From: Sandarakinorhabdus oryzae
GTDB taxonomy: Bacteria > Pseudomonadota > Alphaproteobacteria > Sphingomonadales > Sphingomonadaceae
Direction of reading: 5' to 3'
DNA: 40,986 nt
Assembly: GCF_009733735.1 (NCBI RefSeq)
Contig: NZ_WNJP01000006.1
Location: 1 to 40,986, forward strand
The translations under genes and the position numbers were made by a program. The notes under the pieces were generated by a model. That model made no database searches and was not told where the DNA came from. It saw only the letters and a program-made list of their open reading frames with translations. Shown here one piece after another: positions 1 to 40,986 of the stretch. Positions within the stretch are counted from its first letter, which is position 1; each line of letters starts with the position of its first letter.

Positions 1-2
1 TG

Positions 3-128
3 CGCTTTGAACTGCCCGATGGCGACGGCGCGCCGGGCCCGCGGCGTGACCGCACCCGGCCTAAGGGCTTCCAGCCGCGCCCCGGCCGCAGCCGCATCCC
101 GCCCGGCATCAGGCGGGGCCGCCGATGA
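3..128 (+). CDS. C-terminal tail of an unidentified upstream gene (5' truncated)
   Basis: An open frame enters from the left edge and ends at TGA 126-128, giving about 41 residues rich in Arg, Pro and Gly that end in IRRGRR. Basic disordered tails like this occur at the C-termini of RNA-binding enzymes such as pseudouridine synthases of the RluB group or DEAD-box helicases. Nothing diagnostic of either is inside the window. Its stop overlaps the ATG of the next gene (ATGA), which supports a real co-transcribed reading frame. The function cannot be assigned from this piece. Confidence 0.5.
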   Translation, partial: RFELPDGDGAPGPRRDRTRPKGFQPRPGRSRIPPGIRRGRR

Positions 129-475
129 GCGATCGTATCACCGCCAACCTCCCGTCGCGCGATTTTGCCGCCACCATCGCCTTTTATGCCAGGCTCGGCT
201 TTGGCGTGCGCTTTCAAGGGCCGGGCTGGCTGATCCTGGAGCGCGGGCCGCTGGAACTGGAATTCTTTCCCTGGCCCGATCTCGATCCGGCCAGCAGCAG
301 CTTTTCCGCCTGCATCCGCGTCGATGATCTGGCCGCCCTGCACCGCGCGTTCAGCGCCGCCGGCCTGCCTGAACAGGGCATCCCGCGGCTGGAGCCGATC
401 CGGCCAATCGGTCACGGCTTGCTGATGTTCGGCCTCGTCGATCGCGACGGCAGCCTGCTGCGCGGCCTGGGTTGA
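125..475 (+). CDS. VOC-superfamily (glyoxalase/bleomycin-resistance-like) protein
   Basis: A 116-residue protein with the beta-alpha-beta-beta-beta pattern of a single vicinal-oxygen-chelate module. It starts with the 'NLPSRDFAATIAFYARLGF' signature in which the first strand is followed by the helix that precedes 'YARLGF', then 'WLILERGPLELEFFPW', and later 'IRVDDLAALHRAF'. The length matches bleomycin-resistance-type homodimers that bind drugs or act as small metal enzymes. Without a full set of metal-ligand residues that I can place, I cannot tell a binding protein from an enzyme. It starts at ATG 125, overlapping the previous stop by 4 nt. A gap of 68 nt separates it from the secreted peptidase downstream. 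The family call is firm; the substrate is unknown. Confidence 0.8.
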   Translation: MSDRITANLPSRDFAATIAFYARLGFGVRFQGPGWLILERGPLELEFFPWPDLDPASSSFSACIRVDDLAALHRAFSAAGLPEQGIPRLEPIRPIGHGLLMFGLVDRDGSLLRGLG

Positions 476-543
476 CGCGGCCCTTGAGCGCCGTGCGCCG
501 CCGTGCCATCACCGCGCCACGATTTTTCAGGGGAGAATTTGAC

Positions 544-2073
544 GTGAAGACACTGCTGCTGGCTGGCCTCGCCCTGGCTGTCGCCCATCCGGCGTGCGCG
601 CAAGACAAGCGCCAATCGCCCAAGGACATGATGGTCGCCGAAGCCGATGCCGCCACGGCCCGCGCACCGGTGGATGAACAGGCCTGGGTGTCGAAGGGCA
701 GCGTCTCGGTGAAGGGCAAGGCGATTGCCTACACCGCCACTGCCGGCACGCTCACCATCCGCGACGACAATGCCCGGCCGACGGGCAGCATCTTCTACAC
801 CGCCTATACCACCGGCGAAGCAGGCCGCCCGGTCACCTTCTTCTACAACGGCGGTCCCGGTTCGGCGACGATCTGGCTGCACATGGGCAGTTTCGGCCCG
901 GTGCGCGTGAAGACCGACAAGCCGGTCTATGTGACGCCCGACCAGTATAGCGTCACCGCCAACCCGTGGAGCCTCATTGACAAGACCGACATCGTCTTCA
1001 TCGATGCGCCCGGTGCCGGCTGGTCACGGCCGCTGGGTGACAAGACCGGCAAGGATTTCAACGGCGTCGATCAGGATGCCGACGCCTTTGCCCGCGCCAT
1101 CCTGCGCTATGTGAACAAGAACAATCGCTGGAAATCGCCGAAATTCCTGTTCGGCGAATCCTATGGCACGCTGCGCTCCGGCGCGGTCGCAGCCCAGCTA
1201 GAGGACCGCGGCCTGTCGCTGAACGGCATCGTGCTGCTCTCCACCATCCTGAACTATGGCGTGCGCCAGCCCGGCTATGACCAGAATTACCTGGTGCTGT
1301 TCCCCGGCTATGCCGCCACCGCCTGGTATCACGGCACGCTGCCGGGCCCGAAGCCGGCCAATATCGATGCCTATGTGAACGAGGTCCGCGCCTGGGTCAG
1401 CGGGCCCTATGCCGCCGCGCTGGCCAAGGGCAGCAACATTTCAGACGCCGAGCGCGACGTCATCGCCGCCCAGATGAACGCCTATACCGGGCTGCCGATC
1501 GATTTCATCAAGCGCGCCAACCTGCGGGTGGACCTGCAGCACTTCATGACCGAACTGCTGCGCCCGCGCGGCCTGTCCATCGGCCGGCTCGACGCTCGCT
1601 ACACGCTGCCACCCACCGATCTCAATGCCGACAGCCCGGATGATGATCCGGCCTCCACCGCCGTCACCGGCGCTTACGTGAGCGCCTTCCACGATTATGC
1701 GGTGAAGTCCTTGGGCGTGAAGACCGAACTGCCCTACAAGCTCTCGGCCCGCGAACCCGGCTGGAGCTGGGACTGGAACCACCGCCCGCCGCGCGGCGGC
1801 AACCAGACGACGCCCAACACCGCCGTCGACCTCGCCTACACCATGCGCGCCAATCCGAAGCTCAAGATACTGTTCCTGAACGGCTATTACGACATGGCGA
1901 CGCCGTTCTATGGGGCGGAGTTCGACGCGGCGCACATGCTGCTGCCGGCCGATCTCAATCGGAACATCAAGTTCACCTATTATCAGTCAGGCCACATGAT
2001 CTACCTGGCCGAAAGCGAGCTCGCCAAGATGCGGGACGATGTGGCGGCGTGGTTTGACGAGGCGTTGAAGTAA
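544..2073 (+). CDS. Secreted S10-family serine carboxypeptidase-like protein
   Basis: A 509-residue exported hydrolase of peptidase family S10 (alpha/beta-hydrolase fold). The N-terminus VKTLLLAGLALAVAHPACAQ is a typical signal peptide ending near residue 20. The oxyanion region reads NGGPGSATIWLHMGSFGP. The nucleophile is Ser206 in GESYGT, with Asp450 in NGYYDMATPF and His484 in QSGHMIY completing the triad. S10 enzymes remove C-terminal residues from peptides; bacterial members of this size are periplasmic or secreted, and their substrates are mostly undefined. I chose GTG 544 because it follows AGGGGAG at a suitable distance and places the signal peptide at the start. The frame stays open upstream to 472, but that extension is arginine-rich and lacks signal character. 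The gene is followed closely by a hairpin at 2092-2116. Confidence 0.88.
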   Translation: MKTLLLAGLALAVAHPACAQDKRQSPKDMMVAEADAATARAPVDEQAWVSKGSVSVKGKAIAYTATAGTLTIRDDNARPTGSIFYTAYTTGEAGRPVTFFYNGGPGSATIWLHMGSFGPVRVKTDKPVYVTPDQYSVTANPWSLIDKTDIVFIDAPGAGWSRPLGDKTGKDFNGVDQDADAFARAILRYVNKNNRWKSPKFLFGESYGTLRSGAVAAQLEDRGLSLNGIVLLSTILNYGVRQPGYDQNYLVLFPGYAATAWYHGTLPGPKPANIDAYVNEVRAWVSGPYAAALAKGSNISDAERDVIAAQMNAYTGLPIDFIKRANLRVDLQHFMTELLRPRGLSIGRLDARYTLPPTDLNADSPDDDPASTAVTGAYVSAFHDYAVKSLGVKTELPYKLSAREPGWSWDWNHRPPRGGNQTTPNTAVDLAYTMRANPKLKILFLNGYYDMATPFYGAEFDAAHMLLPADLNRNIKFTYYQSGHMIYLAESELAKMRDDVAAWFDEALK

Positions 2074-2091
2074 AAAGGGCCTCCGAGGGCA

Positions 2092-2116
2092 CCCATCGAA
2101 ACAGCGTTTCGATGGG
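2092..2116. terminator. Perfect 11-bp hairpin after the S10 peptidase gene
   Basis: CCCATCGAAAC (2092-2102) pairs perfectly with GTTTCGATGGG (2106-2116) around an AGC loop, 19 nt after the peptidase stop codon. The right side lacks a T-run, so this may be an RNA-stabilising 3' hairpin rather than a classical intrinsic terminator. The stronger terminator candidate is at 2190-2231. Confidence 0.5.
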
Positions 2117-2124
2117 ACCCGCCG

Positions 2125-2150
2125 CGGGCAGGGACTCAGTCCCTGCACCC
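2125..2150 (-). repeat. Palindromic repeat, copy A (minus orientation)
   Basis: This copy carries the 19-nt palindromic core at 2128-2146, followed by the GCACCC end of the element. Read on the minus strand it begins GGGTGCAGGGACT and continues into GTCCCTGCCCG. The GGAGGC edge seen in the other copies has decayed here. The upstream flank, read on the minus strand, keeps a CCCGAAA-CGAA motif shared with copies B and D. It lies head-to-head with copy B. Confidence 0.75.
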
Positions 2151-2189
2151 GTTCGATTTCGGGTAGTCCTTGCCCGACATGCGCACACC

Positions 2190-2231
2190 AGCGCCGCAGG
2201 CAATCAGAATGCCTGCGGCGCTATTTTCTTT
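2190..2231 (+). terminator. Strong rho-independent terminator
   Basis: AGCGCCGCAGGC (2190-2201) pairs perfectly with GCCTGCGGCGCT (2211-2222) across a 9-nt loop. ATTTTCTTT follows at 2223-2231. A 12-bp GC-rich stem plus T-rich tail on the plus strand is a textbook intrinsic terminator for transcription arriving from the peptidase gene. It sits between repeat copies A and B. Confidence 0.8.
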
Positions 2232-2259
2232 GTCCGATGGACTGCCCGAAAACGAAAGT

Positions 2260-2293
2260 GGGTGCAGGGCCTCAGGCCCTGCCTGCCGGAGGC
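2260..2293 (+). repeat. Palindromic repeat, copy B (plus orientation)
   Basis: The element reads GGGTGCAGGGCCT, then AGGCCCTGCCTGCCGGAGGC, with the core palindrome at 2264-2282. It is preceded by GCCCGAAAACGAAAGTG, a left arm also present at copies C and D. Its left part supplies the TGA stop and last codons of the minus-strand hydrolase gene. Confidence 0.85.
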
Positions 2294-3003
2294 TCTTCCG
2301 CTGACGCTTCCAGCACGCCCGCCACCGCCAGGAACACGTCCGGCCGCAGCTGCACGCCCAGGTGGCTGCTGTTGATCTCGATCGACCGGCCGTGGTCGTC
2401 GCGGCAGATTTCGCCGGCGACCAGACCATCGGACCGGCTCCAGATGGCGGTGGTGGGGACGCTGAGTGGTGCCGCGATTTCGGCGCTGCGGGCGGCGACC
2501 GCGGGATCATCGAGGCGTTCGCCGGTGATCCATTCGAAGAAGCGCCAGACGTTGGTGGCCTTGGCGCTGCCGGCGAAGGGCGAGCTGATGGTGATGACTT
2601 CGCGGATGAGGTCAGGCCGGCGCTGGGCCACCAGGCGCGCGATCATCCCGCCCAGGCTGACGCCGATGAGGGTCACGGGACCGCTGGTGGCGGCAATCGC
2701 CTCGATGCGTTCGATCAGCCGTTCGGCCTGGGTGCCGATGGTGCGGGCGCCGAGGTTGCGGCCGAAACCCCAATAATGCGCCTGGTAACCGCGCTGCCGC
2801 AGGAAGCGCCGCAGCAGCACGAAGGAGCGTTCGCCCTGCATGAGGCCGGGCAGCAGCAGCACGGGCCGGCCGTCGCCGACGGGCTCGCTGCGCAGTCGGC
2901 GCGTGTGGCGCGGCAGGCTCATCACGGTCCACGCGGCGCGCGGCAGTTCGGCAGCCCACAGCAATTTGGACGGCGGGCGCACGGATTCGGTCACGACTGT
3001 CAT
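2272..3003 (-). CDS. Alpha/beta-hydrolase (lipase/esterase-like)
   Basis: A 243-residue alpha/beta-hydrolase. The oxyanion strand reads PVLLLPGLMQGERSF, and the nucleophile elbow is GVSLGG with Ser116. A late acidic residue and the SSHLG His region near the C-terminus complete a plausible triad. The pattern resembles cytoplasmic esterases or lipases of the GPI-inositol-deacylase-like group; there is no clear signal peptide. I start it at ATG 3003. The frame remains open to 3093, but those extra codons are only the translation of repeat copy C. At the other end the last residues (PPAGRA) and the stop codon come from repeat copy B, so the gene is bracketed by two repeats in the same orientation. 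The natural substrate cannot be read from sequence. Confidence 0.8.
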   Translation of the reverse strand: MTVVTESVRPPSKLLWAAELPRAAWTVMSLPRHTRRLRSEPVGDGRPVLLLPGLMQGERSFVLLRRFLRQRGYQAHYWGFGRNLGARTIGTQAERLIERIEAIAATSGPVTLIGVSLGGMIARLVAQRRPDLIREVITISSPFAGSAKATNVWRFFEWITGERLDDPAVAARSAEIAAPLSVPTTAIWSRSDGLVAGEICRDDHGRSIEINSSHLGVQLRPDVFLAVAGVLEASAEEPPAGRA

Positions 3004-3049
3004 CGAACCGTCATATATCAGTTGTGCGGCGCCGCCCAGAAACAAAAGT

Positions 3050-3083
3050 GGGTGCAGGGCCTCAGGCCCTGCCCGCCGGAGGC
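3050..3083 (+). repeat. Palindromic repeat, copy C (plus orientation)
   Basis: The palindromic core at 3054-3072 is identical to copy B, and the right edge is GCCCGCCGGAGGC. The left arm is GCGCCGCCCAGAAACAAAAG. It occupies the gap between the hydrolase start (3003) and the ykuD-like stop (3090). Confidence 0.85.
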
Positions 3084-3089
3084 CCGTTT

Positions 3090-3602
3090 TCACTTTGCTG
3101 AAATCAAAACCGCATCCCCCGGCACCATCGCGTCCAGCCAGCGCGCCAGCACGGCGTGTTCCATGGCGATGCAGCCTTCTGTGGGCCGGCCGTCGGGTTG
3201 GCGGACATGCCAGAAGATGGCGCTGCCGAGGCCGGGGATGGGCGGCGCATCGTTGTGGGCGAGGACGAGGATGAGGTCGTAGGCGTGGTCGTCACGCCAC
3301 AGGGCTTCGTGGCTGTGGGGGTGGGGGATGGTGACGGGGCGATTGTAGGCCGGGTCGGCGGCGCCGTCGGACCAGCCATCCCAGGGCCGCAGCCAGCGCC
3401 AGGGCAATGCCGTTTGTGGGGCAGGAAGGCGATCGGGGCGCAGCAGCGCGGCGCGGATCGGCCAAACACCGAGCGGCGTCTTGCCGTCGCCTTCGCGTTT
3501 GTCCGCGGCGGGACAGAAGCCGCCCTTGCCGAAACTGGCGGCGTGGGTTTCACCGAACGCGCTGACCGTGCCGGCGGCAGGGTTGGCGCGGAAGACGGTC
3601 AC
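3090..3602 (-). CDS. YkuD-domain L,D-transpeptidase-like protein
   Basis: A 170-residue protein consisting almost entirely of a YkuD catalytic domain. The signature is FWHVRQPDGRPTEGCIAME, with catalytic Cys144 and upstream His132. Family members form 3-3 peptidoglycan cross-links or attach proteins to peptidoglycan, using a Cys acyl-enzyme. An earlier segment, KREGDGKTPLGVWPI (about residues 35-49), is also typical of the family. Oddly, no signal peptide or membrane segment is visible, although the usual substrate is periplasmic. The GTG start at 3602 overlaps the ribA stop (GTGA), so it is probably translated by coupling as the last gene of an xth-ribA-ykuD operon. It belongs to the small COG3786-like YkuD branch, whose exact role is not settled. 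Confidence 0.85.
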   Translation of the reverse strand: MTVFRANPAAGTVSAFGETHAASFGKGGFCPAADKREGDGKTPLGVWPIRAALLRPDRLPAPQTALPWRWLRPWDGWSDGAADPAYNRPVTIPHPHSHEALWRDDHAYDLILVLAHNDAPPIPGLGSAIFWHVRQPDGRPTEGCIAMEHAVLARWLDAMVPGDAVLISAK

Positions 3603-4672
3603 AGCATGTGGCCCTGCCGGTCGCGCTTGGTGGCGAGGTAGGCGGCGTTGTGCGGGTTGGGCGGCATGTCGTGGGCGACGCGGGTGACGGTGAAGCCGTG
3701 GGCGGCGAGGCCATCCACCTTCAGCGGGTTGTTGGTCATCAGCGCGACGCTCGACACGCCGAGGGACTTGAACATGGCGGCGGCCAGCGAAAAGTCGCGC
3801 TCGTCAGGTTCAAAGCCGAGGCGGGTGTTGGCGTCGACTGTGTCCCAGCCCTGATCCTGCAGGGCATAGGCCCGCAATTTGTTGAGCAGGCCGATACCGC
3901 GGCCTTCCTGCTGCAGATAGAGCAATATGCCGCCGCCGGGGTTCTGCGCGATGGCGGCGAGGGCGGCGTGAAGCTGCGGGCCGCAATCGCATTTCAGGCT
4001 GCCGAGCACATCGCCGGTCAGGCAGGAGGAGTGCAGGCGGGCCAGCACGGGCTGGTTCACGTCCGGATTGCCGATCACCAGCGCCAGATGTTCCGGGCCA
4101 CCATCATCGGGGCGGAAGGCGACGACCTGCGTCGCTTCGGCGCTGGCCAGCGGCAGGCGGGCGCGGCTGGAGATGTGGACGCGGGCGACGGCGGCCGGCA
4201 GCGCCAGCGCGGCTTCGGATGGGCAGGAAACGGCAACGTCGGCGCCGGCCAGCGGCACAGCATAGACGGCGGGGATCAGCCCGGCGTGTTTCCCCAGCGC
4301 AATCGCGGCGCGCGCCGACGCAGTATCGCTGGCCAGTGCGCGGGTGCGGAACGGGCCCTTGAACGGGGTGGCGAGATCGAGCACCGGATCGGCCACCGCG
4401 CGGCTGCCGGCGAGATCGAGCCAGTCCGGCCGATCCACCCACACCGGTTCGGGATCCGGCGCAGCGGCGGCAATCTGGTTGGCGAGGTTGAGCACGGCGG
4501 CGCGGCGGGCGGTGATGATCAGGCCGGCGCGAGAATGGGCTTCCAGCGCGGCCAGCGTATCGGCATCGGCGAGTTCAGCGGACAGGATGGCGAGGCTGCC
4601 AACCCCCACCGCCCGGCCGCGGCGCAGTGCGTCGCTGGCGGCTTCGGCCAGATATCCGGCCGCGATGCTCAC
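3599..4672 (-). CDS. ribA: GTP cyclohydrolase II with degenerate N-terminal domain
   Basis: The C-terminal half is a complete GTP cyclohydrolase II, the first step of riboflavin synthesis (GTP to the diamino-pyrimidinone phosphate plus formate and pyrophosphate). The zinc ligands are Cys217, Cys228 and Cys230 in SSCLTGDVLGSLKCDC. The QEGRGIGL catalytic/GTP loop lies at 255-262, followed by NTRLGFEPDERDF and MTNNPLKVDGL. The first ~170 residues have the length expected for the dihydroxybutanone-phosphate synthase half of a RibBA fusion. The acidic metal-binding motif of that enzyme is not seen, so this domain is probably inactive. It overlaps both neighbours by 4 nt (xth upstream, ykuD downstream). 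Confidence 0.92.
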   Translation of the reverse strand: MSIAAGYLAEAASDALRRGRAVGVGSLAILSAELADADTLAALEAHSRAGLIITARRAAVLNLANQIAAAAPDPEPVWVDRPDWLDLAGSRAVADPVLDLATPFKGPFRTRALASDTASARAAIALGKHAGLIPAVYAVPLAGADVAVSCPSEAALALPAAVARVHISSRARLPLASAEATQVVAFRPDDGGPEHLALVIGNPDVNQPVLARLHSSCLTGDVLGSLKCDCGPQLHAALAAIAQNPGGGILLYLQQEGRGIGLLNKLRAYALQDQGWDTVDANTRLGFEPDERDFSLAAAMFKSLGVSSVALMTNNPLKVDGLAAHGFTVTRVAHDMPPNPHNAAYLATKRDRQGHML

Positions 4673-5457
4673 AGGTCGAGCGTCACGATCTGCGGGATAT
4701 GGTCAGACGGCTTGCCCCAGTCGCGCGCGTCCTTGATGGCTTCAAAGCCGGTCGCCTGACTGGCGACGCTGGGTGAGACCCAGATATGATCAAGGCGCCG
4801 GCCGCGGTCCGACAGGCGCCAGTCGTTGTTGCGATAACTCCACCAGGTGAAGAATTTCTCCGGCGCCGGGTTGAACTGGCGGCCGAGGTCAACCCAATCG
4901 TGGCTCTGCTGCAGGCGGGTCAGCGCCTCGACCTCCACCGGTGTATGGCTGACGACATCGAGCAGCGCCTTGTGATTCCACACGTCGCACTCCAGCGGGG
5001 CGACATTGAAATCGCCGACGATGACGGCGGGTTCTTTCAGCCCTTCCGACCAGCGCGTCATGCGCTCGACGAAGTCCAGCTTCTGGCCGAATTTGGGATT
5101 CACCTGGCGGTCGGGCACATCGCCACCGGCCGGCACATAGACATTTTCGAGCAGCACGCCGCCGGGCAGCCGCACGCCGATGTGGCGGGCCTCGCCATTG
5201 TCTTGCCAGTCATAGCGCCAGGCACCGTCAATCGGCACGCGGGCGATCGTGGCGACGCCGTGATGCATGCGCTGGCCGTTGAGAATGCGGTGGTTGTAGC
5301 CGAGCTGCTCGAACAGGCCGTGCGGGAAGATGTCGTTGGCGACCTTGGTTTCCTGCAGGCACAGCACATCGGGCTGGTGATCGCGCAGGAATTGCTCGAC
5401 GATGTCGGCGCGGGCGCGAACGCTGTTGATGTTCCAGGTGGCGATGCGGATGGCCAT
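4669..5457 (-). CDS. xth: Exodeoxyribonuclease III
   Basis: A 262-residue ExoIII/AP-endonuclease. The N-terminus MAIRIATWNINSVRAR is characteristic. It is followed by LCLQETKV with the metal-binding Glu, the GDFNVAPLECDVW active-site loop, and the C-terminal SDHIPQIV motif with the catalytic Asp-His pair. It acts in base excision repair by cleaving 5' to abasic sites and removing 3' blocks. An in-frame ATG three codons upstream (5466) is also possible, but homologues usually begin at MxIRIATWN. The stop overlaps the ribA start (ATGA). In many alphaproteobacteria xth follows lolA, as it does here. Confidence 0.93.
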   Translation of the reverse strand: MAIRIATWNINSVRARADIVEQFLRDHQPDVLCLQETKVANDIFPHGLFEQLGYNHRILNGQRMHHGVATIARVPIDGAWRYDWQDNGEARHIGVRLPGGVLLENVYVPAGGDVPDRQVNPKFGQKLDFVERMTRWSEGLKEPAVIVGDFNVAPLECDVWNHKALLDVVSHTPVEVEALTRLQQSHDWVDLGRQFNPAPEKFFTWWSYRNNDWRLSDRGRRLDHIWVSPSVASQATGFEAIKDARDWGKPSDHIPQIVTLDL

Positions 5458-5509
5458 GGGATGCATTTAGGCAAAGAAACCGGCGGCGTCACCTGCCCAG
5501 AAAGCAGTT

Positions 5510-5543
5510 GACCCCTGGCACCGGGGGCGTGGTGCCAGGGGTC
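5510..5543. terminator. 12-bp hairpin between lolA and xth
   Basis: GACCCCTGGCAC (5510-5521) pairs perfectly with GTGCCAGGGGTC (5532-5543) around a 10-nt G-rich loop. Read on the plus strand it is followed by TTGTCTG. Read on the minus strand it is followed by CAACTGCTTTC. It may end the lolA transcript or form part of the structured region at 5564-5633. There is no strong T-run on either side. Confidence 0.5.
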
Positions 5544-5563
5544 TTGTCTGCGCTCGTCACGCA

Positions 5564-5633
5564 AGCAGGCGGCGTTTGGAAACGGTGCTGTCCGGTCAAC
5601 AGGGGGCAAACCCGGCAGCACCAATCGCCTGCT
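5564..5633. other. Candidate structured RNA or leader (nested stems)
   Basis: AGCAGGCG (5564-5571) pairs perfectly with CGCCTGCT (5626-5633). Inside it GGTGCTG (5584-5590) pairs with CAGCACC (5616-5622), extended by CCGG/CCGG after a one-base bulge. The terminal loop is 5596-5611. No convincing gene covers this stretch. With the hairpin at 5510-5543 it makes a 124-nt block of high folding potential. It matches no RNA family that I can recognise. The strand is undetermined. Confidence 0.35.
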
Positions 5634-5711
5634 GAAACTGGTTATGCCTGATTCGACCTTGCCCGATCATGAACAACTCTGGCGGTGATTGTTAAGCTTT
5701 GCCGCCGGCAC

Positions 5712-6311
5712 TTATCGCGGCCCATCCTTGCGCGGATCGGTGAAGCCGAACGACACGCCGGCCAGGCTGGCGCCATAGCGCACATTGGCCAGGCGCACCT
5801 CGCTGCGGCCGCCCTGGGCGTCCAGCGCCGTCCAGCCGGCCAGCGCCAGCCCGCCGGGCGCACTGGCCGAGCGCACGAAGCGGATGGAGAGCGTGCCGAA
5901 TTCCGGCCGCTTGGGATCGCGCGCCGAAATCTCCACGCCGTCGGGGGTGTCGGCCGTGATGCGGGCGATGGGGGCCAGATCAGGCTCGTTGGCGAGCAAT
6001 ATCTGCAGCGGCGTGCGGCGGACCGGCCACTGGCTGACCTGCTTCACTTCGTAGTCGATGAACGACAGCGTGCGGCCATCGCCGACCAGCAGCATCTTGG
6101 CCGTGTCATATTGGAACCGCACCTTGCCGGGGCGGGCTAGCCACAATCTGCCGGCCAGCACGCGGCCATCGGCGCCGGCCTGGGTGAAATCGGCCGACAG
6201 GCTGGTGGTGCCCTTCAGCGACAGGGCAATATCGGCCAGCGACGTGGCGCTGGCGGGGGCGGCGAAGGCAATAACCAGCGCTGGGAGCAGGGCAGGGGCA
6301 AGCATTTTCAT
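5712..6311 (-). CDS. lolA: LolA-like outer-membrane lipoprotein carrier
   Basis: A 199-residue periplasmic protein. The signal peptide MKMLAPALLPALVIAFAAPASA is cleaved near residue 22. The mature part has LolA features: LSADFTQ near the start, then GRLWLARPGKVRFQY and LLVGDGRTLSFIDYEVKQVSQWP. These strands form the open half-barrel that carries lipoprotein acyl chains from LolCDE to LolB. I chose ATG 6311 because it opens directly into the signal peptide and a GGCGGGGG purine tract precedes it. An ATG 12 codons upstream would add an uncharacteristic leader. The following gene is xth, a common alphaproteobacterial arrangement. The family call is firm. The exact paralogue (LolA or a LolA-like lipid carrier) is less sure. 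Confidence 0.85.
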   Translation of the reverse strand: MKMLAPALLPALVIAFAAPASATSLADIALSLKGTTSLSADFTQAGADGRVLAGRLWLARPGKVRFQYDTAKMLLVGDGRTLSFIDYEVKQVSQWPVRRTPLQILLANEPDLAPIARITADTPDGVEISARDPKRPEFGTLSIRFVRSASAPGGLALAGWTALDAQGGRSEVRLANVRYGASLAGVSFGFTDPRKDGPR

Positions 6312-6361
6312 GCCCCCGCCATAGCCGGTGGCGGCTTCACGCGCCATGAACGGATTGTGCC

Positions 6362-7132
6362 TTAGGCGGCAGCGCCCAGATAGCCCAGCTGTGCCGCCTT
6401 GAAGATCGTCTGGCTGCGGTTGACGGCGTTCAGCTTCTCGCCGGCGTTCTGGATGTGGAAACGCACGGTGGCGTGGCTGCGCGACAGGATCAGGCTGATT
6501 TCTTTGTCGGTCTTGCCGATGCTGGCCCAGCGCAGGCATTCCACTTCGCGCTTGGTCAGCTGGCAATCGCCCGGCAGCCAGCGCCGGGTGCGGTGCGCCT
6601 TCACATAGCCGGCCAGCCAGCGATGCGACATCAGCGCCAGGATATCGGCCCATTGCTCATATTCGGCCGAAAGGTCGGTGCGATTGGGATCGCGCGACAC
6701 GAAGCAGACCGCGCCGATCTGGCCGAACGGCAAGTGCACCGGCACCACGATGCTCGCCTTGGTCAGCGCGCGCTTCTCGAAATTCTCGAGGCTCATCTCG
6801 TCGAGATAGGGGTTGGGCTGGCGGGTGAAGAAGCCGCTGGCATTGGCCCAGAACACTTCGGATTCATACCGGCAGGCGCGCGGCAGCGGCGACGACAGGG
6901 CAAGCTTGCTGTCCTTCCACCACAGGTCATTCTCGCCGGTCCAGCCGAACACGTCGGCCGCCAGGATATTGCCGTCGGCATCCTCCATCGGCGCCTTGGA
7001 GGCGATGTTGTCGGAGGCGATCACGTGCAGGCCGGTCAATTCCAGCGCGATATCGCGCATGGCTTCAGCGGCGCGGCGCGCATCAGCCATGGATCGGATT
7101 GAAACGGCGGCAAGGCTGGCGTGCAGGTCCAT
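6362..7132 (-). CDS. LuxR-family transcriptional regulator (no partner luxI seen)
   Basis: A 256-residue regulator. Residues 191-250 are a LuxR-type helix-turn-helix: LTKREVECLRWASIGKTDKEI, then LSRSHATVRFHIQNAGEKLN. The N-terminal ~180 residues have the size of an acyl-homoserine-lactone-binding domain. However, the usual run of aromatic and Asp/Pro ligand-pocket residues is not recognisable in order; instead I see FGWTGENDLWW and a PVHLPFGQIGAVCFVSRD core resembling a divergent pocket or GAF-like fold. No luxI synthase is present. The gene is divergent from the multihaem cytochrome operon, with 238 nt between them, so it is a plausible regulator of that operon. This is inferred from position only. 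Confidence 0.85.
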   Translation of the reverse strand: MDLHASLAAVSIRSMADARRAAEAMRDIALELTGLHVIASDNIASKAPMEDADGNILAADVFGWTGENDLWWKDSKLALSSPLPRACRYESEVFWANASGFFTRQPNPYLDEMSLENFEKRALTKASIVVPVHLPFGQIGAVCFVSRDPNRTDLSAEYEQWADILALMSHRWLAGYVKAHRTRRWLPGDCQLTKREVECLRWASIGKTDKEISLILSRSHATVRFHIQNAGEKLNAVNRSQTIFKAAQLGYLGAAA

Positions 7133-7319
7133 CGGTCACTCCCCAGGCATGGCGAAAGGGGCGGGCCTCGGACGGGCCTTGGGGTGTTCCCCGCGCTCCC
7201 TTAACGCTGGTCGGGCGCGAAGTAATCACAGCCGGGCCGTCGCCGCAATGGCCTTTGCCGTGCCTGCGCCGAATCGCGGTCACCGGCGCGACGGGGCGCG
7301 CGGCAAGTGGCGGCGATGC

Positions 7320-7347
7320 TTGCATGTTGTCAGGGCTTTGCTACCCT
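7320..7347 (+). promoter_or_regulatory. Candidate promoter of the multihaem cytochrome operon
   Basis: TTGCAT (7320-7325) and TACCCT (7342-7347) are separated by 16 nt. This would start transcription about 15-20 nt before the TTG start at 7371. A long purine tract, GGGGGGAGGGAA (7358-7369), lies immediately before the start as a very strong ribosome-binding site. The -10 box is only a partial match to consensus. The rest of the 238-nt divergent region shows no clear operator palindrome. Confidence 0.35.
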
Positions 7348-7370
7348 GTGTCGCACCGGGGGGAGGGAAT

Positions 7371-8753
7371 TTGCACGCACCAGCAACCGGCAGCCACCGC
7401 GCTTGGAACAGGTTCGTCGCCCGGCTACGCCACGGGCTGCGAATCGCCGTGCTGGCCGGGCTGGCCATGGCTGCGGGCGCAGATGCAGCGCCGATTGATC
7501 GCGCGCTCCACCAGGGCGTCGCCAGTTGCGCCGGCTCCACTTGCCATGGCCGCCAGGAAGCTACCGGGCCGCGTGTGCGCCAGAACGAGGTGATGACCTG
7601 GTCTGATCCGGCCAGCCTGACCGGCGTGCACAGCCGCGCCTGGCGCGTGCTCAATGAACCGCGCGCGCAGGCCATCGGGCGGCGGCTGGGCATCACCAAT
7701 GTCGCTGCGGCGCCGGCATGCATCAGCTGCCACGGCGACCCGGCGACGGTGCGGGGCCCGCGCTGGCAGCAATCCGATGGGGTCGGCTGCGAGGCCTGCC
7801 ACGGCGGATCGGAACGCTGGCTGGCCAGCCATGCTAGCGTGAAGGCCAGCCATGCCGACAATGTCGCGCGCGGCATGTGGGCGCTCAATGATCCGGCGGT
7901 GCGCGCCAGTGTCTGCCTGGATTGCCATTTCGGGTCCGACAAGCCGGGCCAGTTCGTCTTCCACCGCCTCATGGCCGCCGGCCACCCGCGCATCGCCTTC
8001 GAGCTTGACCTGTTCACCGCCCTGCAGCGCCACCATAACGAGGATGCGGATTATGCGGCGCGCAAGGGTGTTGCCGGCGGGGTGAAGACCTGGGCGGTGG
8101 GCCAGGCGCTGGCGGTGGAGCGGGCGCTGTCGCTGTTGCCGGCGCAATCGGCCAGCCTGACCGGACCAGATTTCACCTTCTATGATTGTCGGTCCTGCCA
8201 CCGCACGTTCAGCGATGATCCGGCCGTGCCGATCGTCGCACGCACCAACAGCTGGCGGCCGATCCCGCCCGGCCAGCCGGTGTGGAATGACGAACAGATG
8301 ATCATGCTGGCCGCGGCCGCCCGGGTTGCGGCGCCGGACGTGGCGCGCAGCTTCGAGGCGCAGTCCCGGGCCTTTCACACGGCGATGGGCGGCGACCGGG
8401 CTGGCGCCATGAAGGCGGCCGCTGCCCTGAAGGCCACCGCGGCCACGCTTGCCCGGCGCTTTGCCGCGACTGCTTTTGATCGCGCGCAGACCTTTGCGCT
8501 GATCGAAGCGGTGCTGGTCGGCAACGCAGCGGCTTACACCGATTACCAGGGCGGCGCCCAGGCGGTGATGGCGGCGGACACGCTGCTCAGCGCGCTGGTG
8601 ACGGCGGGCCAGGTCAACCGCGCCGCCGCCGTTGCGCTGCGGCCCGATCTCGATCGCGCTTATGCCCTCGCGCGCGATGCCAATCGCTGGGATGCGCCGG
8701 CCTTCCAGGCGGCGCTGGCCCAGATCGCCACCCGAATGCGGGCGCTGAAATGA
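7371..8753 (+). CDS. Exported five-haem cytochrome c (c554-like motif spacing)
   Basis: A 460-residue protein. The TTG start at 7371 follows GGGGGGAGGGAA and is in frame with a signal peptide, HGLRIAVLAGLAMAAGADA, ending near residue 38. Five haem-attachment motifs are seen: CAGSTCH at 53-59 (an unusual CX4CH), then CISCH 117-121, CEACH 140-144, CLDCH 182-186 and CRSCH 273-277. The stretch 'GVGCEACHGGSERWLASHA' resembles cytochrome c554-type multihaem folds, in which closely packed haems pass electrons through the periplasm. The C-terminal ~150 residues are helical, Ala-rich and haem-free. It is the first gene of a four-gene operon and overlaps the next by 4 nt (ATGA). It probably hands electrons between a periplasmic donor and the larger cytochrome downstream; the donor is not in the window. 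Confidence 0.88.
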   Translation: MHAPATGSHRAWNRFVARLRHGLRIAVLAGLAMAAGADAAPIDRALHQGVASCAGSTCHGRQEATGPRVRQNEVMTWSDPASLTGVHSRAWRVLNEPRAQAIGRRLGITNVAAAPACISCHGDPATVRGPRWQQSDGVGCEACHGGSERWLASHASVKASHADNVARGMWALNDPAVRASVCLDCHFGSDKPGQFVFHRLMAAGHPRIAFELDLFTALQRHHNEDADYAARKGVAGGVKTWAVGQALAVERALSLLPAQSASLTGPDFTFYDCRSCHRTFSDDPAVPIVARTNSWRPIPPGQPVWNDEQMIMLAAAARVAAPDVARSFEAQSRAFHTAMGGDRAGAMKAAAALKATAATLARRFAATAFDRAQTFALIEAVLVGNAAAYTDYQGGAQAVMAADTLLSALVTAGQVNRAAAVALRPDLDRAYALARDANRWDAPAFQAALAQIATRMRALK

Positions 8754-10699
8754 GGCGGCTGCGCATCACGGCCGGCGTGGCCATGGCAGCCCTGCTGCTC
8801 GCCAGCTGTGGCGGCGGCGGTTCGCCCTCGACACCAGTGGCCGGGCCGACACCGTCGCCAACGCCCACGCCCACCAGCGTCTATGCCCGCCCCGCCGCCG
8901 AGGCGTTGAGCCCGGCCGAGGTGGAGACGATCATCGCCCGCGCCGCCGCCGAGGCCAGTGCCCGCGGGTCGCCGGCGGTGATCGCGGTGGTGGACCGGGT
9001 CGGCAATGTGCTCGCCGTCTATCGCATGGCCGGTGCCCGCGCGACGGCGCTTATCCCCCCCAACGCCAATGGCGCCAATATCGATGCGCAAGGGGTGACG
9101 GTGCCCGCCGAGCTGGCCGCCATCGCCAAGGCGATCACCGGCGCCTATCTGTCGTCGGGCGGCAACGCCTTTTCCACCCGCACCGCCTCGATGATCGTGC
9201 AGCCGCATTTCCCGCCCTCGGCGCGCACGGTGGGGCTGGAATCGGGGCCGCTCTATGGCGTGCAGTTCAGCCAGCTGCCCTGTTCCGATCTCAACACCCG
9301 CTTCGGCGTTGGCAGCCCCTTCATCGGGCCAAAGCGCTCGCCGCTGGGCCTCGCCGCCGATCCGGGGGGCTTCCCGCTCTACAAGAATGGCGTGGTGGTC
9401 GGCGGGGTCGGCATCATGGCTGATGGCGATTATGGCTTTGATCCCGAGGTGGTCGATGTCGACAATGACGATGAGGAGCATATCGCGCTTGCCGCCACGG
9501 CCGGCCATGCCGCGCCCGACGCCATCCGCGCCGAACGCATCTCTGTCGATGGCACATTGCTGCGCTATTCCGATGCGGTGCCGGCCAATCTGAAGAGCAA
9601 CCCGGCCAGCCCGCCAGCCTTTGCCAGCCTGACCGGCAGCCTGGTCGCCGTGGCTGGCTTCAATGCCGCCAGCATCATCGCTGGCACCCCCTATGGCAGC
9701 GAGGGCAGCGGCGTGCGCGGCGCCGCAGCAGCCGAGTTCAACCATCCCGATGCCTTTGTGCTCTCCGACGGGGCAGGCGCCAACCGCTACCCGATCCGGG
9801 CCGGCACCGACGCCGGCGACGTGACGCAGCCGCTCTCCGCGGCCGAAGTGCGCGCAGTGCTGGAAGAAGCCTTCACCATCATGGCGCGCAGCCGCGCGCA
9901 GATCCGCCTGCCCTTGGACAGCCGTAGCCAGAAAACCATCGCTGTCGTCGATACACGCGGCGCCGTGCTGGGCCTCGTGCGCTCCCCTGATGCGCCGATC
10001 TTCGGGACGGACGTGGCCCTGCAGAAGGCGCGCAGCGTCGCCTTTTTCTCCGGCCCCCGTGCGGGCAGCGATCTGGCCGCAGCTACCACGGCGCTGGGGG
10101 CGCCCGATCCCAATGTGCGCGATTTCGTGGCGCGGGTGACCGGCTTCTTCACCCAGCCGGGCGTGCTCAGCGGTGCCTTTGCCATCAGCAATCGCGCCAT
10201 CGGCAATATCAGCCGGCCCTATTTCCCCGATGGTGAAGTGGGCCGTCCGCCTGGGCCGCTGTCGCGCGACATCGCCGGCTGGTCGCCCTTCTCCACCGGG
10301 CTCCAGTCTGCGCTGATCATCCAGAACCTCGGCGACGTGCTGGGCGGCGGCGATCCGCGCCAGTGCACATTCCTGCCCAATACGCCCGGCGGCCAGAATC
10401 GGCTGGCCAATGGCCTGCAGATTTTCCCCGGCGGCGTGCCCATCTATCGCGGCACCGTGCTGGTGGGGGCCATTGGCGTCTCCGGCGACGGCATCGACCA
10501 GGACGACATGACCGCCTTCCTGGGCACCGCCAATGCCGCCACCCGGTTGGGCGGGAGTATTGGCCTGCCGCCGGCCAGCATCCGGTCTGACCAGATTGTG
10601 GTGAATGTCAGCGGCACGCCAGTGCGGTTGCGCTTCGTCAATTGCCCGTTCGCGCCCTTCCTCGACACGGCTGAGAATAATGTCTGCCAGGGGCGCTGA
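8750..10699 (+). CDS. Lipoprotein with two GlcG/HbpS (DUF336)-like domains
   Basis: A 649-residue lipoprotein. The signal peptide ends in the lipobox LLAS-C20, followed by a Gly/Ser/Pro/Thr linker (to about residue 42). The first GlcG/HbpS-like module begins LSPAEVETIIARAAAEASARG and includes AVVDRVGNVLAVYRM. A second begins near residue 365 with LSAAEVRAVLEEAF and continues IAVVDTRGAVLGLVRSP. HbpS proteins bind haem and iron and take part in redox sensing in actinobacteria; GlcG relatives are of unclear role. A duplicated, lipid-anchored version between two multihaem cytochrome genes suggests a haem-handling or redox-accessory role on a membrane surface. Translation is coupled to the upstream gene by an ATGA overlap. 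The family call is good; the function is inferred. Confidence 0.75.
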   Translation: MRRLRITAGVAMAALLLASCGGGGSPSTPVAGPTPSPTPTPTSVYARPAAEALSPAEVETIIARAAAEASARGSPAVIAVVDRVGNVLAVYRMAGARATALIPPNANGANIDAQGVTVPAELAAIAKAITGAYLSSGGNAFSTRTASMIVQPHFPPSARTVGLESGPLYGVQFSQLPCSDLNTRFGVGSPFIGPKRSPLGLAADPGGFPLYKNGVVVGGVGIMADGDYGFDPEVVDVDNDDEEHIALAATAGHAAPDAIRAERISVDGTLLRYSDAVPANLKSNPASPPAFASLTGSLVAVAGFNAASIIAGTPYGSEGSGVRGAAAAEFNHPDAFVLSDGAGANRYPIRAGTDAGDVTQPLSAAEVRAVLEEAFTIMARSRAQIRLPLDSRSQKTIAVVDTRGAVLGLVRSPDAPIFGTDVALQKARSVAFFSGPRAGSDLAAATTALGAPDPNVRDFVARVTGFFTQPGVLSGAFAISNRAIGNISRPYFPDGEVGRPPGPLSRDIAGWSPFSTGLQSALIIQNLGDVLGGGDPRQCTFLPNTPGGQNRLANGLQIFPGGVPIYRGTVLVGAIGVSGDGIDQDDMTAFLGTANAATRLGGSIGLPPASIRSDQIVVNVSGTPVRLRFVNCPFAPFLDTAENNVCQGR

Positions 10700-10700
10700 G

Positions 10701-12548
10701 ATGCGGGCGCTGCTACTGATCCCGCTGCTCACGACCGCCACGCCGGTGTTGGCCAAGCCGTTTGGCAAATGGTTCGATTGTTATGCCAAGGTGACGCCGC
10801 CCACGGAGCGGCTGCCCGGCGAGCCCGAAGCGGGCCCGTCCGATCCCGCCACTGCACCGCTGGCAGGACGACGCGTACCCGGTATGGGCGGGCCGCAGAC
10901 GTGGGACCCGGTGGTGCAGGCCAATGCCGGCGCGGTGGCCTGGCCTCGCCAAGGCGATTTCCCGGTTGATCATCTGCCGGTGCCGGACCGCTGGCGGCTG
11001 ATCGAGACGCTGGGGCTGGTCAAATCCAACTGGAAGGACCCGTACAACCAGAACACGCTGAAGGGCGATCGACCGATCTGCGGCACGCACGATCTGTTTC
11101 TGCAGCTCACCGCCATTTCCGACACGGTCGCCGAACCGCGCAGCTTCCCGACACCGGTCGGTGTGCAGACCACGGAGCGGCCGGGCAGCAACGACGTCTT
11201 CGGCCGCCAGTACAGCGAAGTGTTCGCGCAGACCTTCATCCTGGGTGCGGCGCTGACCAAGGGTAGCACCGCCTTCAAGCCGCCGGAATTTGAATTGCGC
11301 GCGGCGCTGGCCTTCAACTTCAACCATGTCGACGTGACGGAACGGCGGGTGCTGTCGGTGCTGCCGTCAAAACGATCCTTGCGCTCGGATGCTTTCGTCG
11401 GCGTGCAGGAATTGTTCCTCGATTATCACCTGCGGAACACCTCGGACCGCTACGACTTCGATTCGCTGCGCATCGGCATCCAGCCCTTCTCCAGCGATTT
11501 TCGGGGCTTCCTGTTTCAGGACAACCAGCTCGGCATCCGCCTGTTCGGCAACCGCGACAACAACCGGTTCCAGTACAACCTCGCCGCCTTCTGGCGGTTG
11601 GAGAAGGACACGAATTCGGGCCTGAACGCCATCCTGCGCAGCCCGCGCCGGGATTATGTGCTGGTCGCCAACCTCTACCGGCAGGATTTCCCGCTGCCCG
11701 GCCTGACAAGCCAGATCAGCGCCACCTGCAACGCCAATCGCGAGCGGGGTGATGTGCAGGTCGATACCAACGGCTTTCCGGTGCGCCCGGCGCTGCTCGG
11801 CACACTGCGCGGGCGCAATTATGATGTCGTCTATCTCGGCTACAACGCCGATGGCCACATCGGCCGGCTGAACCTGACCTTCAGCGGCACCTACGCCACG
11901 GGGAGCAATCGCAACAACATCTTCACTGACCGGCGCGCCAGGATCAGCAGCTGGTTCGCCGCGTTCGAGCCGAGCTATGACCGCGGCTGGGTGCGGCTGC
12001 GCGGCGCGGCGCTGTTCGCCAGCGGCGATTCCAACCCCTATGACGATGTCGACAGCGGCTATGCGGCGATCTTTGAAAACCCACAGTTCGCCGGTGCCGA
12101 CACGAGCTACTGGGTGCGCCAGACCATCCCCTTCGCCGGCGGCGGCCGCGCCATCGCGGTCAACAGCCGCAACGGCCTTTTGAATGATCTGCGCTCATCC
12201 AAGGAGCAGGGCCAGGCCAATTTCACTAACCCCGGCACGATGCTGCTGGGTGCCGGCGCCGATTTCGATGTGCTCCCCGAACTCAGGGTCAGCGGCAACG
12301 TGAACCATCTGTGGTTCGCCACCACCGCCACGCTGCAGGCGCTGCGGGTGGAGGGCTCGATCCCGAAGGACATTGGCTGGGACCTGTCGGCTGCGGCCAC
12401 CTACCGCCCGCACTTCAATCAGAACCTGGTCTTCCGCCTGTCGGGCGCGATGTTGAAGCCCGGCGATGGCTTCAAGGACCTGTTCACCAACGCGCCGCGC
12501 ACCGGGTCATACTATTCGGTGCTGTTCAACGCCGTGCTGGCCTATTGA
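10701..12548 (+). CDS. Outer-membrane beta-barrel protein of the cytochrome operon
   Basis: A 615-residue exported protein. The signal peptide is MRALLLIPLLTTATPVLA, with cleavage before KPFGKW. From about residue 190 the chain shows long alternating polar/hydrophobic strands with aromatic girdles (FELRAALAFNFNHVDV, YNLAAFWRLEKD, YDVVYLGYNADGHIGRLNLTF) and ends in an aromatic-terminated strand, YYSVLFNAVLAY. These are hallmarks of an outer-membrane barrel. I do not see the N-terminal CXXC of MtrB/PioB. By position it could be the pore that holds or exports the neighbouring cytochromes, or an alginate-export-like porin. The first ~130 residues are Pro-rich and probably periplasmic. The start ATG is 1 nt after the preceding stop and the next gene starts 1 nt after its own stop. 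Confidence 0.72.
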   Translation: MRALLLIPLLTTATPVLAKPFGKWFDCYAKVTPPTERLPGEPEAGPSDPATAPLAGRRVPGMGGPQTWDPVVQANAGAVAWPRQGDFPVDHLPVPDRWRLIETLGLVKSNWKDPYNQNTLKGDRPICGTHDLFLQLTAISDTVAEPRSFPTPVGVQTTERPGSNDVFGRQYSEVFAQTFILGAALTKGSTAFKPPEFELRAALAFNFNHVDVTERRVLSVLPSKRSLRSDAFVGVQELFLDYHLRNTSDRYDFDSLRIGIQPFSSDFRGFLFQDNQLGIRLFGNRDNNRFQYNLAAFWRLEKDTNSGLNAILRSPRRDYVLVANLYRQDFPLPGLTSQISATCNANRERGDVQVDTNGFPVRPALLGTLRGRNYDVVYLGYNADGHIGRLNLTFSGTYATGSNRNNIFTDRRARISSWFAAFEPSYDRGWVRLRGAALFASGDSNPYDDVDSGYAAIFENPQFAGADTSYWVRQTIPFAGGGRAIAVNSRNGLLNDLRSSKEQGQANFTNPGTMLLGAGADFDVLPELRVSGNVNHLWFATTATLQALRVEGSIPKDIGWDLSAAATYRPHFNQNLVFRLSGAMLKPGDGFKDLFTNAPRTGSYYSVLFNAVLAY

Positions 12549-12549
12549 G

Positions 12550-15500
12550 ATGCTGAAGCGGCTTCTCCTCCTGGCGCTGATCCCCTTGGTGGGCGTCGCC
12601 CTCGCGTCGGAAGGCGAGAAGCCGGTGGCGCGCGATTATGCCCGCGTGACCGCCCCGCCCGCGCCGAAATGGCAGACGCTGGAACAGGCCGCCGCCAAGT
12701 CCGCCGGCTGCATCAGCTGCCACACGGCCAGCGACGAATCGACCATGCACGCGCCAAAGTCGGTCGTGCTGGGCTGCACCGATTGCCATGGCGGCGACCC
12801 GAAGATCATCGCGCCTGCCGCGCTGGCGGCGACGGACCCCAATTATGCCAAGCTGCGCGATGAGGCGCATGTGCTGCCGATGTTCCCGGAAAGCTGGCAC
12901 TTCCCGTCGTCGGCCAACCCCAAGCGCAGCTACACCTTGCTCAACCGCGAAGCCCCGCAGTTCGTACGCTTCGTCAATCCGTCCGACTATCGCGCCGCCC
13001 GCGATGCCTGCGGCGCTTGCCACCTAGAAATCATCGAGCGGGCCGAACGCAGCCTGATGGCGACGGGCGCCATGCTGTTCGGCGGCGCGGCCTATAACAA
13101 CGGCATCCTGCCCTACAAGAATTATGTCTTGGGCGAGGCCTATACGCGCCCCGGCCAGGCCAGCGCGTTGCTGGGCGCGTGGAACGGAGATGCCTCCGGC
13201 CATGGCGAGATCGGTCTCAAGCATGACGAAAAGGCCGGGCGCGACAACAGCCTGCCCGCTCTGGTCTTCAGTCCGGATGGCCTGAGCCCGGCCGCCAAGG
13301 CCCGTGGTGCGTTGCCCTTCCTCGCCCCACTGCCCACCTGGCAGGTGATCCCGCCGGCCGACATCTTCCGCGTGTTCGAACGTGGCGGCCGCAACATCAA
13401 CCCCTCCTTCCCGGAAATCGGCCTGCCCAATTCGCTGGGCGCCCTCCAGCGGCTGGAGGAGCCGGGCCGGCCCGACATCCGCCAATCCAACCGCGGCCCC
13501 GGCACCGGCCTGCGCATCGCCGTGCCGGTGATCAACATCCACAAGACGCGCCTCAACGACCCCTTCACCTGGTTCATGGGCACCAATGATCAGCCGGGTG
13601 ACTATCGCACCTCGGGCTGCGGGTCCTGCCACATCGTCTATGCCAATGATCGCGAGGTGCGGCACTCGTCGGTTTATGCCGCTGCCGGGCGCGACGGGCA
13701 GAGCCAGAGCGTGGACCCGACGATCAACAAGGCGGAACCCGGCCACCCCATCACGCACAGCTTCAGCCGGGCCATGCCGTCCAGCCTGTGCATGAACTGC
13801 CACATGCACCAGCCCAACATGTTCCTGAACACCTATTACGGCACCACCATGTGGGATTATGAAAGCGACGCCCCGCGCATGTGGCCGGGCGCGGCCAATC
13901 CCTATCCCAGGCCGCCGGGCATGAGCGAGGCGGAATTTGAACGACTGTTCAAGCGCCAGCGTTACCCCACCGCCGCCGAGGTGCGCGAAGCCAATGACCG
14001 CAACCCGGAAGGCGCCGCCGCTCATGGCGCCTGGAGCGACCTCGATTTCTTGCGCACAGTCAATGACCGCAACGACAAGATGAAGGACACCCAGTTCGCC
14101 GATTATCACGGCCACGGCTGGAACTTCCGCGCCGTCTACAAGCGCGACCGCGAGGGCAATCTGCTCGATGCCGGCGGCAACATGGCAACATATGGCACCG
14201 ACACCGCCCATATCGTCGCCAATGATGACCCGGAGAAGTTCCGCAAGGCCGGCGCCCCCCAGTTCGTCAAGCCCGCCGCCACCCCCGGCCCCGGCCAGCC
14301 CGGCAAGGCCGTGCATCTGATGGACATCCACACCGAGGTGGGCATGCAGTGCGCCGATTGCCACTTCGCGCAAGACAGCCACGGCAATGGCTTCATCCAC
14401 GGCGAGGTGGCCAACAGTGTCGAGATCGGCTGCAAGGATTGTCACGGCACCGCCGATGCCTGGCCAACGTTGAAGACGTCCAATCTCGCCGCGCCACCGG
14501 CCGGCACTGATCTGTCGATCCTGCGCAATCCTGATGGCCGGCTGCGCTTCGAATGGGGGGTGCAGGATGGCCGGCGGGTGCTGTGGCAGCGCTCGGCGAG
14601 TGACCCCAACCTCGTCTGGCGGGTGAAACTGGTGAAGGACAGCGTCACCCGCGACCACCCGGATTTCAACCCGAAGGCGGCGCGGGCGAAACTGGTCGGA
14701 ACCTTGCGCGCGACCGGGGGGACGATGGCCTTCGGCCCCGGGGTGAGCGAACGGGCGCACAAGGACGACAACATGGCCTGCTTTGCCTGCCACACCAGCT
14801 GGACCACCAGTTGTGGCGGTTGCCACCTGCCGATCGAGGCCAACTGGAAGACGACGACCAACAAATATGAGCAACAGGAAACCCGCAACTTCGCCACCTA
14901 CAATCCGCAGGTGGCGCGCGATGACATGTTCCAGCTCGGCCGCCACCAGACCAGCAAGGGCAGCATCATCGCCCCGATCCGCTCATCCTCGGCGCTGATC
15001 CTGACCAGCACCAACATCAACCGCGAACGCATCTATGTGCAGCAGCCGCCGATCGCGGCGTCGGGCTTCTCGTCCCAGGCCTTCGCACCGCACTTCCCGC
15101 ACACAGTGCGCACCCAGGAAACCAAGACCTGCAGCGATTGCCATGTCAGCGCCGATGACGACAACAACGCCATCCTGGCGCAGCTGACCCTGCAGGGCAC
15201 CAACTTCGTCAACTTTGTTGGCATGAACGCCTTCTTCGGCCTGGATCGCGCCGTCGAAGCCGTGCGGGTGACGGAATTCGGCGAGCCGCAGGCGGTGTTC
15301 GGCTCCTACCTGCACCGTTATGCCTACCCGGATTATTGGAAGCTGCATGTCGAGCAGAACAAGCGCGAACTGATCAACTGGACGCGCGGGCGCATCTTCG
15401 ACAAGCGCCTGTCAGGCGAGACCAACCCGACCGAGGATATCCGCAACATCACGCAAGGCACCGCCGGCGAGGTGCGCTGCATCCAGAACCGCGGCGAATA

Positions 15501-16689
15501 TCTCTATGTCGCCGAAGGCAAGGGCGGTTTCGTCGCCTATGACATCGCCAACCTTGCCAACAAGGGCGTGTCAGAGAAGATCGTGAAATCGCCCTTCTCG
15601 GCGCTGGGCCACGATGCGCAGGTGAAGACAAGCAATGCCACCTGCATGGCGCTCGCCACCAACCAGCCGATCAGCGTGCCGCGCAACGATGTGATGCAGT
15701 ATCAACAGGATGCGCGTGCGAACGGCAAGCCGCTGCCCGACGGCCTGGCGGGCTATAACCAGGAGCAGAAGCTGCACGAGATCTACCGCTATGCGGTGGT
15801 GACGGACGCGCAGGAAGGGCTGGTGCTGGTCAATGTCGATACGCTCACCGACGGCGAGCCGCGCAACAATTTCCTGCGGCGCCGCAGTTTTGAAGGCGGC
15901 GGCGACCGCTGGAACCCGGCCGGCGTGCTCACCGGTGCCCGCCACATCACGCTGGCCGGCCATATCGCGTACATCACAAAGCCGAACGCGCTGGTGGTGG
16001 TAGACCTCGACAACCCGCGCGCGCCGAAGCTGAAAGCGGTGCTGCCGCTGAAGGACGCGCGCGCGAGCGCCGTGCAGTTCCGCTACCTGTGGGTGACGAC
16101 CGCGAACGGCCTCGAAGTCTTCGACATTGCCGATCTCGCGCGGCCGATCCATCACCCGGAAGCAACGTTGCCGATTGCCGACGCGCGCAAATTCTACGTC
16201 GCCCGCACCTATGCCTATGTCGCCGCCAAGGGGGACGGGCTGGTGATCGTTGACGTGAAGAAGCCGCTGGCGCCGCGCCTGTATCAGCGCTTCACGGCGA
16301 ACGGCACGCTCAATGATGCCGAGGACGTGGTGGTGGCCAGCACCAATGCGTCGCTGTTTGCCTATGTCGCCGATGGCAGGAACGGCGTGAAGGTGCTGCA
16401 GCTGACCAGCCCCGAAAGCCAGCCCAATTTCTATGGCTTCTCGCCGAAACCGATGCCGGAGCTGATCAGCTGGGCCCGCACTGCCCGCCCGGCGCTGTCA
16501 GTGGCCAAGGGCCTCGACCGCGACCGCGCCGTGGACGAGACCGGCGGCCAGATCGCCGTGCTGGGCCGGCTGGGTTCGCGCCCGTTCAACCGCCAGGAGA
16601 CCGAGCGCTTCTTCATCGGCGAGAATGGTCAGCCCTATCGCGTGACCGACCGGGTCGACATGGGGGCGTGGTCGCCGCTCAGGAAGTAG
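12550..16689 (+). CDS. Decahaem cytochrome c fused to an LVIVD-type beta-propeller
   Basis: A 1379-residue exported protein with signal peptide MLKRLLLLALIPLVGVALAS. Ten CXXCH haem sites begin at Cys54, 76, 154, 357, 414, 601, 628, 744, 755 and 861. From about residue 976 to 1290 six repeats of the pattern (Y/A)xYVAxxxxGLVIVDVxxPxxP occur, for example ALVVVDLDNPRAPK, GLEVFDIADLARPI and GLVIVDVKKPLAPR. These match LVIVD repeats and predict a propeller with about six blades. Such propellers usually sit at the cell surface and bind partners. The haem part is large, with long haem-free inserts between sites 3 and 4 and between 5 and 6. It closes the operon; its stop is 3 nt from the convergent alkylsulfatase-like gene. 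A surface or periplasmic terminal reductase or oxidase is a reasonable inference; the substrate is unknown. Confidence 0.88.
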   Translation: MLKRLLLLALIPLVGVALASEGEKPVARDYARVTAPPAPKWQTLEQAAAKSAGCISCHTASDESTMHAPKSVVLGCTDCHGGDPKIIAPAALAATDPNYAKLRDEAHVLPMFPESWHFPSSANPKRSYTLLNREAPQFVRFVNPSDYRAARDACGACHLEIIERAERSLMATGAMLFGGAAYNNGILPYKNYVLGEAYTRPGQASALLGAWNGDASGHGEIGLKHDEKAGRDNSLPALVFSPDGLSPAAKARGALPFLAPLPTWQVIPPADIFRVFERGGRNINPSFPEIGLPNSLGALQRLEEPGRPDIRQSNRGPGTGLRIAVPVINIHKTRLNDPFTWFMGTNDQPGDYRTSGCGSCHIVYANDREVRHSSVYAAAGRDGQSQSVDPTINKAEPGHPITHSFSRAMPSSLCMNCHMHQPNMFLNTYYGTTMWDYESDAPRMWPGAANPYPRPPGMSEAEFERLFKRQRYPTAAEVREANDRNPEGAAAHGAWSDLDFLRTVNDRNDKMKDTQFADYHGHGWNFRAVYKRDREGNLLDAGGNMATYGTDTAHIVANDDPEKFRKAGAPQFVKPAATPGPGQPGKAVHLMDIHTEVGMQCADCHFAQDSHGNGFIHGEVANSVEIGCKDCHGTADAWPTLKTSNLAAPPAGTDLSILRNPDGRLRFEWGVQDGRRVLWQRSASDPNLVWRVKLVKDSVTRDHPDFNPKAARAKLVGTLRATGGTMAFGPGVSERAHKDDNMACFACHTSWTTSCGGCHLPIEANWKTTTNKYEQQETRNFATYNPQVARDDMFQLGRHQTSKGSIIAPIRSSSALILTSTNINRERIYVQQPPIAASGFSSQAFAPHFPHTVRTQETKTCSDCHVSADDDNNAILAQLTLQGTNFVNFVGMNAFFGLDRAVEAVRVTEFGEPQAVFGSYLHRYAYPDYWKLHVEQNKRELINWTRGRIFDKRLSGETNPTEDIRNITQGTAGEVRCIQNRGEYLYVAEGKGGFVAYDIANLANKGVSEKIVKSPFSALGHDAQVKTSNATCMALATNQPISVPRNDVMQYQQDARANGKPLPDGLAGYNQEQKLHEIYRYAVVTDAQEGLVLVNVDTLTDGEPRNNFLRRRSFEGGGDRWNPAGVLTGARHITLAGHIAYITKPNALVVVDLDNPRAPKLKAVLPLKDARASAVQFRYLWVTTANGLEVFDIADLARPIHHPEATLPIADARKFYVARTYAYVAAKGDGLVIVDVKKPLAPRLYQRFTANGTLNDAEDVVVASTNASLFAYVADGRNGVKVLQLTSPESQPNFYGFSPKPMPELISWARTARPALSVAKGLDRDRAVDETGGQIAVLGRLGSRPFNRQETERFFIGENGQPYRVTDRVDMGAWSPLRK

Positions 16690-16692
16690 GGC

Positions 16693-18621
16693 TTACGGCG
16701 CAACCAACGGGAAATCGGCTTTCGGCGGCTGGAACAGCGTCATGAAGCGCTGCAGCACCGCCAGATCACCCTTGATATCCAATTGCCCCGCCGCAATCAG
16801 GTCAGGCGCCTTCACCGCGCCGCCGATCAGCCCGATCAGCGCCCGGCGCGGCACCACCAGCGTGGCCTGCGCCGCGTCGCTGACGCCCTTTTCGTGCAGC
16901 ATCACGCCGTTGCCGATGGTCACGAGGTGGCGCTCCTTGGCGTCCGGAATTTCAAACGCGATGGTCATCGGCGCGATCGCCCGCTCCGGCACCAGCCGCA
17001 CCGACATGGAATCGAGCAGGTTCGTCACCGACAGATTGGCGGCAATCCCGGCCGCTGCGGCCTGGGTGCTGGGCCTGATGCCCTGTTCCAGTTCCTGCGC
17101 GCCGGTCAGATAGAAATCGCGCCACGGCGCGGATTCTGCCCGCCAGGCCAGTTGGCGATAGACACCAGCGAGCGCCGCCTTGGCGCCCGGCGTATCGGGC
17201 GCAGCGCGCACCAGCGTCGAAAGCAGGGTTGCAGCCCAGCGGTCATCGCCCTTGGCAGCGGCCGCCTTGCCGGCGGCCAGCACCTTCTTGGGCCCACCCA
17301 TCTGCGCCACCAGCTTTGGCGCCAGCACGGCGCGCGGCAACGGGTCGAGATTGGCGGGATCGCCATCAAAAGCGCCGAGGTACCGCTGGTACACGGCGCG
17401 GGCGTTGAACTTCAGGCTGCCGTAGTTGGGCCTGTTGAACCAGGCCGTGGCCAGCGGCGCCGGCAGTTTGATGGCCTCGCCGATCTCGACCGCGTTCAGG
17501 CCCTGGTTCATCAGCAGCACGCTTTCATTGTGCACGAAGGCATAGGCCTGGGCATGGCGCAGCAGGTAATCGTTGATGTGATCCTTGCCCCAGCGCGGCC
17601 AGAAATGGCTGGTGAACAGCACATCCGCTTGTGCACCCCAGCGCCGCCGCGCCTCCACCAGATAATCGGCCCAGCCCTTGGCATCGCGCACCAGGGCGCC
17701 GCGCGGGGTGAGCAGATTGTGCATGGCGCCATTGGCGTTCTCGGCCAGGCACAGCGCCTTCCATGCCGGCAGGTAGAAATTCATTTCGGCCGGCGCTTCG
17801 GTGTTGGGCGTGACCTGGAACACCAGTTCCACCCCGTCGATCGTGCGCGTGTCGCCGGTGGCCTTGATCGTGTCTGTGGGCGGGATCAGGCCATAGGTGC
17901 CGGGCGTGCCCATCGGCCCCAGGCCGGAGGAGACATGGCCCGTCGCACCGCGTGGCAGCATGCTCCCGAACATGTAGCTGGCGCGGCGCAGCATGGCTGG
18001 GCCAGCAATCACGTTCTCTGACACGGCGTGTTCCAGAAAGCCGTCCGGCGCGATGATCTGCACCTTGCCGCCCGCGACGTCGGCCGGGCTGGTCACACCC
18101 AGCACGCCGCCGAAATGATCAACGTGGCTGTGGGTGTAGATGACGGCGACCACCGGCCGCGGGCCCAACTTGGCGTTGACCAGTGCCAGGGCCGCCTTGG
18201 CGGCTTCGGCGCCGGTGAGCGGATCAACGAGGATCCAGCCCGTGTTGCCGCGAATGATCGTCATGTTGGAAAGGTCGAACCCACGCACCTGCCAGATGCC
18301 GTCGGCGACCTGGAACAGGCCATGCCTGGCGAGCAGGGTGGCGTTGCGCCACAGGCTGGGGTTGACCGTGGCCGGCGCCGGGCCGGTGAACTGCGCCTCG
18401 TTATCGAGGTCGCGCAGCACCTCGCCCTTGTCGTTGCGGATCTTGCCGTCCGGGATGGACCCCATGAAGCCGCGCGCAGCAAAGTCGAAATCCTGCGTGT
18501 CAGCCCAGTTCAGCGTCGCAGCCAGCGCTGCGTTGTCGGCCTGCGCCGCCGGGCTTGCCGTTGGTGGCGGCGGCGCTGCTGCGGCCGTGGCGAGGAGGAG
18601 GGCGATGAGGTGCGGTGTCAT
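16693..18621 (-). CDS. Alkylsulfatase-like metallo-beta-lactamase-fold hydrolase
   Basis: A 642-residue protein with an N-terminal signal peptide (MTPHLIALLLATAAAA). The metal motif THSHVDHFGG (163-172) supplies His164, His166, Asp168 and His169. Further family features are AENANGAMHNLLTPRGALVRDA, with the Glu and His ligands, and FTSHFWPRWG. The order of an N-terminal binuclear-metal domain, a helical dimerisation domain and an SCP2-like C-terminal domain (about 520-642) matches SdsA1-type alkylsulfatases (about 650 residues). Those enzymes cleave alkyl sulfates such as dodecyl sulfate in the periplasm. The gene is last in a seven-gene minus-strand run, 31 nt after the thioesterase gene. Actual sulfatase activity is inferred from architecture. 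Confidence 0.82.
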   Translation of the reverse strand: MTPHLIALLLATAAAAPPPPTASPAAQADNAALAATLNWADTQDFDFAARGFMGSIPDGKIRNDKGEVLRDLDNEAQFTGPAPATVNPSLWRNATLLARHGLFQVADGIWQVRGFDLSNMTIIRGNTGWILVDPLTGAEAAKAALALVNAKLGPRPVVAVIYTHSHVDHFGGVLGVTSPADVAGGKVQIIAPDGFLEHAVSENVIAGPAMLRRASYMFGSMLPRGATGHVSSGLGPMGTPGTYGLIPPTDTIKATGDTRTIDGVELVFQVTPNTEAPAEMNFYLPAWKALCLAENANGAMHNLLTPRGALVRDAKGWADYLVEARRRWGAQADVLFTSHFWPRWGKDHINDYLLRHAQAYAFVHNESVLLMNQGLNAVEIGEAIKLPAPLATAWFNRPNYGSLKFNARAVYQRYLGAFDGDPANLDPLPRAVLAPKLVAQMGGPKKVLAAGKAAAAKGDDRWAATLLSTLVRAAPDTPGAKAALAGVYRQLAWRAESAPWRDFYLTGAQELEQGIRPSTQAAAAGIAANLSVTNLLDSMSVRLVPERAIAPMTIAFEIPDAKERHLVTIGNGVMLHEKGVSDAAQATLVVPRRALIGLIGGAVKAPDLIAAGQLDIKGDLAVLQRFMTLFQPPKADFPLVAP

Positions 18622-18652
18622 GTCGCAAGGCTAGGCCCGCCCGCCCGCGCCC

Positions 18653-19462
18653 TCAACTGTGAATTCGCACAATCAGGCTCTGGCTGGCGGTGGCGAGCAG
18701 GGTGCCATCCTGGGCAAACAGGTGCAGGCGGCCGTGGGCAAAACCGGCATGGACGGCATGGATGCGGATATCGGCCAGCACCCATTCGGTGGGCACGAAG
18801 TTCATGTAGCGGATGGTGTTGTCCAGGCTGTTGCCGCCAGCATTGGCGCCCAGTGCGTTGCCGACGCCCGAGGGCAGGAAATCTGCCATCACCGCCAGCA
18901 CCAGCCGGTCGATGGGCAGATCAGGGTTGCTCGGCCGCACCCACAGCCGGCCGATGCCATCGGTGGCCGGGGGTGCCTTCCCCCGCTCGCGACCGAAACT
19001 GCCGGCCGCGACCCGGCGATCCCACTGGCTGTTCATGTCGTCCGGGTCGCGTTGCCAGCGGATCGTCATTTCGGGGCAGTCTTCCGGTGGCGGCACCGCT
19101 GGCATGACGGCCCACTGGTGGTGCGGGCTGTCGGGCCGGCTGCCGAGCGCGGCGTTGACGGTGATGATCTCCTGATCCCCGGCCCGGGTGATGACGCGGG
19201 CCTGGCTGTTGTACTTGCCGGTCACCGGCACGATCACTTCCAGGTCCAGCTCTGTCCCCGGCCGGGCATAGCTCAGATATTGCGCCGCGGCCCACACGGT
19301 TGGGCGGCCGGTGTGGGCCTCCACGGCAGCGAGCGCACTGGCCAGGCCAACACCGCCAAACATGAACAGCCGATCGGGCGGGCCGACGCACAGATTCTTC
19401 GGCACGGTCATGCGGTAATGGCCGGGGCGGTCAGTCGGTTCGACGGGGATGAAGGGGTGCAC
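18653..19462 (-). CDS. Acyl-CoA thioesterase-like double-hotdog protein
   Basis: A 269-residue cytoplasmic protein with two hotdog modules, as in TesB/ACOT8-type thioesterases. The first has FMFGGVGLASALAAVEAHTGRP followed by a strand typical of the CoA pocket (AAQYLSYARPGTELDLEV). The second has LVLAVMADFLP then SLDNTIRYMNFVPTEWVLADI. Such enzymes hydrolyse acyl-CoA to free acid. The catalytic Asp of TesB is best matched by the Asp in LAVMADFLPSG. It starts with GTG at 19462, 3 nt after the stop of the Alg13-like gene, so it is probably co-transcribed with the glycosyltransferase pair. The physiological acyl chain is unknown. Confidence 0.78.
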   Translation of the reverse strand: MHPFIPVEPTDRPGHYRMTVPKNLCVGPPDRLFMFGGVGLASALAAVEAHTGRPTVWAAAQYLSYARPGTELDLEVIVPVTGKYNSQARVITRAGDQEIITVNAALGSRPDSPHHQWAVMPAVPPPEDCPEMTIRWQRDPDDMNSQWDRRVAAGSFGRERGKAPPATDGIGRLWVRPSNPDLPIDRLVLAVMADFLPSGVGNALGANAGGNSLDNTIRYMNFVPTEWVLADIRIHAVHAGFAHGRLHLFAQDGTLLATASQSLIVRIHS

Positions 19463-19465
19463 GGA

Positions 19466-19948
19466 TCAGCTTTCGATGAAGGCGCGGATGCGGGCGGTGA
19501 AGGCCGGATCGGCAAAGCGCGAAATCGGCGCGGGGGCAAGCCCGCTGTCAGCCAGCAGCGCGCTGGCGCGGGCCTTCAGATCATCCACGTCGGCCGCCAC
19601 ATGCAGGCCGGGGCGGATGCCGATATGCTTGGCGGTGGCCAATTGGTGATCGGTATTGTGCTCGGCCATCGCCTCAAGCCGCGGCAGCATCAGGATCGGC
19701 TTGCCGGCTTCGATGGCGCTGATGATCGATCCCATGCCGCAATGCGCGACGAACAGCGCACAGCCGGCGACGCGCGCCTGATAGTCGGGCAGGGCCAGCT
19801 TGCGCACCCATCTGGCGTGGCGCGGTTCATACGCGCCCTTGCCGATCTGGATCTCGACCGGAATGGCCGGGTTGGCCGCCGCCCATTCGTCCATGGCGCG
19901 GGTCAGCCGGTCGAACGGCATCATCGAGCCGACCGACACAAAGATCAC
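19466..19948 (-). CDS. Alg13/PssE-like glycosyltransferase catalytic half
   Basis: A 160-residue protein starting MIFVSVGSMMPFDRL and containing the C-terminal glycosyltransferase signature FVAHCGMGSIISAIEAGKPILMLPR (conserved His, Gly-rich loop and Glu). This is the nucleotide-sugar-binding half of a GT28-type enzyme, as in Alg13, EpsF or PssE, which works only with an Alg14-like partner. The GTG start at 19948 overlaps the stop of the Alg14-like gene by 4 nt (GTGA), exactly the coupling expected for a two-subunit enzyme. The donor sugar cannot be predicted; PssD/PssE pairs in rhizobia transfer glucuronic acid. Confidence 0.82.
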   Translation of the reverse strand: MIFVSVGSMMPFDRLTRAMDEWAAANPAIPVEIQIGKGAYEPRHARWVRKLALPDYQARVAGCALFVAHCGMGSIISAIEAGKPILMLPRLEAMAEHNTDHQLATAKHIGIRPGLHVAADVDDLKARASALLADSGLAPAPISRFADPAFTARIRAFIES

Positions 19949-20391
19949 AGCACGCTGCCCCAATGCTCCACCCGGTCGGTGGCCAGATGCGGCCATTGGG
20001 TGACGACCTGCGAACAGACGCGCCCGGCCTGCCCGCCGCTGCCCGACAGCACTTCCGAATTGGCGATGCTGTCCACCCACAGGCTCTTGCACCCGAAAGG
20101 CTTGGCGAGCGTGGCTGCGATCAGGCCGGGCAGAGCGCCGGTGGTGATGATCACCTGCGGGCGCACCGCTGCCAGGATGCGGGCGATATCCAGCGTGGCG
20201 GCCGGGATATTCCACCAGTCAGCGCGGGAAACATCGCGGAAGGTGAAGAAGGGCACTTCGCCCACCAGCGCCCGCGAAGAGGGATCGACGGTGGCAATGC
20301 TGACCTGATGGCCTGCCCACGCCGGGGACAGCCGCATCAGCTGGATGAAATGCCCGCCGCCCGACGCGATGGCCAGCACGCGCTTCGTCAT
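19945..20391 (-). CDS. Alg14/PssD-like glycosyltransferase partner subunit
   Basis: A 148-residue protein starting MTKRVLAIASGGGHFIQLMRL, the Alg14/PssD opening with its GGGH loop. It continues with PQVIITTGALPGLIAATLAKPFG and VDSIANSEVLSGSG, which are also family-typical. It is the acceptor- and membrane-recruiting half of a split glycosyltransferase; the catalytic half is the next gene. No strong transmembrane helix is visible, so the membrane association known for Alg14 may be peripheral here. It overlaps the upstream flavin-monooxygenase gene by 4 nt. A role in exopolysaccharide or lipid-linked sugar assembly is likely, but other polysaccharide genes are absent from the window except distant galU. 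Confidence 0.82.
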   Translation of the reverse strand: MTKRVLAIASGGGHFIQLMRLSPAWAGHQVSIATVDPSSRALVGEVPFFTFRDVSRADWWNIPAATLDIARILAAVRPQVIITTGALPGLIAATLAKPFGCKSLWVDSIANSEVLSGSGGQAGRVCSQVVTQWPHLATDRVEHWGSVL

Positions 20392-21395
20392 GCTGCTACC
20401 GGCGTCATCGCCTCTTTCACGAGGCTGTAGCTGCGCTTGCGATCCTCATGCCCGTGCAGGATGTTGACCAGCATCAGCTCGTCCGGCGCATATTCCTTGA
20501 TTACGTGCTCAAGTCCGGCGCGCACGGTGGCGGGGCTGCCGGCCACCACCCGCCGGCTGGCAAAGGCGCGCGCCACATCGGGCCGGTCGGCCAGCCAGGC
20601 CTGCGCCACCTCTGGCGGCGGCACGGAAATCGATTTGCCCATCAGCAGGTGGGCAAACATCATGCGGGCCGGCGCGGCAAGACGCAGCGCGGCCTCGTCG
20701 GTTTCGGCACACACGGTCCACACCGCCACCATCAGGCGCGGCTTGTCGCCGGGGTGCCGCGGCCGGAACTGGTCGCGATAGGCCGCCGCCAGTTCCCCCA
20801 GCCGCGGCGCGATGAAATCGGCGAGGCAATAGGGCAGGCCGAGATCAGCCGCGAAGGCGACACTGTCGGGCGAGGAGCCCAGCACCCACGGCTCCGGCAC
20901 ATGTGGCCGGCCGGGCAGGGTGGCGGCATAGGCGTGGAAGGGGTGATCGCTGGGCAGCGAATCTTCGAGATAGCCGATCAATTCGGCCAGCTGCTGCGGG
21001 AACTGGTTGGGGGCGTATTGCCGCCGATCCTGCTGCAGGGCGATGGCCGTGCGCTGGTCACTGCCCGGCGCGCGGCCCAGGCCCAGATCGATGCGGCCGG
21101 GATGCAGGCCAGCGAGCAGGCTGAACTGCTCCGCCACCTTCAGCGCTGAATAATGCGGCAGCATCACCCCGCCGGAGCCGACGCGAATGCGCGATGTGGC
21201 GTTGGCCACCGCGCCGATCAGGATCTCCGGCGCCGAGCCGGCCAGGGCCTGGCTGGCGTGATGTTCAGCCAGCCAGAAGCGCTGATAACCCAGCGCCTCG
21301 CAATGGCGGGCCAGATCGATCGAATTGGCCAGCGCCTGCGCCGGGGTGACGCCCTCCGGGATCGGCGTCTGATCAAGGACGCAGAGCGGGATCAT
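20388..21395 (-). CDS. LLM-class flavin-dependent oxidoreductase (YhbW-like)
   Basis: A 335-residue luciferase-like monooxygenase-fold protein. The N-terminus MIPLCVLDQTPIPEG, then FWLAEHHASQALAGSAPEI and IRVGSGGVMLPHYSALKVAEQF, and LGLGRAPGSD, are the conserved blocks of the YhbW/MsnO8 group of LLM enzymes. These use reduced flavin and O2 in reactions that often remain undefined. There is no signal peptide. It overlaps neighbours on both sides by 4 nt (DUF1289 upstream, Alg14-like downstream). The substrate is not predictable from sequence. Confidence 0.88.
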   Translation of the reverse strand: MIPLCVLDQTPIPEGVTPAQALANSIDLARHCEALGYQRFWLAEHHASQALAGSAPEILIGAVANATSRIRVGSGGVMLPHYSALKVAEQFSLLAGLHPGRIDLGLGRAPGSDQRTAIALQQDRRQYAPNQFPQQLAELIGYLEDSLPSDHPFHAYAATLPGRPHVPEPWVLGSSPDSVAFAADLGLPYCLADFIAPRLGELAAAYRDQFRPRHPGDKPRLMVAVWTVCAETDEAALRLAAPARMMFAHLLMGKSISVPPPEVAQAWLADRPDVARAFASRRVVAGSPATVRAGLEHVIKEYAPDELMLVNILHGHEDRKRSYSLVKEAMTPVAA

Positions 21396-21565
21396 GGCCT
21401 ACGCTCCGGCAGGCGCGCGAGGATGGCGCGGCGCTCATCATCATTGGCATGCGGCCAGCGGCTGATCTCATCCATGGTGCGGCGGCAGCCAATGCACCAG
21501 CCGGTGCGCTGATCCAGCTGACAGACATTGGTGCACGGCGAGGCAACGCTGCGCAATTCGCTCAT
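21392..21565 (-). CDS. DUF1289 small Cys-rich protein
   Basis: A 57-residue protein. The motif is SPCTNVCQLDQRTGWCIGC, followed by RRTMDEISRW and a basic C-terminus. The four-Cys pattern (C-x3-C ... C-x2-C) with a following Trp is the DUF1289 signature common in proteobacteria, probably a small metal-binding or Fe-S-like domain of unknown function. The start ATG 21565 overlaps the stop of the ABA4-like gene by 4 nt. The upstream in-frame extension is a non-coding shadow of the neighbour. Confidence 0.85.
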   Translation of the reverse strand: MSELRSVASPCTNVCQLDQRTGWCIGCRRTMDEISRWPHANDDERRAILARLPERRP

Positions 21566-21981
21566 GCCCGCACCCTCCGCGCGGCCTTCAGCAGGTGATA
21601 AAGCAGCAAGCCTGTGGGTCCGGCGAGGAAAGTCAGCGCCAGGCACGGCAGCAGCAGCCAGTGCGGCAGCGCCGCATCCTCGGCTTCCCAACTGCCCACC
21701 CACAGATCGAACACCAGATAATGCACCCAGCCGGCGAGCAGCGCCTGCGGGCTGGAGAGCAGCAGGCGCACCCCCTCAAGCGTGTCGAACCCGGCGCCCT
21801 TTGGCGGGCCATCGCCAGTCAAGCCCGCGGCGAGCAGCGCCACATAGAGGCCAGCCAGCAGCACCGCAATCACGCGCGCCACCAGCACCAGGCGGGCGCG
21901 GGCCAGCGGCGCCAGCGCCAGCGCGATCCAGCCGGGCAACACGGCGGCACTGGCCGCCTGGAACAGGCTTTCGGGCGTCAT
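21562..21981 (-). CDS. ABA4-like (DUF4281) integral membrane protein
   Basis: A 139-residue hydrophobic protein with about four membrane spans (ALAPLARARLVLVARVIAVLLA, LYVALLAAGL, WVHYLVFDLWVGSW and LLPCLALTFLAGPTGLLLYHLL). The GWVHYLVFDLWVG and FLAGPTGLLLYH blocks identify the ABA4-like family, named after a plant protein needed for neoxanthin formation. Bacterial members are small and uncharacterised. The start is ATG 21981; a GTG one codon upstream (21984) is equally possible. It leads a seven-gene minus-strand operon and is divergent from the methyltransferase gene with 86 nt between them. Confidence 0.8.
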   Translation of the reverse strand: MTPESLFQAASAAVLPGWIALALAPLARARLVLVARVIAVLLAGLYVALLAAGLTGDGPPKGAGFDTLEGVRLLLSSPQALLAGWVHYLVFDLWVGSWEAEDAALPHWLLLPCLALTFLAGPTGLLLYHLLKAARRVRA

Positions 21982-22067
21982 CACAACCGACAGTGGCGGC
22001 GCTGGCAGAGATGGTCAAGCACGCTGACCTGCGATACCATCCCGGCAAATTCGGGGAGGACAGACGC

Positions 22068-22802
22068 ATGATGCAGCGGGCTTTGGCACTGGCGGGGATC
22101 GCCATGCTGGTGATGGCGGCAGCGCCGGTGGACGTGGTGAACGCGCCCGGCCGGCCGGAAGCCATGGTGGCGCTCGATGCCGGGCGCATGCCGGCGCAGG
22201 TGCTGGCGCAAAGCCTGATCCGCCCCGGCGCCCGCGTCATGGATGTGATGGCCGGGCAAGGCTATTACACCGAGCTGCTGGCCCGCCATGTCGGCCCCAA
22301 GGGCAAGGTCTATGCCGTCGAGCCGCCCAATTACATGGACAATCCCAAGGTGGTGGAAGGCTGGGAGGCGCTGAAGAAGCGCAACCCCAACGTCGAGCTG
22401 GTGGTCGGCGCGCCCGGCGAAGCCGCCATGCCCGAAAAGCTGGACGCCGCCTTCTTCCACCTGACGTATCATGATCTTTATTGGCAGAGCGAAAAGTTCA
22501 AATATCCGCGCACCGATGTCGATGCCTACAACGCCCGGCTGTTCCAGGCGATGAAACCCGGCGGCGTGGTCATCATTATCGATCACTACGGCGTGCCCGG
22601 CATGGACAGCCGCGCCCAGGCCGACAAGACCCACCGCATCGATGCCGACGTGGTGAAGGCCGACATGGCCCGCGCCGGCTTCCGCTATGCCGGCAGCGTG
22701 CCGATCCTGGAAATGGCGGGCGATGATCCGACCAAGCTGGTGTTCGATCCAGCGGTGCGCGGCAAGACCAACCGCTTCTACTATCGGTTCGTGAAGCCCT
22801 GA
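22068..22802 (+). CDS. Exported class I SAM-methyltransferase-like protein
   Basis: A 244-residue protein with a Rossmann methyltransferase core. Motif I is VMDVMAGQGYYTELLARHVG (57-76), then KGKVYAVEPP, the LDAAFFHLTYHDLYW block, and KPGGVVIIIDHYG. Before this lies a hydrophobic segment, ALALAGIAMLVMAAAP (5-20), that looks like a signal peptide; this is odd because SAM is cytoplasmic. The ATG at 22068 follows GGGGAGGA with 7-nt spacing, so the N-terminus is well supported. Similar exported methyltransferase-like proteins occur in alphaproteobacteria without assigned function. It is followed by repeat copy D. Confidence 0.82.
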   Translation: MMQRALALAGIAMLVMAAAPVDVVNAPGRPEAMVALDAGRMPAQVLAQSLIRPGARVMDVMAGQGYYTELLARHVGPKGKVYAVEPPNYMDNPKVVEGWEALKKRNPNVELVVGAPGEAAMPEKLDAAFFHLTYHDLYWQSEKFKYPRTDVDAYNARLFQAMKPGGVVIIIDHYGVPGMDSRAQADKTHRIDADVVKADMARAGFRYAGSVPILEMAGDDPTKLVFDPAVRGKTNRFYYRFVKP

Positions 22803-22825
22803 GCGGTTTCAAGAAAGGTAGAAAT

Positions 22826-22859
22826 GCCTCCGGCGGGCAGGGGCTGAGCCCCTGCACCC
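22826..22859 (-). repeat. Palindromic repeat, copy D (minus orientation)
   Basis: The core palindrome is at 22837-22855. Read on the minus strand it is GGGTGCAGGGGCT, then AGCCCCTGCCCGCCGGAGGC. The left arm extends through 22880 as GCGCCGCCCGAAAACGAAAG, matching copies B and C. It lies 24 nt after the methyltransferase stop. Confidence 0.85.
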
Positions 22860-22915
22860 GCTTTCGTTTTCGGGCGGCGCTTTCTGTCAGCTTTGGAGCG
22901 GACGGCAAAAGCCGC

Positions 22916-23332
22916 TCAGGTCGCGCGACGTTTCTCGACGATGGCCTCGGCGCGAGCGATCATAGAGTGCAGTCTGTCTAAATCCTCAGAACGGAACGGC
23001 AGGTTGAGTAATGCGGCTTCTGCTCGAAGCGCCTCCAACTCCACATCGGAGATGGGGATGCCTATGAAGTCATCCCAGTCGTAATCGTCGGCCGTTCCAT
23101 CTTGAAAGCGACGGAGAAGGGCAAGAACGTCATCCGGGGAGCGCTCGATCGGCTTCTCGAAGGGCGTAATAACCAGCTTCGCGACAATCGCCACTGGGAT
23201 CAGAATTATGGCAAAAGCGCAGCCTGCCACGTTCCGCAGCAAGCTATTGTCAGGCGAGATCAGCGTGCGCGCCACTAATGCAGGGTAACTGGCCGATGGC
23301 TGGGATGCAAACGGCGCGCAGTCAGATGCCAT
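22916..23332 (-). CDS. Orphan single-span membrane protein
   Basis: A 138-residue protein of unknown family. One transmembrane helix lies at about residues 36-56 (AGCAFAIILIPVAIVAKLVI). The C-terminal half is acidic and helical; its DDYDWDDFIGIPISDVELEALR block recalls small hypothetical proteins that carry a 'WDDFxxxPIxDxxLE' motif. By eye this stretch is less GC-biased than its neighbours and uses more A/T-ending codons. It is flanked by repeat copies D and E in opposite orientation. No Shine-Dalgarno motif is obvious before ATG 23332. It is likely a real gene, but its function is unknown. Confidence 0.65.
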   Translation of the reverse strand: MASDCAPFASQPSASYPALVARTLISPDNSLLRNVAGCAFAIILIPVAIVAKLVITPFEKPIERSPDDVLALLRRFQDGTADDYDWDDFIGIPISDVELEALRAEAALLNLPFRSEDLDRLHSMIARAEAIVEKRRAT

Positions 23333-23359
23333 TTGCTACCAGCGCACCTGAAAACAAAC

Positions 23360-23393
23360 GGGTGCAGGGACTGCGTCCCTGCCCGCCGGAGGC
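23360..23393 (+). repeat. Palindromic repeat, copy E (plus orientation)
   Basis: The element reads GGGTGCAGGGACT, then GCGTCCCTGCCCGCCGGAGGC, with its core at 23364-23382. The stem keeps A:T at position 7/13 but has a 3-nt loop instead of 1 nt. It lies between the RidA stop (23403) and the orphan gene start, inverted relative to copy D. Confidence 0.85.
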
Positions 23394-23402
23394 TCAAAAC
23401 AA

Positions 23403-23786
23403 TTACCCCGGCAGCGCCGCCGTCACTTCGATCTCGATCTTCATCGCCGGATCGATCAGATCAGCGAAGATCACAGTACTGGCGGGTGGATGCGCCCCGA
23501 AGGTGGCGCGCAGTTGCGGCCAGCAGGGTTCGAAATCGGCGCGGTCGGGCACATAATAGGTCACGCGCACGATGTGGGCGAAATCGGTGCCGGCGGCTTC
23601 GAGCGCGCGGCCGATGATGGTGAGCGCGTTGGCACACTGGCCTTCCACGTCGGGCGGCAGTTCGCCGGTTTCGGGATTGCGGCCCACGGTGCCGGAGACG
23701 AATACAAAGGGTGGCGCGACGACGGCGCGGCAGTAGCCGACCAGCGCCTCCCACGGGGCGCCGCTGGAAATCCGGGTGATGGTCAT
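23403..23786 (-). CDS. RidA-family protein
   Basis: A 127-residue RidA/YjgF-type protein. FVFVSGTVGRNPETGELP, QCANALTIIGRALEAAGTDFAHIVRVTYYV and the C-terminal block IEIEVTAALPG are typical. Family members form trimers that hydrolyse reactive enamine/imine intermediates made by PLP enzymes. The canonical C-terminal Arg/Glu positions are partly altered: 'VIFADLIDPAMKIEIEVTA' has no Arg before the E-x-E, so deaminase activity is uncertain. The start is ATG 23786, 1 nt after the stop of the upstream carboxypeptidase gene, so the two are probably co-transcribed. Confidence 0.82.
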   Translation of the reverse strand: MTITRISSGAPWEALVGYCRAVVAPPFVFVSGTVGRNPETGELPPDVEGQCANALTIIGRALEAAGTDFAHIVRVTYYVPDRADFEPCWPQLRATFGAHPPASTVIFADLIDPAMKIEIEVTAALPG

Positions 23787-23787
23787 C

Positions 23788-24849
23788 TTATCGGTTCGGA
23801 AGCGCGCGTCCGCCGCCGCTGCGCACGCTGGCCAGCGATGAGCCACCAAGGCCGGTATCGCCCAGTGCGGTGATGGCACTGGCGACGTCCACTGCCCGGG
23901 TGGCGCGCGTCGGCATGTCCACGGCGCCGCCTTCGGCCACTTCATCGCCGGCCAGGCTTTCCATCACGGCGTCGGGCAGGTCGTCCGGCTCGGCAAAGCG
24001 GCTGGCCACGGTGAAGGGCTGGCCGCGCAGGCGCGAGTCGAGCACATCGAAGCCGATGTTGAGCAGATCCTGCATGTTGTCGTCGCGGCCAAGCCGGCTG
24101 GGGCCGCCGAGGACGACGGCAACCAGACGACGATCGCCGCGCACGGCCGAGGCGGCGAGAGTGAAGCCGGCGGCGTTGGTGAAGCCGGTCTTGATGCCGT
24201 CCACGCCGGGCATGGTGCGCAGCAGGTGGTTGTGGTTTTCCACGGCCATGCCGCGGTAGCGATACTGGGCCTGGCTGAACACCGGATAGAAATCGGGGAA
24301 GTTGCGCAGCATGGCGCGGGACAGCGTGGCGATATCGCGGGCGGTGGTGATGTGATCGGGATTGGGCAGGCCCGAGGCGTTCCGGAATACCGTGTTCATC
24401 ATGCCGAGCCGGCGGGCGGTGGCGGTCATGCGCTCGGCAAAGGCGGCTTCGCTGCCGCTGATATGTTCGGCCAGCGCCACGGCGATATCGTTGGCGCTCT
24501 TGGTGGCGATCACGCCAAAGGCATCCTTGACGCTGATCGTGGCGCCGACGCGCAGGCCCAGCTTCGATGGCGCCTGGCCCCAGGCCCGGCGAGAAATGCG
24601 GATGTCGTCATCCAGGCGCAGGCGGCCGGCGGCGACCTCCTCGAACGCGACATAGAGCGTCATCACCTTGGTGATGGAGGCCGGATAGCGGGCTTCATCG
24701 GCGCGGCGGGCGTAGAGGACTTCGCCGGTGTTGTTGTCGATCAGGATGGCGGCATAGCGCGGCGCGGAATAAAGGCTGGCTGCAAAGGCAGATGGCGCCA
24801 GCAGTGCCAGCAGCATCAGAAGTGTTCGTGCCAGGGCCTTGATCAGCAA
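23788..24849 (-). CDS. D-alanyl-D-alanine carboxypeptidase (S11, DacA-type)
   Basis: A 353-residue periplasmic low-molecular-mass penicillin-binding protein. The signal peptide MLIKALARTLLMLLALLAPSAFA precedes the catalytic domain. The three active-site motifs are SITK (58-61), SAN (118-120) and KTG (220-222), correctly spaced. It trims the terminal D-Ala of peptidoglycan stem peptides, lowering cross-linking. The C-terminal ~60 residues are low-complexity and lack a clear amphipathic membrane anchor. I use TTG 24849 because it includes the full signal peptide and lies downstream of a GGGGAGAGAGGGAA purine tract. It is divergent from prfC with 192 nt between them. Confidence 0.92.
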   Translation of the reverse strand: MLIKALARTLLMLLALLAPSAFAASLYSAPRYAAILIDNNTGEVLYARRADEARYPASITKVMTLYVAFEEVAAGRLRLDDDIRISRRAWGQAPSKLGLRVGATISVKDAFGVIATKSANDIAVALAEHISGSEAAFAERMTATARRLGMMNTVFRNASGLPNPDHITTARDIATLSRAMLRNFPDFYPVFSQAQYRYRGMAVENHNHLLRTMPGVDGIKTGFTNAAGFTLAASAVRGDRRLVAVVLGGPSRLGRDDNMQDLLNIGFDVLDSRLRGQPFTVASRFAEPDDLPDAVMESLAGDEVAEGGAVDMPTRATRAVDVASAITALGDTGLGGSSLASVRSGGGRALPNR

Positions 24850-25041
24850 GCGCTTGTTCCCTCTCTCCCCATGCCATGAAGATTAACCGCATTGGCACGT
24901 TCAAGGGAAGGGGTGAATGACGGTGGCGCATCGTCGCGGACTCGACCTGTCGCCGCAATGCAACAGTCGGGCGTTCCTCTTGCCCTTTCCCCTTGGGCAT
25001 GCGATGCGCCGCGCGCCCCGAAATTGCCGGCCAACTGCCTC

Positions 25042-26634
25042 ATGAACGCGCCCTTTGTCCCGTCTGCCAACCCGGTTCACAACCGGCGCACCTTTGCGAT
25101 CATCTCGCACCCCGATGCCGGCAAGACGACCCTCACCGAGAAATTGCTGCTGTTCGGCGGCGCCATCCACGCTGCCGGCGAAGTGCGCGCGCGCGGACAG
25201 AACCGGCGGGCGCGATCGGACTGGATGAAGATCGAGCAGGCGCGCGGCATCTCGGTCACGTCGAGCGTGATGACCTTCGAGCGTGATGGCGTCACCTTCA
25301 ACCTGCTCGACACGCCGGGCCACGAGGATTTTTCCGAAGACACCTATCGCACGCTCACCGCTGTCGACAGCGCGGTGATGGTGATCGACGCAGCCAAGGG
25401 CATCGAAGCGCAAACCCGCAAGCTGTTCGAGGTCTGCCGCCTGCGCGACGTGCCGATTATCACCTTCATCAACAAGGTGGACCGCGAAGGCCGCGACCCC
25501 TTCGATTTGCTCGACGAAGTGGCCGACATGCTGGCGCTCGACGTGGCGCCGCTGAACTGGCCGGCCGGCATGGGCGGCGAGTTCACCGGGCTGTATGACC
25601 TGAAGCGCCGCCGTTTCCACAAGCCCGATGGCAGCGACAGCCGGTTGGCGGGTGAGGTCGTGTCGGTTGACGGCCTTGATGACCCGCGCATCGATGCGCT
25701 GGCCGGGCCGATGGCGGGCCGCCTGCGCGAGCAGGCCGAACTGGCCGAGGGCGGCTATTCCGATCTCGATATCGACAAATATCGCGCCGGGGCGCTGACC
25801 CCGGTGATTTTCGGCTCCGCGCTGAAGGACTTCGGCGTGGTTGACCTGATCGACGCGATTGCCGCGATGGCGCCGTCGCCGCGCCCACAGCCGGCGCTGC
25901 CGGCGGCGGTGGATCCGGACGGTGCGCAGGTGTCGGGCTTCGTGTTCAAGGTCCAAGCCAACATGAACCCGCAGCACCGCGACCGCATCGCCTTCCTGCG
26001 GCTGGCCAGCGGCCGTTTCCGCCGCGGCATGAAGCTGAAGCAGATGGCCACCGGCAAGATGATCGCCATCAACTCGCCGATCTTCTTCTTCGCCCAGGAT
26101 CGCGAGATCGCTGATGAGGCCTTCCCGGGCGACATCATCGGCATTCCCAACCATGGTGTGCTGCGGGTGGGCGACAGCCTGGTCGAGAAAGACGATGTCA
26201 CCTTCACCGGCATTCCCAACTTCGCGCCGGAAATATTAAGGCGAGTCAAGCTTGATGACCCAACCAAGTCGAAGCAGCTGAAGACCGCGTTGACCGACAT
26301 GGCGGAAGAGGGCGTGACCCAGTTGTTCAAGCCGGCGATCGGCAGCCAGTGGATCGTCGGCGTTGTCGGCCAGCTGCAGCTGGAAGTGCTGATCAGCCGG
26401 CTGGAGGCGGAGTATCGCGTCGCCGCCAGTTTCGAACCCAGCCCCTATGAAACGGCGCGCTGGATTTCCGGCGCGCCTGCGGCCATGAAGGGCTTCGTGG
26501 ATGAGCATCGCAGCGCCATGGCCGAAGATCGCGACGGGGCCCCGGTGTTCCTGGCGCGGGACAATTGGGAACTGAACTTCGTGACCCAGCGATTCCCGGA
26601 CATCAAATTCTCCGCCACACGGGAACGCGCCTGA
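25042..26634 (+). CDS. prfC: Peptide chain release factor 3 (GTPase)
   Basis: A 530-residue translation GTPase. G1 is HPDAGKTT, the switch region contains RGISVTSSVM, G3 is DTPGHEDF and G4 is NKVD, followed by the RF3-typical FSEDTYRTLTAVDSAVMVIDAAKG. RF3 recycles RF1/RF2 from the ribosome after peptide release. The length matches the family (about 530). Downstream, FFFAQDREIADEAFPGDIIGIPNHG and QLQLEVLISRLEAEY are also diagnostic. The start ATG 25042 lacks an obvious Shine-Dalgarno sequence. Its TGA stop shares one base with the ATG of the penicillin-binding protein gene (TGATG), so the two are translationally coupled. Confidence 0.94.
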   Translation: MNAPFVPSANPVHNRRTFAIISHPDAGKTTLTEKLLLFGGAIHAAGEVRARGQNRRARSDWMKIEQARGISVTSSVMTFERDGVTFNLLDTPGHEDFSEDTYRTLTAVDSAVMVIDAAKGIEAQTRKLFEVCRLRDVPIITFINKVDREGRDPFDLLDEVADMLALDVAPLNWPAGMGGEFTGLYDLKRRRFHKPDGSDSRLAGEVVSVDGLDDPRIDALAGPMAGRLREQAELAEGGYSDLDIDKYRAGALTPVIFGSALKDFGVVDLIDAIAAMAPSPRPQPALPAAVDPDGAQVSGFVFKVQANMNPQHRDRIAFLRLASGRFRRGMKLKQMATGKMIAINSPIFFFAQDREIADEAFPGDIIGIPNHGVLRVGDSLVEKDDVTFTGIPNFAPEILRRVKLDDPTKSKQLKTALTDMAEEGVTQLFKPAIGSQWIVGVVGQLQLEVLISRLEAEYRVAASFEPSPYETARWISGAPAAMKGFVDEHRSAMAEDRDGAPVFLARDNWELNFVTQRFPDIKFSATRERA

Positions 26635-28604
26635 TGGCCGGCTTCCCCGCCCGCATCGGCACGCTGTGGGGGCAGGTTCGCCCTTATCGCTGGTGGATCG
26701 CGGGCGGCATGGTTGCCCTGTTCGGCCTGCTGGTGGCCTGGCTGGTGGCCACCGCGCCGCTGGGGCGTGCGCTGGAGCCGGCCAAGCAGCCCAGCCTGAT
26801 CATCACCGACATGAACGGCAAGCCGATCGCCCGGCGCGGCGATTACAAGGAAGAGCCGGTGAAGATCGCGCAGTTGCCGGCCTATGTGCCGGCCGCCTTC
26901 ATTGCCATCGAGGATCGCCGCTTTCGCGACCACTGGGGCATTGATCCGATCGGCATCTTGCGGGCGCTCGCCACCAATGCCCAAGCCGGCGGCGTCCGCC
27001 AGGGCGGATCGACCCTCACCCAGCAATTGGCCAAGACCAGCTTCCTGTCGTCGGAACGCTCGATCAAGCGCAAGCTGCAGGAAATCATCATCGCGCTCTA
27101 CCTGGAGGCGCGACTCTCCAAGGACGAGATCCTGCAGAATTACCTGTCGTCGGTCTATTTCGGCGATGGCGCCTATGGCATCCGCGCGGCGGCGCGCACC
27201 TATTTCGACAAGCCCCCCGAGCAATTGTCGCTGGGCGAAGCCGCGCTGCTGGCGGGCCTGGTGCAGGCGCCGTCGCGGCTGGCGCCGTCCCGCCATCTGA
27301 AACAGGCCAACGAACGCGCCGCCCAGGTGCTCGCCGCCATGGTCGAAACCGGCGCCATCACGGCGGCGCAAGCCAAGGCGGCGCGGCCGGCCGCATATCG
27401 CCCCGGCCGCAAGAACCTGCCCACCGGCAGCTATTTTGCCGACTGGGTGCTGCCGCAGGCGCGCGAAGCGACCGAGGCCGATTATGGCGAGATCGTCGTC
27501 AAGACCACGCTCGATCCCAAGCTGCAGACGATCGCCGAGAATATCATCAAGGACGGTTTGGCCCGCGCCGGCGGCCTGAATGTCAGCCAGGCGGCGCTGG
27601 TGGCGATGCGGCTGGATGGCCGCGTCGTGGCGATGGTAGGCGGCACCGATTACAAGGAGTCGAGCTTCAACCGCGCCACCCAGGCCCAGCGCCAGCCGGG
27701 CTCCTCGTTCAAGCTGTTCGTCTATCTGGCGGCGCTGGAAGCCGGCAAGAAGCCGGGTGACACCATTGTTGATGAACCGATCGAGATTTGCGAGCCGGGC
27801 CAGCAGCCGGGCGAATGCTATGCGCCCAAGAATGACGACCTGCGCTTCCGCGGCACCATCAGCCTCGCCACCGCCTTTGCCGCCAGCTCCAACATCGCTG
27901 CCGTGAAGTTGGCGCAGGAGATCGGCATTTCGGCTGTAGCGAAACAGGTGAAGAAGCTCGGCATTGAAGGCGGAGTGAGCATCTATCCGGCGATGGCGCT
28001 GGGCACGACGCCAATCCCGCTCATCGACATGACGCGGGCCTTTGCCGCCGTCGCGCTGGGCACATATCCGGTGAAGGCCACTGGCCTGTGGCGGGCTGAC
28101 CCGTGGCCGGAGAAAGTGACCCCGCCGGAAGCGACGCGGACCAGCTGGCCGGTGCGCGAAGACATGATGCAGATGCTGCAATCGGTGGTGCGCAATGGCA
28201 CCGGCAACGCGGCCCGCCTGCCCATGCCGGCCTGGGGCAAGACCGGCACCACACAGAACCACCGCGATGCGCTGTTCATTGGCTTTGCCGGCGATCTCGT
28301 GGTGGGCATCTGGGTGGGCAATGACGACAATTCACCCATGGCCGGCAGCATTGTCGGCGGCGGCCTGCCGGCGCGGATGTGGAAGGGCTTCATGACCCGG
28401 GCGCTGGAGAGCGAGGGCAAGCTGATCCCGGAACCGGAAGCAGCGCCGGTGGAAGTGGACATGGATGCGCTCGCCACCGACATGGAGGGCATGACCATCG
28501 ATCTCAATGGCGAGCCCAACAGCCCGCCGCCGGTGATCGATGTGCCCGACGAGACGGTGACCGCACCGCCGGCGCCGCCGCAGGGCCCGGCACCGCCCCA
28601 ATAG
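26634..28604 (+). CDS. Class A penicillin-binding protein (PBP1A family)
   Basis: A 656-residue bifunctional peptidoglycan synthase. A single membrane anchor lies at about residues 21-41. The transglycosylase domain has catalytic Glu93 in EDRRF and GGSTLTQQLAK (124-134). The transpeptidase domain has Ser357/Lys360 in SSFK, the SSN motif (AASSNIAAVKL), and KTG 536-538 (KTGTTQNH). The C-terminus is a short Pro-rich tail. The protein polymerises glycan strands and cross-links them in the periplasm. At 656 residues it is shorter than enterobacterial PBP1A, which is common in alphaproteobacteria. Its start overlaps the prfC stop by one base; no independent ribosome-binding site is evident. Confidence 0.93.
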   Translation: MAGFPARIGTLWGQVRPYRWWIAGGMVALFGLLVAWLVATAPLGRALEPAKQPSLIITDMNGKPIARRGDYKEEPVKIAQLPAYVPAAFIAIEDRRFRDHWGIDPIGILRALATNAQAGGVRQGGSTLTQQLAKTSFLSSERSIKRKLQEIIIALYLEARLSKDEILQNYLSSVYFGDGAYGIRAAARTYFDKPPEQLSLGEAALLAGLVQAPSRLAPSRHLKQANERAAQVLAAMVETGAITAAQAKAARPAAYRPGRKNLPTGSYFADWVLPQAREATEADYGEIVVKTTLDPKLQTIAENIIKDGLARAGGLNVSQAALVAMRLDGRVVAMVGGTDYKESSFNRATQAQRQPGSSFKLFVYLAALEAGKKPGDTIVDEPIEICEPGQQPGECYAPKNDDLRFRGTISLATAFAASSNIAAVKLAQEIGISAVAKQVKKLGIEGGVSIYPAMALGTTPIPLIDMTRAFAAVALGTYPVKATGLWRADPWPEKVTPPEATRTSWPVREDMMQMLQSVVRNGTGNAARLPMPAWGKTGTTQNHRDALFIGFAGDLVVGIWVGNDDNSPMAGSIVGGGLPARMWKGFMTRALESEGKLIPEPEAAPVEVDMDALATDMEGMTIDLNGEPNSPPPVIDVPDETVTAPPAPPQGPAPPQ

Positions 28605-28607
28605 GGC

Positions 28608-30455
28608 TCAATCCTTGTAGAGCTTGTCCAGCCGCTCGCCATAGACCTGCTTCAGCACGTGGCGGCGAATCTTCAGCGACGGGGTCAGCTGCTGGTTGTC
28701 GGTGGTGAAGGCTTCATCGGCGATGATCACCCGGCGCACCTTCTCGATCACGCTCAGTTTCTGATTCACCCGGTCCACCGCGGCCTGGATGGCGCGCACA
28801 TATTCGGGCTCGTCGCGCAGCTTGTGCAGATCGGCGGGCAGGCCCTTGTCGCGGGCAAAGCACAGCGCCCATTCGGCTTCGGGCACCACCACGCCGACCA
28901 GATAGGGGCGCTTGTCGCCATAGACCATGGCCTGGGCAATCTCGTCCTGCAGGGTCAGCATGCCCTCGACGCGCTGGGGCGCAACATTGTCGCCCTTGTC
29001 GTTGACGATGATGTCCTTCTTGCGATCGGTGATGACGAGGTGGCCATCCTTGTCGAGATGGCCGATGTCACCGGTGTAGAGCCAGCCGTCCTTGAGCGCC
29101 TTGTGGCTCTCGGCATCGTTCATCCAGTAACCGTCCATCACCAGCTCGCCGCGCACCAGGATCTCGCCATCGGCGGCGATCTTCACCTCGACCTGGTCCA
29201 GCGGCGGGCCAACCGTGTGCATCTTCAGCTTGGCGCGCGGGCGATTGCAGCTGATCACCGGGCCGGCTTCGGTCTGGCCATAGCCTTGCAGGATCGGGAT
29301 GCCGATGGCGGTGAAGAAAATCCCCACTTCCGGGTTCAGCGGCGCCCCGCCAGCCACCATGGCGCGCAGCCGGCCGCCGAACTTGGCCCGGATGGACTTG
29401 CGGATTGTGCGCTCCAGCGCCTGGTCGATCAGTTTTTCGGCCAGGCTCAGGCTTTCGCCGCGGGCTTCCTTGCGAGCAATGGCGAGCGCCTGGTTGAGGA
29501 GGGTGATGGCCAGCCCGCCCTGCTTCTCGATCTGCTTGGCGATACGCATGCGCAGCACCTCGAACAGGCGCGGCACCACCACCATGAAGGTGGGGCGGGC
29601 CTCCTCGATGTTGGCGGCAAGCTTTTCCAGCCCTTCGGCGTACCAGATCTGGCCGCCCATCCCCAACGGCATGTACTGGCCGGCGGTGTGTTCATAGGCG
29701 TGAGACAGCGGCAGGAACGACAGGAACAATTCGCCCGGCACCTCGCCGGGGAAGAAATCCTGTTCGATCACCGCGATGGCGCCGGCGATATTGCGCATGA
29801 TAGCGCCATGATGCTGGCGCACGCCGCGCGGCAGGCCGCCGGTGCCGCTGGTGTAGATCAGACAGGCGAGATCCTCACGCTTCATCGTGGCGCGGGCGCG
29901 CACGGCGGCGCGATCCTCGTCGATCAGTGGCGCGCGGCCGGCGACCAGCTTGGCCCAGTCATGGATGGCGAGGCCCTGCACCTCCTGCAGCGGCTCCATG
30001 GTAATCACGATGCGGCAATTGTCGGTGGCCATGGCGGCCGGCAGCACATTCTTCGCCAGCTTCGGGCCTGAAACGATGACAGCGCGGGCGCCGCTGTTGG
30101 TCAGGATATGGGTGTGGTCGGCCTCGGTGTTGGTGGTGTAGGCCGGCACGGTGATGGCGCCGGCGGCCATGATGGCGAGATCGGCAAGGCACCATTCCGG
30201 GCGGTTTTCCGACACCAGGCACACCCGGTCGCCGCGGTTGATGCCGATCGCGGTGAGCGCGGCCGACAGGCTGGCGACGATGTCCCGCGCCTCGCCCCAG
30301 CTGATCGTGCGCCACTGGCCGCCGACCTTGGCCGTGAGGCAGGGTGCGGCCGGCTGGGCATCGGCCCGATCGAGAAACATCGCGACCAGGTTGGGCGCGG
30401 CATCGACGCGGGCCGCAAGTGCGGCAGGCCGCAGCGGCGGCAGTTTCGGCAGCAT
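28608..30455 (-). CDS. Long-chain acyl-CoA synthetase (AMP-binding)
   Basis: A 615-residue adenylate-forming enzyme of the FadD15/FACL type. The P-loop is YTSGTGGLPRGV. Later blocks are ILQGYGQTEAGPVISCN, VRGELVMDGYWMN, and LYTGDIGHLDKDGHLVITDRKKDI with a C-terminal VAPQRVEG. It converts fatty acids to acyl-CoA through acyl-AMP. The ATG at 30455 is preceded by GGGGAGAG at good spacing, and homologues begin near LPPLRPAALAARVDAAPN. The stop is 3 nt from the convergent PBP gene. It lies 41 nt downstream of the gamma-glutamyltransferase gene on the same strand. Confidence 0.9.
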   Translation of the reverse strand: MLPKLPPLRPAALAARVDAAPNLVAMFLDRADAQPAAPCLTAKVGGQWRTISWGEARDIVASLSAALTAIGINRGDRVCLVSENRPEWCLADLAIMAAGAITVPAYTTNTEADHTHILTNSGARAVIVSGPKLAKNVLPAAMATDNCRIVITMEPLQEVQGLAIHDWAKLVAGRAPLIDEDRAAVRARATMKREDLACLIYTSGTGGLPRGVRQHHGAIMRNIAGAIAVIEQDFFPGEVPGELFLSFLPLSHAYEHTAGQYMPLGMGGQIWYAEGLEKLAANIEEARPTFMVVVPRLFEVLRMRIAKQIEKQGGLAITLLNQALAIARKEARGESLSLAEKLIDQALERTIRKSIRAKFGGRLRAMVAGGAPLNPEVGIFFTAIGIPILQGYGQTEAGPVISCNRPRAKLKMHTVGPPLDQVEVKIAADGEILVRGELVMDGYWMNDAESHKALKDGWLYTGDIGHLDKDGHLVITDRKKDIIVNDKGDNVAPQRVEGMLTLQDEIAQAMVYGDKRPYLVGVVVPEAEWALCFARDKGLPADLHKLRDEPEYVRAIQAAVDRVNQKLSVIEKVRRVIIADEAFTTDNQQLTPSLKIRRHVLKQVYGERLDKLYKD

Positions 30456-30496
30456 CACTCTCTCCCCAGAGGCGTTGGCCGCCTCCCTTGTTCTCG

Positions 30497-32230
30497 TCAG
30501 TAGCCCGCAGGACGACCCTCGCCGCGGGCATCGGCCCCCCCGCGCCAACCGCCCGCAACCCGCTGCACGCCATTCAGTTTCAGCGGCAAGGCGGTTGCCA
30601 CCGGCTTGTGGCCCATGGCGGTGAAGGCCGGGATCATGGCTTCGAGCATGGTGCCCTTTTCCACCGCAAACCGGTCACCGATGGCAATCAGCTGGGGCAG
30701 CGCGATGGCTTCGTCCACCGGCAGCCCCCAGTCGAGCACACCGATGATCGCCTTGGTCACCTGCGCGATGATGGTCACGCCGCCGGCCGCGCCGATGGCG
30801 AGGATCGGCTTGCCGTTCGCATCATAGACGATGGTCGGCGACATCGCCGAGCGCGGCCGCTTGCCCGGCTGCACGCGGTTGGCGGTCAGTTGCCCCTGGT
30901 CCTTCGGGTCAAAGTTGAAATCGGTCAGCTGGTTGTTGAGCACGAAACCTTCGGCAACCAGGCCGGAGCCGAAGGTCTTTTCCACCGTGTTGGTCCAGGT
31001 GACGATATTGCCTTGCGCATCGGCGGCGGCGAAATTGGTCGTGCCGGCCACTTCATTGTCTGCCGCGTTCACCCGCGCGGTCGGCGCGCCGGGCGGCATG
31101 CCGGCCTGCACCTTGGCCATGCGCTCACCGGCGCTGATCAGCGCCGAGCGTGACGCCAGATAGGCGGGATCGGCCAGCCCCTTGGTGGGCACCGCCACGA
31201 AGGCCGGGTCGCCGATCCACTTCTCGCGGTCGGCATAGGCCAGGCGCTGGCTTTCGGCGAACAGGTGCCAGGACACAGGATTGTCCTTGCCCAGCCCCTT
31301 CATGTCGAAGCGCTCGAGCTGCTTCAGCATGGCGAGCACGCCGACGCCGCCCGATGATGGCGGCGCCACCCCGCAGACCCTGTACTGGCGGTAGGTGCCG
31401 CACACCGGCTCGCGCACTTCGGCCTTGTAGGCGGCGAGATCGGCCAGTGTCATGGCGGTCGGGTTGGCATCGGCGGTGCTGACCGCCTTGACGATGCTGG
31501 CGGCAATCGGCCCCTTGTAGAAGGCGTCAGGCCCCTCTTTGGCGATCAGCCGCAACGACGCGGCAAGCTTGTCATTGCGGAAGGTCGTGCCGGCCTTCAG
31601 CGGCGCGCCATTTTGATCGAAGTAAAGCGCACGGCCTTCCGGGCCGGCCTGCTTCAGACTGTCCTGCCCGAAGGCGATGAAGCGCGCCATGGTCGGCGAG
31701 ATGGTGAAGCCTTCGGCCAGCTTGATCGCCGGTTCAAACAGCTTCGCCCAGGGCAGCTTGCCCCATTTCTTGTGAGCTTCGGCGGCCAGCGCCACGCTGC
31801 CCGGCACGCCCACGCTGCGCCCACCGGTGGCTGCTGCCATGAACGGCATCGGCTTGCCGTCGGCACCAAGGAATTGTTCCGGGCTGGCCACCGCCGGCGC
31901 CTTCTCGCGGCCATCGATGGTGCCGAGCGGGCCAGTGGCCGGCTGATAGACGATGAAGCCGCCGCCGCCGATGCCGCTCGACTGCGGCTCCACCACGGTC
32001 AAGGCCAGCATGGTGGCAATCGCGGCATCAACCGCGTTGCCGCCTTGCCTCAGGATGGCGAGGCCGGCTTCCGATCCCAGCGGGTGGGCGGCCGAAACGA
32101 CGGCCTTGAACGGCCCGGCGCCGGCCGTGCTGGCCGCCTGCACGGGGCCGGCATCGGCATCCTTGGGAATGGGCTGGGCTGTGGCCGCGGTGGCGAGGAG
32201 AGAGGCGGCGAGGAGGAAAATGGTCTTCAT
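30497..32230 (-). CDS. ggt: Gamma-glutamyltransferase
   Basis: A 577-residue periplasmic Ntn-hydrolase precursor. The signal peptide MKTIFLLAASLLATAATA is cleaved near residue 18. The conserved GGNAVDAAIA (63-72) and GGGGFIVY (88-95) blocks, the DGREKAP segment, and the maturation site GTTNFAAAD are present; Thr397 would be the new N-terminal nucleophile after autocleavage. The usual His after TT is Asn here, a mild variation. A GGVTIIAQVTKAIIGVLDWG block follows in the small subunit. The enzyme cleaves the gamma-glutamyl bond of glutathione and related compounds. It is 41 nt downstream of pyrD. Confidence 0.93.
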   Translation of the reverse strand: MKTIFLLAASLLATAATAQPIPKDADAGPVQAASTAGAGPFKAVVSAAHPLGSEAGLAILRQGGNAVDAAIATMLALTVVEPQSSGIGGGGFIVYQPATGPLGTIDGREKAPAVASPEQFLGADGKPMPFMAAATGGRSVGVPGSVALAAEAHKKWGKLPWAKLFEPAIKLAEGFTISPTMARFIAFGQDSLKQAGPEGRALYFDQNGAPLKAGTTFRNDKLAASLRLIAKEGPDAFYKGPIAASIVKAVSTADANPTAMTLADLAAYKAEVREPVCGTYRQYRVCGVAPPSSGGVGVLAMLKQLERFDMKGLGKDNPVSWHLFAESQRLAYADREKWIGDPAFVAVPTKGLADPAYLASRSALISAGERMAKVQAGMPPGAPTARVNAADNEVAGTTNFAAADAQGNIVTWTNTVEKTFGSGLVAEGFVLNNQLTDFNFDPKDQGQLTANRVQPGKRPRSAMSPTIVYDANGKPILAIGAAGGVTIIAQVTKAIIGVLDWGLPVDEAIALPQLIAIGDRFAVEKGTMLEAMIPAFTAMGHKPVATALPLKLNGVQRVAGGWRGGADARGEGRPAGY

Positions 32231-32271
32231 GGGACCTGCACCTTAAGCCGATTTGCGCGGGTGAAAAGTGG

Positions 32272-33306
32272 CTAAACCGCTTGGGTGCCGACCGCCGCAC
32301 CCACGCTGGTTAAGCCGTCGCGGCGCAGCAGAGCCGCCAGTTCTGCCTTGATGCGCGTGACAAGGCCGGGGCCATGATAGACCAGCGCCGAATAAAGCTG
32401 CACCGCGCTCGCCCCGGCGCGGATGCGGTCATAGGCGTCCTGGCCACTCGCGATGCCGCCCACCGCGATCAGCGGCAGCGCACCGCCGGTTTCGGCGCGG
32501 AATCGCTTGAGCGCGGCCAGCGCCAGCGGTTTCAGCGGCTTGCCCGAAAGGCCGCCTGTCTCGCCGGCATGGCGGCTTGCCAGCGTCGGGCGCGAGACGG
32601 TGGTGTTCGAAACGATCAGGCCATCCACCCCGCCGTCAATGCAGGCGCGTGCGATGGTGGCCCAGTCATCTTCGCCCTGGTCTGGCGCGACCTTCACGAA
32701 GACCGGGACATCCAGCTTGCCACGCGCGTCCGTCACCCGCGCAATCAGATCGGCCAACGCCGCGCCATCCTGCAGGGCGCGCAGGCCCGGCGTGTTGGGC
32801 GAGGAGATGTTGACCGTCACATATGACGCCAGCGGCGCCAGTGCGCGCAGGCCCGTCACATAATCATCGGTACGGTCCGCGCTGTCCTTGTTGGCGCCCA
32901 GGTTGATGCCAACGACGCCGGGCTTGCCCTGGCGCGCCGCCAGCCGGGCATGGGCGAACTCGACGCCCTTCGAATTGAAGCCGAAGCGGTTGATCACCGC
33001 CTCGTCCTCCACCAGCCGGAACAGGCGCGGCTTGGGATTGCCCGGCTGCGGCCGCGGGCAGACGCTGCCGCACTCGACAAAGCCGAAGCCCAGCTTCAGC
33101 ATCGCGTCGGGCACTTCGGCATCCTTGTCGAAGCCGGCGGCCAGCCCGATCGGGTTGGGCAGGGCGAGGCCCGCCATCGTCGTGGCCAGGATCGGATCGT
33201 CGGCTGGCACGGGCGGCACCAGCCCCGTCTTCAGCGCCGCCAGTGTCAGATTGTGCGCCGCTTCCGGATCGAGCGCGAACAGCAGGGGTTTGAGGGCGGC
33301 AAACAT
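32272..33306 (-). CDS. pyrD: Dihydroorotate dehydrogenase (quinone)
   Basis: A 344-residue class 2 enzyme of pyrimidine synthesis, oxidising dihydroorotate with FMN and passing electrons to membrane quinone. The N-terminal amphipathic extension (FAALKPLLFALDPEAAHNL) is the quinone-site part typical of class 2. NPIGLAAGFDKD, PQPGNPKPRLFRL, NRFGFNSKG, the catalytic-Ser block VNISSPNTPGLR and the C-terminal ALPLIAVGGIASG are all present. It is a housekeeping gene; the start ATG 33306 is clear. It is transcribed with ggt downstream and lies 33 nt after the exonuclease gene. Confidence 0.94.
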   Translation of the reverse strand: MFAALKPLLFALDPEAAHNLTLAALKTGLVPPVPADDPILATTMAGLALPNPIGLAAGFDKDAEVPDAMLKLGFGFVECGSVCPRPQPGNPKPRLFRLVEDEAVINRFGFNSKGVEFAHARLAARQGKPGVVGINLGANKDSADRTDDYVTGLRALAPLASYVTVNISSPNTPGLRALQDGAALADLIARVTDARGKLDVPVFVKVAPDQGEDDWATIARACIDGGVDGLIVSNTTVSRPTLASRHAGETGGLSGKPLKPLALAALKRFRAETGGALPLIAVGGIASGQDAYDRIRAGASAVQLYSALVYHGPGLVTRIKAELAALLRRDGLTSVGAAVGTQAV

Positions 33307-33339
33307 CGGCCATCGCCATGGCAGGGCGATGCCGCCCGT

Positions 33340-34338
33340 TCAATCCCCCTCATCCTCCCGGCCCACCAGATCGAGCGCCTGCGCGCGACGCTGGTTGAGC
33401 GCGCACCAGTGCACCAGCGCCTCCTCGCGGCCGTGCGTCACCCACACCTCCGCCGGGTTCAGCTCGGTAATGGTGGCGGTCAGCTCGTCCCAATCGGCAT
33501 GGTCCGAAATCACCAGCGGCAACTCGATGCCGCTCTGCACCGCGCGCTGGCGCACGCGCATCCAGCCCGAGGCCATGGCGGTGATCGGGTCAGGCAGGCG
33601 GCGGCTCCACACGTCGCGCAGGGCCGAAGGCGGCGCGATGATGATTGCACCTTTCAGCGCATCGCCCTTCAGCGTGCCCACGGCACGCAGATCGCCCAGC
33701 GCCACGCCCTGGGCTTCGTAAAGCGCGCACAGGGCCGTCATCGCGCCGTGCAGATAGATCGGCGCATCATGGCCAGCGCGGCGCAGTTCGGCGATCACCC
33801 GCTGCGCCTTGCCCAGCGCATAGGCACCCACCGCCACGCAGCGATCCGGATTGGCCGCCAGCGCCGCCAGCAGTTTCGCCACTTCCGCCGCCGTGTCGGG
33901 ATGGCGAAACACCGGCAGGCCGAAGGTGGCTTCGGTGATGAAGATATCGCAGGCCAGCGGCTCGAACGCGATGCAGGTGGGGTCGGCCCGGCGCTTGTAG
34001 TCGCCTGACACGATGATCCGCGTGCCGGCCTTTTCCAGCACCACCTGCGCCGACCCCAGCACATGCCCAGCGGGCAACAGCATGCACGTCAGGCCATCGC
34101 CCAGCGCCAGCCGCTCGCCAAAGGCCAGCGCCTGCCCGCCCGGTTGTGGCCCGAAGCGCTGGTGCATGATCGCCAGGGTTTCAGCCGTGGCCAGCACCGT
34201 GCCGTGCCCGGCGCGGGCATGATCGGCGTGGCCATGGGTGATGATGGCACGCTGCTGTGGCCGCGACGGATCAACCCAGGCGTCGATGCCGGGCAGATAG
34301 AGCCCTTCAGGCCGGGGCAGGATCCAGTCAGGTGCCAT
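33340..34338 (-). CDS. Ligase-associated DNA-damage-response exonuclease (MBL fold)
   Basis: A 332-residue metallo-beta-lactamase-fold nuclease related to RNase J/CPSF73 and annotated in bacteria as 'ligase-associated exonuclease'. Metal motif ITHGHADHARAGHG and the later PAGHVLGSAQVVLE and VSGDYKRRADPT are family blocks; the C-terminal VISDHADWDEL and VTHGREEALVHW supply further ligands. In many bacteria it is encoded with an ATP-dependent DNA ligase, a DEXH helicase and PdeM. Here the helicase and PdeM are nearby on the opposite strand but the ligase is not. It is divergent from the DUF3617 gene with 71 nt between them. Confidence 0.9.
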   Translation of the reverse strand: MAPDWILPRPEGLYLPGIDAWVDPSRPQQRAIITHGHADHARAGHGTVLATAETLAIMHQRFGPQPGGQALAFGERLALGDGLTCMLLPAGHVLGSAQVVLEKAGTRIIVSGDYKRRADPTCIAFEPLACDIFITEATFGLPVFRHPDTAAEVAKLLAALAANPDRCVAVGAYALGKAQRVIAELRRAGHDAPIYLHGAMTALCALYEAQGVALGDLRAVGTLKGDALKGAIIIAPPSALRDVWSRRLPDPITAMASGWMRVRQRAVQSGIELPLVISDHADWDELTATITELNPAEVWVTHGREEALVHWCALNQRRAQALDLVGREDEGD

Positions 34339-34409
34339 GCGCGCTCACGCCTTGCATTGCCGCGCCACTGTGTAAAGCTGGCGCGAAACCGCAACCGGGG
34401 GGAGTGACG

Positions 34410-34841
34410 ATGCGCAGGGTGCTGTTGCTGTTGGTGGGGATGGCGAGCGCTGCCAGCGCCGAATCGCCGGTGACGCCGGGCAAATGGCAGACAACGACCA
34501 TCATCGAATCGATGGCCATGCCGGGCATGCCGCCGGAAATGGCGCAGCGCACGCGCGCCAGGCCGATGAGCGCCACCTATTGCATCACGCCCGAACAGGC
34601 CGCCGCCGGCCCGCGCGATGTGATCGGCAAGTCCAACGGCGCCTGCCGCTATCGCAGCTTCAGTGCCGCGGCGGGCCGCATCAGCGGCGTGATGGAATGC
34701 AAGACCGGTGCCCCCACGCCGCAGATCATCGCCATCTCCGGCACCTACAGCCCTGTCGCCTATGACATACGCTCGAAGATGAGCGGTGGCGCCATGCAAT
34801 CGACCAGCCGCACGACAGGCAAGCGCCTCGGTCCCTGTTGA
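34410..34841 (+). CDS. DUF3617 exported protein
   Basis: A 143-residue periplasmic protein with signal peptide MRRVLLLLVGMASAASA. The mature part starts with TPGKWQTTTIIESMAMPGMPPEM and carries Cys residues in ATYCITPEQ, NGACRYRSF, MECKTG and the terminal GPC, the usual pattern of DUF3617 (a common, uncharacterised alphaproteobacterial family). Its ATG follows GGGGGGAGTG. Its stop TGA lies just inside the region where the helicase frame is open. It sits between the divergent exonuclease and the helicase, so it interrupts the ligase-associated cassette. No function is known. Confidence 0.85.
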   Translation: MRRVLLLLVGMASAASAESPVTPGKWQTTTIIESMAMPGMPPEMAQRTRARPMSATYCITPEQAAAGPRDVIGKSNGACRYRSFSAAAGRISGVMECKTGAPTPQIIAISGTYSPVAYDIRSKMSGGAMQSTSRTTGKRLGPC

Positions 34842-34873
34842 CGCGGCACGCCGGCGTTCGGCACGAGGGGTGG

Positions 34874-37294
34874 GTGAGCCTGCCCCCCATCATCAGCGAC
34901 TGGTTTGCCGCGCGCGGCTGGCAGGTGCGCGCCCATCAGCTCGCCATGCTCGATGCCGCCGCCCGCGGGCGGCACTCGCTGCTCACCGCGCCGACCGGGG
35001 CGGGCAAGACGCTGGCCGGGTTCCTGCCAACCTTGGCCGATCTCGCCACCACGCCGCATGAGGGGCTGCATACACTCTACATTTCGCCGCTGAAGGCGCT
35101 GGCGGTGGACGTGCAGCGCAATCTGCTGACCCCCGTGGCCGAGATGGGCCTCGATGTGCGCGTTGAAACCCGCACCGGCGACACACCGGCGGCGCGCAAG
35201 GCCCGGCAAAAGGAGCAGCCGCCGCATATCCTGCTGACGACGCCGGAAAGCCTGGCCAATCTCCTCTCCAGCCCGGAAGCCGCCGCGATGATGGCCGGGG
35301 TGAAGCGCGTCATCATCGACGAGATCCACGCCTTTGGCACCACCAAGCGCGGCGACCAGCTGATGCTGTGCCTCGCCTGCCTGCAACGCCTGGCGCCGGC
35401 GCTGCAGCGGGTCGGCCTGTCGGCCACCATCGCCGATCCGGAAAGCTGGGCCGGCTGGCTGGCGCCCGATGCCGATTCGACCCAGGTCGAGATCGTGGTG
35501 GCCGAAGGCGGCGCCGATCCGGCCATCGATATCCTGGTCATCGATGATCGCATCCCGTGGGGCGGCCACAACGGCCGCTGGGCGGCCCGCGCCGTCATGA
35601 AGCGCATCGAGGCGGCGCGGCTGGCCATCGTCTTCGTCAACACGCGCGCGGTGGCCGAACTCGTCTTCCGCGATCTGTGGGCGGAAAATGACAACGCCCT
35701 GCCGATCGGCATCCACCACGGCAGCCTGGCGCCCGAAGCACGCCGCAAGGTGGAGGCGGCGATGGCAGCGGGCAAGCTGCGCGCCATCGTGGCCACGGCC
35801 AGCCTCGATCTCGGGCTGGATTGGGGCGATGTCGATCTCGTCATCCAGATGGGCGCGCCCAAGGGGGCATCACGCCTGCTGCAACGCACCGGCCGCGCCA
35901 ATCACCGCATGGATGAGGCCAGCCGCTGCCTGATCGTGCCGGGCAACCGCTTCGAATATCTGGAAGCGCTCGCCGCGCGCGACGCGGTGCAGGCCGGTGA
36001 GCTTGATCCCGATGGCTTCCGCCCCGGCGCACTGGATGTGCTGGCCCAGCACGTCGTGGGCTGCGCGGCGGCCGGGCCGTTCTTCCCCGATGAATTGTAT
36101 GACGAGGTGAAGAGCGCCGCGCCCTATGCCGGCCTCACCCGCGCCGCCTTCGATGCCGTGCTCGGTTATGCCGCGACCGGCGGTTACGCGCTGAAAGCCT
36201 ATGAGCGCTACCAGCGGCTTGTGACCCAGCCCGACGGCCGCATGCGCCTGCGCTCGGCGGCGCTGGCCCGGCAGTGGCGGATGAACAGCGGCACCATCGT
36301 CGAGGCCGTCGCCATGAACGTCGTCTTTGGCAGCGGCAAATCCAGCCGACACGGCCGCAAGCTCGGCCAGGTCGAGGAATATTTCGCCGGGCAATTGCGC
36401 GTGGGGGACAGTTTCATGTTCGCCGGGCAGACGCTGGAGGTCACCGGTTTCGACGGCGCCGACATCCATGTGCGCATGGGGCGCGGCAGCCCGAAGGTGC
36501 CGGTCTATGCCGGCGGGCGCATGCCGATGACGACTCGGCTGGCGGCGCGCGTGCGCGGCCTGATGAACGATCGCGCCCGCTGGCCCGGGATGCCAGATGA
36601 CGTGCGCGAATGGCTGGCGATCCAGGCCCGCGTCTCGCGCCTGCCCGGCGAAGACGACGTGCTGGTGGAGACGTTCCTGCGTGATGATCGCTGGTACATG
36701 GTGGTGTACGGCTTTGCCGGCCACCCGGCGCACCAGACGTTGGGCATGCTGGTGACCCAGCGCATGGAGCGGGCCGGGCTGAAGCCGCTGGGCTTTGTCG
36801 CCAGCGATTACGCCATGGCCTGCTGGAGCCTCGATCCGGTCGATGATCCGCAGCCCTTGTTCGATCCGACCGTGCTGGAGGATGAACTGGCCGAATGGCT
36901 GGCTGCCTCGCCCTTCCTGCGCCGCGCCTTCCGCGAGGTCGCCATCATCGGCGGTCTGATCGAGCGGGTGCAGCCCGGCGTGCACAAGAGCGGCAAGGCG
37001 ATGAGCGTCTCGTCAGACCTGATCTACGACGTGCTGCGCCGCCACGAGCCGGACCATCTGCTGCTCACCGCCGCCTGGACGGATGCGCGCGGCAAGCTGA
37101 CCGACATTGCCCGCCTGGCGGCGCTGCTCGAACAGGCGCATGGCCGCCTCACCCATGTCCGCGCTGCGCATGTGACGCCGCTGGCGGTGCCGTCGCTGCT
37201 CACCATCGGGCGCGAGCGGGTGGGGGACAGTGCGGATTCGGCGTTACTGCTGGAAGCCGAAGCGCTGATCGCGGAAGCAATGCGGGTGGATTGA
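34874..37294 (+). CDS. Ligase-associated DEXH-box helicase (Lhr-like)
   Basis: An 806-residue SF2 helicase. Walker A is APTGAGKT (39-46), motif II DEIH (149-152) and motif VI QRTGRANHR. The N-terminal block IISDWFAARGWQVRAHQLAML is typical of the bacterial Lhr-type helicases encoded with ATP-dependent ligases. A C-terminal DEAD/H-associated domain follows the helicase core. I start it at GTG 34874, preceded by GAGGGG; a TTG at 34838 that overlaps the DUF3617 stop is the alternative and would add 12 residues. The PdeM gene follows 32 nt downstream. A role in DNA repair is known for the group but not shown for this gene. Confidence 0.9.
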   Translation: MSLPPIISDWFAARGWQVRAHQLAMLDAAARGRHSLLTAPTGAGKTLAGFLPTLADLATTPHEGLHTLYISPLKALAVDVQRNLLTPVAEMGLDVRVETRTGDTPAARKARQKEQPPHILLTTPESLANLLSSPEAAAMMAGVKRVIIDEIHAFGTTKRGDQLMLCLACLQRLAPALQRVGLSATIADPESWAGWLAPDADSTQVEIVVAEGGADPAIDILVIDDRIPWGGHNGRWAARAVMKRIEAARLAIVFVNTRAVAELVFRDLWAENDNALPIGIHHGSLAPEARRKVEAAMAAGKLRAIVATASLDLGLDWGDVDLVIQMGAPKGASRLLQRTGRANHRMDEASRCLIVPGNRFEYLEALAARDAVQAGELDPDGFRPGALDVLAQHVVGCAAAGPFFPDELYDEVKSAAPYAGLTRAAFDAVLGYAATGGYALKAYERYQRLVTQPDGRMRLRSAALARQWRMNSGTIVEAVAMNVVFGSGKSSRHGRKLGQVEEYFAGQLRVGDSFMFAGQTLEVTGFDGADIHVRMGRGSPKVPVYAGGRMPMTTRLAARVRGLMNDRARWPGMPDDVREWLAIQARVSRLPGEDDVLVETFLRDDRWYMVVYGFAGHPAHQTLGMLVTQRMERAGLKPLGFVASDYAMACWSLDPVDDPQPLFDPTVLEDELAEWLAASPFLRRAFREVAIIGGLIERVQPGVHKSGKAMSVSSDLIYDVLRRHEPDHLLLTAAWTDARGKLTDIARLAALLEQAHGRLTHVRAAHVTPLAVPSLLTIGRERVGDSADSALLLEAEALIAEAMRVD

Positions 37295-37326
37295 CCATCA
37301 GGGCCACGCGGGCCTAACGCAGCACC

Positions 37327-37989
37327 ATGTCTGTTTCCTTTTCGTTCGCTGGTGAATCGCTCCAGCCACTGGCCTGTGGGGCCTTGTGGTGGCCGGACCA
37401 GGCGACCCTTTTCGTGGCGGACCTGCACTTCGAAAAGGCCAGCCATTTCGCCGCGAAGGGCTGGCTGCTGCCGCCGCACGCCACGGCCGACACCATCACC
37501 ACCCTGATTGCCGCCGTTGAATCGACGGGCGCGCAGCGGCTGGTGTGCCTGGGCGATTCGTTCCACGACGAAGCCGGCCCCGATCGCCTGTCGGACGAAA
37601 CCCGCCGCGCGCTGATGACGATGACGCGCAGCCTCGATTGGTGGTGGATCACCGGCAATCACGACGAGGATGCCGCCGCCGTGCTGGGCGGGCGCGTGAT
37701 GGCGGAGGGCAGCATCGGCCCGCTGGTGCTGCGCCACGAGGCCGATCCGGCCGACCCTACGCCTGAACTGTCCGGCCATTATCACCCCAAGCTGGTGATC
37801 CGCCACCGCGGCCGCCACATCGCCCGGCGCTGCTTCGCGCACGGCCCCACCAAGCTGATCCTGCCGGCCTATGGCGCCTTCACCGGCGGGCTGGATATCG
37901 CCGATCCGGCGCTGCAGGCGGCGCTGGCCGGGCCGGCGACGGCGCTGGTGGTGGAAGGCGAGCGGTTGTTGCGCTTTCCGGTAGGTTGA
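37327..37989 (+). CDS. pdeM: Ligase-associated DNA-damage-response endonuclease PdeM
   Basis: A 220-residue metallophosphoesterase. Metal-binding blocks are VADLHFEKASHFA, LVCLGDSFHDE, WITGNHDEDA, and SGHYHPKLVIRHRGRHIARRCFA. These match the calcineurin-like PdeM family that accompanies the helicase, exonuclease and ATP-dependent ligase of the ligase-associated system. It is a predicted nuclease or phosphodiesterase. It is 32 nt from the helicase gene, so probably one operon. The start is ATG 37327, with no strong Shine-Dalgarno sequence. Confidence 0.9.
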   Translation: MSVSFSFAGESLQPLACGALWWPDQATLFVADLHFEKASHFAAKGWLLPPHATADTITTLIAAVESTGAQRLVCLGDSFHDEAGPDRLSDETRRALMTMTRSLDWWWITGNHDEDAAAVLGGRVMAEGSIGPLVLRHEADPADPTPELSGHYHPKLVIRHRGRHIARRCFAHGPTKLILPAYGAFTGGLDIADPALQAALAGPATALVVEGERLLRFPVG

Positions 37990-38020
37990 CGGCGAAGCAG
38001 GGGCTTGAGACCCTCCCGTC

Positions 38021-39718
38021 ATGAGCAGCGACTTCGATCTCGTCATCCGCAACGGTCACATCGTCGATGGCAGCGGCGCGCCCGGCCTTGATGGTGACGT
38101 GGCGGTGAAGGATGGCCGCATTGCTGCGGTCGGCGTCGTCAGCGGGCGCGGCGCCGAGGAGATTGACGCCAAGGGCCTGCTCGTCACCCCCGGCTTCGTT
38201 GATGTCCACACCCATTATGACGGCCAGGCGACCTGGGACCAGCGGCTGCAGCCGTCGTCGTGGCACGGCGTCACCACGGTGATTGCCGGCAATTGCGGGG
38301 TGGGCTTCGCGCCCTGCCGGGTGGACGATCAGGATCGGCTGATCCGGCTGATGGAAGGCGTGGAGGATCTGCCCTTCCCGGTGCTGAAAGAGGGCCTGCC
38401 CTGGAACTGGCAGAGCTTCCCGGACTATCTCGACAGTCTTTCAGGTCGCCGTTTCGACATGGATGTCGGCCTGCAACTGCCGCACGCCGCGCTGCGGGTG
38501 TTCGTGATGGGCGAACGCGGCGCCAATCGTGAACGGGCCAGCGCCGAAGATATCGCGCAGATGGCCGCGCTGGCGGAGGCCGCGATGCACGCAGGCGCCA
38601 TGGGCTTTTCCACTTCGCGCACGCTCAATCACCGCACCTCGGATGGCCAGCCGACGCCCACGTTGACGGCGGCCGAGGACGAGTTGATGGGCATTGCCCT
38701 GGCGCTGGGCCGCGCAAACAAGGGCGTGCTGCAATTCGTGTCCGATTTCGCCGATCCGGACGCCGAATTCGCCATGCTGCGCCGGCTGTGCGAAGCCTCT
38801 GGCCGGCCACTGAGCTTCTCCCTCGCCCAATCGCCGGTCGCACCGCTGGGCTGGCGCAAGCTGCTCGATATGCTGGAACAGGCCACCGCGGCGGGCCTGC
38901 CGATGAAGGCGCAGGTGGCCTCGCGCCCGGTCGGCGTGCTGCTCGGGCTCGATCTCACGCTCAATCCGTTCAGCCTGCACCCCGATTGGCCGAAGGGCGC
39001 CAGCCCGGCCGAACAGGCGCGGCTGCTCGCCGATCCCGCCTTTGTCGCGCGCCTGATCGCCAATCCGCCGGCCAAGGGCAATGCGCTCGGCACCGCGCTG
39101 CTGCACCGCTGGGGCGACATGTACCAGCTCAGCAACCCGCCCAATTACGAGCCGCTGCCGGAAACCAGCCTGGCCGCCGAGGCGATGCGGCGCGGCGTGG
39201 CCTATGAAATGGTGGCCGCCGAATGGCTGCGCCAAGGCATGATCTATGTGCCCTTCCTCAACTTTGCCGATGGCGACCTTGATGCGGTTGGCGCGATGCT
39301 CGCCCACAAGGACACGATCCCCGGCCTGTCTGATGGCGGCGCGCATGTCGGCATGATCTGCGATGGCAGCTTCCCGACCACGCTGATCAGCCATTGGGCG
39401 CGGGACCGCAGCCATGGCCGGCTGCCACTTGAACATCTGATCAAGCGCCAGGCGCATGACACGGCGCGGGCGGTGGGGCTGCAGGATCGCGGGCTGATCG
39501 CGCCCGGGCAGCGCGCCGATCTCAACCTCATCGATCTCGATCGCCTCGGCCTGCTGCCGCCCGAGGTGGCGCATGATCTGCCGGCCGGTGGCCGCCGCCT
39601 GTTGCAGCGGGCGCGGGGCATCAGGGCCACAATCGTCGCGGGCCAGACCACATACCGCGATGGCGAAGCGACCGGCGCCCTGCCCGGCCGGCTGCTGCGC
39701 GGCGCGACAAGTGACTGA
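38021..39718 (+). CDS. D-aminoacylase-like amidohydrolase
   Basis: A 565-residue amidohydrolase-superfamily protein of the N-acyl-D-amino-acid deacylase type. It opens FDLVIRNGHIVDGSGAPG, with the metal motif GFVDVHTHYDGQATWD (HxH), then HGVTTVIAGNCGVGFAP, and later LSDGGAHVGMICDG with the conserved Asp/His, ending in a beta-sandwich with GQRADLNLIDLDRLGLLPPEV. The family contains D-aminoacylases and many related hydrolases of unknown substrate. There is no signal peptide. It is 31 nt downstream of pdeM; the functional link is not obvious. Confidence 0.85.
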   Translation: MSSDFDLVIRNGHIVDGSGAPGLDGDVAVKDGRIAAVGVVSGRGAEEIDAKGLLVTPGFVDVHTHYDGQATWDQRLQPSSWHGVTTVIAGNCGVGFAPCRVDDQDRLIRLMEGVEDLPFPVLKEGLPWNWQSFPDYLDSLSGRRFDMDVGLQLPHAALRVFVMGERGANRERASAEDIAQMAALAEAAMHAGAMGFSTSRTLNHRTSDGQPTPTLTAAEDELMGIALALGRANKGVLQFVSDFADPDAEFAMLRRLCEASGRPLSFSLAQSPVAPLGWRKLLDMLEQATAAGLPMKAQVASRPVGVLLGLDLTLNPFSLHPDWPKGASPAEQARLLADPAFVARLIANPPAKGNALGTALLHRWGDMYQLSNPPNYEPLPETSLAAEAMRRGVAYEMVAAEWLRQGMIYVPFLNFADGDLDAVGAMLAHKDTIPGLSDGGAHVGMICDGSFPTTLISHWARDRSHGRLPLEHLIKRQAHDTARAVGLQDRGLIAPGQRADLNLIDLDRLGLLPPEVAHDLPAGGRRLLQRARGIRATIVAGQTTYRDGEATGALPGRLLRGATSD

Positions 39719-39779
39719 TTCCATACGCTGATGCGCTGGCGCTTTGGCGCGCTGGCCGTTCCGTTCATCGAAGTTTCGC

Positions 39780-39808
39780 TTGACCGGCCGTCGCCGTTGG
39801 CAATGGAT
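39780..39808 (+). promoter_or_regulatory. Candidate galU promoter
   Basis: TTGACC (39780-39785) and ATGGAT (39803-39808) are separated by 17 nt. This would give a leader of about 17 nt before the galU ATG, including AGGGAA as ribosome-binding site. The -35 box is good and the -10 box weak. Confidence 0.35.
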
Positions 39809-39831
39809 GATTGCCAGCAACAGGGAACGTT

Positions 39832-40710
39832 ATGTCGATCAAGCCAGTCAAGACGGCGGTTTTCCCGGTGGGCGGCCAGGGCACGCGCTTCCTGCCCGCC
39901 ACCAAGGCCATGCCCAAGGAAATGCTGCCGGTGGTGGACAAGCCGCTGCTGCAATATGCAGTCGATGAAGCCATCGCCGCCGGCATCGAGCGGCTGGTGT
40001 TCGTGACCGCGCGCGGCAAGGGCGCGCTGGAGGATTATTTCGACATCGCGCAGGAACTGGTCGACAGCCTGAAGGCCAAGGGCAAGACGGCGGAACTGGC
40101 GGTGCTGGAAGCCACCCAGATCGAACCCGGCCGCATGGTCTATGTGCGCCAGCAGGAGCCGGCGGGGCTAGGCCACGCCGTGTGGTGCGCCCGCCATGTG
40201 GTCGGCCGCGAGGCCTTTGCCGTGCTGCTGCCCGACGAATTGCTGTGGAACCCGGCCAACCCGGCGCTGAAGGAAATGCACGACGCCTACCAACAACTTG
40301 GCGGCAACATCATCTCCGTGCTGGAGGTGCCCGAAGCGCATACGCACCGTTATGGCATCGTCTCTCCCGGCGCGACCGAGGGCCTGATCACCGAGGTGAA
40401 GGGCCTGGTGGAAAAGCCGGCGCCGGGCACGGCCCTCTCACGGCTGGCCGCCATCGGCCGCTATATCCTGCAGCCCGAGGTGATGGACGTGCTGGCTGAG
40501 GGCAAGCGCGGCGCCGGCGGCGAGATCCAGCTCACTGATGCAATGGCCGAAATGATCGGTCAGCAGCCGTTCCACGCCCTCACCTTCACCGGCACCCGCT
40601 TTGATTGCGGCGACAAGGCCGGGCACGTGACGGCCAACATCGCGCTGGCGCTGGAGCGCGATGATGTGGGCCCGGCCGTGCGCGCATGGTTGCAGGCCCA
40701 GCGCTTCTGA
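39832..40710 (+). CDS. galU: UTP-glucose-1-phosphate uridylyltransferase
   Basis: A 292-residue nucleotidyltransferase making UDP-glucose for polysaccharides and glycolipids. Signature FPVGGQGTRFLPATKAMPKEM (nucleotide loop) is followed by VVDKPLLQYAVDEA, FVTARGKGALEDYFD, QQEPAGLGHAVWCA, LLPDELLWNP, and the C-terminal FTGTRFDCGDKAGHV. The length is as expected. ATG 39832 follows AGGGAA; an in-frame TTG at 39811 would precede it but adds nothing recognisable. It is probably transcribed from its own promoter. It could feed the Alg13/14-type transferase elsewhere in the window, but this is speculation. Confidence 0.95.
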   Translation: MSIKPVKTAVFPVGGQGTRFLPATKAMPKEMLPVVDKPLLQYAVDEAIAAGIERLVFVTARGKGALEDYFDIAQELVDSLKAKGKTAELAVLEATQIEPGRMVYVRQQEPAGLGHAVWCARHVVGREAFAVLLPDELLWNPANPALKEMHDAYQQLGGNIISVLEVPEAHTHRYGIVSPGATEGLITEVKGLVEKPAPGTALSRLAAIGRYILQPEVMDVLAEGKRGAGGEIQLTDAMAEMIGQQPFHALTFTGTRFDCGDKAGHVTANIALALERDDVGPAVRAWLQAQRF

Positions 40711-40714
40711 CCGG

Positions 40715-40986
40715 TCAGGGCAGGCGCACCACCCGCAGGGCCTTCAGCTGCCGCACCGATCGCGCGGCGCGGGTTTCGCCAGGCACCACCAGTCGCAGCG
40801 GGCCGTTGGCGATATCGAGCGGCTTGCCGTCGCAGGCGGTCGCCACCAGCACGGCGCGGTTGCCCAGCTTGCCGTCAATCTCGCCCAGGCTGAAGGCAAC
40901 GCGATAGCCATCGGCCGCCTCGGCGACGATCAGCGTGGTCAGCGCCGGCCCGCGCACCGCCTCGCCGCTGGGCAGGCCGGCCGCGG
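40715..40986 (-). CDS. Small molybdopterin-domain-like protein (5' truncated)
   Basis: The C-terminal ~90 residues of a minus-strand gene that runs off the right edge. GYRVAFSLGEIDGKLGNRAVLVATACDGKPL, followed by GPLRLVVPGETRAARSVRQLKAL, resembles the C-terminal half of the small sulfite-oxidase-like 'oxidoreductase molybdopterin-binding' domain proteins (about 150-170 residues, exported, usually lacking the cofactor Cys). The stop is 4 nt from galU. The N-terminus is missing, so the family call is moderate. Confidence 0.6.
   Translation of the reverse strand, partial: AAGLPSGEAVRGPALTTLIVAEAADGYRVAFSLGEIDGKLGNRAVLVATACDGKPLDIANGPLRLVVPGETRAARSVRQLKALRVVRLP

Follow-up and report, generated by a model that had tools for sequence, protein, structure and literature searches.

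The question raised by this locus of Sandarakinorhabdus oryzae is whether a tight cluster of cytochrome and outer-membrane genes forms an electron conduit and, if so, what would feed electrons into it. Within the window (the whole stretch of DNA analysed, 40,986 nucleotides), four genes follow one another on the + strand. Gene A (7371..8753) encodes an exported, C554-like pentahaem cytochrome, gene B (8750..10699) a lipoprotein with HbpS-like (PF03928) matches and a LASC lipobox, gene C (10701..12548) an outer-membrane beta-barrel whose predicted structure has an AlgE/OprD-type fold, and gene D (12550..16689) an exported decahaem cytochrome with 10 CXXCH motifs and C-terminal LVIVD (beta-propeller type) repeats. 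Gene A starts with the TTG at 7371, and GGGGGGAGGG lies immediately 5' of it. The A/B joint is a 4-nt overlap and the B/C and C/D joints are gaps of 1 nt each, as the original prediction had placed them; A-B-C-D are translationally coupled. That prediction had also named a five-haem cytochrome, a lipoprotein, a barrel and a decahaem cytochrome, all exported, and the haem motifs, the lipobox and the barrel model bore this out, together with the N-termini of A, C and D, which resemble signal peptides in a by-eye reading.

The haem sites of A amount to five by motif count (4 CXXCH and one CX4CH), and this arrangement was kept in 70 of 71 homologues, the sole exception evidently being the A of locus L058, which is truncated by the locus end. 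Among PDB sequences A matched cytochrome c554 (E 0.0099), and it is a probable periplasmic carrier. The haem region of D extends from the first to the last CXXCH (12709..15144, + strand, residues 54-865) and its best-scoring LVIVD repeat lies at 16195..16293 (+ strand, residues 1216-1248); in Pfam, D scored 63.9 bits with LVIVD and 36.7 bits with cytochrome C7. All 10 CXXCH were retained in 81/81 sequences (the window and the best 80 of 466 relatives). Since the sites of both A and D are so well kept, the haem pattern of A-D is not due to chance. Homologues of D share 16 conserved histidines additional to those of the CXXCH motifs, and D had no match among PDB sequences up to E 1. The AlphaFold model of its haem domain was discarded (mean pLDDT 35.7).

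Gene B matched the HbpS-like family PF03928 with 78 bits. A loose lipobox pattern was present near the N-terminus in 61 of 71 B open frames, and the B homologues contain four further conserved cysteines. The family label of B would agree with a haem- or iron-acquisition system in which haem or iron is bound by B and then reduced by D. Conserved histidines are absent from the B homologue alignment, however, the best PDB sequence match of B is EfgA (6bws, E 2e-6), and no haem transporter was recognised among those neighbours that were annotated, which are not all of the recurrent ones. We consider such a system very improbable, and haem handling as a main role, suggested at the outset, was not supported, the HbpS-like label of B being its only evidence.

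A tblastn search of D against genome contigs (E <= 1e-3) yielded 466 relatives, of which the best 80 were kept; all of these are titled Alphaproteobacteria or members of this class, except L038, titled "Proteobacteria" only. At the 81 loci (the window and the best 80 of 466), the gene sets were A-B-C-D in 70, C-D in 7, D in 2, and A-C-D and B-C-D in one each. Eight of the 11 loci lacking the full set begin at or close to the locus end. In the three others, which have no contig edge there (L008, L010 and L062), the missing A and/or B were found elsewhere in the genome: the A-B pair is separate from C-D in L008, whose contig stops right after B, and in L062, and B stands by itself on a different contig in L010. 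Homologues scattered without a conserved neighbourhood had been named as the result that would speak against the unit; instead, the four genes stay together in 70 of the 81 loci.

The original prediction regarded the electron donor as unknown and noted that the window has no inner-membrane quinol dehydrogenase. We likewise found no inner-membrane electron donor within the window, but a candidate emerged from the relatives, many of which carry a second gene set (E, F, G and H) immediately beyond the 3' end of D, on the other strand. Of the 80 loci (best 80 of 466), 31 have all four genes 3' of D and another 15 have part of the set, in some cases clipped where the fetched DNA stops; none of the four was found within the fetched DNA of the remaining 34. 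The genome of the window has the set as well, on a contig other than that of A-D (C379, locus L084), adjoining CcmF. All on the - strand, the reading frames are those of a flavoprotein (E, 11097-13685), a membrane protein (F, 10177-11097), a 10-CXXCH protein (G, 8291-10261, with a probable ATG near 10168) and a metallophosphoesterase (H, 7345-8433).

The domains of E are a flavoprotein with an NAD(P)-binding fold, two cNMP domains and 4Fe-4S domains. Its C-terminal 260 residues contain 16 or 17 cysteines in 38/38 sequences, a count that would accommodate four 4Fe-4S clusters, and two cyclic-nucleotide phosphate-binding-cassette motifs occur in 34/38. The strict GxGxxG motif is found twice in 19/38 sequences, once in 18/38 and not at all in 1/38; despite these uneven counts, Pfam spans both nucleotide-binding folds. 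Comparison of E with PDB sequences gave no match up to E 1e-20. F is a cytochrome b-like membrane protein of about 300 aa with four segments above the hydropathy threshold and a weaker fifth discerned by eye; it had no match in Pfam, nor among PDB sequences up to E 1. Two WX3HX13H motifs were present in 42/42 F sequences, with SGXXG between them in 32/42. G consists of an FHA-like N-terminus, a hydrophobic segment and 10 CXXCH, also 10 in the genome of the window, and matched NrfB among PDB sequences (E 0.014). The FHA label is weak for the G of this genome (a related profile only, 23.4 bits versus a cut-off of 33.2), and the G of L109 passes the FHA profile (23.0 versus 20.7 bits). The H of L032 is a metallophosphoesterase akin to cyclic-nucleotide phosphodiesterases, under the curated cut-offs. 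In a Phenylobacterium locus (L024), genes for an adenylate cyclase of the CHASE2 type and for a phosphoesterase are close by.

The association of the two gene sets was also apparent across genomes. In a class set of 318 evenly drawn genomes (completeness >= 90), searched for D, C, F, A and NapC/NirT, D was present in 25 genomes and C in the identical 25. F was detected in 33 (2 of them weak), covering all 25 D-positive genomes, and A in 29, namely these 25 plus four, all 29 being F-positive; the co-occurrence of D with F gave a Fisher p of 1.6e-30 over the 318 genomes, ignoring shared descent. F and D lie on one contig in 20 of the 25: in 18 genomes F is on the same strand as D, 5.3 to 6.9 kb upstream, and in two, both from the family of the window's own genome, they are on opposite strands. 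In the other five, this genome among them, they are on separate contigs. In the phylum set, D was found in 15 of 397 genomes, of which 13 are clear, two matches being short and weak (40 and 45 bits). One clear D genome (G594) lies outside the class, and there the genes form a single minus-strand run, E-F-G-B-C-D-A (L109); E-F-G-B-C-D are collinear in L110 too. We are highly confident that A-D and E-F-G make up one functional unit. The system is widespread in aerobic Sphingomonadales and also occurs in Caulobacterales.

A donor of the NapC/CymA type was rejected. The NapC/NirT family (PF03264) had no match in the genome of the window, and among the class genomes it was present in 36/318, including 2 of the 25 with D, against a chance expectation of 25 x 36/318 = 2.8. 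The original prediction stood as to the window, and its unknown donor gave way to a candidate, E-F-G, which this genome encodes and which those 31 of 80 relatives have 3' of D.

Among known conduits, MtrCAB, MtoAB and PioAB resemble the locus in combining a barrel with periplasmic and possibly outer multihaem cytochromes. Unlike MtrCAB and MtoAB, it encodes no DmsE/MtrA-type decahaem cytochrome: with TIGR03508, A scored 15.2 bits versus a cut-off of 192.2, and D was not listed at E <= 1. Membership of D in the Mtr family was discarded, the scores being below all NCBIfam cut-offs. The Ext cytochromes share a weak multihaem similarity with D, which scored 75.4, 36.4 and 36.6 bits with ExtM, ExtN and ExtO versus cut-offs of 800, 200 and 200; a selenite/tellurite cytochrome of this kind was dismissed as well. 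The locus thus remained, as the original prediction had it, a conserved conduit-like multihaem unit of an aerobic-looking sphingomonad that is not to be filed with MtrCAB.

The closest parallel was PCC4, one of the conduit types proposed by He et al. (2017; PMC5566968). As described there, PCC4 combines a porin with periplasmic cytochromes, three in number and with 4, 5 and 10 haem sites; an inner-membrane protein that is conserved and further redox proteins complete it, and according to its authors it has no extracellular cytochrome. The inner-membrane protein of PCC3 and PCC4 bears two WX3HX13H motifs and SGXXG, and was likened there to ferric-reductase b-haem sites. Our system shares with PCC4, as there described, an inner-membrane protein with two WX3HX13H motifs, a PF13247-type Fe-S domain, 10-haem and 4-CXXCH cytochromes and a barrel gene. 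The F of the window's own genome carries the full signature (both WX3HX13H plus SGLWG), its G corresponds to the 10-haem periplasmic cytochrome by its 10 CXXCH and presumably by its location, and A may correspond to the 4-haem cytochrome, depending on how the single CX4CH beside its 4 CXXCH would be counted in PMC5566968. PCC4 differs in having a 5-haem cytochrome according to the same source, whereas the system studied here has the propeller decahaem D and the lipoprotein B; an alignment of 5-haem proteins from clusters assigned to PCC4 by content, used without a positive control, had no match in the window's genome. The core E-F-G-A thus fits the PCC4 type published in 2017 (PMC5566968), and the outer module B-C-D differs from it. 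The original prediction of an undescribed system accordingly held for this outer module, for which no description was found in the literature searched (most subscription papers being outside its scope), but not for the core. The PCC4 kind itself is known and, as far as the literature examined shows, experimentally untested. PCC3 resembles the system in its general plan and in a similar inner-membrane motif; in the account of He et al., its cytochromes carry large numbers of haems arranged in repeats, and as many as 42 transmembrane regions are predicted for its barrels. A PCC3-like cluster is also present in the genome of the window, on contig C79.

We then read the stretches around F in six genomes with a strong F and no D (L103 to L108), and B, C and D were absent from all six. 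E was present in four (L103, L104, L106 and L107) and G in all, its copy in L108 being clipped by the contig end and its match in L105 being weak. An A-type 4-CXXCH protein was recovered in 6/6 stretches, weakly in L105 and L108, which are not A-positive in the class count. In L103, L104 and L105, the gene after that of a 5-CXXCH C554-type protein encodes a presumed barrel of about 530 to 550 aa, which had no Pfam match in the two cases scanned; these three were assigned to the PCC4 type by gene content, not by sequence comparison. C had no detectable similarity to the three presumed barrels (hhalign probability 0.2%), and the 5-haem protein and D had only one haem motif in common (23 columns, probability 18%). 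The same core is therefore paired with unrelated outer modules. No outer module was found in the stretches read of L106, L107 and L108. In a tree of E, the genomes without B-C-D clustered with the distant run L109; the branches are long, and the swap was not dated from this tree.

The barrel C matched nothing in Pfam and, among PDB sequences, only a repressor, weakly (E 0.52). Its homologues have no conserved cysteine and hence no MtrB-like CXXC, as originally predicted. The model of C is a beta-barrel with 18 predicted strands by manual count (mean pLDDT 67.7), preceded by an N-terminal part of about 130 residues without confidence (pLDDT below 50 for residues 1-125). AlgE was the top fold match (Foldseek E 9.1e-16; VIA Z 27.7, rmsd 3.0, 360 aligned), followed by OprD/Occ channels with Z of 26.0 and lower; AlgE, OprD and Occ channels spanned Z 22.7 to 27.7 among the matches listed, AlgE and OpdQ being less than 2 apart. 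MtrB was absent from the 50 matches listed in either search (Foldseek and VIA). A barrel of 18 strands is much narrower than MtrB. Judging from the model, C probably lacks the width to enclose a multihaem wire in the manner of MtrB. The cytochromes may instead be supported or flanked by C and not enclosed in it, or C may serve as a substrate channel. This narrow width is the chief doubt on the conduit reading.

If C were a substrate-specific channel, only a substrate would cross the outer membrane, and D would work in the periplasm as a terminal oxidoreductase which, together with B, acts on a small molecule taken up from outside. The fold matches of C to AlgE, OprD and Occ channels, among them aromatic-acid channels (OpdK with vanillate, BenF-like), agree with this possibility, as does the lack of a lipobox in D, since only 1/81 sequences has a cysteine among the 45 residues that precede the first CXXCH; the 16 extra conserved histidines of D would leave room for a catalytic site. 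On the other hand, surface proteins are known to carry LVIVD repeats, and the pairing of the A-type carriers and E-F-G with an unrelated outer pair (the 5-haem protein and its presumed barrel) favours electrons being handed over at the outer membrane in a generic way. We regard the channel explanation as unlikely, and think that D is likely to extend to the outer membrane or the cell exterior.

Our preferred reading, to which we give an even chance in its entirety, is that A-B-C-D form the outer-membrane half, and E-F-G the inner half, of a seven-protein electron chain crossing the envelope, with about 25 haem groups in all; it is built on which genes are present and in what order, on their haem and ligand motifs, on co-occurrence and on the barrel model. 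Against it count the narrow barrel, the lack of a lipobox in D, the opposite flow proposed for PCC4 by He et al., the separation of the two halves on different contigs in this genome and the 34 of 80 loci without E to H in the fetched DNA. Such a chain is most likely a PCC4 core with a swapped outer-membrane end. E would take electrons from cytosolic NAD(P)H, possibly gated by a cyclic nucleotide, and F would carry them through the inner membrane by two b-haem sites. G, membrane-anchored with 10 haems, and then A, with five, would relay them across the periplasm to D, which barrel C and lipoprotein B may hold at the outer membrane and which, with its 10 haems and propeller, would pass them on to an acceptor outside the cell or in the outer membrane.

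The same chain could run inward, D taking electrons from a donor outside the cell, for instance Fe(II), Mn(II) or organics in reduced form, with A, G, F and E delivering the electrons to quinone or NAD(P)+. The named D hosts among the best 80 of 466 relatives include Sphingobium, Novosphingobium, Erythrobacter and Phenylobacterium; most of the named hosts are known for an aerobic, heterotrophic way of life, which speaks against inward flow. So do the NAD(P)-binding flavoprotein E with its putative four Fe-S clusters and the ferric-reductase-like HX13H pairs of F, since an NAD(P)-binding flavoprotein combined with Fe-S and such pairs is how electron export driven by NAD(P)H is usually laid out. 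In favour of inward flow, F has the inner-membrane motif of PCC3 and PCC4, which He et al. (PMC5566968) drew with electrons entering from a donor outside the cell and ending at quinone, and some of whose hosts came from iron- or manganese-rich habitats. We rate inward flow as rather unlikely and lean towards outward flow, the electrons probably being exported from NAD(P)H to judge by the domains of E.

The most specific version of this reading is tentative: a quinone-independent, cyclic-nucleotide-gated NAD(P)H oxidoreductase might span the envelope of common aerobic alphaproteobacteria and export electrons through a swappable outer module, B-C-D being a new kind of module with an AlgE/OprD-type 18-strand barrel and a propeller decahaem cytochrome. 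If outward transfer is true, extracellular electron transfer would belong to ordinary aerobic heterotrophs and not to metal-respiring specialists only, a conserved core would bear exchangeable outer ends, and ordinary aerobic bacteria of soil and water may move electrons across their whole cell wall. The PCC4 proposal of 2017 becomes directly testable through culturable hosts.

Finally, D was found in 13 of 72,556 plasmid records, 12 from Sphingobium and one from Sphingopyxis; 11 of these plasmids are typed as non-mobilizable and 2 as conjugative. One of the latter, pMSHV of Sphingobium herbicidovorans, carries one copy of the system, whose genes A to D are annotated as "cytochrome c family protein", "heme-binding protein", "hypothetical protein" and "multiheme c-type cytochrome".

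Upstream of gene A, the pentahaem cytochrome gene that opens the A-B-C-D operon, we found a divergent gene for a LuxR-type protein (window 6362-7132, minus strand), whose autoinducer-binding match was sub-threshold and which is a possible regulator of the operon. On the other side, an alkyl-sulfatase-type metallo-beta-lactamase gene (16693-18621, minus strand) was convergent with the LVIVD decahaem gene D. Of the 81 loci, the window counted, 9 had such a gene directly 3' of D.

In Sandarakinorhabdus AAP62, A directly joined the beta-barrel gene C, and the HbpS-like lipoprotein gene B was displaced from the operon, standing alone on a separate contig (L010 8113-8155 and L120 9636-12053). A complete ABCD + HGFE cluster, which includes the E-F-G-H partner module, was recovered on the Sphingobium herbicidovorans plasmid pMSHV (794285-821020), typed as conjugative, with ShlB/FhaC-type secretion genes on either side and, upstream, a 2092-aa protein with no Pfam match. 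In the Phenylobacterium locus, a CHASE2 adenylate cyclase and a phosphoesterase were encoded close to ABCD (L024 14451-17234), consistent with cyclic-nucleotide control of the flavoprotein E.

The genome of S. oryzae itself carried a further cluster (L130, contig C79, 2563-14391), resembling the PCC3 type of He et al. (2017). It encoded cytochromes of 25 and 21 CXXCH motifs, a membrane protein of 275 aa in which WX3HX13H occurs twice, and an 871-aa protein, possibly a barrel, that matched SPOR and, below threshold, TPR. An Fe-S/flavoprotein was also encoded in this cluster, as were CcmF and a CcmH-type protein. Genes for cytochrome c maturation (CcmF or CcmH-type TPR) repeatedly adjoined these electron-transfer modules (L130 2563-4497 and 11972-13084; the E-F-G-H locus of the same genome, L084 13761-15746; a relative's locus with H, L032 20129-21091; the pMSHV locus, L131 23209-24180), and the S. 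oryzae genome encoded two separate CcmF.
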